Part shown: piece by piece, positions 1 through 64,000 of the stretch | How the letters are laid out: each line of letters starts with the position of its first letter | Numbering within the stretch: the stretch's first letter is position 1 | Origin: Ilex aquifolium | Lineage: Eukaryota > Streptophyta > Magnoliopsida > Aquifoliales > Aquifoliaceae | NCBI GenBank assembly: GCA_951799425.1 | Contig: OX637397.1 | Location: 10,467,064 to 10,531,063 of the forward strand | Direction of reading: 5' to 3' | DNA: 64,000 nucleotides | The notes under the pieces: model-generated | The model's input: the letters and a program-made list of their open reading frames with translations, nothing else | The model's database searches: none | Told to the model about the DNA's origin: nothing | Translations under genes and position numbers: made by a program

Positions 1-1126
1 GCAGAGGGTGAAGGAAAAAGTCTGTTTCGAGGGGAATTAGCCGTGCTATTAGAATATCATCTGTAGATAGTGTACTAATTGAGAAACCTGGAAAACATAC
101 TGTTTAGTTACTAGTTAGTACCAAGAAAATTTTTAAGTACATGCTATAACTAGATTCATACAAACTGATTCTGTGGAATGCGAAAAAATTGTCTGAAGAT
201 ATATGAATCATTTATTTATGCTGGAATATTGCAGTTTTTGTTGTGGAATAGCATTGGGCTTGGTTTTGGATTAGAAAAAAAAATACTAAATGGAGTTCTT
301 TATTTTCAGATTTTTAAACAGAATTTATGTTGTATCAAACATAAAAAAAAAAAAAAAAAATGTTGTATCAAACATGTATACCATTTAGATGGAAAAAGGC
401 AGCAATTACCTCCTTAGAACATTTTGTCAGACATAAAATCTTGCAGTCGAAATTGATAACTGAAAATGATGAGTAAATTATCTAAGTAATATTGTGCTAG
501 AGGAAGATTTATAGTCATTTCAGCTAACTTTGAAAGATTCTGTATATAAGGAACCTTCGAGAGATGATTCAATAATCATTTGGAATATTTTCATTCTCTG
601 AGGACAATTTAACCTAAGCACAATAGGTAGAGAATTTCAAATTTGTGGTTAACCCTCCTTCTCATTCATTAAATTTTATGATTTTCTCAAAATGTTTGTT
701 TATGTGTTCATTCATCTCATTGCCAGTTATGAAATTCATATTCTAATCATTAAAGTCATCTCCCTGGACGTGTTAGTAACAACTTGCTCTTCCCCTAATT
801 TAATAGGTATTCTGTTTGTTTCTTTGTACCACTAGTACAATCTCTTTTTATTTGCAAAGCATTCAAAGTTTGCTCGTCTCTTTTGTTGATGGCAGAGCAC
901 CCAGTTCTACATTTTCACCATGGCAACGTACTTATCAGCATTTTTGCGATGCTTAAGGCTTTTATAATCTCAAATTCTCAATGCGATCTCTTCCGAGCTG
1001 TAGTTATACATCCAGTGTTTATTCAATATATATATATTTTTTATCATGTTATGTGGCCTATTTGAAGCTGATTTGCTAACTTTGAATGAAACAAAAAAGA
1101 TTAATTCTTCATATTTCATATTCTAG

Positions 1127-4100
1127 GGTCTTGAAAAAGCAAAAAAGGATGGAGAAGATCAAATGAATTTGTCACATGCACATGAAGACTCGAAGTTCAA
1201 GGTTTTGTTCATTCTATCTTCAAGTGTATATCTGTTTGCTTTCAGTTTGATTAATGACCTTAGAAAACATGAACTTAATCTATTCTCAGAATAAAACTTT
1301 GAAGTTTGAACTCGTCAATGTTATGAGGCCCTACTAATTTGAAAAATGTCTTGCAATCCCCTATGGACTTCCAATATATTTTGTAACTACCTAAATGTTT
1401 CTCTACTATAAATAAAAGAGTGCTGGGTAACACAACTATACACAAATTATTCCTCTCAATATCTCCTCTCTTCCTCTCTTAGTTAAACCCTAAGTTTATC
1501 ATTTAGCTATGAAATATCATCTTGATGGTTCATTTGAGTATTTTGAAGGCACGCTTGGTTTCCAATGCTAAAACCAGACATATGGTGTGGATTGCTGTGA
1601 GACTTTCTCCTTTTGCTCGTCTTAATTCTCTTAGAGTTTTTATTTATGTTGCGGTCAGTTGTGACTAACCTTTGTATCAATTGAACATAAATAATGTTTT
1701 TTTACACAACGATCTACAAGAGGAGGTATATATGAATCCCAGGTTATGTTATTCCTGGTCATGAATAATTAGTGTGCTATTTAAAGAAAGCACTGTATGA
1801 CTTGAAATAGTTAATACATGCTTGGTTTGATGAGTTCAGTATAGTGGTAATTCAATTTGGCTTATTGCATTTTATTTTAGATCATTTAGTTTTTATTCGT
1901 CAGTCTTGTGCAGGTGATAATATTGTTATTGTTTATGTTGATGACATTATCATTAGTGGTAATGACTTAGATGGAATTGACTACTTCAAGATCGATTTGG
2001 GAAAACAATTTCATACTAAAGATTTAGGTCTTCTTCAATACTTCTTAGGGATTGAAGTTGTTAGGTCAAATGAGGGTATCATTTTGTGCTAAAGGAAATA
2101 TGTATTAGATTTACTATATAAAACTAGTACTCTTGGTGTGCGTCCATGTTGATACTCCCATGGACTCTATAATGAAGTTAAATTTGGAGAGTGGAGAAAT
2201 TTTTGATGGTATACGGCGTTATCGGAGTTTAGTTGGTAAGGTGATTTATCTTATCGTTACACGTCCAGATATTACATATGCTGTTAGTGTGGTTATTAGT
2301 TCATGCATACTTTTCGTAAACCTCATTGGCAAACTATCTTCGAATATTTCGGTATTTGCAATGGGCTCCTGGAAAAAAAGATTATATATCATCCATAACT
2401 GTTATTGGTTTTTCTGACCCTGATTAGGCTGGGTAATCATAGCGATATATGATCTACTTCTAGCTATTGTACGTTATGAGCCCATTTTTCACTTCGTGAT
2501 ATGAGAATTAATATGTTTTCCCCTATGAAGATGCATCGTGACAACCAAACAACTATTTTTATTGCAAGTAATCCAATATTTCATGAACGTACAAAACATA
2601 TTGAGGTGGATTACCATTTCATATGAGATATCTTGATACGAAAAAAGATTATCATTTCATATATCAAGTCTGATGATCCGTTGGTGACATTTTTACCAAG
2701 CCTTTAACTCAGTTTGCCTTCAGTAGTTCATGTTCTAGATTGGATATTTTTTATTTTTATGCTCCAGCTTGAGGGGGAGTGTTCCAATTCTTGTTTTTCT
2801 TTTTTTGCTTTTTTGTATTAGTGATAGTTAATGAGTTTAGGGTAATATTGTAATTACCTACATGTTTCTCTATTATAAATAAGAGGATGTAGGGCAACAC
2901 AGCCGTACACAGATTATTGCTCTTAATTTCTCTTCTCTCTTCCTCTCTCTGTTAAACTCTAATATCAAGTTTACCATTTAACTATATTGTTGACTCTGCA
3001 ATCAACAAAATAAAATGATTAAAGCATTAAAAAATAAAATTAGTGGAGATGTAATGACACCCTGTATATCTAGTTCTAGTGCTACTCCTGATGGTTCGTA
3101 GTTGTACTATTGAATCAGTTGGTTAAATGATTTACTTTTCCTGTCCTCTTTTGTGGCTTAGAAAAAGCAGTCATCTGATGTTATCTTTGTATCATAAAGA
3201 TTTTGGAACTCAGTCATCGGATTGAGAGGAACAAAACGACTTTGAAGTCATTGCAGGACCTTGACTGCATTTTCAAAAGGTACATTTTCCATAATGGGCT
3301 TTTAGAATCTATATTCTTTGTATACTTTCCAGTTGCTTGAGACATTTTTGTTTTGTAATATTTTCAGGCTTGAGGCCGTAGAAAAGAGTGAGGATACATT
3401 GACAGGTCTTAAAGTAATAGAATTTGAAGGAAACCACATTAGATTGTCTTTGAGGACATATGTTACAAAACCAGAAGGTTTGTTGAGCCAACAAAAAATA
3501 GAAGATACAATTGAGCGTTTGGAACAGAATCATGAACTGTTAATTGAAGTTGTAGATGGAATGATGGAGCTAAAGAATGTGGAGGTATGGCCCTTTTGCT
3601 TGTGAAAGATAACCTTATGATGTGGCCTATCAGCTTGATGTTTTTCTAGTATGATGTTAAATTTTAAAATACACTCTTAACTGTTGACATCATATTGGCA
3701 ATCAATGGGAATTTGAATGAGTCATGATTAAAATATTTTGGGTTTATCACTAGAAGCCACCTCAGCATGGTAAAGAAAAAGGACAAGGAGATTTTTTTTC
3801 TAATTCTCAGAGACATGTACAGTTGCTGGGGCCTTTTATGACCACCACTTATAGCTTATGTGAAGTATGCGGCGCATTGGTCCTGTAGTCCACAAAATTA
3901 TCAGCATTTTCTCCTTTTTTCTTCTTCCTTTTCTTTTCCATAATAATTTTTTCTGTATTTGTGGATCTCATTCAAGATGTGAATTTTATAACTTAAAAGG
4001 ATTTTATAAAATTGAACTGGATATCTGTTGGTCATGTCACACTTAAAAAGGATTTTCCGAATTTCCATTGCTTATCCATAGTGGACCAGCCTTAGAGGTT

Positions 4101-7100
4101 AGTGCACAGGAATTGATAACCACAAGGACCAGGCTTTATTAAGTCAAGTCAAGATGTGGGGGGGGCACTAAGCCCTTCTTTTGTTGCTTAATAGTGTATT
4201 CAAATAGAAAAAAATTAAAACAGTTTATTTCTGTAAGTTAATATCTTCTAGCTCTTTTGGGGCACATCACCTTAACCATGAAAATGAATTCTTTAACTGG
4301 AGATTTGTTTGAACACATGCTGGCTTAATGACATCGTACATTATCTATAGATGTTATCATGACATCACTAAAATGGTTAAATGTGTTTTGTATTAAAAAG
4401 AACAAGGGAGCTTTAATTATTACTCTTGGGAAACTGGAGGATTTAAGGTATTAAAGTTTCATATCGTGACAGGAGGCAACTGGTTCAGTTGTTAAAATTC
4501 CAACCAGTAACTTTGAGGTTGTGGGTTCAAATCTTAGAGCAGTCACTTTGTGTAGGTTGGGTTTGTACCCAATTTATCCATCCTAGATACCCATTAGTGA
4601 GAACTAAGCTGAGTGTTATATATATACAAAAATTTGTTGAAGTTTCATATGATTCCTACTTTTATGTTTTGTTGTGTGTTCTCTTAGCATCCGCTCTCCT
4701 ACTCTTCAGCTTGTTTGTTTTATTTGTTTATGCCTTGGGTTTTTCCCTTGCTGACCTTTGATTCAAAAGCCATGTTATTTTAAGTATGTTATTTGGATTG
4801 ATGAGTCATGTTCTCACTAACTTATTACCAATTTTATGTCCTCTTAAGCGATTGTTAATGCTCTTCTTGATGTTCCAGATTTTCCCCAATGATGTATACA
4901 TAGGTGAAATTATTGATGCTGTAAAGTCTTTCAGGTTTGTTTTTTTCATTATTTATCCTTTTGTTTTTTAACTTCAATGCATTGGTAGCATAGCTGTACC
5001 ATAACTGCATGCAGCATGGAAATTTGAATGATCTTTATCTGTCTTGACATGAGAGTTTCTGCCGCACTAAATATTGCCAACATGGGTTGAATACTTGGAG
5101 TTAAATTTCAAAATAGTACAAGTGGTCAGCATAGGCCAAATATGCAGTATCTATGTTTTTCTTTTTTGTTGGCAGTGACTGGGGTTTTCTTTCTTTTCTT
5201 TTCTTTTTTTTTGGGGGTGGGGGTCTAGTTGTATTCATTCTGGTCTTCAGTGTTGGATCTCATGTACTATTTGAACGATTCCGTTTAGATAATTTTTCTA
5301 AGGACATCTTCAAAATTGTCTAAATGCTGCTAGAGCATTATTATGAATGCTATCAAGTGTCACAGGGGCTCATGTTAAAGTATTGTTGAATTTTGCAGCC
5401 ACTTACTTTAATCATGGTAGCAATTCAAATTTAGAGTACTAAATCTATCCTTGCTGAAATTCTATTTTTTTTAAAATGGTGATGAAATTGAAGAATATTT
5501 AAGTTTAGAAGTAGATTTTGGTTTGTGATTGGAGTCTAGGTTTGTTGTTTTCCTTTTCCCCCTGCGGATGATATCAAATAATTCATGAAGTACTAAAGCA
5601 AAAAGCTACCCAAGGCCTTCCTAACTAACGTATATCTCAACCTCAATCACCTAACCCATGCCTGCCTGTTTAGACTAAGTTCTCATTGGGTTCTCTACGT
5701 CATACCTCCGATTCTGATATGGCTGTTTTTACTATCAGAGCATTCATCAAAGTTGTTCATTGTCCCCCTAGGAGACGGATTTCATCAAATAAAAACCTGG
5801 TATGCTGCACTTTAGGAGAGCTTATGCAGCTTAGTCCGTCAAAATCAAAGTAAAGATACACCTTCAAATTCAAAAGGACGACTAGTGCAAAGAACAGGAC
5901 ACTGTCCTCTATCCTAGATTTCCTTGGGAGCAGATACTTTGCATTTGAAGATTCTAGAGCCTCTTTCAGTTTAAACAACCCTACTTGCCATAATGACACA
6001 GTGCCTTGAAGTTGTAGCTTATTTCTCTCACTATGGGAATCATTATCTCTAGTAATGAGTGAATGAGTGGATATCTATTGGAGTCACCTAATTGATGCCC
6101 AATTAAGCGAAGAGCATCTTCCAAATATTTATGAGAATGAGCAGTGGATGAAAACAATATGGCTAAGGGTTGTTTTGCAGTGGATATAATTATATGACTA
6201 AGGGTTGATTTGGTTTTTGGTGAGGATCTCATGAAGTATAGTTTATAATGATGCTTAAGTGAGCTGAGATGTAGGTTTAGTTTTGTGATTGTCATGCATT
6301 GATAGCAAACTACTTCAAATTGGGACTTTCATAGCTTCTATAACCTGGTATCCCAGTTTCTCTGGTCCAGAGATGCTTAAGATTGTGGAGATCATCACTT
6401 CAATCAATTTAGTTTCTTCACTCTGGCAAATGCTTCTGTATAAGTATGAAATACCCTGTTTGTAGTTCTACGACTTATTTGACTGAGTTTTGAGTCTCTC
6501 TCTGTGAGTCACTTTATGTTCTACTTCATTCCAGATTAGTCGTCATCATTATCTTTTTCTATCTTCCCATGTTTCTCTTGCCTCCACTTTTTGATTCTTC
6601 TTTAAATTTCCTTTCTTGCTTTTACTGATGCTATCTTTTTTGTAGATTTAGTAGTTGCATCATTTTTCTTTGATATGTTTTAGATTGTCTTAGTTGTCAA
6701 CCATATTCTTTTTTATCAAATCAAAAGTCAATCCACTTTTACTGCTTCTTCATTTTCTTTTAGTTTACTTTCTTGCTCTTACTAATGCCATCTTTTTACG
6801 AGATTTTGTTGTTGGATCCTTTTCTTTAATATCTTGTGGAATGTCTTAGCTTCCAACCATGTTCTTTTTGATCAAATCAAAGGAAGTGCACCGGTTCCTC
6901 CTCCCAATCCCCCCAACCAAAAAAATGAAGGCATCTTGGTGCATTGTTTTCCGAAATTCCTTTTTCTCTTGTATATGTCATCATACTGTTGAGGGAAGTC
7001 TAAGAATCTTAAATAGAAAGAACATGAAGATCGAGAAGTGTAGTATTTACATACACGGAGATATATAAGTGGTTAATTACATGATAGTATGTCTTTCCTC

Positions 7101-10100
7101 TCTTAAAATGATACTACTGGCAAGCAAAATCAACACTATTTATTCGATTGCATATTTGATACATTCATATTGATTATTGCATTTGTTTTCTGGCTATGTA
7201 AATCAGTTGGAGTGCTTCCAGGCATCTGTTTTCACCTTTGCCAGTGCTGGAGACTAGGTCTCCTTTGGAGTGGTTTGTAAGAAGAGTCCAAGATAGAATT
7301 GTTCTGTCCACATTAAGGCGATTCGTGGTGAAGTGTGCAAATAAGTCAAGGTCAGAGTTGTCAGACAAATCTTATATTTTCTACACATAGTAGTTTAAGT
7401 TCTGGAATTTTAGTACAGGTATTATTTGACTTATTTATTTAATTTTACTTGCTCTCTTGATTACACTAACTTGCTATTAAAGTTACAGAACTTTTCGTGT
7501 TATAATTTGAGATGGAAAGTTGTTTTGTTTTCTGATTTCTGAGGCATACATCCTTTTTTCAAAAATTCAGACTTCATCTGATCATGTAAACAGGGGGAAT
7601 GTTTGTAAATTGGAGCAAAATGGATAAAATTTGGAACACATTTTTTTTTCTAGATATAAAATCAGATAAATGTTAATAGAAAGGTAAGCTTGGGATGAAC
7701 AGACAGCATTGAGGCCAAATCATCTGCCCAAACATTAAGATAGTGTTGTTGAATACCCGAAATTAAGTCATGAAGGTATAAGTAACTGTTTCTTATCTTC
7801 TTGTTAAGAGATTCCCAAGGTAAACATCAACTTTAATTCTTGCCATACAAGTTCACAAACCCTACAATTCTTGTTCCATCATAAACACTGAAGGCCATTA
7901 TTAGAAACCGTTTTCATCCATGAAACAAACCACAAGACAGTACTAAAAGCCCTATTATTCCTTTGCCCAATATCAAGTTTTGTGTCAAAACTTGTTGGGC
8001 AGTGTTTCCGCACTTTTCCTTTATCAGAATGGCCACTTTGTACAATTAAAACAAGTATGAGGTAGCTCGGCCTTAATGCTATTTCTCCTTGACCTCTAGT
8101 TGATGGGAAACTGTAATTTTTTTACATTTGTTTGAAATCCAAACCCATTTTGAATAGGTTTAGATAATCGGTCCAACACATGTGCAAGGTTGGAAAATGA
8201 GCCCACTTCTCAATCAGTTGTTGTAAATACTCTTATCAAATCTCTTATCCATCTTCTGGAGACTATACTTGAATACCCTTTCTTATTGGGTTTTTTGAGC
8301 ACAATCACTTGTAACCATCACAGGCACTCCTTTGAGTACTTGGATAGAGATGAGATAATAGTAGCTCATATGGCTGGTGGAGTTGAAGCTTTCATAAAGT
8401 TGTCTCAAGGTTGGCCTTTATCAGATTCTGCACTCAAGTTAATGTCTCTCAAGAGCTCAAGTCATTCGAAAGAAATATCTTTAAGCTTTCTTTGCAAGGT
8501 TGAGGTGAGTTGTGTTCTTCGTTTACTTTTTGTTTTCAAATAGGTAGTATTGTTATTCCAGTTTAAAGGGTGCCTTATATTTAATTGTCATTTGCCCACA
8601 TGGTTGCTGGAATAGGCAAATAATAACGCAGGTCACATATATTTGTTTGTTAAAATTATTATTAATATAAGATAGTCACTCAAATCCCTCTGTGATCGTT
8701 CTGATTTTGATCTTAACTGCTGGATTTTGGAATGCAAACCCTATCTCCACACATGCCACTTGCAAGTTGCAAGAACATAGAACCCAATTATTTTTGTGCC
8801 TATCTAAGGTATTTATGTATGTATATAATTGGAAGACTCAGGAGGATTGAGTTATTTTGGACTCATTAATCTTGGGTAAAGATAGATCCTTTAAATTAGA
8901 AGGCTTAATATCATGTGATCTTATTATGGTTGCCGTTGGAGATTCTGTGAGCCTCTCTAGTTGTGGGTTATACACAACTGTATGAGGTTGATGTCTGTAT
9001 ATGCTTACGAGTCTTGCATTGGCTATGGAACGCAAATTTACCATAATGGATATCATCATATCAAGTAGCAGGCAAATAAATCTATCTGCTTTCATTATCA
9101 TATATGATATAGGGAGAAGATTGGAATGTTTTCAGTAGAAGTCAAAGGGGATGAAGTGAGATTTAATAAAAACTCAAGGTGATGGTATACTTAGTGAAAT
9201 AAACTAAGAAGTACGGATATAAGATACGAGCATGATACGATACGAATACGGCGATACGGCAAAACTCCAAAAAATAGGATTCGAGTACGGCCAAGATACG
9301 TCTATAAATATATATATATTTTGTATTTTTACTATTATGTAATGACTTAAAAGCTATAATTTTTAGTGATTTTTTGACAATAATAAACAACATTAGCCTG
9401 TTTTTATTTTAAACAAATTACCTATCGTCTCATTATGGTATATCTACAAGGTGAAGTTGATTAATTAAAGGAATAAGAATCAACATTTAACTAGATTATT
9501 TACTTAGAAGTATTTGTTGCTAAGATTATAGAGTAATCAACTCATTTATACTATTTGGACATGTGATAATGTGTAATACTTGGAAAACACTTGTGTTTTT
9601 TCAAAGTCATATGGATTTTTGTTGATGTATTGCATTGTATGTGAAATTAAAAGGAAGGGGTAAAGATTAAAATTAAAAATTATACATACTTATCTGGATA
9701 TAGAAGTATCCACGAAGTATTCATATATTTTATTTATTATTGGGTATGTTTGGTTTGTGTCTGATACGTATCATCGAGTATTTGATGAGTATCGTATCCA
9801 ATACAGATACTTCGACCTTAACGAAGTATCATGCTTCATAGGAAATAAACAAAGAGATTATTTACAAAAATAAAGAAAAGATAAAACTGTAGTATTACAG
9901 TCTCAAAGGCATTTTCTGTTATTCCTAGAGGTATACTATTCATCTCACCTTGGTATCACTTTTTGTCGTTTCTGGCATTGTACACTAAACATAGGCAAAT
10001 GCAAGATACTATGTATTGTCAGCAAAAGAAACTAGGGGTCATTACAGTCTAATTAAGTGGAAGGGTTAAACATGTGAACTCTTGTTTAGGGACGTAGTCG

Positions 10101-11785
10101 AGGATTAGGGGTGTCGATGGGTTGGGTTTGGGTCAGATTTTAATCTATCCACTCCTAACTGTTGTAAATGGTTTTAGTTCCATGTATAGGTGTGACTTGG
10201 AACATGTGTCCAGATCAGCCATTTCAGATTGTGGGCCTTATTGGTGAATATAAGTTAGGTTGTTTGTGTGAACACAATTTAAAAACCTTTGATATTGAAC
10301 TTGATACTGATCAAAGGGGAAAATTAAAAAACAGGGCATCATCACCCCTCATTATTGGTTAATTTTGTTTGTGTGGACATATAGTTATTAATTTGATCCA
10401 ATTATAAACCTTACTATTTGACAACAGGTGTCAACTAGAAATAACTGTTATTATTTAGGACAACCAATAGAAATTCCAAGAGTGTATAATATACTTTTAA
10501 AAGGGAAGTATTTTAGGGTACCTAGGCCTTATTAGACCTTTCTAGCTGGCAATCGGCTTTAAGTAGAAATAGCAATCTTAGAAATTCCAAGGTATTTGTA
10601 TCTTAGAAATATGATAATGCAAAATGGGAAACTGCAGCTGGAGGCTGGTGTTGTGGTTCATAAGTCCAGGGGATCTGAGGGGAAATATTCCTAAATTACA
10701 GACTAAAATATGAGAAAAGGTTGTTACAAGTTACAACTTATATGTAACCTATCACCATTAGGTCCCCACGGTTTGGCAATCTCATGTATTATGACTCAGG
10801 CACAAAGAAAGGGTACTCTTCAGAGCTTTTATTCCAAGGTGAGCAATGGTGTGCCACAGTAGCTTGAAGGTCACATGCTACATCATGTGACCTCTGTGTC
10901 AAAGATTTTGTTGTTTGAGGAGCATGAATGTATTAGACATCTCCCAGGAATTATTGAAAGTATGATTCCATTGTCTTTAAAGTTATGCATTGAATTTGAT
11001 TGCATATTGAACTGAGGAGTTGGTCAAATAATGTGAAAGTAGAAGAGAGAATTCTATTAATATCTACTTGAAATGTTGGTGGAATTTTGAGTCCTATCAA
11101 TCTCATTGACAGTCTCTCTTGATCCATGGTAATAATATCTTTGTGCACAGTGCAATGGACTGTGTATGGTCTATTGTTCGACTTAGATTCTACAAATGTT
11201 TATTTCCCTCCTGGATCCTTGATTTGGTACTTCGTACTTGGGTTTTAAAAATTTATGAATACCAAGATTTGCTCAATGCAACTCTGCTCAGTAAAACCTG
11301 ATTCCAACTATTTGAGTGGGCTACATGAATGCTATTTCTTCATTGTGCTCTATAAAGGGTCATATTGTCAAAACACTAGCTATTATATCTTTTTAGTATC
11401 TCATTTAGGTTAATTTTGGTCTACATGTACTTTTCAATTACCATAGCCATTTAAGTGATTTTCTTTTTAATTTATCTCCTATTGGTCTTAACTTGAATGA
11501 ATATACTCATTTTTAATTCTCTCTTTTCTTGTTTTGTCACACATCTGTTACATTTTTATTTCACCCACACTTAGTTTCAGAACACCAAAATAGGGATGAT
11601 TAGAAATTTGGTTGACATTATTAATATATTTTCCTTTGGCTGTTAATCTGAAACATCAGGAAGAGGCAAACTCTTTGGATGGACACATACAGCAGAATCT
11701 CTCAAGCTTTGTGGATGCCATTGAAGAAATACTTGTTCGACAAATGCGAGCGGAACTCCAATCTGATGACAGAATTGAAAAATGA
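1127..11785 (+). CDS. C-terminal part of coiled-coil protein, candidate KNL1/Spc105-type kinetochore protein (5' end outside window)
   Basis: Seven exons join in one open frame: 1127-1201, 3200-3279, 3368-3584, 4879-4934, 7207-7350, 8324-8504 and 11660-11785 (stop TGA). Introns are GT-AG and phases agree at each join. The encoded roughly 290 residues start with a charged helix-forming stretch (ILELSHRIERNKTTLKSLQD, then LEAVEKSEDTL). A compact mixed region follows (VEIFPNDVYIGEIIDAVKSF, LEWFVRRVQDRIVLSTLRRF, MAGGVEAFIKLSQGWPLSD), then a final amphipathic helix (FVDAIEEILVRQMRAEL). A coiled coil followed by an RWD-like fold near the C terminus fits the plant KNL1/Spc105 group, which links the Mis12 complex to checkpoint proteins at kinetochores. 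The exon structure is seen directly; the family name comes from recall of plant homologues and is only moderately sure. Another coiled-coil protein is possible. Three mobile elements sit in its introns. I could not support an exon in 1-1126. Confidence 0.6.
1370..2990 (+). mobile_element. Degraded, internally deleted Ty1/copia LTR retrotransposon
   Basis: It lies in an intron of the KNL1-like gene. Two diverged LTR pieces share a 'TATAAATAAgAG' promoter stretch followed by 'cacagattattgctctt'-type sequence: about 1370-1509 (5') and about 2780-2990 (3'). A polypurine tract, TTGAGGGGGAGTG, sits at 2769-2781 just before the 3' LTR. Between the LTRs only the later part of pol remains. It starts at the RT segment normally reading KARLVAKGY. 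The active-site block YVDDIIISGND is at about 1939-1971, and RNase H pieces follow (RPDITYAVS; DNQTTIFIASN; ERTKHIEVDYH). Gag, protease, integrase and the early RT are missing, and several stops break the frame. Confidence 0.85.
4465..4639 (+). mobile_element. tRNA-derived SINE with 11-bp target duplication
   Basis: The 175-bp insert is flanked by the exact direct repeat AAGTTTCATAT (4454-4464 and 4640-4650). A box-A-like motif (TGGTTCAGTTGTT, about 4481) and a box-B-like motif (GTTGTGGGTTCAAATC, about 4519) are spaced as in a tRNA-derived pol III promoter. The 3' end is AT-rich (TATATATATAC). It lies in the intron between exons 3368-3584 and 4879-4934. Confidence 0.85.
6595..6883 (+). repeat. 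Imperfect tandem duplication, about 157-bp period
   Basis: Two diverged copies, about 6595-6728 and 6747-6883, share TTTCTTGCTnTTACTnATGC and end with a common TTTTTnATCAAATCAAA. They lie in an intron of the KNL1-like gene. I see no coding content. Confidence 0.6.
9205..9841. mobile_element. Non-autonomous DNA element with 9-bp target duplication and GATACG-rich ends
   Basis: The exact 9-bp direct repeat GAAATAAAC (9196-9204 and 9842-9850) flanks 637 bp. Both ends are rich in GATACG/CGTATC words, in roughly inverted arrangement: 'gatacgatacgaatacgg' near the left end and 'gatgagtatcgtatcc' near the right. A 9-bp duplication is typical of Mutator-like elements, so this may be a MULE-derived MITE. 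No long ORF is present. It sits in the last, 3.2-kb intron of the KNL1-like gene. Confidence 0.65.
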
Positions 11786-12495
11786 CTGCTATTATCATTT
11801 TGTGAGGACATCCTTTCATTTTCACTATTTGATGTAGGTTTGTTCTTGTACTTCCAATAATGAGATCCTGTTTGTGTGTGTGCCAAATTTTTTTTTACAG
11901 TAGAGGGGCCTGATGATTTGGTTAACTTTAATCCCTTTAGGGGTAGGGTATCATGTTCCCTCTACTTTTTGAATTTCTTTTTTGAATCCACAAAATTTCA
12001 AATTAGACTAAATGATTGGATCAAAAAATGAAGAATTGACATTGCAGAAATGGTCACGTGAATAGGCAAGTGGTCCCTTCCATTAGAAATTCAAATTGTC
12101 GTTTGCAATTGGACTATATACATTCAAATGGGAAATTCTAATTTAGCGTTTTTTTTTTGGGTTCAACAGGTCTGGAGTGTTCGTATTATTTTATGCTAAT
12201 TTTTTTTTTTCAATCTGATCAAAAATAGATTATTCATGTCGAGATAAAAAGTATTTATAAGTGATAAATTTTTCATGGTCTACCATTGAGGGTTGTCAAA
12301 ATACAACTAGAGATCCAAAAAAGATGAAAAATATAATATAGAAATCAATACATTTGTTTATTGCAAAAAATGAACTTAACACAAAATTGCTGGGAGTCAC
12401 TAGTATCCAAGTGTATGATTCAATTCTCCTTTCGCATTGCGTAGTTCTTTCCGACTTTTAGACAAAAAAAAATGAGAATTCTCAAATCTTTCAGG

Positions 12496-12609
12496 TAAAA
12501 TGCAATTCGTTCAAAATAATTTCAACTTTTCATTTCATCTTTCCAAAGAGAGTTGTAAAATGCAATTCGTTCAAAATAATTTCAACTTTTCATTTCATCT
12601 TTCCAAAGA
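12496..12609 (+). repeat. Near-perfect 60-bp tandem duplication
   Basis: Two adjacent copies with a 60-bp period carry an identical stretch of about 55 bp beginning TAAAATGCAATTCGTTC. The surrounding region, 11786-14779, lies between the KNL1-like gene and the trihelix gene. Besides this repeat it holds a SINE and microsatellites, and I see no gene in it. Confidence 0.85.
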
Positions 12610-12957
12610 CAAACTCTCGCCAATAATGTTAGACCGACAAAAAAAAGGTACCAGAACAAGAAGTAAATAATGTGACATTATCATAATGGTGTCATTGATC
12701 CCACTTTAGCACGTTTCAAATTTAAATTTTTTCTCATTATAAAAAATGTCATATCATTTGGCTCATGTTTTTGATCCCTTTTTCCTAGTCAGTCAACGAA
12801 ATTCAAGATGCAATACAATATTTTTAATCTTTCACGCGATAAAGAGAAAAATTTAAAATTCTTTGGGGTGCAAAATATAATTTATCTTAAAACAAAACAT
12901 GAAGGTATTTATTTATTTTTTTGATACCATGGTTCCAAAAAAATAAACTTTTTTTTT

Positions 12958-13225
12958 TGCTTTAACGGTCAGGAGTGTCGGGGCCATGTTACGTATATCT
13001 TGTTTAATCTCTTCCCCGGTTTGGTTAAAGACAGACCAACTCGTATATCTCGTTTAATCTCTTCCTCGGTTTAGTCAAAGATAGACCATCTATGCCAGAA
13101 CTAAAGTATTCATGAGAAATAAATCTCTTATAACTTGACCCCTGGAGTTGCTAAGATTCGAATTTAAGACGTCTGAGTTTACAACTCGTCCCTGTTACCA
13201 CTTGAACTTCCCATTGGGTTCAAAA
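12958..13225 (-). mobile_element. SINE, family A, reverse orientation, with internal duplication
   Basis: Read on the minus strand it begins with a tRNA-like head: box A near the plus-strand ACCACTTGAACT and box B near GATTCGAATTTAAG. It ends with the body shared by the copies at 29459, 54930, 55341, 57105 and 57735. The segment around 'ttaatctcttcc..cggttt' is present twice (about 12998 and 13048), so this copy is longer than its relatives. Confidence 0.7.
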
Positions 13226-13473
13226 AAATAAAACTTCATATTGGAGAAATAATAACAAAAATTACCTTAACCTCTGTGGAACGAGCCACCTGCGATGATA
13301 CAGGATCAACCTCAAATTTTTTGTTGTGGCAAAGGCGAGGATTCAACTCTCTTTCCACATCAACGGCTGGAAATGCCTGATCAGCAGTACTTCCTGTTTC
13401 CTTTAGGTTTGCCATTTTCTTCACACAAAACTAATTGCTCCACCTTAGTATTTCTATCTCTCTTCTCCACCTT

Positions 13474-13482
<9 letters not shown>

Positions 13483-13544
<62 letters not shown>
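13483..13544. repeat. Compound microsatellite (AT)n(GA)n
   Basis: A TA run at about 13487-13506 passes directly into a GA run at 13508-13544. Confidence 0.95.
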
Positions 13545-13547
<3 letters not shown>

Positions 13548-14779
13548 TTCACATGACGCATGTTCATATGTTCATATTTTCAAATTAATCATGTCACATC
13601 GTTTAAAATACTTTTACCATTAGTGTCAATTCAAACCCTCTAACTCGATGTGTGATTTAATTTATTAATGTATTGTGTCAAAAACTATTGGACATTAAGA
13701 CTTGCATGTTAGAAGGGAAGTTAGATGGTAGCTTAATATAAATATGTTTTTCGCCAAGTCAACTGCTCTTTACCTGTATTAAGTGACAGATACAAACACA
13801 GTAGATTGAGAGGAAGTGCATAGGCAGATTTGGAACAACTATGGCAAATTACCTTGTAAATAAAGAATGTTCCTGTTTCTGAGTAGACAAGCATAAAAAA
13901 AACAGTCCAATGCACAAGACACTCACTACTGTAGATATAAGGAGCACATAACTTTATCCCGAGTGTAAAGAGACTGTTTACATGACTTGAACCTATGACA
14001 AAGTGAAGCAAACAACATTATGTCTTAAAATACCTAAGAATTCAGTTACTACAACACATTATCATAGTACTAAAAGTTGAATCAAACTCCCACGCAGGTA
14101 TGAAAACCAAAAGAAAAGAGAGATGGTTCCGGAAAGTTTCAGAAATTAAGTTGCAAAGGTTCTTGCTAAACTTGTCAGTTAAACATTACTCGAATTTCTA
14201 TTACAGCAGGTACTCATGAGCTGGAAAAAAAGTTACAAAGTATCCCACAGCCAACACCGCACTTATTACAGTGTTGAAGGCAGTCACAGCAGCAGGTGTC
14301 CAGTGTCACTTGTACTGTTGATAGTGTATTGTGGGGAGTTTCCTTCTTATCTATCTATGCAGAGTATGAATACACCATCGAAATGCTTTACCCAAAAACA
14401 GCTAAATTCCTGAAGGGCTGAAACCATTATTTTTCACTTAATTTTAATTTAGTCTGTTTACTTGATGAGTTTTTTGTTTCTGTCTCTCATTTGGCATAAA
14501 ATAACAGGAAAAAGAGAAAAGACACATTCTGTGTGATGTTATAATTCTTCAAAGACAGGGCAATCTATATACAACTCAACAGCAGTTCCATGAAAACTGA
14601 GGCAGGACAATCTACACCTCTTATTGAACTAAAACTGACAATAACCAACCAGTAAAAAATAAGACCAAAAATAAAGAACGAAAAAACATCTCTGACCTTT
14701 ACACTTCTTCCGAATCATGTGATTTTGCATGCTCCTTTAAATTTCTCCCTCTAAAGAAATTAGTGGTGCGGAACCAATA

Positions 14780-16093
14780 TCATCCATCGACAATGAATTG
14801 ATCTTCTTGATGATCCCCGACAACTCTGGAATCATCATGAACAATATCGTTCACATGGTGCAAGTTCTGAATCATCTGTGAAATATAATGACTGCTCGCT
14901 CCAGTGTGATCAGAAATCCCAGTTGGATGACCAGTCCACTGGGAAACAATCCCAACCAACTGATTAGTAAGGTTCTGTTGTTCGTGAAGAATCCGAGTCT
15001 GCAACTGGCTCATTTCTGTTCGGTGCTGACTCAACATCTCGTCAATTCTCTTCTTCCACTCTGATCTCCTCCGGTTCATCTTCTCATCCCATTCCCTCTC
15101 AGAAATCAACGCTTCCTCTCTTTTGCTTTGTTCTCTCTCTTCGGCCTCCTCCTCCATAGCTTCCAATTCTAGAATCCTCTGCCTCAATTTCTCCCTAGCT
15201 TTCTCCCTCTCTTCCCTCTCTTTTTCCCTCTCTTCCAATTTCCGTTCACGTTCCTGCTCCATTTCCATCTGAAATTCGTCACTCCTCTGCCTCTCTCGCT
15301 CTCTCTCTGCCTCACGCTGCTCAAACCGAGTTTCCATTTCCCTCAAGTGCCTCAACTGATTTGCAAGAAAACCCCAAGCCCTTTTCCCCAATCCCTTCAA
15401 CACCTTCCTCTTCTTCTTTGCATTAGACCCAGTTGGCTCAATGTCTTCATAAACAAATCCATCATCTCCATCATCTTTCATGAGATTACTATTTTTATTA
15501 CCAGCATTATAATCCTCCTCTCCTTCCTCCCCATCATAGTCAAACTCTAAACCCACAATCCCATTATCTACTCCATCAATCCCGGTGGCAAAATCACCCT
15601 CCCCAACATGACCCAGATGCCCAAATTGCACAATCTCTATGCCATGACTGCTTCCATCAAACCCGCCACCATTTTCATCATTACCAGCAACAACTATCGA
15701 ATCATTACCACTAAATGCAAGTGCCACATCCCCAAACACCTCCTTATACCTAAGAAAGTTCGACCAATGCGTAAGCCCCTCCATCCAATCGAACTCCTCC
15801 CCCCCTGAATCACCCACTGATTCGGGTTTTTTAATCTTCTGCTTCACCAATGCATACTGATGCCTCATGTTCTGTACTTTAGTTGATACATCCTTCCAAG
15901 TCCATTGCCATGGATACGAAATTGGGTCGCGAACATGATGCATAGAATTAACATATAAGGCAATTGGCTTATACTTTTTCTCTCTGGTTCTCATTTTAGA
16001 TAAAGTTCCATCACAAATCATTTCACCATATTTGTCTATTAGGGTTCTTTCTTCAGCCTCTGTCCACTTCTTCCTTCTTGGATGAAGCATCAT
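14780..16093 (-). CDS. Trihelix / Myb-SANT-like DNA-binding protein with long acidic-basic coiled coil
   Basis: This is an uninterrupted 437-aa ORF. I place the start at the ATG at 16093-16091; one codon upstream is TTG, not ATG. Residues about 8-120 form a trihelix-type DNA-binding domain: KKWTEAEERTLIDKYGEM, then WQWTWKDVSTKVQNMRHQY, and a fourth helix FDWMEGLTHWSNFLRYKEVF. An acidic linker follows, then a nuclear-localisation motif KKKRKV at about residue 226. A long Glu/Arg-rich helix (about 245-375, e.g. REEREKAREKLRQRILELEA) predicts dimerisation. It is probably a nuclear transcriptional regulator. Target genes cannot be told from the sequence. The 5' UTR holds an intron (16112-16228), and the leader and promoter lie beyond it. 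An alternative is a SANT-like protein of transposon origin, but no transposase partner or TIRs are nearby. Confidence 0.85.
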   Translation of the reverse strand: MMLHPRRKKWTEAEERTLIDKYGEMICDGTLSKMRTREKKYKPIALYVNSMHHVRDPISYPWQWTWKDVSTKVQNMRHQYALVKQKIKKPESVGDSGGEEFDWMEGLTHWSNFLRYKEVFGDVALAFSGNDSIVVAGNDENGGGFDGSSHGIEIVQFGHLGHVGEGDFATGIDGVDNGIVGLEFDYDGEEGEEDYNAGNKNSNLMKDDGDDGFVYEDIEPTGSNAKKKRKVLKGLGKRAWGFLANQLRHLREMETRFEQREAERERERQRSDEFQMEMEQERERKLEEREKEREEREKAREKLRQRILELEAMEEEAEEREQSKREEALISEREWDEKMNRRRSEWKKRIDEMLSQHRTEMSQLQTRILHEQQNLTNQLVGIVSQWTGHPTGISDHTGASSHYISQMIQNLHHVNDIVHDDSRVVGDHQEDQFIVDG

Positions 16094-16111
16094 CAATCCT
16101 ATGACTACAGT

Positions 16112-16228
16112 CTGTAATTCAATAACAACCTATTGCATACATAACAAACTAACATATATATTCAAGAGAACCCAATTCAAGAAAAGAAAATATATATGTA
16201 CAAGACAAGAGAACTAGTGAATACTCAC
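16112..16228 (-). other. Intron in the 5' UTR of the trihelix gene
   Basis: On the minus strand the donor ACAAG|GTGAGT is at 16229/16228 and the acceptor AATTACAG|ACTG at 16112/16111, 18 nt upstream of the ATG. The GA-rich stretch 16230-16480 would be the leader exon and proximal promoter. Confidence 0.65.
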
Positions 16229-16519
16229 CTTGTGAGAGAGATTTGAAGAGAAGTCTTTGATGGGTGGTCAGGGTTTGGAGGGTGAGATTAGAGGGGAAAG
16301 GGTCTTGGGAGTGATTGGGTGCTCTGGAGAGAGAGATTTTTCTCGGGAAAGTGAGAGATTAAATGAGGGAAATTGGGTTGAGAAAGTGGACTTGTTGGGG
16401 ACTTGGAAAGGGATTTCGGAGATTGTTTTGGGGGCAAAGGTGGGAAGTTGCTGGTTTGCAGCGGTTATGTTGTGAGTTTTTATGCGGCAAGCAGAAAAAC
16501 TCCTCAGATATTTTTTTTT

Positions 16520-16904
16520 GGGTAAATTACACTTCGACCCCGTTTAATTTTATTTTGTCTATTGAACTATTAGATTTTTTATAGTATCCCCTCAATTACT
16601 TGAATTGATTTTTTATTCCCCCAATTGCAAACGTCCATTAACTTTGGACGAAAGTCGTTAACGTGAAGAATTGTTTTGCAAAGCTTGAGATGTAGATTGA
16701 ATTGGAGAACTTGTAACAGTTTGAGCAAATGTTTAGGGAATAAACTAAAATAAATTTTCATCGAATTTACAGCGAACGTTAATTATTTTGACTACGTAAA
16801 ATTAACAACATAATTGAGGGTATAATATGAGAAATATGATAATTTAAGGGACAATATGAGAAAAAATGTCATAGTTAAGAGGGTTAAAGTGTAATATATT
16901 ATCC
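16520..16904. mobile_element. Foldback MITE-like element with GGGTAAATTACACTT ends
   Basis: The left end, GGGTAAATTACACTTCGACC, is answered at the right by the inverted GGGTTAAAGTGTAATATATT. The interior is AT-rich and non-coding. The right half recurs at about 18420-18554. Confidence 0.6.
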
Positions 16905-18554
16905 TATGGCGATTTTCATTGATCGAAGGGGTGCAATCATGTAGTGGACACGATTTGTGTATTAACCCTGTTACACGATCATGTCCGGTTTTTCATGCCA
17001 TAAATGGATTGTATTCTAATTTGATATTACATAATGTTGTAGTGCACGAAGTTTCCGTTTATCAACAAAATCTTTAGAGACGTAAATAATATATAATCTA
17101 CCAAGTGGGTGGTCTAGTGGTGGTACCGGTCTTACTCTTCACCCAGAGGTTGAGAGTTTGAGTTTTGAAGTCCCCATTAGGGTTCGGTGGTTGACCGCTA
17201 TGCTAGCTTAGTTAGATCTAGTCTTGAGAGGTGTTCCAGGCACGGTCAGGGACCTTATGATCCTACCGGTGAAGGCCTAACGGAGTGGTCGCTGGACGCT
17301 CTTCTTTGTCCCTATCCCTTTTTTTTCACGAGCAAAAAAAAATAAAAAATAATAATATATAACCTTATCCCCATCTTAGAACTCAAAACACAAAATACAA
17401 GGTCCGACAAGCTATTATACATAGAACTAAGGCTCAAAATTTTGCATCCAAACTGGCCATGTGACTCCAACATTTTGAAAAGGCAAAGTTTTGTGCTTTA
17501 GACCAAAAGAAGAATCAAGAATATGCTCTGCAGCCCAAATTTGCTGCAGAATTCACTAAAAGAAAGAGATGGAGGATGAGTTCCGGAAAAAAGAGGAAAA
17601 AAAGAGAGGAAAGAAGAATGTTGGATCATTCTATTGGTTGTACACTAAGTGTGAGTGTGTGTGTGAGAGAGAAAATGAATCTATTTTCATGCCTTATCGA
17701 GAATGCGACTAATTATTATCACTAACAATTGACCCTCATATGTTTTTATTATTTGAAAGAGTTATAAATTAATTTTATCAATAATAATTTTTTATATATA
17801 AAATCGCAGTAACAATCTTTCATTTATGATCTTATAATTTACTACATAAAAACACACATTTTTATACAATAACGAAATAACCTTACAATTTAAAAAAATT
17901 ATAAAATAACATCAATATGTTCAAAATATATTCGGATATGTCTGAAAATATATCTAAAAGTTAACAATAATATTAGTTGCATCTAATTTGAGATTTAATT
18001 GATGCAGACCCAATGATTTGTGATCATTGGATAGATAGTAGAATTTATTAAATATTAAAACTCACTATTATACTTAATATCGCAATGTATTAGATCTTTA
18101 AGTTAGATTTCAATTACATTGTTCAAAAAATTAACAATCATTTAAATAGGAGTCTATTCAAATCGATATCAAACACAATATTAGGGTGGACACAGCTAAA
18201 TATGTCTAAATTTTATTTTAAAAAATATATAACTAATATAAAGCAAAAAAAAATTGAGGGGGGCATGTGCCCACCCTAGCCCAAGCATGGCTCCGCCCTT
18301 GCATAGCATTCATGTGTATCCGACATATTCACCTTCTAAATTTGTTTCAAATATCCTACAAATTGCACAATACTTATAGCAAAAGAGAGAAAAAAGAAGA
18401 GAAAAATATAATAGTCATATTTACAATGAACTTTAATCATTTTGACAATTTGAAATTAATATTATAGTTGAAGGTATAATATGATAAATATGATAATTTC
18501 GGGGCCAATATAAGAAAAATATAATAGTTAAGAGGGTTAAAATGTAATTTATCC
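16905..18554 (+). repeat. Duplicated block, copy 1 (partner at 18953-19460)
   Basis: Segments beginning GGCGATTTTCATTGATCGA, AAGGTCCGACAAGCTATTA and GCATTCATGTGTATCCGACA reappear in the same order at 18953-19460. Copy 1 is longer because of insertions, including the SINE at 17097-17350, and ends in a partial MITE (about 18420-18554). No gene is visible. Confidence 0.75.
17097..17350 (+). mobile_element. tRNA-derived SINE with 12-bp target duplication
   Basis: The exact direct repeat AATAATATATAA (17085-17096 and 17351-17362) flanks 254 bp. A box-A-like motif (GGTGGTCTAGTGG, about 17107) and a degenerate box B (GGTTGAGAGTTTGAG, about 17150) are present, and the tail is A-rich. The duplicated block near 19140 carries the same flanks without the insert. 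Confidence 0.85.
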
Positions 18555-18749
18555 TAATTTCTTCCAACCAAAGATAAATTATCGGGCAATGCTATGTACA
18601 CCAAAAATATGTACCAAAACTTGCACTAAATCACTTATCGTCGTTGGATCAGTGGGTCCTATCACTAATCCAATGACTGCATTTGATTTGGTGCAACTTT
18701 TGCTGCACAAATTTGATGCATAAAGAATTACCCTAAATTATCACCATTA

Positions 18750-18828
<79 letters not shown>
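18750..18828. repeat. Long (TA)n microsatellite
   Basis: An almost pure TA run of about 75 bp lies between the two duplicated blocks. Confidence 0.95.
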
Positions 18829-18831
<3 letters not shown>

Positions 18832-18952
18832 CACTTTTTTTAAGTGGGTCCCCCGATCATGATTTTAGAAGTAATCGAGAAATTTTAAAAAAAAATAGGA
18901 AGAGATTCCCTATCTAACTTACTTCTATAATCTTTCTAAATTTATATTGTGG

Positions 18953-19230
18953 TGGACCTATGGCAGTTTTCATTGATTGAGGGGGTGCACTCATGAAGTG
19001 AACACGATTTGTAAATTAAACCTGTTACACAATCATGTTCGATTTTTCATGCCATATATGAATTGTATTCTAATTAGATACTATACAATGTTGCAGTGCA
19101 CTAAGTTTCCATTTATCAACAAAATCTTTAGACATAAGTAATATATAACACTAATTTTCAGGCTCAAAACAACAAAATACAAGGTCCGACAAAGCTATTA
19201 TACATGGAACTAAGGCTCAAAATTTGTGTG

Positions 19231-19301
<71 letters not shown>

Positions 19302-19460
19302 TCTACTTTCTTGCCTTCATCGACAACCATATATTTTTTTTTCAACAAACACCCCGTAGCATTCATGTGTATACGACATATTCACCTTCTAAATCTGTTT
19401 CAAATATCCTACAAATTGCACAATACTCATAGCAAAAGAGAGAAAAAAGAAGAGAACTTG
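18953..19460 (+). repeat. Duplicated block, copy 2, with (GT)n(GA)n microsatellite
   Basis: It is homologous to pieces of 16905-18410 and lacks the SINE. A GT run followed by a GA run (19226-19296) matches the short GT/GA run at about 17650-17670 of copy 1, so the microsatellite has expanded here. Confidence 0.75.
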
Positions 19461-19698
19461 TGAAGATGCTTAATCTACTGGTTAGTATGAATTTTTTTTG
19501 TAGTATCAGAGCACATCTTTATATCTCATGAGCACCGATGAGATGGTTTTCTTGTCATTTCCTTCCCGCTTTCCAACTTACATGCTGCTTAATCAAGAAT
19601 ACAGATATGTTCTGCTCCTATGACGATGCCCCTCTCCGGATTTTCAAAGCATCTTTCATTTGCAGTGACTGAATGACTAGAAACAATGCCAGCATATT

Positions 19699-22600
19699 TC
19701 AAATCTCTGACTGTCTAGAAGTCAAGGCTATGTTATTGTTTTGGGGTGAAAATACAGGGACTTCCGACGTTGGACTGTCACCCATATCTCTGGTTTTGTG
19801 TAGAATAAAAGTCCCAGAGAGGATAGTCACAAAGCCACACAGTTCAGTTACAATCTGGGATGCATTTTGGTGGTCCCAATCCTGTATTCACAATCACAGA
19901 GGCAAAGAGCTATGAAATTTCAAAAGTAGAGATAGGATTCAAACATGAAAACAAAAAAAAGAAAGAAAAGGAAATAGCAAAGAGACTAATAATCAAACTC
20001 GTTTGTCCTCAAGGAACTATGTGGACACCGATACAAGAGCACATACAAGCATATGATTCTATCAAGAACTTATAGGGTACACTAAGCAATAACAATGGTG
20101 AAATCCAATTTCGGAGCACTTCTTTTTACAAATGGAAAAAAGTTCTTGCTAAAAAATCCATGAATAAACTTGGTGCAGCAACAAGCTGCAACTTGGCTGT
20201 AAAATTTATGATTTTTTAGAAAGAAGTCCAATCTGTGAAATCCAATGTCAGAGCCCTTCTTATAAAAGGAACAAAACTCTTAACTAAAAATTCTCTGAAT
20301 AAATTTGGTGCAGCACAAGCCGTAGCTTGACTGTAGAATGTATGTTTCTTTAAAAAGGAGTCCTGAATCTGTGGACAGCCACAGTGCACGGACAATGCCA
20401 AATGTTTGTCTTATCCCCCTCAGCATTATCGATTAATGTGAACGAATCTGGTAGTGACTTCAAGACCTCACTGACTAATACAGTGAGAAAATGCCTGGGT
20501 AAAATCTAAAACAACCAAGGGCAAATTATACTTTACACTCTTATAGCCTTGATCCCACTTTACTCCCTCTACTATTGAGTTTCTCCTTTGCCCCCTCATC
20601 TACTTAAATTGGTTTCACGTAGCTGTAAAATCTAACATCAGTTGTGTTTTGCATGGAAAATGCCCATGTGATGCAATCCATGAGATGCTCAAGAAAACAC
20701 AAATTTAAAGATGTGAAAAATAATAGAATTGGTTTGTCCTCAAGACAAAGATACATATGAAACCTTGTATTATTGTATTTTGAGTCAATTTGTTAGTATT
20801 ATTATTTTATATATCCTTTTAATATTTTTTAGAGTCAATGGTGTTTTTGTAATTTCTAGAATTTCTGGAATGGGTTATATTTTTGGGTCAAATTCTAGAG
20901 TTGAACTTCTAAAATTTAAAGTCCTAGTCCTAGTTCTAGTTAATTTTAGTTTTCTAATTTTTAGGGGCTTAGAGTTTTTTGAGTCCTAGAAACTTTGGAA
21001 TTCTAATCTTTTGGGATTAGGAGTACTCAGAACTCTATATATAGTTGATATTACTTTTACTAAAATATAGAGAGAGATATTTCAGAAATTTCAGCAATTA
21101 TATGCTTTCTGAGTTGTGTGATTCAATTCTAACCCCTAGGTGTGATGCCTAAAAAATTCTAGGAGTGATTCCTAGTCAAAGTTAGGATTCACATTACTGT
21201 TCACACAACATAACTACTGTTCACGGGTACTGTCCACAGCTCCTAAACAGCCCCTATTTTGATTTTATGCTGCTGTCCTACATCACCATGTGCCATTAGA
21301 TTTTGGGGGCAAAGGGGAACTAATTCCCATATTCCAGGGGCAAAGTAACACAATTTCCCATCCAATTTGTAACAGACGCCAGCAATTGTGTCAATGTAAA
21401 ACCAATAATCTTGAGCCAATTTCTATTGCAGCATACTCGGTTAGCTTCAAAGGCAATTATTTGTTGTTAACAAGGGTGGAAGGTCTGTAAATGTATTTAA
21501 TTCACTCCAAACCTAAGAAAAATGAAGACAATAGTCATCATAGATGAATTCACAATTTGCAGGTGCAACTAATCTAGAAGCTCCACATAAGTGCTCACTC
21601 ATATAGATGTATCCACCTCACAAACATGAACGACACAACAAGAAGTATAAGAATGCGAAATTTGTCTTTCTAGTGCAAGCAAACTAGTGTAATTCGTTCT
21701 CAAGCAAGCCTGTCCTGTTTATAGTCCTAGTTACTGGCATGTTTTGGGTCATTGATTCACCTGGCCAGAACCTTTGTTTATGTTGACAAAAGGATCTGAA
21801 GGAAAAAGATTTTGGAACCACCAATTTATGCCTGGAATAGCTGTCGTAAAAATTATGATTAATCTTATAAAGGATATGAAATTATTAAACTCGTATTGAT
21901 GGTGTGAGTTCCAATGTTATTAGGCCCATGACTTACTGGAAATTATTATTTCGGTATCATCAAAAAGCAAAATTTCTGAACAAATGTAAATAGAACAGAT
22001 CTTAGCACTGGCGTTGTAAAGTGAAAAGTATCACCATCAAAAGTAAACAGTTAAGATACGTATTTAATCACCTTAAACATGATCATGCTGGCTAAGATGG
22101 TGAAGGTTGTAAACATGACATAGTACACTGGAGAAATAACAGCAGTCTTAAAGGTGTCCAATGCCTGCCGAGATAATCAAAAATAAAGATTAACCATCAT
22201 CATCATCTGTATAGAAATAAAGACAGTACCAACAAAAGGTACCTCAACTAAAATAAGCAGCAAGTAATAACATCCTGAATATATAGAAGGCAAAATGCTG
22301 AAATCCTTGCATCCCAAAAAAGTTCGTCAGACTCCGACAATTCAGAGACGCCTCGGTCAACTCGGCTAAATCGTGTGAAACTTGTGGTTTACACAGAACA
22401 TGGAACGGCATTGGATCGAAACATGCTGATTTGTATCGGTATCAAACGATATTTTGAATCATGCCCCTTGTCCTGATCTACTGAACATTTACTTAAATCC
22501 CATTGCAGACTATGTTGTGAAACAATAGATGATTCTCCTAAAACCCTATTTTCCTGATTCTGCCATGGGTTGAGATTTCTGAAAAAGGCATCTGTGTGTG

Positions 22601-25600
22601 TCTCTTTAAAGTTGCGTTATTTAAAATGAACAACATAGATGGTTCTCCTAAACCCACTTATCCTCATTCTGCCATGTGGTGACGCTTCCCAGTGAAACAA
22701 TGCAAAAAAGTAAAGAACAATGTCAAGAGCTTACAACTATCATTTACAGTAATCAAATTGTTCTCAATTTTGTTTGAGACCTAATATCGTGCTTCGCAAC
22801 AAATTGTGCTTTCAAAGTGATGTCACAATCACCTTGTTCAAATAGTTCAGCTGCAAAAGACAGCAAACGATCACAAAGACAGTGAAAAACCATGTCTGAA
22901 AGTAGATGAATTGATTAGATCCTGAAAATGACAGCTTCAAAGCTATTCCAACGGCTTTAACACTCATAACCTACATACAAGAAAATCCAGCATATAAGAC
23001 CCACTGGGTGCATATCTATGGTATAGATGTGTAAAAGTGTAAATCTATGACGATATACAAACCGTAAGAGAGCCAGTGAGAGAGCAAATTCCAATGTATA
23101 CGACCATATGGCTTTGCCCATAACGTGGCACAAACCAGAAAATGAGGATGACAACCACAACCAAAATTATGCAAGTGTAGATAATGAAACCTGTTGTACA
23201 AAAAATTCCTTAGTCAACTTGAGGTAACCAGACTGCATAACTTTAAACGAAAAGATAATTTAGCAAAGAAACATATTCATGAATACAAAATATTACAAAG
23301 CAAGGATAAACATTGGGACGGCCAGACTCCAATGTCCTATAATAACCTGACTTTGTACCGTAGGTATCTGACAAACATTTGAAAGACTCTAATGGTAGTT
23401 CTGTCTAAAATTATACAATTTCCGGGTGATTTTGTATAAAAAGTCATTTATCAACTAGAAAAGTTGATGCACTACATTTCAGAACTTCTATGTTGTTCAT
23501 GGCACCTGCATGGTCCTACTGCGTGTTCTTTTGTAAAATTCAGATGGACCTTTTCAATTTGATCTAATTAATGCAATACAGCTAAAGAAGCTTCAAATGT
23601 GATTTTTGAAACTTGGACAAGTACAAACAGAAAATGTCAAGATCCAGAACATGCACAGACATTAATGAAGAGTAAAATATAAACTTACTGTCCAAATTAT
23701 ACTACAAACCAAGTATCTAAAAAGTAGATCTCTGAAGAAATGATAATGAAATCAGGCAAGTGCAGTATGCCTCCTTAAATACCTGGCTCTGTTGCTAGGT
23801 ACCAAACGTCCTTGACAGAATTAATTACTTTCTCTTGTGGGGCATGCAAAACAATAGTGGTAGATCCCACTAAGCAAAGAACACAACCAACCACACCAAA
23901 GATATGCAGTTTCTCTTCCAAAATAAAGTGGGCTAACACTGCACTGCACAAAAAGTTTACAAAAGTATTCAATAGACGTCTAACAGTTATAGGTAAGGTT
24001 TTGGAGAAATATTTTCACATGATGTCATCCTGTGCCATACCTGAAAATAATACTTAAAGCTCCCAGGGGAGTCACCAGAATTGCAGGAGCATATGCATAG
24101 GCAGCAAAATTAGCTATCTCCCCAACAATCACTACAAAGCCGCAGAAGTTCAGAATATAAAACCAAAAAAAAGTTGGAAAATGTTTTGGCTTTGCCAAAG
24201 ACATCAAAACTTATCAACAGGAGCACAAAGAACAGTTCACCACACACACAACCTTCTTTTAACAATTCATGCCTGAAAAGAACCTATACAATTTTCGTTT
24301 TAATATGGATATGATATCCCAACCCATTGGCTAAATTAACCAAACAGCCTAATGCAGAAGAGCTTTCCAAGACTCCTATAAGTTGGACACAGAAATCTTG
24401 CAATCCATACATTTTGTCCCAATTAAGATATATTATGTTCCCCTTTCTCAATTTTGCAAAGGGTCCCCAACAAAAAATATGAACTATCATTTACCTGTTG
24501 AACCTCCTAAGTTTGTCACATATTCTGTTCGACCTCTCATATAAACATATAATCCAGCCTTTCACACAGAGTGGATGGCCAAAAGTTAGATATGTGCTTT
24601 TGGAATCACCACCAAAGCTGTGACCTATTAGGCCTAGAAAACTAAATGAGCCGCTGCTTGTGTCGTTTTGGGCTCGCTCTAGCGCTTGCTGTCAAATGAG
24701 ACGAGCTTGAGTTGGCTTCAATGCTCAAATGTTTTAACTAGCTGATCTTGATCTCATCCTTGATCAGTTAGGGAGGCTGCTTTACAAATACAATAAAAGA
24801 TTTCGCAATGAAGCTGTTGGGTAGGCACCAGCTTACTCACACAGATGACTTTGTAATTTATACTGGTGCGTCATGATAAAACTTAAGGATAGGAATGATA
24901 GTAGCCAATAAAAGCATGACAGTTTCCAATCCCATGTGATCCTTATTTTCATATGAATTTAACTCATTTTTGGATGTCTTTTTTTTCTCTAGATTCTCCT
25001 GTTCTTCTCTATTGATACATTCCCCTGTTGTTAAGAGTTTTTTTTTTTTTGTGTGTGGTCAGAACCTGTCGTTAAGAGTTCAAAATGAACATATATAAAC
25101 CATCTTCAGAAGTTGTATCTGATGCTTGAAGGGTTTCACGCTTTTTACTTATATTTTGTTTATCCATCATCTTGGATGTTGGTGAATGTTAATCTCAGAA
25201 GATTTGCTCTTTATTTTCTCAGCACTAATCAATTACATCATGAGGCAGGCAGATCATTTTGTAATTTTCTTTTTCATTTTCGTATTGTTCTGTTTTCAAG
25301 AGCAATTGTATCAAAGAGAATGACAAAGCTTCCCCATATTGTAGACTTTTCCTGCAGAAATGCTTTTCCTGGTTGCCAACCCACCATCATTTGGAGAAAA
25401 AAGGATATTGCTTGTATGAACTCAGCGAAGTCTGAGCAGATATTCTCATGTTTGATAATGACTGAGTAATAACTTTCGTAAATGGCAGAATCCTCCTAGT
25501 TTATCAAAAACCAGAATATGTATCTTTTGAACTTAAACATTCAAAAATTGAACTTTTGGTAATATTTTGGACCAGTAAGTGTTTTACTCTAAGCAATCTA

Positions 25601-28425
25601 TATAATCAAGGAGAACTTAGATCCTTTTTTGTTAGACAAGTACACTTGTTTAAGGCTTACTTATTTTCAAATAATTGCATTCAATGCATTATAATTAAGA
25701 AATTCCTGTTTGAATCTCTACCCCAGAGAAGTGAAAAACTGCATATTTTTCAATCACAGAAAAGTGCATGATTCAATGTAGAGGCCAATCAATTCCCTGC
25801 CCTTGAAACCTCTAGAGTGAACAACATGAGTTCAATCCTCAGAAAAGCTAAAGAAGCCTAAAGGTGTTCACCCATTAAGACTCCTATTCTTAGCAATTGC
25901 TTTCTCATGGCTCAAATGCTCAGAAATGTGTTTTAAATATTCTTTGTTGATTTTTCCCGGGTGCACAAAGGCTCAATTAATTTTAGGATGGTATGGCTCA
26001 TTCCCTTTTTCTCACCTTGGAGAGGAATGGATGTGTTACATTGAATCTGCCATCAGACGTCTATGTAAAACAATACAGGTAATCGCCATGGAAATGCCAT
26101 ATTGTGTCAAGATGGCATTATTCCTGAAATTTATTGACTTACACATGAAGTGTTTTTCTAACTATGCGTATTTTGTAGCTTCAAATATATTATTAAACTA
26201 TAGTTATTTTATGTTTTTCACTTTTTCTTGATAAAACCAATGGTCAATGGTATGTAAGGTAAATTTATGGAAAAACAAAGATGTCAAACCATCGAAACCA
26301 TCACGGAAACTTCCTTGTTGAGAAACTTATGATTACACAAAAAATATTGTTGAGAAACTTATGATTACACAAAAAATATGCAATATTACTCAGTACAATT
26401 ATGAAGTTCAGCAATCACCCTCACGAAAAGTGAATGACAGAAAATTGAGGAACTTCATGTTAGCAGTAAATAAGAGTATTGGTACCAATTTTTTTTGAAG
26501 ATAATTTATGTGTTTCCTTTTCTTCTTCCATCCTATTACTTTTGCACTCAAGGGAGCATATGAGATATTGTGGAACTTCATCCTATTACTTTAAATATTA
26601 TACACTAAACCATAATGAAGGAAGACAATAACCGATCTAAAAAAGTGGTTCAAATATGAAAAGGCTGTGATTATTATTTCACAAGGAAATGATTCAAGTA
26701 AGTTAGTTACAAGATACTGAAAAAACCTTATAAAGGAAAACAACTGCCTATTTCAGACCGGAAAAAAAAAAGCAAAAAAGTTTCAATGCTAAACGAGTGT
26801 GGCTTCTTCATATTTGCTGATTAAGGTGGCCTTCTTCCACTAACTAATTAATTTACCTGAACTCAGTTCTTTTCTTTGATAAGAAAAAAAAAAGACGAAA
26901 GATGCACACATCAAGTCTCAGTAGTTGGCGATTAAAAAAAGAAGATACACTACATGGAAAGAAAGAATGTAAGGAAACCTTCAAATAATAAACACATGGT
27001 CCTTTATAGAAATAGATGATTTTGTATTTCGTGCTTGATTATACTACTTGGAAGTCATAAATTTTATTTGATTAATTTTTTTCCATTGTCAGTAATATAG
27101 TTTAAAGAATCTAACCAAGTAATAAATGGGGCAACTACATACAGTGCCAATGGTTATCTTAATGGGCATGCTCTATTCTTTTCTGATTTACATCAAACAG
27201 TGTGTTTCTTTAGGTGCTTCTCGCATCAGGGGTAAAACCAGATATTCTCAGGCACTAAATTGCGTATATTCTGACCATATACTTTGTTGTCATGATGCCT
27301 GTTGGATGGTGCATTCTGGTAACATCAACAACTTATCTTCCTCGTGAACTATTGGTGTTACTTTTGTGCCTATCCACAGCAATTGTTAATTACAACTAAT
27401 TCAGTTGTTACTTCAGTTTTTAATTAGCTATCAAGAGCAACAGAACTCATCCAACAGTGTGTCAACTACCTGTGAGAAATCACTGAAGATCATAAACAAC
27501 AAGAAGAGCATCACTAAAGCACCATTCAGAAAATAGAATGCCATTTGCCAAACAGTAGTAATGCAGTGGATATAGTGTTGGCATGACATTTGAGTGCTGG
27601 ATTGGGGCCAATGGTTCAAGTCTTATCTCAAACAATAAAACTAAAACATAACAATGAAAAAGTAAAATAAACAAACATAAAATGCCCATTAAGTCTTCAA
27701 TGGTTTCGGGCATGGCTAAGAATTACCGAAATCAAATGGAAAAGATAAAAGAAAATGAAAACGGAAGAGCGAACAAAAGAAGGGTAGAAACCCCATGAAC
27801 TAGACTTTTTAGAGTAAGGAGTACACTATACAGGGTGGCACATTCAACTATCTTTTGTAACACAAAAACCAAATCAATGGAAGGTATAATAGTCCAATCT
27901 CTCAGCCAACATTAAGTATTCAGATCAAGTGACCAACATGAGCAATATAAAGCATGGGTGGTTTAAATACAAGCTAGGGAATCACTGTGACTTACTGGTT
28001 ATCATCCCAGCCCACCACCAGGGCTCCAGCAAGTATGAGTAGCCTCCTGAAGCTGACCATAGAGAAGCCAAAGTTACACTGTTGATACAACGCGGTCACA
28101 CACAAAAGCAAAAATACCCACATTTTTGTCATATGTGTATTTAATTTGCATTGCTCAAACAAATTGAACACACACAGACACATATATACTTATGTTGATA
28201 TACTCATATGACTTGTTTGATGCTATGCAATTATGCAAACAATGATGATGAAGATTATGTTTATATTCAAAACTTTAAAAGAAAGCAAATTAAACCTGCT
28301 CTGGTTCCTTTATCCCCAGCTTTTTGTAAGCCTTTCTTCTTGACAATAAAGCTAGAACCAATAAAGATACTGGACGATAGAGCTAAAACAAGTCCATGTA
28401 CATTGTCCGAAGACATTCCCCCCAT
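19699..28425 (-). CDS. NIPA: NIPA-type magnesium transporter, complete, eight exons
   Basis: Coding exons on the minus strand are 28425-28296, 28046-27996, 24131-24041, 23943-23783, 23190-23063, 22970-22833, 22164-22072 and 19881-19699 (stop TGA). They join in frame to 324 aa, near the usual plant NIPA length. The start is the ATG in [12 protein letters not shown]; the family commonly starts just before SSDN. Family blocks are visible in order: [20 protein letters not shown] (helix 1 and loop), [83 protein letters not shown] and [21 protein letters not shown] proteins are membrane carriers of the drug/metabolite transporter fold, mainly linked to Mg2+. A 5' UTR intron acceptor (TTTTGCAG at about 28498) and a GA-rich leader lie upstream. 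Introns 2 (3.9 kb) and 7 (2.2 kb) are unusually long. Confidence 0.95.
20098..20352 (+). repeat. Imperfect tandem duplication, 137-bp period
   Basis: Copies at 20098 and 20235 both begin GTGAAATCCAAT and share ATAAAnTTGGTGCAGCA. They lie in the last intron of the NIPA gene. Confidence 0.7.
26309..26380 (+). repeat. Perfect 35-bp tandem duplication
   Basis: The stretch TTGAGAAACTTATGATTACA and its neighbours occur twice in tandem, inside NIPA intron 2. I see no gene or recognised element in the rest of that intron (24132-27995). Confidence 0.85.
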
Positions 28426-29057
28426 TAATGAAAAATGGAGAGAGAATATAAATGGAATCTTCCAAATCCAATTTCTATACACAATCCAGATTCCTGCAAA
28501 AAAAATTCAAACACCGCAAATCAAAACCAAACAGAAAAATTACAGAATTTGATAGAAAAAAAGGGAAAGACATTATGGAGAGGAAATCTAAGAAGAAATG
28601 AATCAAGAATGACCTTCTCATATCTTTTCGAAATTGGGTATGTGGGTCAAAACCTAATCCATCATGTCAAGATCGATTGAATTCAAATTGGTTCGTTAAT
28701 AGTGCGGATGATGATGATGAGTTCAGGCCCTCTGTCTATATGTTTTCAAATATAAGTTGATTCTCAATGTTTCGTTCTCTCTCTGCAATATCTTTCTCTA
28801 TCTCGTCTCTCTCTGAAGATTGTGAGAGAGAGAGAGAAGAGGAGAGAGAAAGGGAGAGGCGATGGGGGAGAGAACAGAGAGAAGGAAACGGTACGTCCGT
28901 TAGAAATGCGTCTGAGAGAGGAGAGAGAAGCATACACAGACCACAATTTAACGTGGCCTCCGAATCCCGCGCTAAGCTTAAATGGCAGCTCGTGCAATCT
29001 CTTTTTTACCCCTCACTCTCGTCATATTTCCAAAATTAACTTTTGTATTACCTTTTA

Positions 29058-29333
29058 GAATAAATTATACTTTGACCCCATTAATTATGACTCTTTTTTA
29101 CTTACCACTAAACTATCATATTTTTAACATTATACCCTTCACTATGTAATTAGTTTCAAATTTCTCAATTATTAATGTCTGTTTTATTTCATTTTGTCCC
29201 CTGAATTATGTAATCTTTTTTATTTTATATTGACACGTCAGTAATTTTTATCTAAAACGATAACGGACATTTATGATTAAGGCAAAAGTAAAATCAATTC
29301 CATAATTTAGGGGATCAAAGTATAACTTAACTT
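29058..29333. mobile_element. Foldback MITE-like element
   Basis: The left end, AATAAATTATACTTTGACCC, is mirrored by GGGATCAAAGTATAACTTAA at the right. It has the same end type as the elements at 16520, 52744 and 54048, lies upstream of the NIPA promoter and is non-coding. Confidence 0.6.
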
Positions 29334-29458
29334 AATGCCACGTGCCACGTGCATGTATGGTACATATATATACAGTGAATATCCATCCACAGATAATTAT
29401 TATAAATTAAACTCTGAAAAAAATAGATTGCGAGTCTGAAAAAAAAAAAATTACTTTG

Positions 29459-29664
29459 GCTTCAACATCCGAGCCAGTTTGTTTGTACCTCGACTAATCT
29501 CTTTTTCGATCCGATCAAAGGTAAGTCATTCACGAAGGAATTAGGGTATTCATGAGAGATACATCGTTCATTGTCTGACCTCAGGGAATTTGTCAAAATT
29601 TAAATTCAGAATGTTTAAATTTACAACTCATTTTTGTTACTACTTAAACTACCCATTGAGGTTA
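29459..29664 (-). mobile_element. SINE, family A, reverse orientation
   Basis: It aligns by eye with 12958-13225 and with the reverse of 54930-55138. The plus-strand order is GGCTTCAACA ... TCTCGACTAATCTC-like body ... TACTTAAACTACCCATTGAG, the last being box A in reverse. It is old and diverged. The flank 29665-31039 has no gene; 30000-30330 is rich in ACACGA/GATACA words of an unclassified dispersed repeat. Confidence 0.65.
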
Positions 29665-31039
29665 ATACAATTCTACTAAATAGGGAACCTAAGAGATCAA
29701 TATTTATTTTGATAGGGATTGACTCCCTAAATCGCGTAACCCACCCGAGTTGCATTCCTATGTAAAATTAATAGAGGTTTGAGGTCTCATTAATTGTAAA
29801 ACATCTTTACAATTAATTTGGAATACATAGCATTTCTCCTTTAATTATATTTTGAAATAGATATCGATTTGATCCTTAATATAGACGGATTTATTTATTT
29901 CTTATTTATTTGTATGTTCATAAGATTTTGTTTAAATCCTCTCCAATTTCTTTAATTTTCTCTAAGAATAATTCATTCACCATATATAATTAGAGGTAGA
30001 GGTTCTAAAATATAACACGATCTATTAATACAACACGAATATGATACAAAATTAGAGGATTTTAGTCTTTCTTAAGCCACCCGTTTTGTAAACGAGTGGA
30101 CCCGATCCAACATGATTATAAATGAATCGAATATGGATGAAGTCAATTAAAAAAATAAATGACACGACTCGTATATATATCGATTATGCACGATTCATCT
30201 ACGATACAAATTCAATATAACACAATTCGTTAGATACAAATTAATAAATGAATCGGGTGTTTGTGAAATATTTTTTAACACAAATATGCTAAGACTCGAC
30301 ACGAACATATTTCACCCCACACGTTTGACTGGCCTAATTACGGGACACACTTATAAAAACGTGGGTTTCTGTAAATTAATGGTGAATGATATACCTTTTA
30401 AAGAACTTGAAGGAAAAAGCATTAGATGGGTTTAGATCCATAAAATTTGACAATCAAAGGCTGTTTTAGGGCATGACCATTTTATTCCATTTTTACCAAC
30501 ATAAGAATTATTACTTTTTCCTGACATGACAATTAATCTCTATTTAGACCCAAAAAAGAAGAAGAAGTAATTAGGAAATAAATTAATGTTTATTCATCTA
30601 AATTAGGTTTATGACATTCATCCATGTTAATTATTTTGCACATCTCACCTTTTTTCCCAGAAATTTCATTAAAACGTTGGGGTTTTGAATCATTTCAATT
30701 GCGGGGTATACAATGAAAAATATTGTATTAAGCTTTTGATTTAGAATAATATTAGTTGGTCCTAAATTACTGACCCAATCCAACACAATTCTTTGATCGA
30801 TAATAGATCTCCGTTAATACTGGTGTCTACTGTCAATCCAGTACCCCTGATTGGTCAGTTAATTAAGTCCCGATAATATTACTATTAACTTATTATACAC
30901 GTTTAAATTTCGATATCAACTAATCGAACAAAATCCTTTGATTGTTAGTGGGTCTCAACTAATACTATGGGGTTCATTGTCAATCTGGTAACTCTGATAG
31001 ATCAAGAAATTAGGTTAATAAACTAGATCCCGATAATAT

Positions 31040-31629
31040 TGATGATGCACAAAATTAGTTTGTACATCACCTGTCAATTAAGTCATATATAATGCAATAA
31101 AGTAGAGGAAGAGAGAAGACAAAGTTTATAGTGGTTCGGTCAAAGTGACCTACGTCCACTTGGAATGACAAGGGTCTTCGAGATTTTACTGACTTCGGTG
31201 TGGAGAGAGAGCAGATAATTACAATCTTAGAGAAAGAAAGGAGAGATTTTCCTGAATGAGTGTGATGGCCCCCAAGTGTTGGTGGGGCTTACATTTTATA
31301 GTAGTCGCCTCATAATTGGTATTAATTAAATAGTTATTCAGGCAGTTTCAACGGATTAGGGAGACTTAAATAGAAAGCAAACGGCTTGGCGACCTCTCCT
31401 ATCCTCAACGGGCAAGGGAGTTAAGATGCACTCCAAAAAACTTGGTCAATGGATGAGGGAAGGTTGACTCTCTCCTAGCGGCGAGGGTAATGTTCCCTTG
31501 GTGGCATAGCTCCCTGGTGGGCTTGACTGACTTGGACCTCATAGGGCCTTCTGGGTCTTCTATGAGCTTGGGCTCTTTAGCTTAGATCGGACTTATAGTA
31601 TGAGTTGGGCCTTTGGGATTGACCCATCA
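31040..31629 (-). repeat. 3' LTR of the Tat element
   Basis: It begins TGATG and ends CATCA on the plus strand, so the termini are inverted. It is 590 bp, the same length as its partner. The minus-strand polypurine tract GAGGAAAAA abuts it at 31630-31638. Confidence 0.95.
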
Positions 31630-31699
31630 TTTTTTCCTCAATGCCCTGCGTCTGACGGAACTTGGAAAGGAGGGCATTCAGGTTGAGTTTGAATTTTCG

Positions 31700-32075
31700 G
31701 CTGACCGGCATAACTGGAAAAACTTCGGGAGGCCAAAACCTGTGCTTTTAAGCCATTTTTGAGTTTTTTTGTGTCTTGTAGGGCTCGCCGAGAGCTTCGA
31801 TTTGATATATTATAGGCCCCATTTGGAGTAACAGAGCGAAAATTACGGTCAAAATAGCGGGCAGGAGCTAGCGCGCGGTTTTGGGCGAGCAGCTAATTTT
31901 TCTTTTAAAACTTCGGGAGGCCAAAATATCTGTTTCTAGGTTTTTTTTGACCTTTTTTTAAAAAGCTCATTGCCAACGGGAATGAGTTTTGCTCAGTTCG
32001 TCGAGAGCTTCAATTTTGACATATAATACGCCCCGTTTGGAGCTAGGTCAAAATAGCCCTTTTTAAATCCGAATT
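31700..32075 (+). repeat. Two diverged direct repeats inside the Tat element
   Basis: The segment starting CTTCGGGAGGCCAAAA at about 31723 and again at about 31913 is followed in both cases by GAGAGCTTC and CCCxxTTTGGAG motifs. It lies between the 3' LTR and the TATA box of the antisense gene. It may be part of the antisense promoter, but that is a guess. Confidence 0.65.
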
Positions 32076-32265
32076 TTTTTTTTTTTCTTTTTTAGGAAAT
32101 CCCTTTTGATTGGCGATTTCCTCTTTGGCCTCTTGTTTGTAGGATTCCGTTAGCAATATAACCTCCTTCCCTCACTCCCCCTTTTTCATTCTTGAAGAGC
32201 CCTTGGTTTTGAATTGGGCCTTTTTGCTTTTTCCTTCATTCAATAGGATTTTAAAAACCCTAGGT

Positions 32266-32273
32266 TATAAATA
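32266..32273 (+). promoter_or_regulatory. TATA box for the antisense gene of the Tat element
   Basis: TATAAATA lies within GGTTATAAATAGTAGC, about 120 nt upstream of the first candidate ATG (32392) on the plus strand, opposite to gag-pol. The stretch in between is CT-rich, like a plant leader. Confidence 0.55.
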
Positions 32274-32391
32274 GTAGCTTTCTTCTTTATTCTTTCCCAC
32301 TTCATTCACCTTGGGATTGGACTTCTCCTTGTAATTTCTTGGAGACCCAAAGTTAGACATTCTTGAGTTTGGGCATAGATTACTTCGATCA

Positions 32392-35390
32392 ATGTCGACT
32401 GAAGGTGAGTTTGTTGATCATGGTGGAGAACTCGAAGAACTTTGTGTGGTTCTTTCGCGAGGAGGCACGCGGCCTGAGGGAGATGGAGCAGCCACCGACC
32501 ACTTCTGTTGTTCACGTAAGGGAGGGGGCGCCCATGGATGCCATTGCATCTGGTGGAGACAAGATGGGCACTGTCGGACGTTCAGGGGGAAATATAGGCG
32601 CCACTTTGGGCGCTGTTATGGGCAGCAGTCTGGGCGCCACCTTAGGCGCTGAACTGGACGGCCCGTTAGGTAATATAGAGGGGATAGAGGAGCTGTCCAC
32701 TGCTAGGCGCGCTGGGGCGTGTTGGGAGGCTGCGTCGAGCGCCCATCCAGATGTTGGGTTGGTCGATTTGGGCGAGCAGGCCTTAGGTCATGTCGGGGAC
32801 GTGGTGGTCTGGCGTGGTGATGGAGGAAAATCCCAAATGGCATGGAGAGATGGGAGAGCAGAGGGAGATTTGGGTGTTGCACCTGCGCATGCGAGCAGGC
32901 GAGCAGATCGGTCCATTGGGCGAGCAGCCCTTACGGCGGGCGAGCAAGACGGGAGAGCAGTGTCTGCGGAGCACAGCGAGGGGTTTTCAGGGCCGCAGAC
33001 TGCTGGGCGCGTGTGGACGAAGCCGCCTCTCCTCACACCGCTGGTTGGAAATATTTTGGGCGAGCATGGAGGTTCCTTTGGGCGCTTGTGGCGAGCCTGG
33101 GGTTGCCTTGGGTGCTTGTGGCGGACCTGGGGCTGCCTTGGGCACCTTGGACAAACCTGATTTCGGAGTTAAAAAACAGAGAACGCCTGGCACTTGTGTT
33201 GGTGATGATTCGGCCCCTCCGAATGTAATTAATCAAGACCAAATTCCTCAAGTCCTCCCTGGCATTGACTCAGGAAATTCTTCACGCCTCCGCAGGAAAA
33301 ACCACAAAAGCAAAATAGCTGACGACGGGTCCAAGGTAAGTACCCTCTCTAGTTCGCTCAACACTGATGATGATATTCGGAGGATTGTTTCTGCTTATGA
33401 CATTCCCCCAACTGTGCTATGTCGTCGAGCTGAGATGGCGAGCCCGTCTCTGATGACTCTTCTGGGGATATTGTCATCTATGAGGAGATGCTTGAGGCTG
33501 GGCTCAGGTTTCCCATGTCCCCTTCTATCTGTCGCATTCTTGAATATTTTTCACTCACCCCGGGGTGACTGTCACCCAACGGCTGGAGGGTTTTGCTATG
33601 CTTTCTGGTGTTGTGGAGGAAAGTGCACCACGAAGATGCTTCTCCGAAAGAGTTTCACGGACCTTATACTTTGAGTGAAACCCCTGCTCCTAATCGGGGT
33701 TGGTATTATTTCACCACGAGAGACAAGTTAATCACTGGACTGAGGTCCAACTTTCATAGTTGAAAATCTCGCTTTATATTTGTCGATGGAGAATGGGCTG
33801 CGGAGGCCGATAAGGCTTTGGTACCAAGAGGATGGGGTACCCCCAAAGAACTTGGTATGCCTCACACTTGCTTTCTCACTTTTGCTTTTTTTTTTTGCAT
33901 CATTCCTTTTGCAGATCCTCTTGTGCTTTCCAAGGATCAAGAGTGGAAGCTGCAGGCGGTGAGGGCTTATCCTGAAAAAGATTTTGGGGTCCTTATCTCC
34001 AAAGATGATGGTGTTACCCTGAAGTCCGGCAACTCCTCTTTGAAGAGGAAGGGTGAGTTGATTCTTTTTGTACCTTCCTCCTTTATTTAGTGTTTTTCAT
34101 ATAGGTAACACTTTATTTTCTTTGCAATAGATAGGAAGGTGATTGTGTCTCGCCTCTCTGGTAAGAGTCCTCCTCCTCCCAAGGTGGTGAGGACGGGCGA
34201 CGTCTCCCAAGCGACCTCTCCAATGGTTCCGTTCGTGGGGAACACTCCTCAATCAACCCCTCAAGCGGTACCTCGGGCGCCCTCTCGTTGAGTGACTCCT
34301 CCAGAGGTGCCTCCTCAGTCGGAGACTCCCTCAACTGCATCTCCTACTCCGGAGTTCCCCTTGTTGGCTGCACTTTCTGCCCCCCCTTCATTCACTCCTG
34401 TTGGAACTTCTTCTGGGGCACCTTCCCAGATTAACTCCATGCTGGGTAACGTGCGGGTCATCAGGGATCGGCTTGGGAAGTTTGTGTTTGCCAAGGATGT
34501 GAATGAGATTAGTTCCTTGGGCACCGATGGAATCCTCAACTCTTTTTTGGAAAGTTGGGCTCAGGTAAGGGTTTATTATCTCCCTTTTTTCCTTTTCCTT
34601 TCATAAATTTCTGACATTTTTTTGCCTTTTATTTTTCCTCAGGCCTCAGCTGCATCTATGTGTATGATTTCAAGGACCCTCCTTTTATCACCAGCTAAAG
34701 CACACCCATGAAGTTGTGCAAAATAAGCTTCTAACTGCTCAGGGGAGGATCGCTGAGCTTGAAGCTGCTAGGAGGGCTTCTGATGAGAGGGCAACTGGTC
34801 TTGAGACGGAGCTTTCGACGACCCATGGGAGGGTGGCCACGCTCGAGACTGAGCTTGTTGAGGTCTGTGAGAGGGCCACGCTCAATGAGGCTAAGCTTTC
34901 GACCACCCATGGGAGGGCGGCCAGACTCGAGGCTGAGGTTTCAGAGGTCTGTGAGAGGGTCATGCTCAGTGAGGCTGAGCTTTCGGCAACCCATGGGAGG
35001 GCGACCAAGCTTGAGGCTGAGCTTGCAGAGGTCTGTGAGAGGGCTATGCTCAGTGAGACTGAGCTTTCGGCGACCCATGGGAGGGCAGCCAAGCTCGAGG
35101 CTGAGCTTGTAGAGGTCCGTGAGAGGGCCATGCTCAGAGAAACTACCACAGAGGCAGAGGTGAAGGCTGCTCAGGAAAGAGCTTCTCGGGTTGAGGCGGA
35201 CCTGGAGAATGGCATTGCAGATGCTTTCATTGATGGCTATGAGGAGTTCCGGGAAAAGATTTATGTCGCCTTCCCTGATATTGATGTCTCAGGCTTCGTG
35301 GCAACTGAGGCGCCTGATGAGAGCGATGGAGGTTCTGACGATGCCGAGGGTGATAACGAGGAGGAGGATGATGACCATGAGAGTAGTTAG
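32392..35390 (+). pseudogene. Antisense additional gene of the Tat retrotransposon, coiled-coil C terminus, broken
   Basis: It is read opposite to gag-pol. The 5' part (about 32392-33170) is Gly/Ala-rich with many GGGCGC words. The middle encodes a conserved-looking block in shifting frames (DDDIRRIVSAYDIP near 33367; GWYYFTTRDKLITG near 33697; FVDGEWAAEADKALVPRGWG near 33779). Splice-like borders are visible: donor at about 34566 (CTCAG|GTAAGG) with acceptor TTTTTCCTCAG at about 34642, and an acceptor TTTGCAATAG at about 34130. The 3' part (34716-35390) is an open 224-aa coiled coil with four to five 27-residue repeats and an acidic C terminus. A frame change after 33450 and a stop near 33764 break it. 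It resembles the extra ORFs of Tat elements whose role is unknown. The true start and intron set are uncertain. Confidence 0.7.
34780..35145 (+). repeat. 81-bp in-frame tandem repeat encoding a 27-residue coiled-coil unit
   Basis: About four and a half copies, each coding LEAELxEVCERAMLSEAELS followed by ATHGRAA, keep the frame. The DNA copies share CCCATGGGAGGGC. Confidence 0.9.
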
Positions 35391-35647
35391 AGTGCTAGGG
35401 ACTTTTTGATTTTTCTTTTTTGTTTTTTTGGAAAAACATTTTGTAGCCCTACTTTTGTGAAAGCGATTTTTGCCACTGATGCTCTTTTGAACTTGAATAC
35501 AAAAATGCAAAGATCTTTTGAGTAAATCTAGAAATTTTGTTTTATTTATTTCACTGTTTATGTAAAGCAATATCGAGTAATAGCCCAAAAAAAGTACAAA
35601 AAATAAAATCAAGTCCCCAACTTTTCTACTTTGACTCTCTCAAGGTT

Positions 35648-36504
35648 TCACTGGTAGTACATCTTCAAGTGCTCGGCATTCCATGGATGGGGCAAAATTT
35701 TTCCCTCGGAATTCTGTATCTTGTAGGTGCCCGGCCTCACCACTTCTGTTATGAGGTAGGGTCCTTCCCAGTTCGGTTCCAGCTTTCCTTCTCGTGAATC
35801 CTTTGTGGCGAGGATCACTTTCTTAAGGACCAAGTCTCCTGGTTGGAAGGAACGAGGCTTCACCCTCGGGTTGTAGTACTTTGTCATGCAACGCTTGTAC
35901 TCCGCGTTGCGGACCACAGCCATCTCCCTTGCCCCCTCTACCAAGTCGAGGTTGATGCGGAGTCCTTCCTCATTGGTGACAGGGTCGTGGTGTTGGACCC
36001 TTAGAGAATGCACCCCGATCTCCACATGAATGACTGCCTTAGTTCCAAAGGCGAGGGAGAAGGAGGTTTCTCCAGTTGGAGTTCTTGGTATGGTCCGATA
36101 GGCCCATAATACGCCTGGGAGCTCATCGACCCAAAGACCTTTTGCCTTTTCGAGTCTTGTCTTTAGGTTGCGTAGCACCGTTCTCACCATGACCTCTGCC
36201 TGCCGTTTTCCTGTGGGTGCGCCGGGCTGGAATGAGGTTGCTTTATTTGAAGGTCGGAGCAGCAGGAGTTCAGGAGCTTGTTGTCGAACTGCTTGGCATT
36301 GTCGCTAACAATGGCGTGGGGTATCCCGAAGCTACAAACCAGGTTTTTTCAGAAGAAATCTTTCACCTTTACGTCTGTTATTTTTGCTAAGGGTTCTGCC
36401 TCCGCCCATTTAGTGAAGTAATCCACCGCTACCACCACGAACTTGCACTGTCCTTTGCTGAGAGGTCGGGGGCCTAGGATGTCGATGCCCCATTTGGAGA
36501 AAGG
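35648..36504 (-). pseudogene. Integrase core and C-terminal part of the Tat element
   Basis: On the minus strand the catalytic core is readable between 36504 and 36190. The first Asp is in WGIDILGP, the second in VSDNAKQFDN and the Glu in the following HPQENG. In-frame stops lie near 36502 and 36353, at sites where the family usually has Trp. A one-base frameshift near 36190 moves the reading to the C-terminal part (35648-36190: VLWAYRTIPRTPTGETSFSL, FQPGDLVLKKV, NWEGPYLI, AEHLKMYYQ). That part includes the typical GPY-like end. The region 35391-35647 between it and the antisense gene has no feature I can name. Confidence 0.9.
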
Positions 36505-37644
36505 TCATGGACTTGTGATGACCGTGAGCTCTTCTGGCGGTTGTCTAGGCACAGTGGCGAAGCGCTGACATTTGTCGCATTTCTTGGCAAATTTTTTGGC
36601 GTCCCTCATCATACTAGGCCAGAAGTAGCCTTGTATGAGCGCTTTGTGGGCGAAGGAGCGCCCTCCAGAATGATTCCCACAAATCCCCTCATGGATCTCC
36701 CATAGGGCATAATCGGCTTCTTCAGGTAAAAGGCACAGCAATAACGGCAGGGAGTAGCCTTTTTTGTACAAAGTATCTTGTAAAATAGTAAACTTGGAGG
36801 CTCTTATCCTGAGCTTCCTGGCTTCTAAAGGGTCATCAGGCAACATACCTTCCTGGAGGTATGCCTTTATTGGGGTCATCCAGTTTGCCTCGGCAGATGC
36901 ACAATTGACACTTGTTGCTTCCGCGTCTAACTTGCTTGGTTCGAATTGGTGACCCATGAATGTTGGTCCTGGTGGAGCTTCTGAGGACGAGGCAAGCCTG
37001 GCTAGTGCGTCGGCGGCCATGTTCTCATCCATCGGGATGTGGGTGATTTGAAAGTTTTGGAACTTCGCGACCAAGGCTTTCACAATGGCGAGGTACTCTT
37101 GCATTCTGGCTCCCTTTGCTTCGAACTCGCCCTTTACTTGGTTGACTATTAGCTGAGAGTCACTATAAGTGATGAGGTGTTGGACTTCCATTTCAATTGA
37201 CAACCTTAGTCCAGAGAGGAGGGCCTCATATTCTGCCTCATTGTTAGAGGCGATGAAGTGGAGTTTCACAGCGTACTTGATGGGAGTGCCATCGGGGCTG
37301 ATCAGGATTAAGTGAGCTCCACCTCCTTCACTAGTTGAGGAGCCATCCACATAAAGCTTCCAGAGTGGCGAAGAGGAGAGTTCGGAGAGCACTGCGGGAG
37401 TCATGGAGCCACGGGCTTGGGCACCAGGCTTGGTCGCCAGGCCTGGGTGCCAGGGAAGGAGGTCTGGGTGCCTGGGCGTGGCTGGGCGCCTGAGGAGGAA
37501 GTCTGGGCGCCAGTTTTGGGGCCCGGGAGTGTCTTGGCGCCTGGGTGTCCTCGTCGGGTATCTCCTTGCTTTGGGTGTGCGAGATCGATGTCTGAAGCGT
37601 GGAATGTTCATTGACTTCCTCTGCGAGTGTAAGCTCAGCAACAA
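36505..37644 (-). pseudogene. Second (archaeal-like) RNase H and integrase zinc finger of the Tat element
   Basis: The frame codes for a second RNase H: YVDGSSTSEGGGAHLIL, then SNNEAEYEALLSGLRL, YSDSQLIVNQVKGEF and a final DALARLAS. These carry the D-E-D-D acidic residues. The HHCC integrase finger follows (IHEGICGNHSGGRSFAHKAL ... KKCDKCQRF). The part before about residue 90 is a Pro/Arg-rich low-complexity stretch that overlaps another frame, so a frameshift lies near 37400. This double RNase H arrangement is the main reason for the Tat assignment. Confidence 0.92.
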
Positions 37645-39031
37645 AATCCGCCAAGGCTTGTGCTTTGATGGCCGCCCTTGGTTGGTATTGGATATCGAAC
37701 TCGCCTAGTTCCACTGCCCATTTTAGGAGTCTCCCGGATACATTTGGTTTTCCCAAGACTCTTTTTAGAGGCTGGTCTGTGATTATAACAACAGTGTTAC
37801 TTTGAAAGTAATGTCGCAGGCGTCTTGTTGTTGAAATGAGGGTCAACGCTAATTTTTCTAGCTCTGAATATCTGATTTCCGCTCCCTGGTATGCTCTGCT
37901 CACATAATAAATTGGCTTTTGTACCCCGTCACTGTTCTTGACGAGGACGGAGCTCACTGTCGATGGGGAAGCAGAAAGGTATAGATATAAAGTTTCACCA
38001 GATGCAGCATGTGAAAGGAGTGGAGGTGTAGCCAAGTATGCTTTAAGCTTTTGGAAGGCTTCCTCTGCCTCAGGTCCCCACTCGAAGGCCTTTCAGAGAA
38101 TTTTGAAGAAAGGCAAACATTTGTCTGCAGACTTTGAAACGAACCTATTGAGTGCTGCAATTCTCCCATTGAGGCGCTGAAGCTCATTGGTTGAGGACGA
38201 CGACTTCATATCTAAAATTGCCTTGATCTTGTCGGGGTTTGCCTCGATTCCCCTCTGATTGACCATAAAGCCAAGGAACTTTCCTGAGCCTACGCCAAAG
38301 GCGCACTTCTCAGGAGTCAACTTCATGTGGTATGACCTGAGAACGTTAAAAGTTCCTTGGAGGTGGTCAATATGATCTGCTGCGATGAGACTCTTTACCA
38401 GCATGTCATCCACATACACCTCCATTGTTTTTCCAATCTGTGACTGGAACATCTTGTTCACTAGTCGTTAATAGGTTGCTCCTGCGTTCTTCAACCCGAA
38501 GGGCATGACTCTGTAGCAGTAGGTTCCCCTTAGAGTGATGAACGATGTCTTCTCCTAGTCTGGGGGGTGCATGCTAATCTGGTTATACCCAGAATATGCA
38601 TCCAGGAATGTGAGCAATTCATGCCATACTGTGGTGTCGATAAGGAGGTCGATTCGTGGTAGTGGGTAGCTATCCTTCGGGCACGCCTTGTTGAGCTTAG
38701 TAAAGTCGACGCAGAGGCGCCACTTCCCATTAGCTTTAGTCACCATCACCACATTTGAGAGCCACTCAGGATAGGCTACTTCTCTGACCGCTCCGTTCTC
38801 TATCAACTTTCCCACCTCTTTTTCCATTGCTTGGGCCCTTTCAGTGGAGGCACCCCTTAGTTTTTGGCGAACAGGCTTGTGGTAAGGCTCGACGTTGAGG
38901 CGGTGGGTGGCGACCTCAGGGTCGATGCCCTCCAGGTCCGCATGTGACCATGCAAAAACATCCATGTTACGCTTTAAACAGTCTATGAGCTGGCGGACCA
39001 AGTTTTCAGAAAGGGAAGAACTAATATACAC
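37331..39031 (-). pseudogene. Reverse transcriptase and first RNase H of the Tat element
   Basis: One frame runs from 39031 to about 37400. RT blocks: VRQKLRGASTERAQAMEKEV, ANGKWRLCVDFTKLNKACPK, FLDAYSGYNQI, YRVMPFGLKNAGATY, and the catalytic MEVYVDDMLVKS. Three nonsense codons interrupt it: TAG at 38555-38557, TAA at about 38467 and TGA at 38093-38095. RNase H follows (KPIYYVSRAYQGAEIRYSEL; LIST; ITDQPLKRVL; QALADFVAEL), and then a Pro/Ala-rich linker where the frame is lost. Confidence 0.92.
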
Positions 39032-39141
39032 TCTTCTGGATGCTCCTCATCCAAGATCACTGGGGTGAGCTCCTCGACTGGTTCTCCTCTTTCTATAGTG
39101 GCGTCATACCTTGGGTCAAGGACCTCCACTTGCAGTGCCTC

Positions 39142-39822
39142 TTATGACTTTCTGGTCTTCGTGGAGGAGACGTAGCACTCTTTGGCAGCTACTTGGTCTC
39201 CTCGGACCTCTCCGACCCCGTTCGGGGTTGGAAAACGGAGAATGAGATGGTAGGTAGAGAGCACCGCTCTTTGAGTTTTGAGAGCAGGTCGTCCTAGAAT
39301 GATGTTGTACGCTGAAAGGCAATCTATCATCAGGAAGTTGACAATGATCGTGGAGCTTCGGGACGCTGCGCCGGCAGTGACTGGCAAGGTGATGGACCCT
39401 AGGGGATACACCTTCTCCCCAGAGAACCCAATGAAGAGCGACCTGATAGGCTGCAACCTCTCCCTGCCTAAGTTGAGCTTGTCATAAGCCTCTGCGAACA
39501 AGATATCCGTAGAGTTGCCGCTGTCCACGAGAATTCTCCGTACTTGGAAGTTGGCGACGGTCATGGTGAGAACCAGAGGGTCATCATGGGGGTGCTGGAT
39601 TTCTTTGTCTGAGAAGGATATGACCTCACTGTTGCCATGCTTGGGCGCCTTAAATGGGCACAATTCGCTGGGATGCCTAGCTTTCCTGGCATGAACCTTC
39701 ATTGCAGAGAGAGATTCTCCTCCCCCTGTAAGCCCTCCGGAGATGGTGTGAATTTCTCCGATGGACTGTTGGTCTTCCTGATTACGAGGTGGCGCTGGCG
39801 CCTGTCCTCTACCGGCAACCTA
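39142..39822 (-). pseudogene. Aspartic protease of the Tat element
   Basis: The retropepsin motif is seen as VDSGNSTDIL; the usual D-S/T-G-S/A triad reads DSG here. It is followed by ILGRPALKTQRAV, the ILGR block typical of the family. It is in the same frame as the 3' part of gag, separated by a stop at 39820. The frame ends at a TAA at about 39142, and a frameshift near 39030 precedes RT. Confidence 0.88.
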
Positions 39823-41243
39823 TTGGCATAGGTGGCCCTGTTGGATGAGTTCCTCAATCTGTCTTTTGAGGTCATAGTAGTCGTCGGTGTCGTGACCATG
39901 GTTGCGATGGAAGCGACAATATTTGTTTGAGTTCCTACGGTTTGGGGGAGACTTCATTCTCCCTGGCCACTTTACTGCGGGGTCATCCTGAATCTGTAAT
40001 AGGATGTGCCTGACAGAGGCATTGAGGGGAGTGAAGGCTTGTCGATCTCTCTTGGGAGCTGGACAGAGTCGGTCTTTGGCAGGTATCCTCTCCGTCCTAC
40101 TACGCTTGTTATTACTCTCCTTCTTATCGTCCCTGTCTCTTTCCTTTCTTTTTTCCTCAGTTCTGGAGGACTCACCTCGTCTTGCCCTTGTAATGTCCTC
40201 AACATTCATGTATTTCTGGGCCTTTGCTAGCAGCTCCGGCATGCTCTTTGGTGGACGCTTCATCATTGAGAAGAGGAAGCTTGATGACCGTAGGCCTCCC
40301 AGGAAGGTGGTCATGCTAACCTTTTCGTCAGGCTCCTCAACCTGAAGGACCTCCTCGTTAAAATGAGTGAGGTAGCTCCTTAAACTCTTATCTCGGTCCT
40401 GCTTTATGCTGAGCAGGTGGGTGGCAGGCTTCTGGTGGCGACATCCTCCAATAAAGTGCGATACGAAGGACCTGCTCTGCTCGGCAAAGAGCCAATTGAG
40501 GCGGGGGAGATCTTGGCGAACCACTGTCGAGCGGATCCCTTTAGGGTGGTTGGGAATGCTCTGCACATGATTTCGTCGGGGACGTTGTGCAGCTGCATCA
40601 AAGTCTTAAAAGTTTCGAGGTGGTCCAGTGGATCCTTCGTACCGTCAAAGGTTTCGACGGATGACATCTTGAATTTTTGAAGAAGTGGGTAGTTAGCCAC
40701 GTCAAGCTTGAAAGGTGTGTCGGTTCGACTTACGAGGTAGTCCACTGTTTCGGGTCCCTGTGCCTTCATGGCGTTGAAGACATCACCCAATTGATTCTGC
40801 ACCTCCTTAATTTTTTTGTCCCAATGATTGGGAGGAGGTCCTCTGGAATTATCACGGAAATGGCTCCCATGCTCCATACTTTGGTTTTCACCCTCATCCT
40901 CTTGGAAAGGAGGGTCTCCACCATGGGGAGCAGGAGCAGGAGCAGAGGCTGGAGGAGGAGGTCCCTCATGGTGGGCCCCCTTGTGCGGGGCGTCTAAGGG
41001 AACTCCCAAGGGTGGGGCGCCCAGAGGGGGAGCTCCTTGATGACCAGGGAGTTGAGCTCCCCTTGTTAGAGGTCCGGGCTGTACTCCTCCTTGTTGCCTG
41101 AGCATCAATTGCAGAATCTGCTGGTTCTGGGCTATAAATTGTTGCATTGTGTCCAACATCTGTTGTGCATTTGGGACTGGATTGGTAGGTGGAGGAGGAG
41201 AAACCTCCTCCTCTCGTGCTGGATTGTCCTCAGGGTGATTCAT
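39820..41243 (-). pseudogene. Gag of the Tat element
   Basis: It starts with the ATG at 41243 (MNHPEDNPAREEEVSPPPP). A Gly/Pro-rich N terminus with APPLGAPPLGVPLDAP-type repeats follows. The conserved retrotransposon-gag core is next (FDGTKDPLDHLETFKTLMQL, MCRAFPTTLKGSARQWF). The frame slips near 40510, and gag continues with FVSHFIGG, PATHLLSIKQDRDKSLRSYL and HFNEEVLQVEEPDEKVSMT. A basic region and FHRNHGHDTDDYYDLKRQIE, a CxxH-like remnant, complete it. One frameshift is the main defect. Confidence 0.9.
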
Positions 41244-41306
41244 CGATCTGGTGGTGATTGAGTAGATTCAACAGAGAGAGTTTTTTAGAAGTGAGAATTT
41301 TGTCTT

Positions 41307-41325
41307 TCCCACAGACGGCGCCAAA
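41307..41325 (-). promoter_or_regulatory. Primer-binding site of the Tat element
   Basis: On the minus strand, two nucleotides after the 5' LTR, the sequence TGGCGCCGTCTGTGGG begins. Its first nine to ten bases match the complement of the 3' end of plant tRNA-Asp (TGGCGCCGT), from memory. Confidence 0.7.
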
Positions 41326-41326
41326 C

Positions 41327-41916
41327 TGATAATGCACAAAATTGGTTTGTACACCACCTGTCAATTAAGTCATATATAATGCAATAAAGTAGAAGGAGAG
41401 AGAAGACAAAGTTTATAGTGGTTTGGTCAAAGTGACCTACGTCCACTTGGAATGGCAAGGGTCGCCGAGATTTTATTGACTCTGGTGTGGAGAGAGAGCA
41501 AAGAATTACAATCTTAGAGAGAGAGATGAGAGATTTGCCTGAATGAGTGTGATGCCCCCAAAGTGTTGGTGGGACTTACATTTTATAGTAGTCGCATCAT
41601 AATTGATATTAATTAAATAGTTATTCAGGCGGTTTCAACGGATTGGGGAGGCTAAAATAGTAAGCAAACGGCTTGGCGACCTCTCCTCTCCTCAACGGGC
41701 AAGAGAGTTACGATGCACTCCAAAGGACTTGGTCAATGGATGAGGGAAGACTGACTCTCTCCCAGCGGCGAGGGTAATGTTCCCTTGGTGGCGTAGCCCC
41801 CTGGTGGGCTTGACTGGCTTGGATCTCATAGGGCCTGCTGGGTCTTCTATGAGCTTGGGCTCTTTAGCTTAGACCGGACTTATAATATGAGTTGGGCCTT
41901 TAGGCTTGACCTATCA
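41327..41916 (-). repeat. 5' LTR of the Tat element
   Basis: It is 590 bp with ends TGATA ... TATCA on the plus strand. It is adjacent to the primer-binding site and to the target duplication AATAT at 41917-41921. Confidence 0.95.
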
Positions 41917-41989
41917 AATATTACTATTGATTTATAATATAAAATTTTAAAAGACGATTTCAGCATAATATGCATATAAGTTTGGTTAT

Positions 41990-42382
41990 CTTGATTGGGA
42001 GGAAATATTCAGAAAATTGATGGGTTGCTCTAACTTTTCAGTCTCAACCTGAAAGTAACATTCAACCAAAAAGTTTTGGCAAAAAATCCATGAAATTTCA
42101 GAGATAAGACTAAAGTCTAGCTTGATTGGGAGGAAATATTCAGAAAATTGATGGGTTGCTCTAATTTTTCAGTCTCAACCTGAAAGTAACATTCAACCAA
42201 AAAGTTTTGGCAAAAAATCCATGAAATTTCAGAGATAAGACTGAAGTCTAGCTTGATTGGGAGGAAATATTCAGAAAATTGATGGGTTGCTCTAACTTTT
42301 CAGTCTCAACCTGAAAGTAACATTCAACCAAAAAGTTTTGGCAAAAAATCAATGAAATTTCAGATATAAGACTAAAGTCTAG
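41990..42382 (+). repeat. 131-bp tandem repeat, three copies
   Basis: Three near-identical copies start at 41990, 42121 and 42252, each beginning CTTGATTGGGAGGAAATATT. Only a few bases differ, so the triplication is recent compared with its surroundings. Confidence 0.95.
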
Positions 42383-42420
42383 CTAATGTTTGGTATCTAA
42401 AACATGAGTAGTGTTATCTG

Positions 42421-42655
42421 TGTTGAAGTATACATATTTAAGTTATATTTTCTTTAACAACTTAAGTTTTTAGAGTAGATGGTTATTTAACATGTTATCA
42501 GAGCAGGAAATCCTGTGTTCGAATCTCGCCGTCATCCTAATTATTAAAAAAAAATTCACGAGCTAAGTCCAAAATTTAACATGCACGTGAGGAGGCGTGT
42601 TGAAATATAAATATTTAAGTTATAGTCTCTCCAACAACTTAAGCTTTTGGAGTAA
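42421..42655 (+). mobile_element. TRIM (terminal-repeat retrotransposon in miniature)
   Basis: A 72-bp left terminal repeat (42421-42492) starts TGTTGAAGTATA and ends TTTAACA. It is followed at once by TGTTATCAGAGCAGG, one base off the initiator-Met-tRNA primer site TGGTATCAGAGC. A purine-rich GTGAGGAGGCG precedes the right repeat (42599-42655), which is cut short after GGAGTA. There is no coding content. A reverse copy lies at 46017-46231. Confidence 0.8.
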
Positions 42656-43257
42656 TACTTTAGATCTAATTAATTTGCTGACCTAATTTCACTGTTAATC
42701 CATAATTATAATAAATTAGTCAACAAATTTAATCAATAAATTAAGTCGAAATAACATTCCTCTTCAAATAAGGCTCAAATACCTATGATCTAAAACGCAT
42801 TAGAGTGTACCGTAAGGCTCAAATACCTATGAGTAATGATACACAATTCAAATAAAATCTAAAAAATTGTAACGTAAATACATATCATCCATCGGATGAA
42901 TGGGTCTCATCAATTTTTTCAGTGGAACCTACCCGTCCAACACTCATCGAAAGAATGATATGCATTTAGGGTTACAACTTTTACGTTTCATTTGAATTAT
43001 GTAGTATTTTTCAATATCTGTAGACCTCAAGGTGGGTAAATGTCCATACACACACACTTCCTCTTTTAGGGTTCGTATCTCTGTCAGAATATTCTTGTGT
43101 GTAAGAAGATATTATAACTGCTTTTTATTATCTTAGTAATATAAGTATGTGTTAAGAGTGTAGGCAACAACCATCCTACCAATAGGAAAACAATCTCTCT
43201 TATTTATTTCATTTTCCTTCTCCCTCAAAACCCAACACTCAACTAGCCTGTAATTTA

Positions 43258-44760
43258 ATTTGATATCAGAGCAACGTTCTAAAGTAAGAAATTGTTGAAA
43301 AAATAATAGAAGTTATCTTAACAAAAAAGCCTTATAATTAGTCAATGACATCAGCTTACCAAAATAATAAAGTAATGTTACATAAACATGACATCAACAA
43401 TTTTCGACGAGGGAAATACACGTGAAAGATCATCTCTTCATGCTTGTTATTTTAGGTGATTTGTTGGATCGATAGAAACTAGCTATGGGTAAGGAATCAA
43501 TAGACTTTATGAGAATCAAATATGAGATCTCATTCCTCTTCCTTTTGGTGTGTAATTTGTTAGTTGTCGTTGAGTCTATGTTGTGAAGTACCATCCAGAT
43601 GACTCTCTTGGGTGCCTAATGGCCTGATTGATTGTCAATGGCTACATCCAAACATATGTTTGGAGTACTATGACTTTGTCTTCTTTTGCTCATCTTAACC
43701 CTGTTAACAGTTTCATTTTCTATTGTAGTAAGTTCTATATGAGGATCTACAAGAGGAAGTATACATGATTTAGCCACCAAGCAATGTTGTTTTAGTAAAA
43801 GAACAATAAATACATCATTTGAAGAAAGCATTGTATGGTCTTATACAATATCATCGTGCATGGTCTAATAGGTTTAGTATCTTTGAACTCCAATTTGTCT
43901 TTCAGCGCTGTATTTCAAATCATTTCTAGTGTTCACCGATCATTCCTCTATCGGTATCATATTTCTCATTATGTATGTTGATGACGTTGTTATTACCAAT
44001 AATACTCAGAGGTATTTATTCCCTTTAGATCTATTTAGGAAAGTAGTTTCACACAAAATACTTAGATCTTCTTCGCTACTTTATGAGAATTGAGGTTGCT
44101 TTGATCCAAGAAAAGTATCAGTTTTATCGCGTTTGCTTTCTAAAAATAGTACTCTTGCTTGCCTAGTTAATACGTCGATGGATTCTATGGTTAAGTTGGA
44201 TTATGAAAGTGGAGAAGTGTATGAGGATATAGAGAATTATCAAAGGTTGGTTGATATGCTAATCTATCTTCAAGTTACACAACCAAGTAATATTTATGGT
44301 ATTGGTGTTGTTACTTACTTCATGCATGTATAGCTACTATATACTTGTTGGTAGTAAGCTTGTTAATTGACATAGTAAGAAAAAAAACATGTTGGCTCGA
44401 TCTAGTGGGGAGATTAAATATTGTGCCATGCTCGTAGTGTAAATGAGATGTCACGGTTCCGTTCTCTAGTGTGTGATAAGCTAATTAATGTTCTAACCCT
44501 TATGCAACTATATTGTCATAAACAGACACTTTTCTGAGTGTTAATAATCCATAATTCATGAGTTTATTAAATATATCAAAATTAATTGTTATTTTAATTA
44601 GAATCTTATAATGAAAAAGGAGATTATTGTTTGTCAACCTTTAGTAGTCTTAGTTTAGTCCTTTTTTTTTTTTTTTTTTATCTATGTGCTCCACTTTTGA
44701 GGGAGAGTGTTAAGGGTTATTCTATTGTTTAAATATTCTTTTGTAGGACACTATTTTACT
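43258..44760 (+). mobile_element. Second degraded Ty1/copia remnant
   Basis: A primer-binding-like TGATATCAGAGC sits at about 43260 and a polypurine tract TTTTGAGGGAGAGTG at about 44695-44709. Between them lie fragments of RT: GKYHPDD-like start near 43587, DLQEEVYM near 43744, HLKKALYGL near 43818 and MYVDDVVITNN near 43972. RNase H pieces follow (SMVKLDYESGEVYEDIENYQ at about 44178). Gag, protease and integrase are not recognisable and many stops occur. The deletion point resembles that of the element at 1370. The interval 42656-43257 has no gene. Confidence 0.75.
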
Positions 44761-44929
44761 TGTCTCAATTATCTCCTTTTATGTACCAAAAAAAATAAAA
44801 AATAAAGTGTAAAAAACACGAACACCCCCTGAGTTTTGGCAATATTACACGGATTTTCCTTAATATTTTATAAATAACACGGAATCCCCTTCCGTCAATG
44901 TTACTAACGGAAAATGATGATTTTATTCC

Positions 44930-44998
44930 AAAAAATTTTATTATTTTAACAATTACCCTTCTCTAAATTTTATTATTTTAACAATTACCCTTCTCTGA
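44930..44998 (+). repeat. 35-bp tandem duplication
   Basis: AATTTTATTATTTTAACAAT followed by TACCCTTCTCT occurs twice in tandem. The stretch just upstream (about 44805-44900, 'ACACGAACACCCCC') looks like one end of a foldback element. Confidence 0.75.
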
Positions 44999-45642
44999 AA
45001 TCAAGCATGGAATATGAAATCCATTCATGCTCTGAACAATCTGTAAAATAAGACATTCCTAAAACAGATCCTTCTGATCATCACTAGTACTAACACCCTT
45101 CAGACTTCAACTTGCAAGAGCCCTCAGGAAATTACACCATCACATGGAGATTACAGTGACCTATAATATGCAAAATGAATCAAAAAGCACACGCCTACTT
45201 GATACGAATTATTATTACATCCAATCGGAAAAATTATTGCAGGGATTATGGATAGAAGAAATCATTATTCTGCAAGCGTTTGATCCCAAGACACACGGCC
45301 TGCATTCAACACAAGACGATTCAGACAACAATTCTTGTATTTAGAAGTAACTGTTATCTTTGCATCAACTACCCGATGAATGCTCAAACATCCTCTACTT
45401 GAACCTGGAATGCTGGCCACAATTAAAAGTATTACTGACTGCAAGTGAGTATCTGTCTTAGTTACCAAGACCAGAGAAGTCATTAACCATGAAACTGTAA
45501 ATGCGTTCGACCATTGAATAATATCAATTTCGCAGAACAATTTGTTGCTAATAGTCCCAAAGTCACTTTGTTTCAAGGTGAAAATGATACAGAAAACCAA
45601 ATCCCAACCTTAAAATTGTAACTTCCAACCCATCACCATTAT

Positions 45643-48600
45643 CTAATCTACCGGAACCTCAACTTCCATCTCCAAGCCAGAGTTGCCAAGTATCTGTAAA
45701 AACAATAGGGATAATTAATTTTGTAAGGAGTATTAAACCTGAAATAGTGAAATGTAGCAAGTCACTTACATGCCTAAAATAAAATTTATAACAGACATTT
45801 CTTACCAATGTGAAGGTTTTTTTTCACTCAACAGAATGTTCAAGGAAACTAAAGCATCAGCTACACAAAGTTGGGCTTATTGGCAGAAAATTATCCATTA
45901 TTTTGTCTAAGGGAAGTCTGAAAGTCCTAGAATTCTGTAGTTCCAAAAAAGTAAGGAGAACATTTAAAGGCAAAAACAGAACAGGGACCAGTGAACATGA
46001 TGTTTTGCAATGAAATTGTTAAACAACCATTTACTCCAAAAATTTAAGCTGAAATACGCCCCCTCACATGCAAGCTGGATTTTGGGCTTAGCACGTGAAA
46101 ATCTTTTAATAAATAAGATGGAGTGAGATTCGAACGCATGATCTCGTGCTCTGACACTGTGTTAAACAATCATCTACTCTAAAAGCTTAATCAGTTGAAG
46201 AGGGTGTAATTTAAGTATTTATATTTCAACAGTAATATTTAGGATTAATAGCACTTTTGATCCTTAAAGTATGCATTTTTTGTCATTTTAGTCCTCATTG
46301 TATCAATTTTGTTAATTTGGTCCCTAAAGTATTCAATTCGTGTCATTTTGGTCCCTACATAATCAGACTGTTAAGTTTTTAACGGAATAATCACGTGTTG
46401 GGCATGTGATACCATATAAAAAAATGACAAGTGATCACTTCCGTAAAAAACCTTGATGGATTGTATGATAAGAGACCAAAGTGACACAAATTGCATACTT
46501 TAGGGACAAAATTGATACAATGATGACTAAACTGACAAAAAATACATATTTTAGGTACCAAAAGTGCTATTAACCCCAATATTTACAACATTGCAGTTAG
46601 ACAGAGCAGTCAAATACCATCAAACTCGTGGCTAAACTAGGTGCATTTCAAGGTATGTAGATATCTATGTTACACCCTTTCTAGAAATTTCAATTTTAAG
46701 ATGAGTTGTTAGTCTAACATGGTATTAGAACTAGAGGTCTTGGTTCAAATCTCATCGCCACATTGGTAATTTTAAGACTTCACATATTTGACCCAAGATT
46801 TGCCGGCACGTAAAGGGAGGGGTTATTGTATGTAAATATTTATATTGCACCTAAACATCTTAAACTTTTTGGATGAGTTGGTGGTTTAATAGTGCAAACC
46901 TAACTTTTCGCATTTTGCTTGCATGAAAGGGCTGCCATGTCATCAACTCATCGTACAGAATTGCGCGTGCCCATTATATGATTTACACAACAACAATAAT
47001 TCTGGTTCTCATAACAATACTCCCCAACCACCCCCCCACCCCCCCCCCGTCTTTCCTCAGAAAATAAAAGAAAAAGGAAAGCATGAATCCCCCTTTGAGT
47101 TTAACCATGGTTATACCCCTATTTTGGAACATGTGGAACATGATCTAACATTGTTCCTTTGCCATAATTTCTTTACATCATATTCTCTCAAGGCTTGGAG
47201 AAGAAGAATTCAAGATTGATAGTCCAGACATATTATAGATGTGTCAGACAATGTGAGAAAGTGTCAACACTGTGTGATATCTCTTTAGGAGTATACATGC
47301 TAGTTAAAGTGCATGTGTCCAACATTATTATCACATGTTGTACTCATACCATGACATAAAATGCTACTGTCATTTGTCACACCATTTTATGCACAAGAGC
47401 TTACCTTTTGATACCATATCATTGTCACATAGGACTTCATAGCATAATACAATGTACAACATGAGAGAGAGCACCATACAAACAACAAATAGGCAATACT
47501 ATTTTCGAATTCTGACATCCACACTCAGACATCCAAACCCAGGATAAATAAATATTCAGGTTGTACCAAGTAGTCATGATAGTGTAAACTGATCTGACCT
47601 TCATAAAGTCAGATAAACCTAGCAAAGAATCCTTTGGGTAGCCTGCTTCCTCAAGAACATGGGTCAGCACTTGCTGTACAAACACAAAGACGAGCACCAG
47701 CTTTAGTCACTTATAAACCATTTTATAATTGTATAGAATGTTGCGCACTATAACCTTTACATCGTCAATCAAGAGGACTGAAATAGTTTTGGCTCTTTTG
47801 ACCAACTAGCAACATTCAAATAGTAAAAATATTATGGGGACATAGATTCTTTTGACAACATTATTTATAATCACATACCTCAAACATACTAAAGAAAAAT
47901 TCATTCCTTTTTTTTTTTTCTTTTTTCACACTTAGTATTTCATTTCTACTAGAACGTTGCAATTTTAGCAGCACCAACCATTTGGCTTATATTACCATCC
48001 TAGAAAACATGTATTCTAGGAAACTAGATGTATGGGATTGGCAATAAATTTACTTCTTTTTTAATAGTTCTGCATAAGTCCCACTTTCTTACAACCATAA
48101 AACAAAGAAAATGAACAGATTTGAACATGATTGTTATTCCTATCATCCTTTCTTCCTTCCCACCCCCCACCGGTCCACCCCTCAGCATTCTTCTATTTTG
48201 ATGTTTGCCAATCAAAGAGGACAACCAATTCAGTCTGGAACATGAATTCAATGATAAAAGACCTGGAAACACTAAATTAGGAAGCTCTTGCATCAAATAA
48301 GAGTGGCACCTCAACTAGCTATAGCCAAATTAGCAATATGGTGAAATTAGACTAAAAAAAGTCGGGGGCAAAGGCCAATAAAGTAGGAGGAAGAGAGGTT
48401 TGCTACGGAAATGAACAATAAGGATATCATATCATATTTGACTAGATTTCATGCTTTCAAAATAACAAAAACAAATTTTCCAATTCTTTTCCTATTGAAA
48501 TCCATATGAAATTTGAGTTTTCATTTTGACATTCAAAAAGGAAGCTCCCTTTGGTTGGTGAAAATACATCGGAAAGGAAAACTAGAATTTCAGATCTCAG

Positions 48601-50188
48601 ATTATTTACTATATTCTTGCCCTTCCCTTATGGTTTGGGAATGCAAAAAAAATTTCACTCAATGCCTACTATTATCATTGCCATACAATGGAGAAGTTCT
48701 TCAAAAATTTCCATCCTTTTCTTTGGGAATAGAATTGCAAAAAACATAGTATGTGGAACTTCAAATACTTGGAGAAGTTTTTTATTTTTTTTCCATGGTT
48801 TTCTCTAAGACTAGAATTGGTAGTACCCAAAAAATTTGGAACTTCAAATCAAAATTTTCACGGTTTTGCTTGAAAATGTTAAGAAAAGACACACATGGGT
48901 GAAGAAACCAACCTCCCTTTGTGGCTCAGATATAAATTGTCCAGTCAGGTCTCGCAGAATATCCAACAAGTCATTGAATGCAACCTTCCCATTGCCATCA
49001 GAATCATAAACCTTAAAAATGACTACAGAAACAAATAAGTACCACAATGACAACATAGATTGAAACGTAAGACTCTGAATGGCATTCAGCAAGTTAAAAC
49101 GATAAAACAACACCAACTAGACTAGAAGTTACAGAATAATTTTAGAAAGACATATAACAGAAAGAATCATTACATTCCACTTTATGCTGCAAGCTTGATC
49201 GGGAACTGAATGCAGACAAGAATGCCACAAACTCCTTAAAATTCAACCCATCCAGCATCCTCTGCAATCTCTGAAAAAGCAAACAACATTTTGAAATTCA
49301 AATTTGGCAACCCTACTCAGTTTCTCATCTGATCATTGCAAGTATGCAACGTTTGTGCAGATAGACCGTCATAGAAGCATACACATACATCCTTGCACAC
49401 ACATGTATACAAACAGTCATATTGGGTCCCTCTTGGGCTCCAAATTTTATATCTAAGTTCTTAGGCGGTACTTGGTGGCATGGAATTAATGTCTTGTAAG
49501 CAGTATTGCAAGATAAAAGTAGTTTTATCAGTGTATGAGCCAACATAGTCTTCAATTCAAATTCAAGGATGTGTTTCCACAATACCAAATTGCCTTCTTT
49601 TTATTGTATTTTTCAAATGCAAGAATGAGGACAGCTTCAAGCTCCAATACCCTAATTTTTACTGACTTTTTCACATTACCCACTTTGATTTTAAATAATC
49701 ACAAGGATATATAAACTTATTCCCCAAAAGTTACATGCTTTTCTAAGATCAATCTCGTTATAACTTAATCCCGAAATTTGTAATTTAACCTACAAAAATT
49801 TGTAATTTTTAGTATGGTACCTCCTTCTTACCCACATACTAGATAAATTTTTTTTGGTAAAAGAGAAGTTGAGAGTTTTGGCAAACAAGAACCTGAGAGA
49901 GAGGATTGACGGCAAATTCGGGCACAGACATGAACTCTTCGGAAGAGATGAAGCCACCCCCCTTGCGATCCAGCTGACAGAACCTCTGATACAGAGCAAC
50001 TATCTCCTGCTGTGAAACTGAGGAATAACAACAACAATACTTCTCAATAATTAAAACCCAAAACATAAATTTTAGAAAAATTAAATTCACAAAACTATAT
50101 GATTGTTTGTGTGCTTACAGGTGTGATTGCAGTGTTCTTGAACTTCTTCAATGTCGTATTGAGTGAGCATCGAGGATGTGTTGCCCAT
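45643..50188 (-). CDS. Calcineurin-B-like EF-hand calcium-binding protein, complete, six exons
   Basis: Exons on the minus strand are 50188-50119, 50017-49893, 49270-49174, 49022-48913, 47673-47599 and 45693-45643 (stop TAG). They total 528 bp, 175 aa, with all phases matching. The N terminus MGNTSSML has Gly2 and Ser6 of an N-myristoylation signal. EF-hand-like loops: a degenerate one in DRKGGGFISSEEF, a remnant around LDGLNFKEFVAFLSAF, and a clear loop DSDGNGKVAFND with Asp at the last position. A further one may lie in the GYPKDSLLGLSDF region. The C terminus is EVEVPVD. Length, N terminus and loop layout fit the plant protein closest to calcineurin B, a Ca2+ sensor probably tethered to membranes. 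Plants are thought to lack the calcineurin A partner, so its target is open. The last intron (45694-47598) is packed with small elements, and the final exon codes for only 16 residues. Confidence 0.93.
46017..46231 (-). mobile_element. TRIM, same family as 42421, reverse orientation
   Basis: On the minus strand it reads TGTTGAAATATAAATACTT ... GTTTAACA, then a primer site ACAGTGTCAGAGCACG (degenerate), a box of TTCGAATCTCAC, and purine-rich GTGAGGGGGCG. A shortened right repeat ends TGTTTAACA. Flanks GAAAT and GTAAT could be a 5-bp target duplication with one change. It lies in the last intron of the calcineurin-B-like gene. Confidence 0.75.
46242..46577. mobile_element. Foldback MITE with about 115-bp inverted arms and 8-bp target duplication
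   Basis: The exact duplication AATATTTA (46234-46241, 46578-46585) flanks 336 bp. The arms begin GGATTAATAGCACTTTTG and, inverted, GGGGTTAATAGCACTTTTGG, and continue to pair through TTTTTTGTCAnTTTAGTC and CCCTAAAGTAT. The centre holds CACGTG. It directly abuts the TRIM. Confidence 0.9.
46653..46890 (+). mobile_element. TRIM-like element, related but distinct
   Basis: Terminal repeats at about 46653-46719 and 46828-46890 both read GTATGTAnATATnTATnTTnC and share AAGATGAGTTG / GGATGAGTTGG. The left one ends TCTAACA and is followed by TGGTATTAGAAC, a degenerate Met-tRNA primer site. AAAGGGAGGGG precedes the right repeat. It is the third element in the same intron. Confidence 0.65.
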
Positions 50189-50559
50189 GGCCTTGAAAGA
50201 GCAGAGATCGAGTGAGGTTAAGGCCTAGGTAAGCTTTTTTTTTTTATCACATGGCCTAGGTAAGCTGGAAGAACCTTAATTTGGTGTTTTTTGACATCGA
50301 AAAACTCGAAATCTTAGGGAAGACTTGGAGGGCGTGTTTGGTTGCCTGATTACGAGGCTGACCAGATGACACTGCGTTTGTCCAACAACCCGCTTGAGAG
50401 GAGGCGTGTTTTTTTTTAAAATAATATTATTTAGAATAACTAGTTATTTTTCGTGCCTGAAAGTACAGAGTAATAAAAAAAATGATCAACAACAAACATA
50501 TTTGTATTCACACCTAAAATCAAATTATAAAGATAGATGAGAAATAAAAGAATTTAAAC

Positions 50560-50915
50560 ACTTGTTATAGTGGGGGCGAACGGTGGTAATGATGGTGGGC
50601 GACAGTGGTGGTGGTGGAAGAGGGTGATAATTGTGATGGATGATGACAACCGGTTGTAATAGTGGCAGCTATAAGTGACAATGGTGATGGTAGTTGGGGG
50701 GCAGTGGAGGTGATGTGGTAGGGGTGATGGTGGGATAGTGACGACAATGATGGTAGTGGTGGGGTTACGATAGTGGAGGTGGTGGGGCAATGGTGGCAGT
50801 GACGGTGGTAGTGAGGGCGATGGGCGTGGTAGAGTGGCGACAGTGGTGGTGGTGGGATGGCGGCGGTGGTGATTGTGGTGGGGCGGGTGGTGGTCGAAGT
50901 GTTGGTGGGGCGGTT
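50560..50915. repeat. GGT/GTG-rich imperfect minisatellite
   Basis: It is a long run of GGTGGT, GTGGTGGTG and GATGGTGG words, upstream of the calcineurin-B-like gene. The frames that stay open through it are Thr/Pro/His-rich and look like by-products of the repeat. Confidence 0.85.
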
Positions 50916-51652
50916 TCTAAACACAATTTTTTTTAAAGTATTTATGAGAAGTTATAAGTATTAAAAACACTTTTAAAAATTCACCTCAAACACACTCTTA
51001 AGGCCATATTTTTCATATTAAATTTGAAATGTGAATATTAACTGTCAAATTAACTTTAAAGTAAAATTTAAAGAGATATTAACCGTGAAAAACAAAAATA
51101 ATTTTGTTTATCTTTTGAAATTTGAATTGTATTGTACTTTATTATATAGATTTATTAGTTTAATCCATTACAACCTCGAATTGGTAACATGTTTGATAAA
51201 TATTACATTTATTATTAATCCATGATTACGAGTAGGGGCAAAGCTAAAGTTTCTTTTCAGTGGAGACAATCATCAAATTAAAGAGAATAACTATACAACA
51301 ATTATTAAAATTCATTACATCTAGTAAACATAATTGTTTTTTCAAAATTTCATTCTATTAAAAAAATATTCCTAATCTAACACATTTTATAAAATCAAAC
51401 TTCATATTATTTTTTTTTTTACTTTCAAAGATTTCATATATAAATATACGTGAAAAAGTGATTGGACTTAACTAAAAAAAACTAATATAATATAATTTTT
51501 ATAAAATATTAGAATAAAAACAATTTTCATAGAGAATATTATTTTGACATATCATTTTGTGAGTAGACTTATCAATGATAAGATTTCGACTCATTCGAAT
51601 CGAAATTTGTCTTGAGTAAAGGGTTTGTGTGGACAACATATGAGTGATTCTT

Positions 51653-51993
51653 AGGGCCAGTTTGGTACGTGGGTTTGGGGGGAGGGGTTTTAGAACATGG
51701 GTTGGGGTCGGGGAATAAATCCCCTCAAACCCATGTTTGGCAAATACATATTTAGTCTAGAGTTTGAAATCTAGCCCGCTTTAGGCCCGGTCATGAAACC
51801 CAAGTTCATGGGTTTCATGAAAACCATGGGGGGAGGGTTCATATGTGGGTTAATGAGTTTAACATCCAAATAACATTTATACCCCTCATATATCCTATAT
51901 ACTCCATATTAAATTGGTTAAAAGGTAAAATAATCATTTATATATAAATATATTATTATAATAGTCATATATCCCCGCACATACCAAACATGA
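51653..51993. mobile_element. Possible hAT-like MITE
   Basis: The left end CCAGTTTGGTACGTGGG and right end CCGCACATACCAAAC are roughly inverted. The interior is non-coding and rich in AAACCCATG/CATGGGTTT. I could not fix a target duplication. The interval 51994-52740 has only short unsupported ORFs. Confidence 0.4.
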
Positions 51994-52743
51994 GTATTGA
52001 CAGTATTAAATGTTGAACCTCATTTTTAGATTTAAAAGGGTTTGAACAAACCAATTTAAACCCTTCCCAAAAAATATACCGGTACCTAAGATTTTGGTAC
52101 ATGGGGCCGTTTGGAGTTTGTAGAGGTTTAGGTGTAGGGTTAAGTTTTGGGTAAGGGAGAGGGCTAGTGATATTGAAAGGTGGCTTGTCTGCATCATTTG
52201 TGGTCATCTTTAGGGGTTTAGTAATAATAGGCTCTGGGGACTTTTGTGAAACAGTTGGTGAACATAGTGGTAAATAAGCAAGGGAAATACAAGGGACTGA
52301 AAATAGGACAAAAATGTTACAATAGAAGAAGAGGAGAGGCGGATTAGTTGAGAATCACCACCGGAGGAGGAGGAAAAAGGCGGAGCCTTTACTGGATGAG
52401 ACCAATTTACTGGAGCTATGCCCATACCACAACTCCATCTATAATACATTTAGATGTACAAATACTTAAAAATGACAACCTTACAATAAAATTTTACTAT
52501 AAATAAAAGATAAAATATCTAAAGAAGCGGAAGATATAATTAAAAAATGACAAATTAGGTATAAAAAAGAATTAAAAAAAATCAATTATTAAAATAAAAA
52601 TTAATTAAAAATACTTAGCTTAGAGTTATTAGCTTAGAAGACCTTCTGAGTGTACTTTCCACCGGCTTTTGGAAAAATAAAAAAACATTGAACATTGAGA
52701 TTAGACTGATTCAAAATAATGAGGAAAACTTCGATAAATACAA

Positions 52744-53850
52744 GGGTAAATTATACTCACACCTCCTTACATTTGACCAAATGACATGAAGACCCCCTAA
52801 CATTTTAAAATTGCACAAACACAACCCTTGAGATTTAAAAATCATGACACAAACACCCCTTTCGTCTTCCAGCCCTTAGTCTGACTAATAGAAAATAGTG
52901 ATGTCAAGGAATAAAATTTATCTAATTCCAAAATTACCCCTCTATAACATGCCCAACATTTCTCAGACAATCTTGTCTATTAATTATCATAATTTATAAT
53001 TTTAACAACATTAATTATGTAATTATAAAAATTAATCAAAGATTAACATTAAACAATTACATTTTGATTAAAATTAATCAAAAATTACAATTAACTAGGA
53101 TAATTCGTTCCACCATTACCACACAGTTTTGTTCCCATCACTGCAGCCCCACCTCCACCATCACAAAATCATTCACCAGCACCCCACCGTCCACCACCAC
53201 ATTGGAAACTCCTTTATGTGAGTTTTGGCTGATTCGAGGGTGGCAGTGGTTGATTCGAGGGTGGTGACTCATCCATGCATGTGGGTTTTGCATATCTATA
53301 AAGAGAGAGGTAATTGAGTGTTTAGATTTGGGGTTGTTCAACCAGAGATGCATAGTCTTGGGGAGGGGGAGAAGAAGTGGGTTGGTATTGGAGGGTTGGG
53401 AGTGGTGGTTTTGGAGGATTGGTGGTGGTAGTTGGGGTGGGAGGGCTGGTGTCGAGAGGAGGGGCGGGGGCCTAAGAGAGAGAGAGAGAAAGAAGGGAGT
53501 TGGGAGTGGTGGATTTGGAGTGATGGAGGTGGTGGCAACTGGGTTGGGAGGGCTAGGTGCAGTGGGGGTGTTGCGGGGAGGGGGAGGGGGAGGGGGATCT
53601 GTGAGAGAGAGAGAAAGGAATTGCAGGTTTGCACAGAGAGAGATTTTTTTTGACTTATTAATTTAATTTTTTGGCAATATATTTTATTTATATTAAATTA
53701 AATTAAAGGGTTAAAATAATAATTTAATTACATCTGTTAACGTCAGTCACCTATTGTAGCAGACATGGGGTCGCCCTGTAATTTTAGAAATATCAAGAGA
53801 TTTCTGTAACATTTAATCAAGTTTCAAGTAATGTGAGTGTAATTTACCTT
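52744..53850. mobile_element. Large foldback element with GGGTAAATTATACTC ends and G-rich core
   Basis: The left end GGGTAAATTATACTCACACC is mirrored by ATGTGAGTGTAATTTACCTT at 53831-53850. Inside are A-rich arms, a TTCGAGGGTGG direct repeat (about 53233 and 53252) and a G-rich block (53340-53600) ending in four G-runs. No coding function is supported. Confidence 0.55.
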
Positions 53851-54047
53851 AAATAAAATTTGATTCAGAATCTCATATATTAGGAGGCCAACTACCAGTC
53901 TAACACCACCTATCACACTTGCTCCAGGAAAAAAAAAAAAAAAACTCTCAACGGTCTGTCGGTCACATAAGGATACATTATTTTTTCGTCCCTTTCCCAT
54001 TGTGTATCTGTTCAGAGGTCCATTCTCAAACAGGTGTTATAATCCTA

Positions 54048-54356
54048 AGGGCGAATTATACTTTGCACCATGAAAATTTTTAAGATTCCTATTTTATACT
54101 TTTAAAGATTAAATTTTTTACATTGTATTCTTAATTTATCAAAAGTATTGTAATGTGTCTATTCTATTAATTTTTCGTTAATTTTTTTATTAGTGTCAAT
54201 ATGTTGACTTTTAACGGAAACAATAACGGAAGTTAATAGAAGGATCACATTATAATATTTTAATACATTAATGGTGCACTATAAAAAAATTTAAATTTTT
54301 AAAAGTAAAAAGTAAGAATATTAAAATCTTTACAGGTATAAAGTGTAAAAAACCTT
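54048..54356. mobile_element. Foldback MITE with 7-bp target duplication
   Basis: AATCCTA occurs at 54041-54047 and 54357-54363. The left end AGGGCGAATTATACTTTGCA pairs with the right-end GGTATAAAGTGTAAAAAACC. It is 309 bp and non-coding. Confidence 0.75.
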
Positions 54357-54929
54357 AATCCTAAACTCATCAATCAATCACGTTTTTAATAATGCGAAAA
54401 ATTCAAAAAATATTTAATCAAATCAAAGACAATCTCAGAGCCAGCTGGAAACTCCTATCAACTACGGCTCTATTTTTTTTCCACTTATATTAGACCATTT
54501 TCTGACTCAAATTTTTATTTAAATTTAAATTAATATTTGAATAAAAAACTTGATTTGATACAAAAGACTCCAATAGACAAACTTAAATTTAAAGAAAGAG
54601 AAACTCAAATTTAAATGAGGGTAAACCTAAATTTAAAAGAGAGTAAAGATGACAATTGGATCTTTAAAAGAGGGTAAAATCTCACCATTAAAGATTTGAG
54701 TAAGGATTTGAGTCTCCCTTGATTTGAGTAAAAAATTGAGTCTCCCTTAATTTGGTATAAATTTGAGTCAAGGTTGGAGCAAGTTTTTTATATTTATTTT
54801 ACTCAAATTTAAATTTGAGTAAGGGTTGGAGATGCACAAATAGAGCAATTAGATATCTAATTCCAATCGGTAGAAATCTGTAATCCAATAGGATACCAAC
54901 AACCATCCGCTACCGTTTTATTTTCTTTC

Positions 54930-55138
54930 TTATGTCAATGTGGTAACAACGACGAGTAGTAAACTCAGATGTTTTGAGTTTGAATTTTGATAATTTTTTG
55001 GAGTTAGACCACGAAGTATTTATTTATCATGAATACCCTAATCCTGATGTGGATGACTTATATTTGACTAGATCGAGAAAAAGATTAGTCGAGATGCGCG
55101 TAAGTTGGTTTAAACACCCTTGACTGTTAAACCAAAAA
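54930..55138 (+). mobile_element. SINE, family A, forward orientation
   Basis: The tRNA-like head has box A near GTCAATGTGGTAACAACGA and box B near GAGTTTGAATTTTGATAA. The body GATTAGTCGAGATGCGCG is shared with the reverse copies, and it ends TTTAAACACCCTTGACTG. Confidence 0.7.
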
Positions 55139-55340
55139 ACAAAAAATATTTTTACTTTTTGTACAAGTCTATGGTATACCAATTTTTTTTTATGACAATA
55201 ATAAAATTGATTTAGAGTCATAGATGTTTTGGCTTGATGCATTTTTTAATATAATAAAATAAAATTTTTTACAAGTGCCATATTTTTATTAGATAAAAAG
55301 TAAAGGTGTAATAGCAAAACATTATTATTATTATTATTTT

Positions 55341-55519
55341 GGTTCAATAGTCAGAGATGTTTGAATTAATTTATATATATTTCGACTAATTCTTTCACCA
55401 GTCTAGTTTGATTAAAGGCAAGTGATCCATGCTGAGAGTAAGTCTGGTCCCAAGTGATTGTCGTTATTCGAATTTAGGATGTTTGAGTTTATGTTTTTAT
55501 TTTCACTTGAGTTATCCTA
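55341..55519 (-). mobile_element. SINE, family A, reverse orientation, next to the F-box promoter
   Basis: It reads GGTTCAATAGTCAGAGATGT on the plus strand (the SINE tail in reverse). Then come TTTCGACTAATTCTTTCACC, ATTCGAATTTAGGATGT (box B reversed) and TTCACTTGAGTTATCC (box A reversed). With the forward copy at 54930 it makes a large imperfect inverted pair about 150 bp upstream of the F-box gene. Confidence 0.7.
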
Positions 55520-55670
55520 AAGTATAAAAAAAAATTATTTTTTGTACCATTTTAAAATTTTTTTGCCCTTTTTCATCCTGAATATAAAGGAAAAAACAGG
55601 GCATTGAGAGCATCCAAAGCCGGCCTATTTTCTCTTTGGAAACCTTTCACACACACCCACCCCTACAATC

Positions 55671-56966
55671 ATGTCGGACTATTTTCCCCGAGAATTGCTG
55701 GTTGAAATCCTCTCCAAACTCCCCGTGAAATCCCTCCTACGATTCAGATGTGTATCCAAATCATGGCGTTCCTTGATCTCCTCCTCCAGTTTCATCACCA
55801 CCCACCTCAGCCACTCCACCACCACCCACCACCACCTCCTCATCAAGCATTTTTCCCTCTCTTCCAACCAAGAAAACTACTCTCTCTACCCGGACACCTC
55901 AGCCACCACCCTCCACCACCACCAACCTCTAAGCCTCAAATGCCCATTCAAAACCAAATCAAACACCTTCTTCAGGCTGGTTTCAACCACCCACGGCTTG
56001 CTCTGTCTCTCCGATGACCATTTTGGCTACACCTCCACTCTCATCCTATGGAACCCTTCACTCCGAAAATACCTTACCCTCCCTCAACCTCGTATCTGCT
56101 ACGATTCCTACGGTCCTTACATGTTCGCTCTGGGTTGCGGTTTCGACACCGACACCAACGATTACAAGGTGGTTCGAATCGCTTATTTGCAACACAGACC
56201 GGATTCTTGGGAACCCAATTCTGGTATTAACCCTCAAGAGGGTTACCTTGTTCCTCCTCAAGTCGAGGTGTTTTCTCTCAGAAACAATTCATGGAAACCC
56301 ATAACCTCAAATCTTCCACAACATCGTATGGTTGAGTATTTTTGGTCTTCTGTTTTTGTTAATGGGGCGATTCATTGGCTTGGGTATTGTCTGAAAAAGC
56401 AAAAAGACCCGAGTTATAGCAATGTGATAATTGGGTTTGATGTGGGTGGTGAGATTTTTAAGGATTTGAGTCTTCCAAAGATGTTGGTAGATGAGTACCC
56501 ACTGAATTTATCAATTTCGCTATGTGGGGAAATGATAACAGTGTTTCAATACGACAGTCGGCCGAAGAGTCAGAGGTGTTGTGTGTGGGTTATGAAAGAG
56601 TACGGTGTCGTGGAGTCTTGGAGCAAGCAATTTACAGTCGAGTTAAACAATATAGGGGCTGTTCTTGGGTTTAGAAAGAATGGTGAATTGTTGATCGCTA
56701 AAAGTGATGGAGAAGTAATTTTGTACAACCCCAAGAGCAATGGTGTGGAGAAGATTGAGATTCGTGGTGGTAGAGACTCATTTTTTGTGGGGAATTTTGC
56801 GGAGAGCCTTGTTTTGCTGGATGGAGGAAAGCATGTAAATTGTTATGATGAGGAAGAAGAAGACGCTGTTTTCAGTGGTGAAGATAGAGCCATGGCTGGT
56901 TTACTTGAACGTAATTCATGTATGCATCATGCTTTTGCAGCTCATTTTCTCAACAACTCATATTGA
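55671..56966 (+). CDS. F-box protein with F-box-associated (FBA) domain, single exon
   Basis: This is a complete 431-aa ORF without introns, as usual for this family. Residues 1-45 are an F-box: FPRELLVEILSKLPVKSLLR then FRCVSKSWRSLISSSSF. Such F-boxes bind SKP1 in an SCF ubiquitin ligase. A His/Thr-rich linker (HSTTTHHHLL) follows. Then come the FBA/kelch-like motifs: TTHGLLCLSD, LILWNPSLRKYLTLP, GCGFDTDTNDYKVVRI, VEVFSLRNNSWKPI, VFVNGAIHWLG, IIGFDVGGEIFKDLSLP and VWVMKEYGVVESWSKQFTV. The substrate is unknown; relatives act in defence, hormone or self-incompatibility control. The C-terminal tail past DGGKHVN is Glu-rich. A TATA-like GAATATAAAGG lies about 85 nt before the ATG (55581-55591). 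Confidence 0.94.
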   Translation: MSDYFPRELLVEILSKLPVKSLLRFRCVSKSWRSLISSSSFITTHLSHSTTTHHHLLIKHFSLSSNQENYSLYPDTSATTLHHHQPLSLKCPFKTKSNTFFRLVSTTHGLLCLSDDHFGYTSTLILWNPSLRKYLTLPQPRICYDSYGPYMFALGCGFDTDTNDYKVVRIAYLQHRPDSWEPNSGINPQEGYLVPPQVEVFSLRNNSWKPITSNLPQHRMVEYFWSSVFVNGAIHWLGYCLKKQKDPSYSNVIIGFDVGGEIFKDLSLPKMLVDEYPLNLSISLCGEMITVFQYDSRPKSQRCCVWVMKEYGVVESWSKQFTVELNNIGAVLGFRKNGELLIAKSDGEVILYNPKSNGVEKIEIRGGRDSFFVGNFAESLVLLDGGKHVNCYDEEEEDAVFSGEDRAMAGLLERNSCMHHAFAAHFLNNSY

Positions 56967-57104
56967 CTGTAATTCGTATTAATTTCCAATCCAAATTGAA
57001 AAAAATATTTTTATTATTTTAGTTTTTGGGTTCTTTCCTCTTATTATTGCCTAATTATTCAACAAAGTTCGGTTCTTTCACTGAAGTCTTTGTCCAGATA
57101 AATC

Positions 57105-57312
57105 TGGGAGTAGTTCAAATGTTAGAAAAGACGGGTTAAAAACTCGGATCTCCTAAGTTTGAACCTTGACAATTTTTTGAGATTAGGTTGTAAATGATTT
57201 ATTTCTCATAAATATTTTAATCTCGGCGTGGTTGATCTGTCTTTGATTGAACCGAAAAAAAATTAATCAAGATATGCGTAAGATAATTTGGATATTTTTG
57301 ACCACTAAACTT
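57105..57312 (+). mobile_element. SINE, family A, forward orientation, downstream of the F-box gene
   Basis: Head GTAGTTCAAATGTTAG (box A) and CCTAAGTTTGAACCTTGACA (box B). Body AATTAATCAAGATATGCG. Tail TTTGACCACTAAACTTAA. Confidence 0.65.
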
Positions 57313-57734
57313 AAAAAAAACACCCAATTAGAAAGAAATAACATCCAGCCAGTTCTTCAATTTCTTCATTTACTTTTCAATTATGCTCCCACTTTTTTAA
57401 AACATGTTGGTGTAATATGCAATCACATCTATATTACAAGGAAACGACTATTACTATTGAGAATCAAGTTAGACTTTACAAATGACAAGTTATAACTATT
57501 TATGGCTCATCACAAGGATTTGATTAATCATAAAATATTGTGGTAGATAATGAATAACTCCAATCATGTAACTTGATTTTTAAAAGATGAAATTTGACCT
57601 TTAATGATTGTATATTTACCTTATCGATCATAAAATTTTATAATTGATCATTGTGAACTTGAGTTGTAGCATAAATTTTTTTAAGTAAGTTGAAATTTAG
57701 ACACTCATTAGATTGAATTTGTTTTTTTTTTTTT

Positions 57735-57830
57735 GGTTCAACGATTAAGGGTGTTCAGAGCAGTTTAAACGCATCTCGACTAATTCTCTCTCCGATCTAT
57801 TAAAAAACAAATCATTCACGTCAGAACTAT
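57735..57830 (-). mobile_element. Truncated SINE, family A, reverse orientation (3' part only)
   Basis: It reads GGTTCAACGATTAAGGGTGT and CATCTCGACTAATTCTCTCT on the plus strand, then is lost after about 57830. The tRNA-like head is missing. Confidence 0.55.
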
Positions 57831-58086
57831 ATAACCTTCGGTATGAAACCGAAAGAATTATTGAAGTCCATTCCAAGGACCCGACTACGGTACAACCAAA
57901 TGAATTTTCGGTATGGTACCGAAATCCAATGTGCACTGTAGATCTGTCTAACAAGAAAACTGAGCCGTTGATTTTATTTTTCCAAAGACTTACCGGTTAC
58001 CGGTTGGATACCGGCTGCTAGACATGTCAGATAGTACATATGAGGACTAGGAAATTGTGTAACGTAATGAAAGGAATATTTACAAG

Positions 58087-58985
58087 TTGAATGGATTGTA
58101 TACCAAATTTTTGGGTATATGTACAATTTCAATGGAAATATTTACAACTTTCATGGATTATTTACCACTTTTTTTGAGAATATTTACAACTTCAATGGAT
58201 CAATTACCACTTCAATGGATCATTTACCACTTTTATAGAAAAATTTACAACTTCAATGGATCGTTTACGACAGTAATAGATTTTTTACGATATTTAATAC
58301 TCCATGATCGATCATTAAATATGATCGATCGATCATATTTTAACGTAATATATGAGTAACCCAAGAAGATATACAACTTCAATGGATGATTTTACCACTT
58401 TTAAAGAAATATTTACAACTTTCATGGATTATTGACCACTTATAATGTAATATTTACAAATTTAATGGATCAATACCACTTTTATGGGAATATTTACAAC
58501 TTCAATTAATCATTTACTACTTTTATAGTAATATTTACAACTTCAATGGATAATGTACCACTTCAATGGATCATTTACCACTTTTATAGGAAAATTTCCA
58601 ACTTCAATGGATCGTTTACAATAGTAATGGATTTTTTACGATATTTAATACTCCATGATCGATCATTAAATATGATCGATCGATCATATTTTAACGTAAT
58701 ATATGAGTAACCCAAGAAGATATGCAACTTCAATGGATGATTTTACCACTTTTAAAGAAATATTTACAACTTTCATGGATTATTGACCACTTTTAATGGA
58801 ATATTTACAAATTTAATGGATCAATACCACTTTTATGAGAATATTTACAACTTCAATTGATCATTTACTACTTTTATAGTAATATTTACAACTTCAACGG
58901 ATAATTTACCACTTCAATGGATCATTTACCACTTTTATAGGAAAATTTCCAACTTCAATGGATCATTTATCACTTTTATGGGAAT
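58087..58985 (+). repeat. Irregular minisatellite with a 351-bp higher unit and GATCGATC palindromes
   Basis: The basic word ATTTACAACTTCAATGGATC followed by ATTTACCACTTTTAT recurs about every 37 bp with variation. A larger unit holding CCATGATCGATCATTAAATA occurs twice, 351 bp apart (58302 and 58653). It is related to the 180-bp array that follows. Confidence 0.85.
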
Positions 58986-60705
58986 ATTTACGACTAGTAG
59001 GAGTAGCATTTACGAAAGCAATGATATTTTTTACAATATTTAATGGTCTATGATCGATCATATTATATGTTCGATCGATCATGGCACTCAGGTGTGTTCG
59101 TAAGTAATGGATAATCCAATAATATATACAACTTGAATGGATCATTTACCACTTTTATGGGAATATTTACAACTAATGGGGGGAAGCATTTACTAAAGCA
59201 ATGATATTTTTTTACAATATTTAATGGTCCATGATCGATCATTGCATATGTTCGATCGATCATGGAAGTCAAGTGAGTTCGTAAGTAATGGCTAATCCAA
59301 TAATATATACAACTTGAATGACTCATTTATCACTTTTATGAGAATATTTACAACTAATGGGGGGAAGCATTTACCAAATCAATGGTATTTTTTACAATAT
59401 TTAATGGTCCATGATCGATCATATTATATGTTTGATCGATCATGGCACTCAGGTGTGTTCGTAAGTAATGGATATCCAATAATATATACAACTTAAATGA
59501 ATCATTTACTACTTTTATGGGAATATTTACAACTAATGGGGGGAAGCATTTACTAAAGCAATGATATTTTTTTACAATATTTAATGATCCATGATCGATC
59601 ATTGCATATGTTCGATCGATCATGGAAGTCAGGTGAGTTCGTAAGTAATGGCTAATCCAATAATATATACAACTTGAATGACTCATTTATCACTTTTATG
59701 GGAATATTTACAACTAATGGGGAGAAGCATTTACCAAATCAATGATATTTTTTACAATATTTAATGGTCCATGATCGATCATATTATATGTTCGATCGAT
59801 CATGACACTCAGGTGTGCTCGTAAGTAATGGATATCCAATAATATATACAACTTGAATGGATGATTTACCACTTTTATGAGAATATTTACAACTAATTGG
59901 GGGAAGCATTTACTAAAACAATGATATTTTTTTACAATATTTAATGGTCCATGATCGATCATTGCATATGTTCGATCGATCATGGAAGTCAGTTGAGTTC
60001 GTAAGTAATGACTAATCCAATAATATATACAACTTCAATGAATCATTTACCACTTTTATGAGAATATTTACAACTAATGGGGGGAAGCATTTACCAAAGC
60101 AATGGTATTTTTTTACAATATTTAATGGTCCATGATCGATCATTGCATATGTTCGATCGATCATGGAAGTCAGTTGAGTTCGTAAGTAATGGCTAATCCA
60201 ATAATATATACAACTTCAATGAATCATTTACCACTTTTATGAGAATATTTACAACTAATGGGGGGAAGCATTTACCAAAGCAATGGTATTTTTTTACAAT
60301 ATTTAATGGTCCATGATCGATCATATTATATGTTCGATCGATCATGACACTCAGGTGTGTTCGTAAGTAATGGATATCCAATAATATATACAACTTGAAT
60401 TGATGATTTACCACTTTTATGAGAATATTTACAACTAATGGGGGGAAGCATTTATTAAAGCAGTGGTATTTTTTTACAATATTTAATGGTCCATGATCGA
60501 TCATTGCATATGTTCGATCGATCATGGAAGTCAGTTGAGTTCGTAAGTAATGGCTAATCCAATAATATATACAACTTGAATGGATCATTTACCACTTTTA
60601 TGAGAATATTTACAACTAATGGGGGGAAACATTTACTAAAGCAATGGTATTTTTTTACAATATTTAATGGTCCATGATCGATCATATTATATGTTCGATC
60701 GATCA
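58986..60705 (+). repeat. 180-bp satellite array, about ten units, two subtypes in near-alternating order
   Basis: The hairpin core starts near 59048, 59229, 59409, 59589, 59769, 59949, 60130, 60311, 60491 and 60672, a steady 180-181 bp step. Each unit has CCATGATCGATC, a short AT-rich loop, and GATCGATCATGG, a 12-bp inverted repeat. Subtype A has ATATTATATG in the loop and a CACTCAGGTGTG flank; subtype B has TTGCATATG and GAAGTCAGTTGAG. The order is A B A B A B B A B A, so a 360-bp dimer is the likely amplification unit. Open frames on the minus strand are repeats of this unit, not genes. Confidence 0.93.
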
Positions 60706-60735
60706 ATATGTATTCTGTGATGGAGGAAAATCGAG

Positions 60736-61020
60736 TTACATGAATTAGATCGATCAAACATAAATTCTGATCGATCAGAATGTCACAGTTGTTTCAATCA
60801 GAGATTAAAAATACTGTGGCGGTCTGATCGATCGTATAAAAAAATGATAGATCAAATATGTACAAAACTCGAATTTGATCCATCACAGAATACTTATTTG
60901 ATCTATCATTTTTTGAAAACGATCGATCAGAACGCCACAGTACTTTTAAAACTCTGATTGAAACAACTGTGACAATATGATCGATCTTAATTTATGTTTG
61001 ATCGATCTATTTCATGTAAT
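60736..61020. repeat. Large imperfect hairpin with about 130-bp arms, GATCGATC-rich
   Basis: The left arm TTACATGAATTAGATCGATC ... GTCACAGTTGTTTCAATCAG ... TACTGTGGCG is matched in reverse by the right arm ... CGCCACAGTACT ... CTGATTGAAACAACTGTGAC ... GATCGATCTATTTCATGTAA. The loop is near 60865-60890. Confidence 0.9.
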
Positions 61021-61083
61021 TTAATTTTTTAATTAATTCATGTAATTTTTTTAATTAAAATATTAAATATAATTTAATTTAAT

Positions 61084-61432
61084 ATAAGATCGATCATAAA
61101 TATATTAGATCGATCAAATATTGTAATGGATTATTCGATCACTGAATAATGATCGATCGTGTACATATGAACAAGTTAACGATCGATCAAATTGTAGTGA
61201 TCGATCAGTTAGATAGATCTAAATTGGTCACATTCTGAAAGTTAGTGATCGATCACTTAGTTATTCGATCTATCATTAACCTTTTGCCACTTCATGATCG
61301 ATCATTTATTTTGCGATAGATCAATGTAGAGGTGTTGTAGCAGAAGAATGGTGTTTCAGTCCCTCATATTAGCGGGTTAAATGTGGTAGGCTGAAACTAT
61401 TCGATCGATCGTATATTAGTTTGATCGATCGG
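61084..61432. repeat. Dispersed GATCGATC palindrome cluster
   Basis: About ten GATCGATC or GATCGATC-like words occur in 350 bp of otherwise unrelated sequence, in no fixed spacing, ending about 280 bp before the first candidate exon of the next gene. Confidence 0.8.
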
Positions 61433-61710
61433 AAGTTAATTTTTTTCCCAGGCTGAACGACGTCGTTTAGTGTTTATTTCCATACCAACCAATCAGGTTG
61501 TGACAACTAGCTACAGCAGTTCCCTCATATTTCCTCCATAATCCCGCCAAAAACCACTACCCAGCTCCCTCCATCCTCTAAACATTGAGCTCACTGGTCT
61601 CCTCTTTCTATCTTCCAAAAAATCATCACTCTCCTATTCATCCGACTCCATCTTCTTTGTTCCGAATTCTGTGCCTCCCTCTGCATCACAAGCTTTTTAT
61701 TCCTTGCAAT

Positions 61711-64000
61711 ATGGGTTTGAGGTCATAAGTATCCCCTTTCAGTATTTCAAAAAAGGTTTGTATTGGTCTACGTAGAAGTGTGTACACTCCTCATTTGTCT
61801 TAGTTTCGGCTTGTTGTGATTAACGACCAGGAGGAGATACATAATAAGGTATCATCAACTTAGTAGTGAATCTATGAAATGTTATTTTTTATAAATGGTA
61901 TGTTTTCAGTGTTTGACATCTCTGTGTGTGTCATAATTGGAAACATTTACGTACTGGTAATGATGTTATAGTTGTGAATGAATGTGTTGGTGAGTGAGTG
62001 TGTTTGAGAAGGATGTCTGACTGGTTTAGAGAAGTGTATGTGTAGCATATACTTATTTATATGACCTATATACCATGTGTTATTTGCAGGGTAGTAGCAA
62101 GGCAATAGACTTGGGAAGTCCAATTTGGCGATTTTTGTAATGTAAGATATGATTATATTGTTGAAAATATTTCAGAATCATCACATTTCAGACTTCATAT
62201 TATGGTACATATTCCAGGGGGAAGAAGAGGTCACAGGAGACAAAGGCCGAAGGCTTGAAAACACAACGTCCACCTACTGCATGGCTATTTTTCTAGTATG
62301 AAAAATTTGTGTATTGTAGTGTAAAATTATTTTGTGGTTAATGTATATTTGATAATGTACGCATTTGTTGTACTTCCATTACAGTAAGGAACAAATGCAG
62401 AATGTCAAAGGAAATGCTGATCAAAAAGTGACACGCGAGGTATAATTTTTGTTACAACGAGCGAGTATTGTTTGGAATAGTGAAATTAATAATGTCTTCC
62501 AATTGAACTTGTACTCATAAGGTGACTAAACAACTGGCTGACCAATGGAGGAAGATGGCAGATTGTGAGAAAGAGAAATACAAAGAAATGTCTATACATG
62601 CTAAGAGTGAATATGATCGTGTGAAAGATAATTCTGGGAAAATAACAGTACGGGTAATTATATAATTTCGATGCTAATTTTCACAATTCATCGTTTACAT
62701 TTACTGCACCTCTCCAACTGACATTTCTGTCTATGTTTTGACAAATAATCAAAGGGGACGCTTGGTACAAGGTGTTCGCCTGGGAAAATTGTAAAAATGA
62801 TACAACTTTTATGTGATGAGCAGAAAGCTGCAATAAAAGAACTTGGTTTTGGAGGGATGTTGAGCCTCAAATGTGGGGAACTGAAGCGGGGTTTATGTGC
62901 ATGGTTGATTGAACGGTTTGACACTGTGTCATTGACATTAAATGTGTACGGTGAAGCTATTCAGTTATCAGCCATGGATGTTGAATGTGTCATGGGTTTG
63001 AGAAATGAAGGCTTGGACATGGAGACTACTGGGCCCAGTGAAAGAATTAATGGCATTTGGAATTCATTATTCAATGGTGTTAAGGATATCCCATTGAGAC
63101 ATGTGAGTGAGAGACTTTGTGTACTTAAAGTGGCTTCGGATGAGTTTAGGATATATTTTGTGCTATTTCTTATTGGACATCTTCTATACCCAACCATGCG
63201 TACTTCAATTAGCAGCGGGTATCTTCACAGTGTTGTAGACGTTCCTTCTATAGGGAAGAGAAATTGGGCGAAATTTGTATTTGATGGTATGGTTGAAGGG
63301 GTACGAAAATATCAAACACGTCATCATAAAAATGTTAGTGGATGTTTACTTGTTCTTATGGTAAGGTATCATTTTTTTTGTTTAGTATTTTTATGTTGTG
63401 CTTGTTTCACAAAACTTTTACTGAATGACCTCGTTTAATTTTTTAATGTAGATAGTATATCTAGAGCGGGTCACACCCAAAGCGGTGTTTGTTAAACAAC
63501 CGCCATGTAGGAGCATCCCTCGAATTGCTGCATGGGGGGATGAGGAAATTAAGAAACATGTAAGCATGTTGAAGAAGTCCAAGCGACTAGCATGTCAAGA
63601 AGTTACTTGCAAAGTTTTGGACGACACCATGAATAAACCCCAACCAGTCGCTACAGTAAGCCTTAGTAAACGGTCCACCCATGAAGTGAAGCAACCTATT
63701 TTGACATCAGATGAAAAACCACCGGTACGTATATACCATGATACTGAAATCACATTGATTTATAATAAGTTTAGGACACGTGATTAATTGTGTAAATGTG
63801 TAGGAATGGGAGGCCAGAATGGTTAAGATGGAGAATGCGATTGTTAACCTTACTGGCATGGTGGGGTCAATGGTTAACATGATGCAAATGTTCATGGGTG
63901 GATCGTTTCCTAAACCATCAAATTACCAAGACATAGAGAATGCTGCTGCTGTCGGAGAAGTTGATGAGAAAAAAAATAAAATTGACTTGAATGAAGGTGT
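61711..64000 (+). CDS. HMG-box protein fused to plant-mobile-domain/DUF1985-like region (3' end outside window)
   Basis: Firm exons 62218-62295, 62385-62439, 62522-62653, 62755-63360, 63452-63724 and 63804 to the window end join without a stop. A tiny first exon, 61711-61721 (ATGGGTTTGAG), has the right phase and is the likely start, giving MGLRGKKRSQ. An HMG box follows: RPPTAWLFFYKEQMQNV, VTKQLADQWRKMADCEKEKY and KEMSIHAKSEYDRV. Such boxes bind and bend DNA. The long exon codes for EQKAAIKELGFGGMLSL, LCAWLIERFD, VYGEAIQLSAMDVECVMGL, FVLFLIGHLLYPT and VSGCLLVLM. These are recognised from memory as the plant-mobile-domain/DUF1985 type seen in transposon and Ulp1-like proteins. The C-terminal part is KR- and Met-rich. 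No transposase catalytic motif is visible within the window. It could be a transposon gene or a domesticated one. Confidence 0.72.

Follow-up and report, generated by a model that had tools for sequence, protein, structure and literature searches.

A giant Mutator-superfamily transposon of Ilex aquifolium with inverted subterminal word arrays and a putative anti-silencing system

The window, that is, the whole stretch of 64,000 nucleotides of Ilex aquifolium DNA that was analysed, ends inside a Mutator-superfamily element of 26,810 base pairs (bp), which runs from window position 57877 to C7:10551749 (window-equivalent 84686). Its right end is located 20.7 kb past the window edge, in agreement with an earlier note on this DNA that had placed it outside the window. 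The annotation and organization of the left part are as follows.

57868..57876, no strand: perfect 9-bp target duplication CCATTCCAA, left copy; its right counterpart is at C7:10551750-10551758
57877..64000, plus strand: leftmost 6.1 kb of the element (26,810 bp in all); border common to copies, right end located
57877..57935, plus strand: left terminal inverted repeat (TIR), beginning GGACCCGACTACGGTAC; supported by the common border and by pattern matches, decayed in the window copy
58073..58995, plus strand: degenerate array of 20.5-bp period, lying within 351-bp units in which GATCGATC is found too; its AAGTKGTA words read on the minus strand
58950..60705, plus strand: satellite of 9.7 units of 181 bp, with a GATCGATC dyad (spacing 21 bp) per unit; also present at the right end, in inverted orientation
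60705..61028, no strand: large near-palindrome (hairpin) with six GATCGATC words; query 2641-2942 is matched on the reverse strand in many copies
61088..61430, no strand: nine scattered GATCGATC words, from a word search
62267..62653, plus strand: HMG-box exons of gene 1 (62267-62293, by eye; 62386-62439; 62522-62653), exon joins predicted
62749..63360, plus strand: DUF1985/PMD-like exon of gene 1, Pfam scores below cut-off
63452..64000, plus strand: further open frames of gene 1, which continues past the window to an Ulp1 exon
window-equivalent 65573-65899, plus strand: Ulp1 (Peptidase_C48) exon of gene 1, beyond the window edge

The termini had the form GGA...CCGACTACGGTAC. With at most one mismatch allowed, 114 of them were found genome-wide (800 Mb), while the reversed control gave 1. 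The TIRs were 58-64 bp long in five of the six elements aligned, and the window copy retained 35 identical bases over positions 8-49. Target duplications were perfect (9 or 10 bp) in 10 of 12 terminus pairs; in one of the other two pairs they were 7/9 alike by eye, and the last, belonging to an element of 691 bp, had none. Thus, both the TIRs and the perfect target duplication that the earlier note had failed to find do exist. The related elements were mostly 28.6-31.6 kb in size. Eighteen rows of the genome search, one of them the window itself, matched 5 kb or more of the query at 88-100% identity, and therefore the array, the hairpin and the gene are mobile as one unit. The left border was common to five copies with unrelated flanks, and the array is, as previously suggested, the subterminal region of a large transposon. 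The true border at 57877, just before the region described in the earlier note, had been overlooked there, as had the second, phased array of words.

The transposase gene, broken in the window copy, showed clear FAR1 (E 9.8e-23) and MULE (PF10551, E 2e-26) domains, followed at the C-terminus by a SWIM match slightly below its cut-off (19.1 against 19.6 bits) and by weak CCHC matches (E 0.04; zf-CCHC_6, 0.014). The transposase, the duplications of about 9 bp and the TIRs, which are usual in MULEs and not obligatory, are all present, and the identification of the element as a giant DNA transposon of the Mutator superfamily, with TIRs and a transposase of the FAR1 type, is nearly certain.

In addition, the element carries two convergent accessory genes, each with a weak DUF1985/PMD region and a clear Ulp1 domain, and gene 1, the one reached by the window, also encodes an HMG box at its start. 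Of the two domains that had been attributed to gene 1, the HMG box was confirmed (HMG_box_2, E 2.9e-6, 28.3 bits, Pfam cut-off 22.4), while the plant mobile domain was found only as a faint match (PMD E 0.011; DUF1985 E 0.001; both below the Pfam cut-offs). DUF1985 reached 19.5 and 22.0 bits in the two genes with respect to a cut-off of 35.1, and Peptidase_C48 was above its own in both (E 2.6e-14 and 1.1e-15). A structure prediction of the DUF1985 exon from the single sequence gave a pLDDT of 33 and was set aside. Our literature search returned no publication uniting at least three of the terms PMD, HMG-box, Mutator and Ulp1.

The palindrome GATCGATC occurs 41 times in the window, every one inside 58306-61430, as against a mean of 0.13 and a maximum of 2 in 500 dinucleotide-preserving shuffles of 58300-61430, and its reported enrichment there and rarity elsewhere are confirmed. 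Within the element it is confined to two subterminal zones. The three arrangements described by eye are real: the dyads of the satellite, which is preceded by the 351-bp units from 58132; the large hairpin, with arms 60727-60811 and 60944-61028 that are 88% complementary and further nested arms; and the scattered words, whose zone is likely to be the promoter region of gene 1. The first 100 of 897 dyad matches included 23 satellite clusters. Twenty of these had a terminus or gene exon at a distance of 35 kb or less (a gene exon in 13 of the 20) and 3 had neither nearby, the termini and exons considered being those among the matches listed. The 691-bp element consists of termini and satellite with little besides. 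A satellite without the gene, which the earlier note would have counted against an association of the two, is thus found, and it fits what is expected of non-autonomous derivatives. The 181-bp satellite is a transposon end and not an independent repeat.

The second array is defined by the word AAGT[TG]GTA, whose orientation was 0:36 at the left end and 10:0 at the right end, with 0:1 in the element body and 3:3 in the 57 kb outside. All 24 spacings below 110 bp deviated by no more than 1.5 bp from multiples of 20.5, counts that tandem duplication makes non-independent and that concern words chosen after inspection of those enriched. The 57-kb flank showed a weak lag-20 excess in its first 30 kb (0.292 vs. 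0.274). Each of the two kinds of word array lies at both ends of the element, in opposite orientations.

Four diverged families were found in the same genome (L050, L051, L052 and L053), with 51-55% identity in the accessory exon and 67-68% in the transposase. The HMG box was kept in all four. A period of 20-21 bp was common to these and the window family, with largely different array sequence. Clusters of GATCGATC were present in two of them (18 and 8 words), while the other two had 1 and 0 words. The proposal that the clusters always go with the gene thus failed, and GATCGATC is ruled out as a constant partner of the HMG gene. An absence of GATCGATC wherever the second DUF1985 gene is absent was also rejected, since L050 and L053 have that gene; in L051 and L052 it was not found among the matches listed. 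The AT-rich word TTAATTTGA was two-way in L050 and L053 (11:5 and 9:7), and in L053 none of the words tried was clearly one-way.

By analogy with VANDAL elements, we lean towards the interpretation that this giant FAR1-type, TIR-bearing MULE carries a VANC/KIU-like, sequence-specific anti-silencing system. One or both of the DUF1985-like/Ulp1 proteins would bind the subterminal arrays cooperatively. The AAGTKGTA words would be VANC-type sites, placed in one direction at one to several 20.5-bp steps and hence on a single face of the helix, two turns apart, and GATCGATC, often paired at 20-21 bp, would be a second, palindromic site. Binding may demethylate the ends and promoters of its own family alone, allowing transposase to be produced and keeping the ends accessible. 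The step of two turns would persist as the protein and the sequence of the arrays co-evolve. A more specific version of this model, which we put forward as tentative, is that of a geometric code: proteins of the HMG-DUF1985-Ulp1 type would read words every two helical turns on one DNA face and coat both ends, the word sequence drifting with the protein under a fixed step of 20.5-21 bp, with GATCGATC as a more slowly changing palindromic anchor and the genome holding families at different stages of this co-evolution.

Alternatively, the arrays could be binding sites of the transposase itself, used in end recognition and synapsis, with the HMG-DUF1985-Ulp1 genes serving otherwise. The subterminal position at both ends in inverted orientation agrees with such a role, as do the 9-15-bp subterminal tandem repeats reported for MULEs of Aedes (Muta1; available text of PMC5225508) and the little that the 691-bp derivative retains beyond its termini and satellite. 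However, the transposase is 67-68% identical across families whose arrays largely differ, the arrays span about 3 kb, probably far more than an end would need, and the 691-bp element lacks a target duplication; we consider this explanation rather doubtful.

Less probable still is that the arrays are passive satellites, grown by slippage or unequal exchange inside the transposon, whose homogenised words bind nothing. Tandem duplication is clear, and L053 has no one-way word. The GATCGATC words were identical in 221 of 246 cases, compared with 61.9% of all 8-mer windows, but two of six control words, TCCAATAA and GTAAGTAA, were kept equally well, and the unit-wise test gave a p of only 0.03. Against passive growth, the bases around GATCGATC vary where it recurs in L052 and the scattered zone, its CG sites differ by 2.2% vs. 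13.7% elsewhere in the left array, and the 20-21-bp period is common to five families with different sequences. Finally, two readings are refuted by the MULE transposase, the dozens of co-mobile copies, and GGA... termini with 9-bp duplications instead of the CACTA termini and 3-bp duplication of En/Spm: a CACTA-type element, for which the earlier note's analogy was the sole argument, and a normal host gene with a satellite as its neighbour.

The anti-silencing interpretation is of interest because sequence-specific transposon anti-silencing has been worked out for Arabidopsis VANDAL elements (available text of PMC5735166), and seemingly the same logic may apply here to a TIR-bearing MULE that is much larger and has a different type of transposase. 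Within a single genome there are numerous similar copies as well as four or more related families, whose arrays differ but whose helical step is the same. In such a set the co-change of protein and target is directly testable, and likewise whether spacing or sequence is the signal kept.

With respect to known systems, compared here through the available portions of the cited sources, Muta1 and its relatives are also MULEs with subterminal tandem repeats and 8-9-bp duplications, but Muta1 is about 3.2 kb, with 9-15-bp repeats inside the TIR and the transposase only (PMC5225508). Among the titles and abstract openings of the matches listed, no MULE study was found pairing GATCGATC with "transposon". 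The transposase, judged by its domain content, has the layout of the Jittery group, with FAR1 at the N-terminus, a MULE core and SWIM or CCHC at the C-terminus (PMC6446971; PMC2528002). An Ulp1 region also occurs in some Jittery-like grapevine families; two of the families listed there, of 11.9 and 14.4 kb, are smaller than the Ilex element (PMC6446971). For this group, the available portions of both reports make no mention of an HMG box, a pair of accessory genes or arrays resembling target sites (PMC6446971; PMC2528002). PMD-capturing MULEs have a PMD-like domain, for which their authors speculate on anti-silencing, but in the grasses and Amborella concerned PMD-C is a fusion partner of the transposase, whereas Ilex has a separate HMG-DUF1985/PMD-Ulp1 gene (PMC5418596).

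VANDAL elements are characterised by missing or short, degenerate TIRs. However, the group as listed in PMC6446971 includes members with TIRs of 46-174 bp, and FAR1 is unlisted for it in the available text; by domain content, the FAR1-bearing Ilex transposase does not fit the VANDAL group. By comparison with the VANDAL elements of Arabidopsis, the Ilex element, with its TIRs of 58-64 bp, is set apart by a FAR1-type transposase, its length of 27-30 kb, the HMG box of gene 1, the presence of another, palindromic motif and a step fixed at 20.5-21 bp, and anti-silencing, established for VANDAL, is only putative in Ilex. Neither end contains an exact match to the VANC6 words AGTTGTAC/AGTTGTCC or to the VANC21 word, and the sole overlap is the core AGTTGTA, common to VANC6 sites and the Ilex arrays. 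The likeness to VANC/KIU lies in a MULE with a DUF1985 accessory protein (in Ilex a candidate, by a match below the Pfam cut-off), Ulp1-bearing in KIU (PMC5735166; PMC10398659; PMC13317346), and in short one-way motifs that crowd noncoding tandem repeats and differ between families, L053 being the exception; VANC sites in Arabidopsis are likewise dense, singly oriented, in noncoding tandem repeats and family-specific (PMC5735166). In addition, VANC evolves faster than VANA, according to a figure legend on Arabidopsis, and the lower identity of the accessory exon relative to the transposase in the Ilex families parallels this difference.

A giant transposon of the Mutator superfamily, which has moved in the past and is present in many copies, begins at window position 57877 and continues beyond the right edge. 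The window corresponds to C7:10467064-10531063 of a genome of 800 Mb in 103 contigs, a plant genome judging from its genes. A search of this genome at the DNA level with positions 58087-64000 gave 87 matches (25 candidates scored); in at least 18 of the rows listed, that of the window included, 5 kb or more of the query was covered at 88-100% identity. The left border at 57877 was common to five copies, including the window's, with unrelated flanks. The terminal word GGAGCCGACTACGGTAC, allowing one mismatch, was found 58 times in forward and 56 times in reverse orientation (reversed control: 0 and 1). Among the matches listed, convergent terminus pairs lay 28.6-31.6 kb apart in at least 10 cases by manual count, 44-46 kb apart in at least three and 0.7-7.5 kb apart in at least nine. 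Both ends were inspected in 12 hand-chosen pairs, 10 of which had a perfect 9- or 10-bp target duplication; in a pair on contig C13 the duplication was 7/9 alike by eye, and in a 691-bp pair on C10 none was found. The latter (C10:11751153-11751843) is a mini-element between two inverted termini; nearly all of it is satellite, arranged as two inverted halves and including five copies of the palindromic 8-mer GATCGATC. The window's element ends at C7:10551749, is 26,810 bp in length and is flanked on both sides by CCATTCCAA. Terminal inverted repeats of 58-64 bp were present in five of the six elements aligned and are decayed in the window's own copy. The copies, common border, termini and target duplications confirm that the palindrome array belongs to the subterminal region of a large transposon, while the analogy with CACTA elements drawn at the same time was wrong.

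At the insertion site, a 103-bp inverted repeat (55044-55146 and 57722-57824, 76% identical) ends about 50 bp to the left of the element and is perhaps another mobile element. A run of long open frames on the minus strand at 35648-41243 looks, by eye, like a Ty3/gypsy-type retrotransposon.

The genes of the element are as follows, with window numbering continued past the edge (window-equivalent positions) where needed:

76489-78881 (window-equivalent), transposase in two overlapping frames
Plus strand, gene 1, with HMG box, DUF1985/PMD-like exon and Ulp1 exon
Minus strand, convergent, gene 2, with DUF1985/PMD-like exon and Ulp1 exons

Since it lies in two overlapping frames, the transposase is broken in the window's copy; its domains are FAR1, MULE and SWIM (near threshold). 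Open frames of roughly 790-870 codons occurred in many of the 120 rows obtained with the transposase query, in which the window's family extended down to about 74% identity and relatives stood at 60-69%. The DUF1985 and PMD scores of the accessory genes were under the Pfam cut-offs. The DUF1985/PMD-like exon of gene 1 gave 152 matches (150 scored); among those listed, 61 consecutive rows stood at 77-100% identity, and the rows after them mostly at 46-55%. This exon was free of stops in eight of nine copies, and its pooled pN/pS over nine copies was 0.44, exceeding 1 in some pairs. Near the right end of the element, open frames on the minus strand (window-equivalent 80549-81730) match Transposase_32, a putative plant transposon protein (E 1e-10, slightly below cut-off), and are either an additional gene or an insertion nested in the element.

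The window contains 41 GATCGATC words, every one of them in 58306-61430, against a mean of 0.13 (maximum 2) in shuffles of that stretch; the concentration reported earlier is confirmed. The whole element has 66 such words, located at both ends and absent from the intervening 20.7 kb. Neighbouring words were 19-22 bp apart in 10/19, 4/14 and 7/24 spacings of three zones; word and spacing counts are not independent given tandem duplication, and the array words were selected after their enrichment had been seen. The ends also carry a phased one-way array. At the left end all 36 occurrences of AAGT[TG]GTA are on the minus strand, and at the right end all 10 have the opposite direction; elsewhere the word was found once in the body between the subterminal zones and, over the window's first 57 kb, three times per strand. 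None of its 24 spacings below 110 bp deviates by more than 1.5 bp from a multiple of 20.5 bp.

The palindrome is conserved among copies. When the window's copy was compared with six others, CG sites of the body differed at 10.9% and other sites at 2.8%, an excess that we read as a footprint of CG methylation. Within GATCGATC, taking the words as defined by the window's copy, these values were 2.2 and 0.84%, against 13.7 and 7.3% in the remaining left array. In a symmetric count, 221 of 246 GATCGATC 8-mers were identical vs 61.9% of all windows; two of six control words (TCCAATAA and GTAAGTAA) were kept equally well and the other four were not. Across 98 units of the satellite (181-bp units with GATCGATC dyads) the motif differed at 1.4% and the rest at 7.3% (p 0.03), other stretches of the unit being conserved equally to the motif.

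The satellite dyad pattern had 897 genome matches (442 and 455 by strand) and its reversed control none. The first 100 listed formed 23 clusters. For 20 of these a terminus or a gene exon lay no more than 35 kb away (a gene exon for 13), and for three neither did, with terminus and exon positions taken from the matches listed.

Four diverged relative families (L050-L053; 51-55% exon identity) were sampled as stretches of 4-5.7 kb with the exon at the end. All four had an HMG box above cut-off and were followed, 13-35 kb downstream and in the same orientation, by a transposase with 67-68% identity. All four also showed autocorrelation at 20-21 and 41-42 bp; these lags were faint in the element body, and a 30-kb flank showed a weak excess at lag 20 (0.292 vs 0.274) and none listed at 41. 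Their arrays aligned weakly overall with that of the window, with short matches (67-75%) to the 21-bp array of L051 and two matches of 45-55 bp to L052. GATCGATC numbered 18 in L052, 8 in L051, 1 in L050 and 0 in L053 (shuffles of the first three: 0.02, 0.01 and 0.007); the last two families also have the HMG-box gene, and GATCGATC clusters therefore do not constantly accompany this type of gene. Adjacent words were 19-22 bp apart in 6/17 spacings of L052 and 0/7 of L051. Each of three families had one-way words of its own (L051 0:37, L050 24:0, L052 9:0 and 7:0); none of the nine words tried in L053 clearly kept to one strand, and the AT-rich word of its array was on both (9:7). When three mismatches were allowed, the L051 terminus, read by eye, matched the genome 133 times (its reversed control, 3 times). 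Of the 100 matches listed, 14 or more had, by eye, an exon row 4.9-7.8 kb downstream; the L052 terminus, placed by eye, is a guess. In L050, a 22-bp repeat, AAAAAAGTTGGAACCCCTACCC, is present in about 78 copies at 1-1709, upstream of the HMG-DUF1985 gene of that family. Three relatives with equal exon scores and one orientation (C14:22028399, 22050137 and 22071877) follow one another at intervals of about 21.7 kb, an arrangement that resembles a tandem triplication.

The available passages on the VANDAL elements of Arabidopsis describe VANC proteins as containing DUF1985. These proteins bind short motifs that are densely packed, all facing one way, into noncoding tandem repeats of the VANDAL family that encodes them, and binding there leads to loss of methylation; the VANC21 motif is YAGTATTAY, and VANC6 targets carry AGTTGTCC/AGTTGTAC (PMC5735166; PMC10398659, in part). 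According to part of a review, KIU, VANC genes with Ulp1, act likewise (PMC13317346). Neither full 8-base VANC6 word was found in either end of the element. The literature searched, which did not take in the most relevant work (Sasaki 2022), yielded no HMG box on such a gene, no element this large, and neither a palindromic second motif nor two-turn phasing; the main text of PMC5735166 contains none of the words 'interval', 'spacing', 'period' or 'helical'. Because its transposase has a FAR1 domain, given as a mark of the Jittery group in the portion seen of PMC6446971, the element is not classed as a VANDAL; Ulp1 is known in Jittery-like MULEs of grapevine (PMC2528002, in part). The idea of the gene product as a partner protein of the palindromes is sharpened and plausible, and one or both accessory proteins may bind the arrays, reading one or the other word, and counteract silencing. 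As in the VANC/KIU systems, the element has DUF1985-like/Ulp1 genes, its one-way arrays change from family to family, its accessory genes diverge faster than the transposase, and the 7-base core of the VANC6 sites, AGTTGTA, occurs 28 times at its left end and five times at its right.
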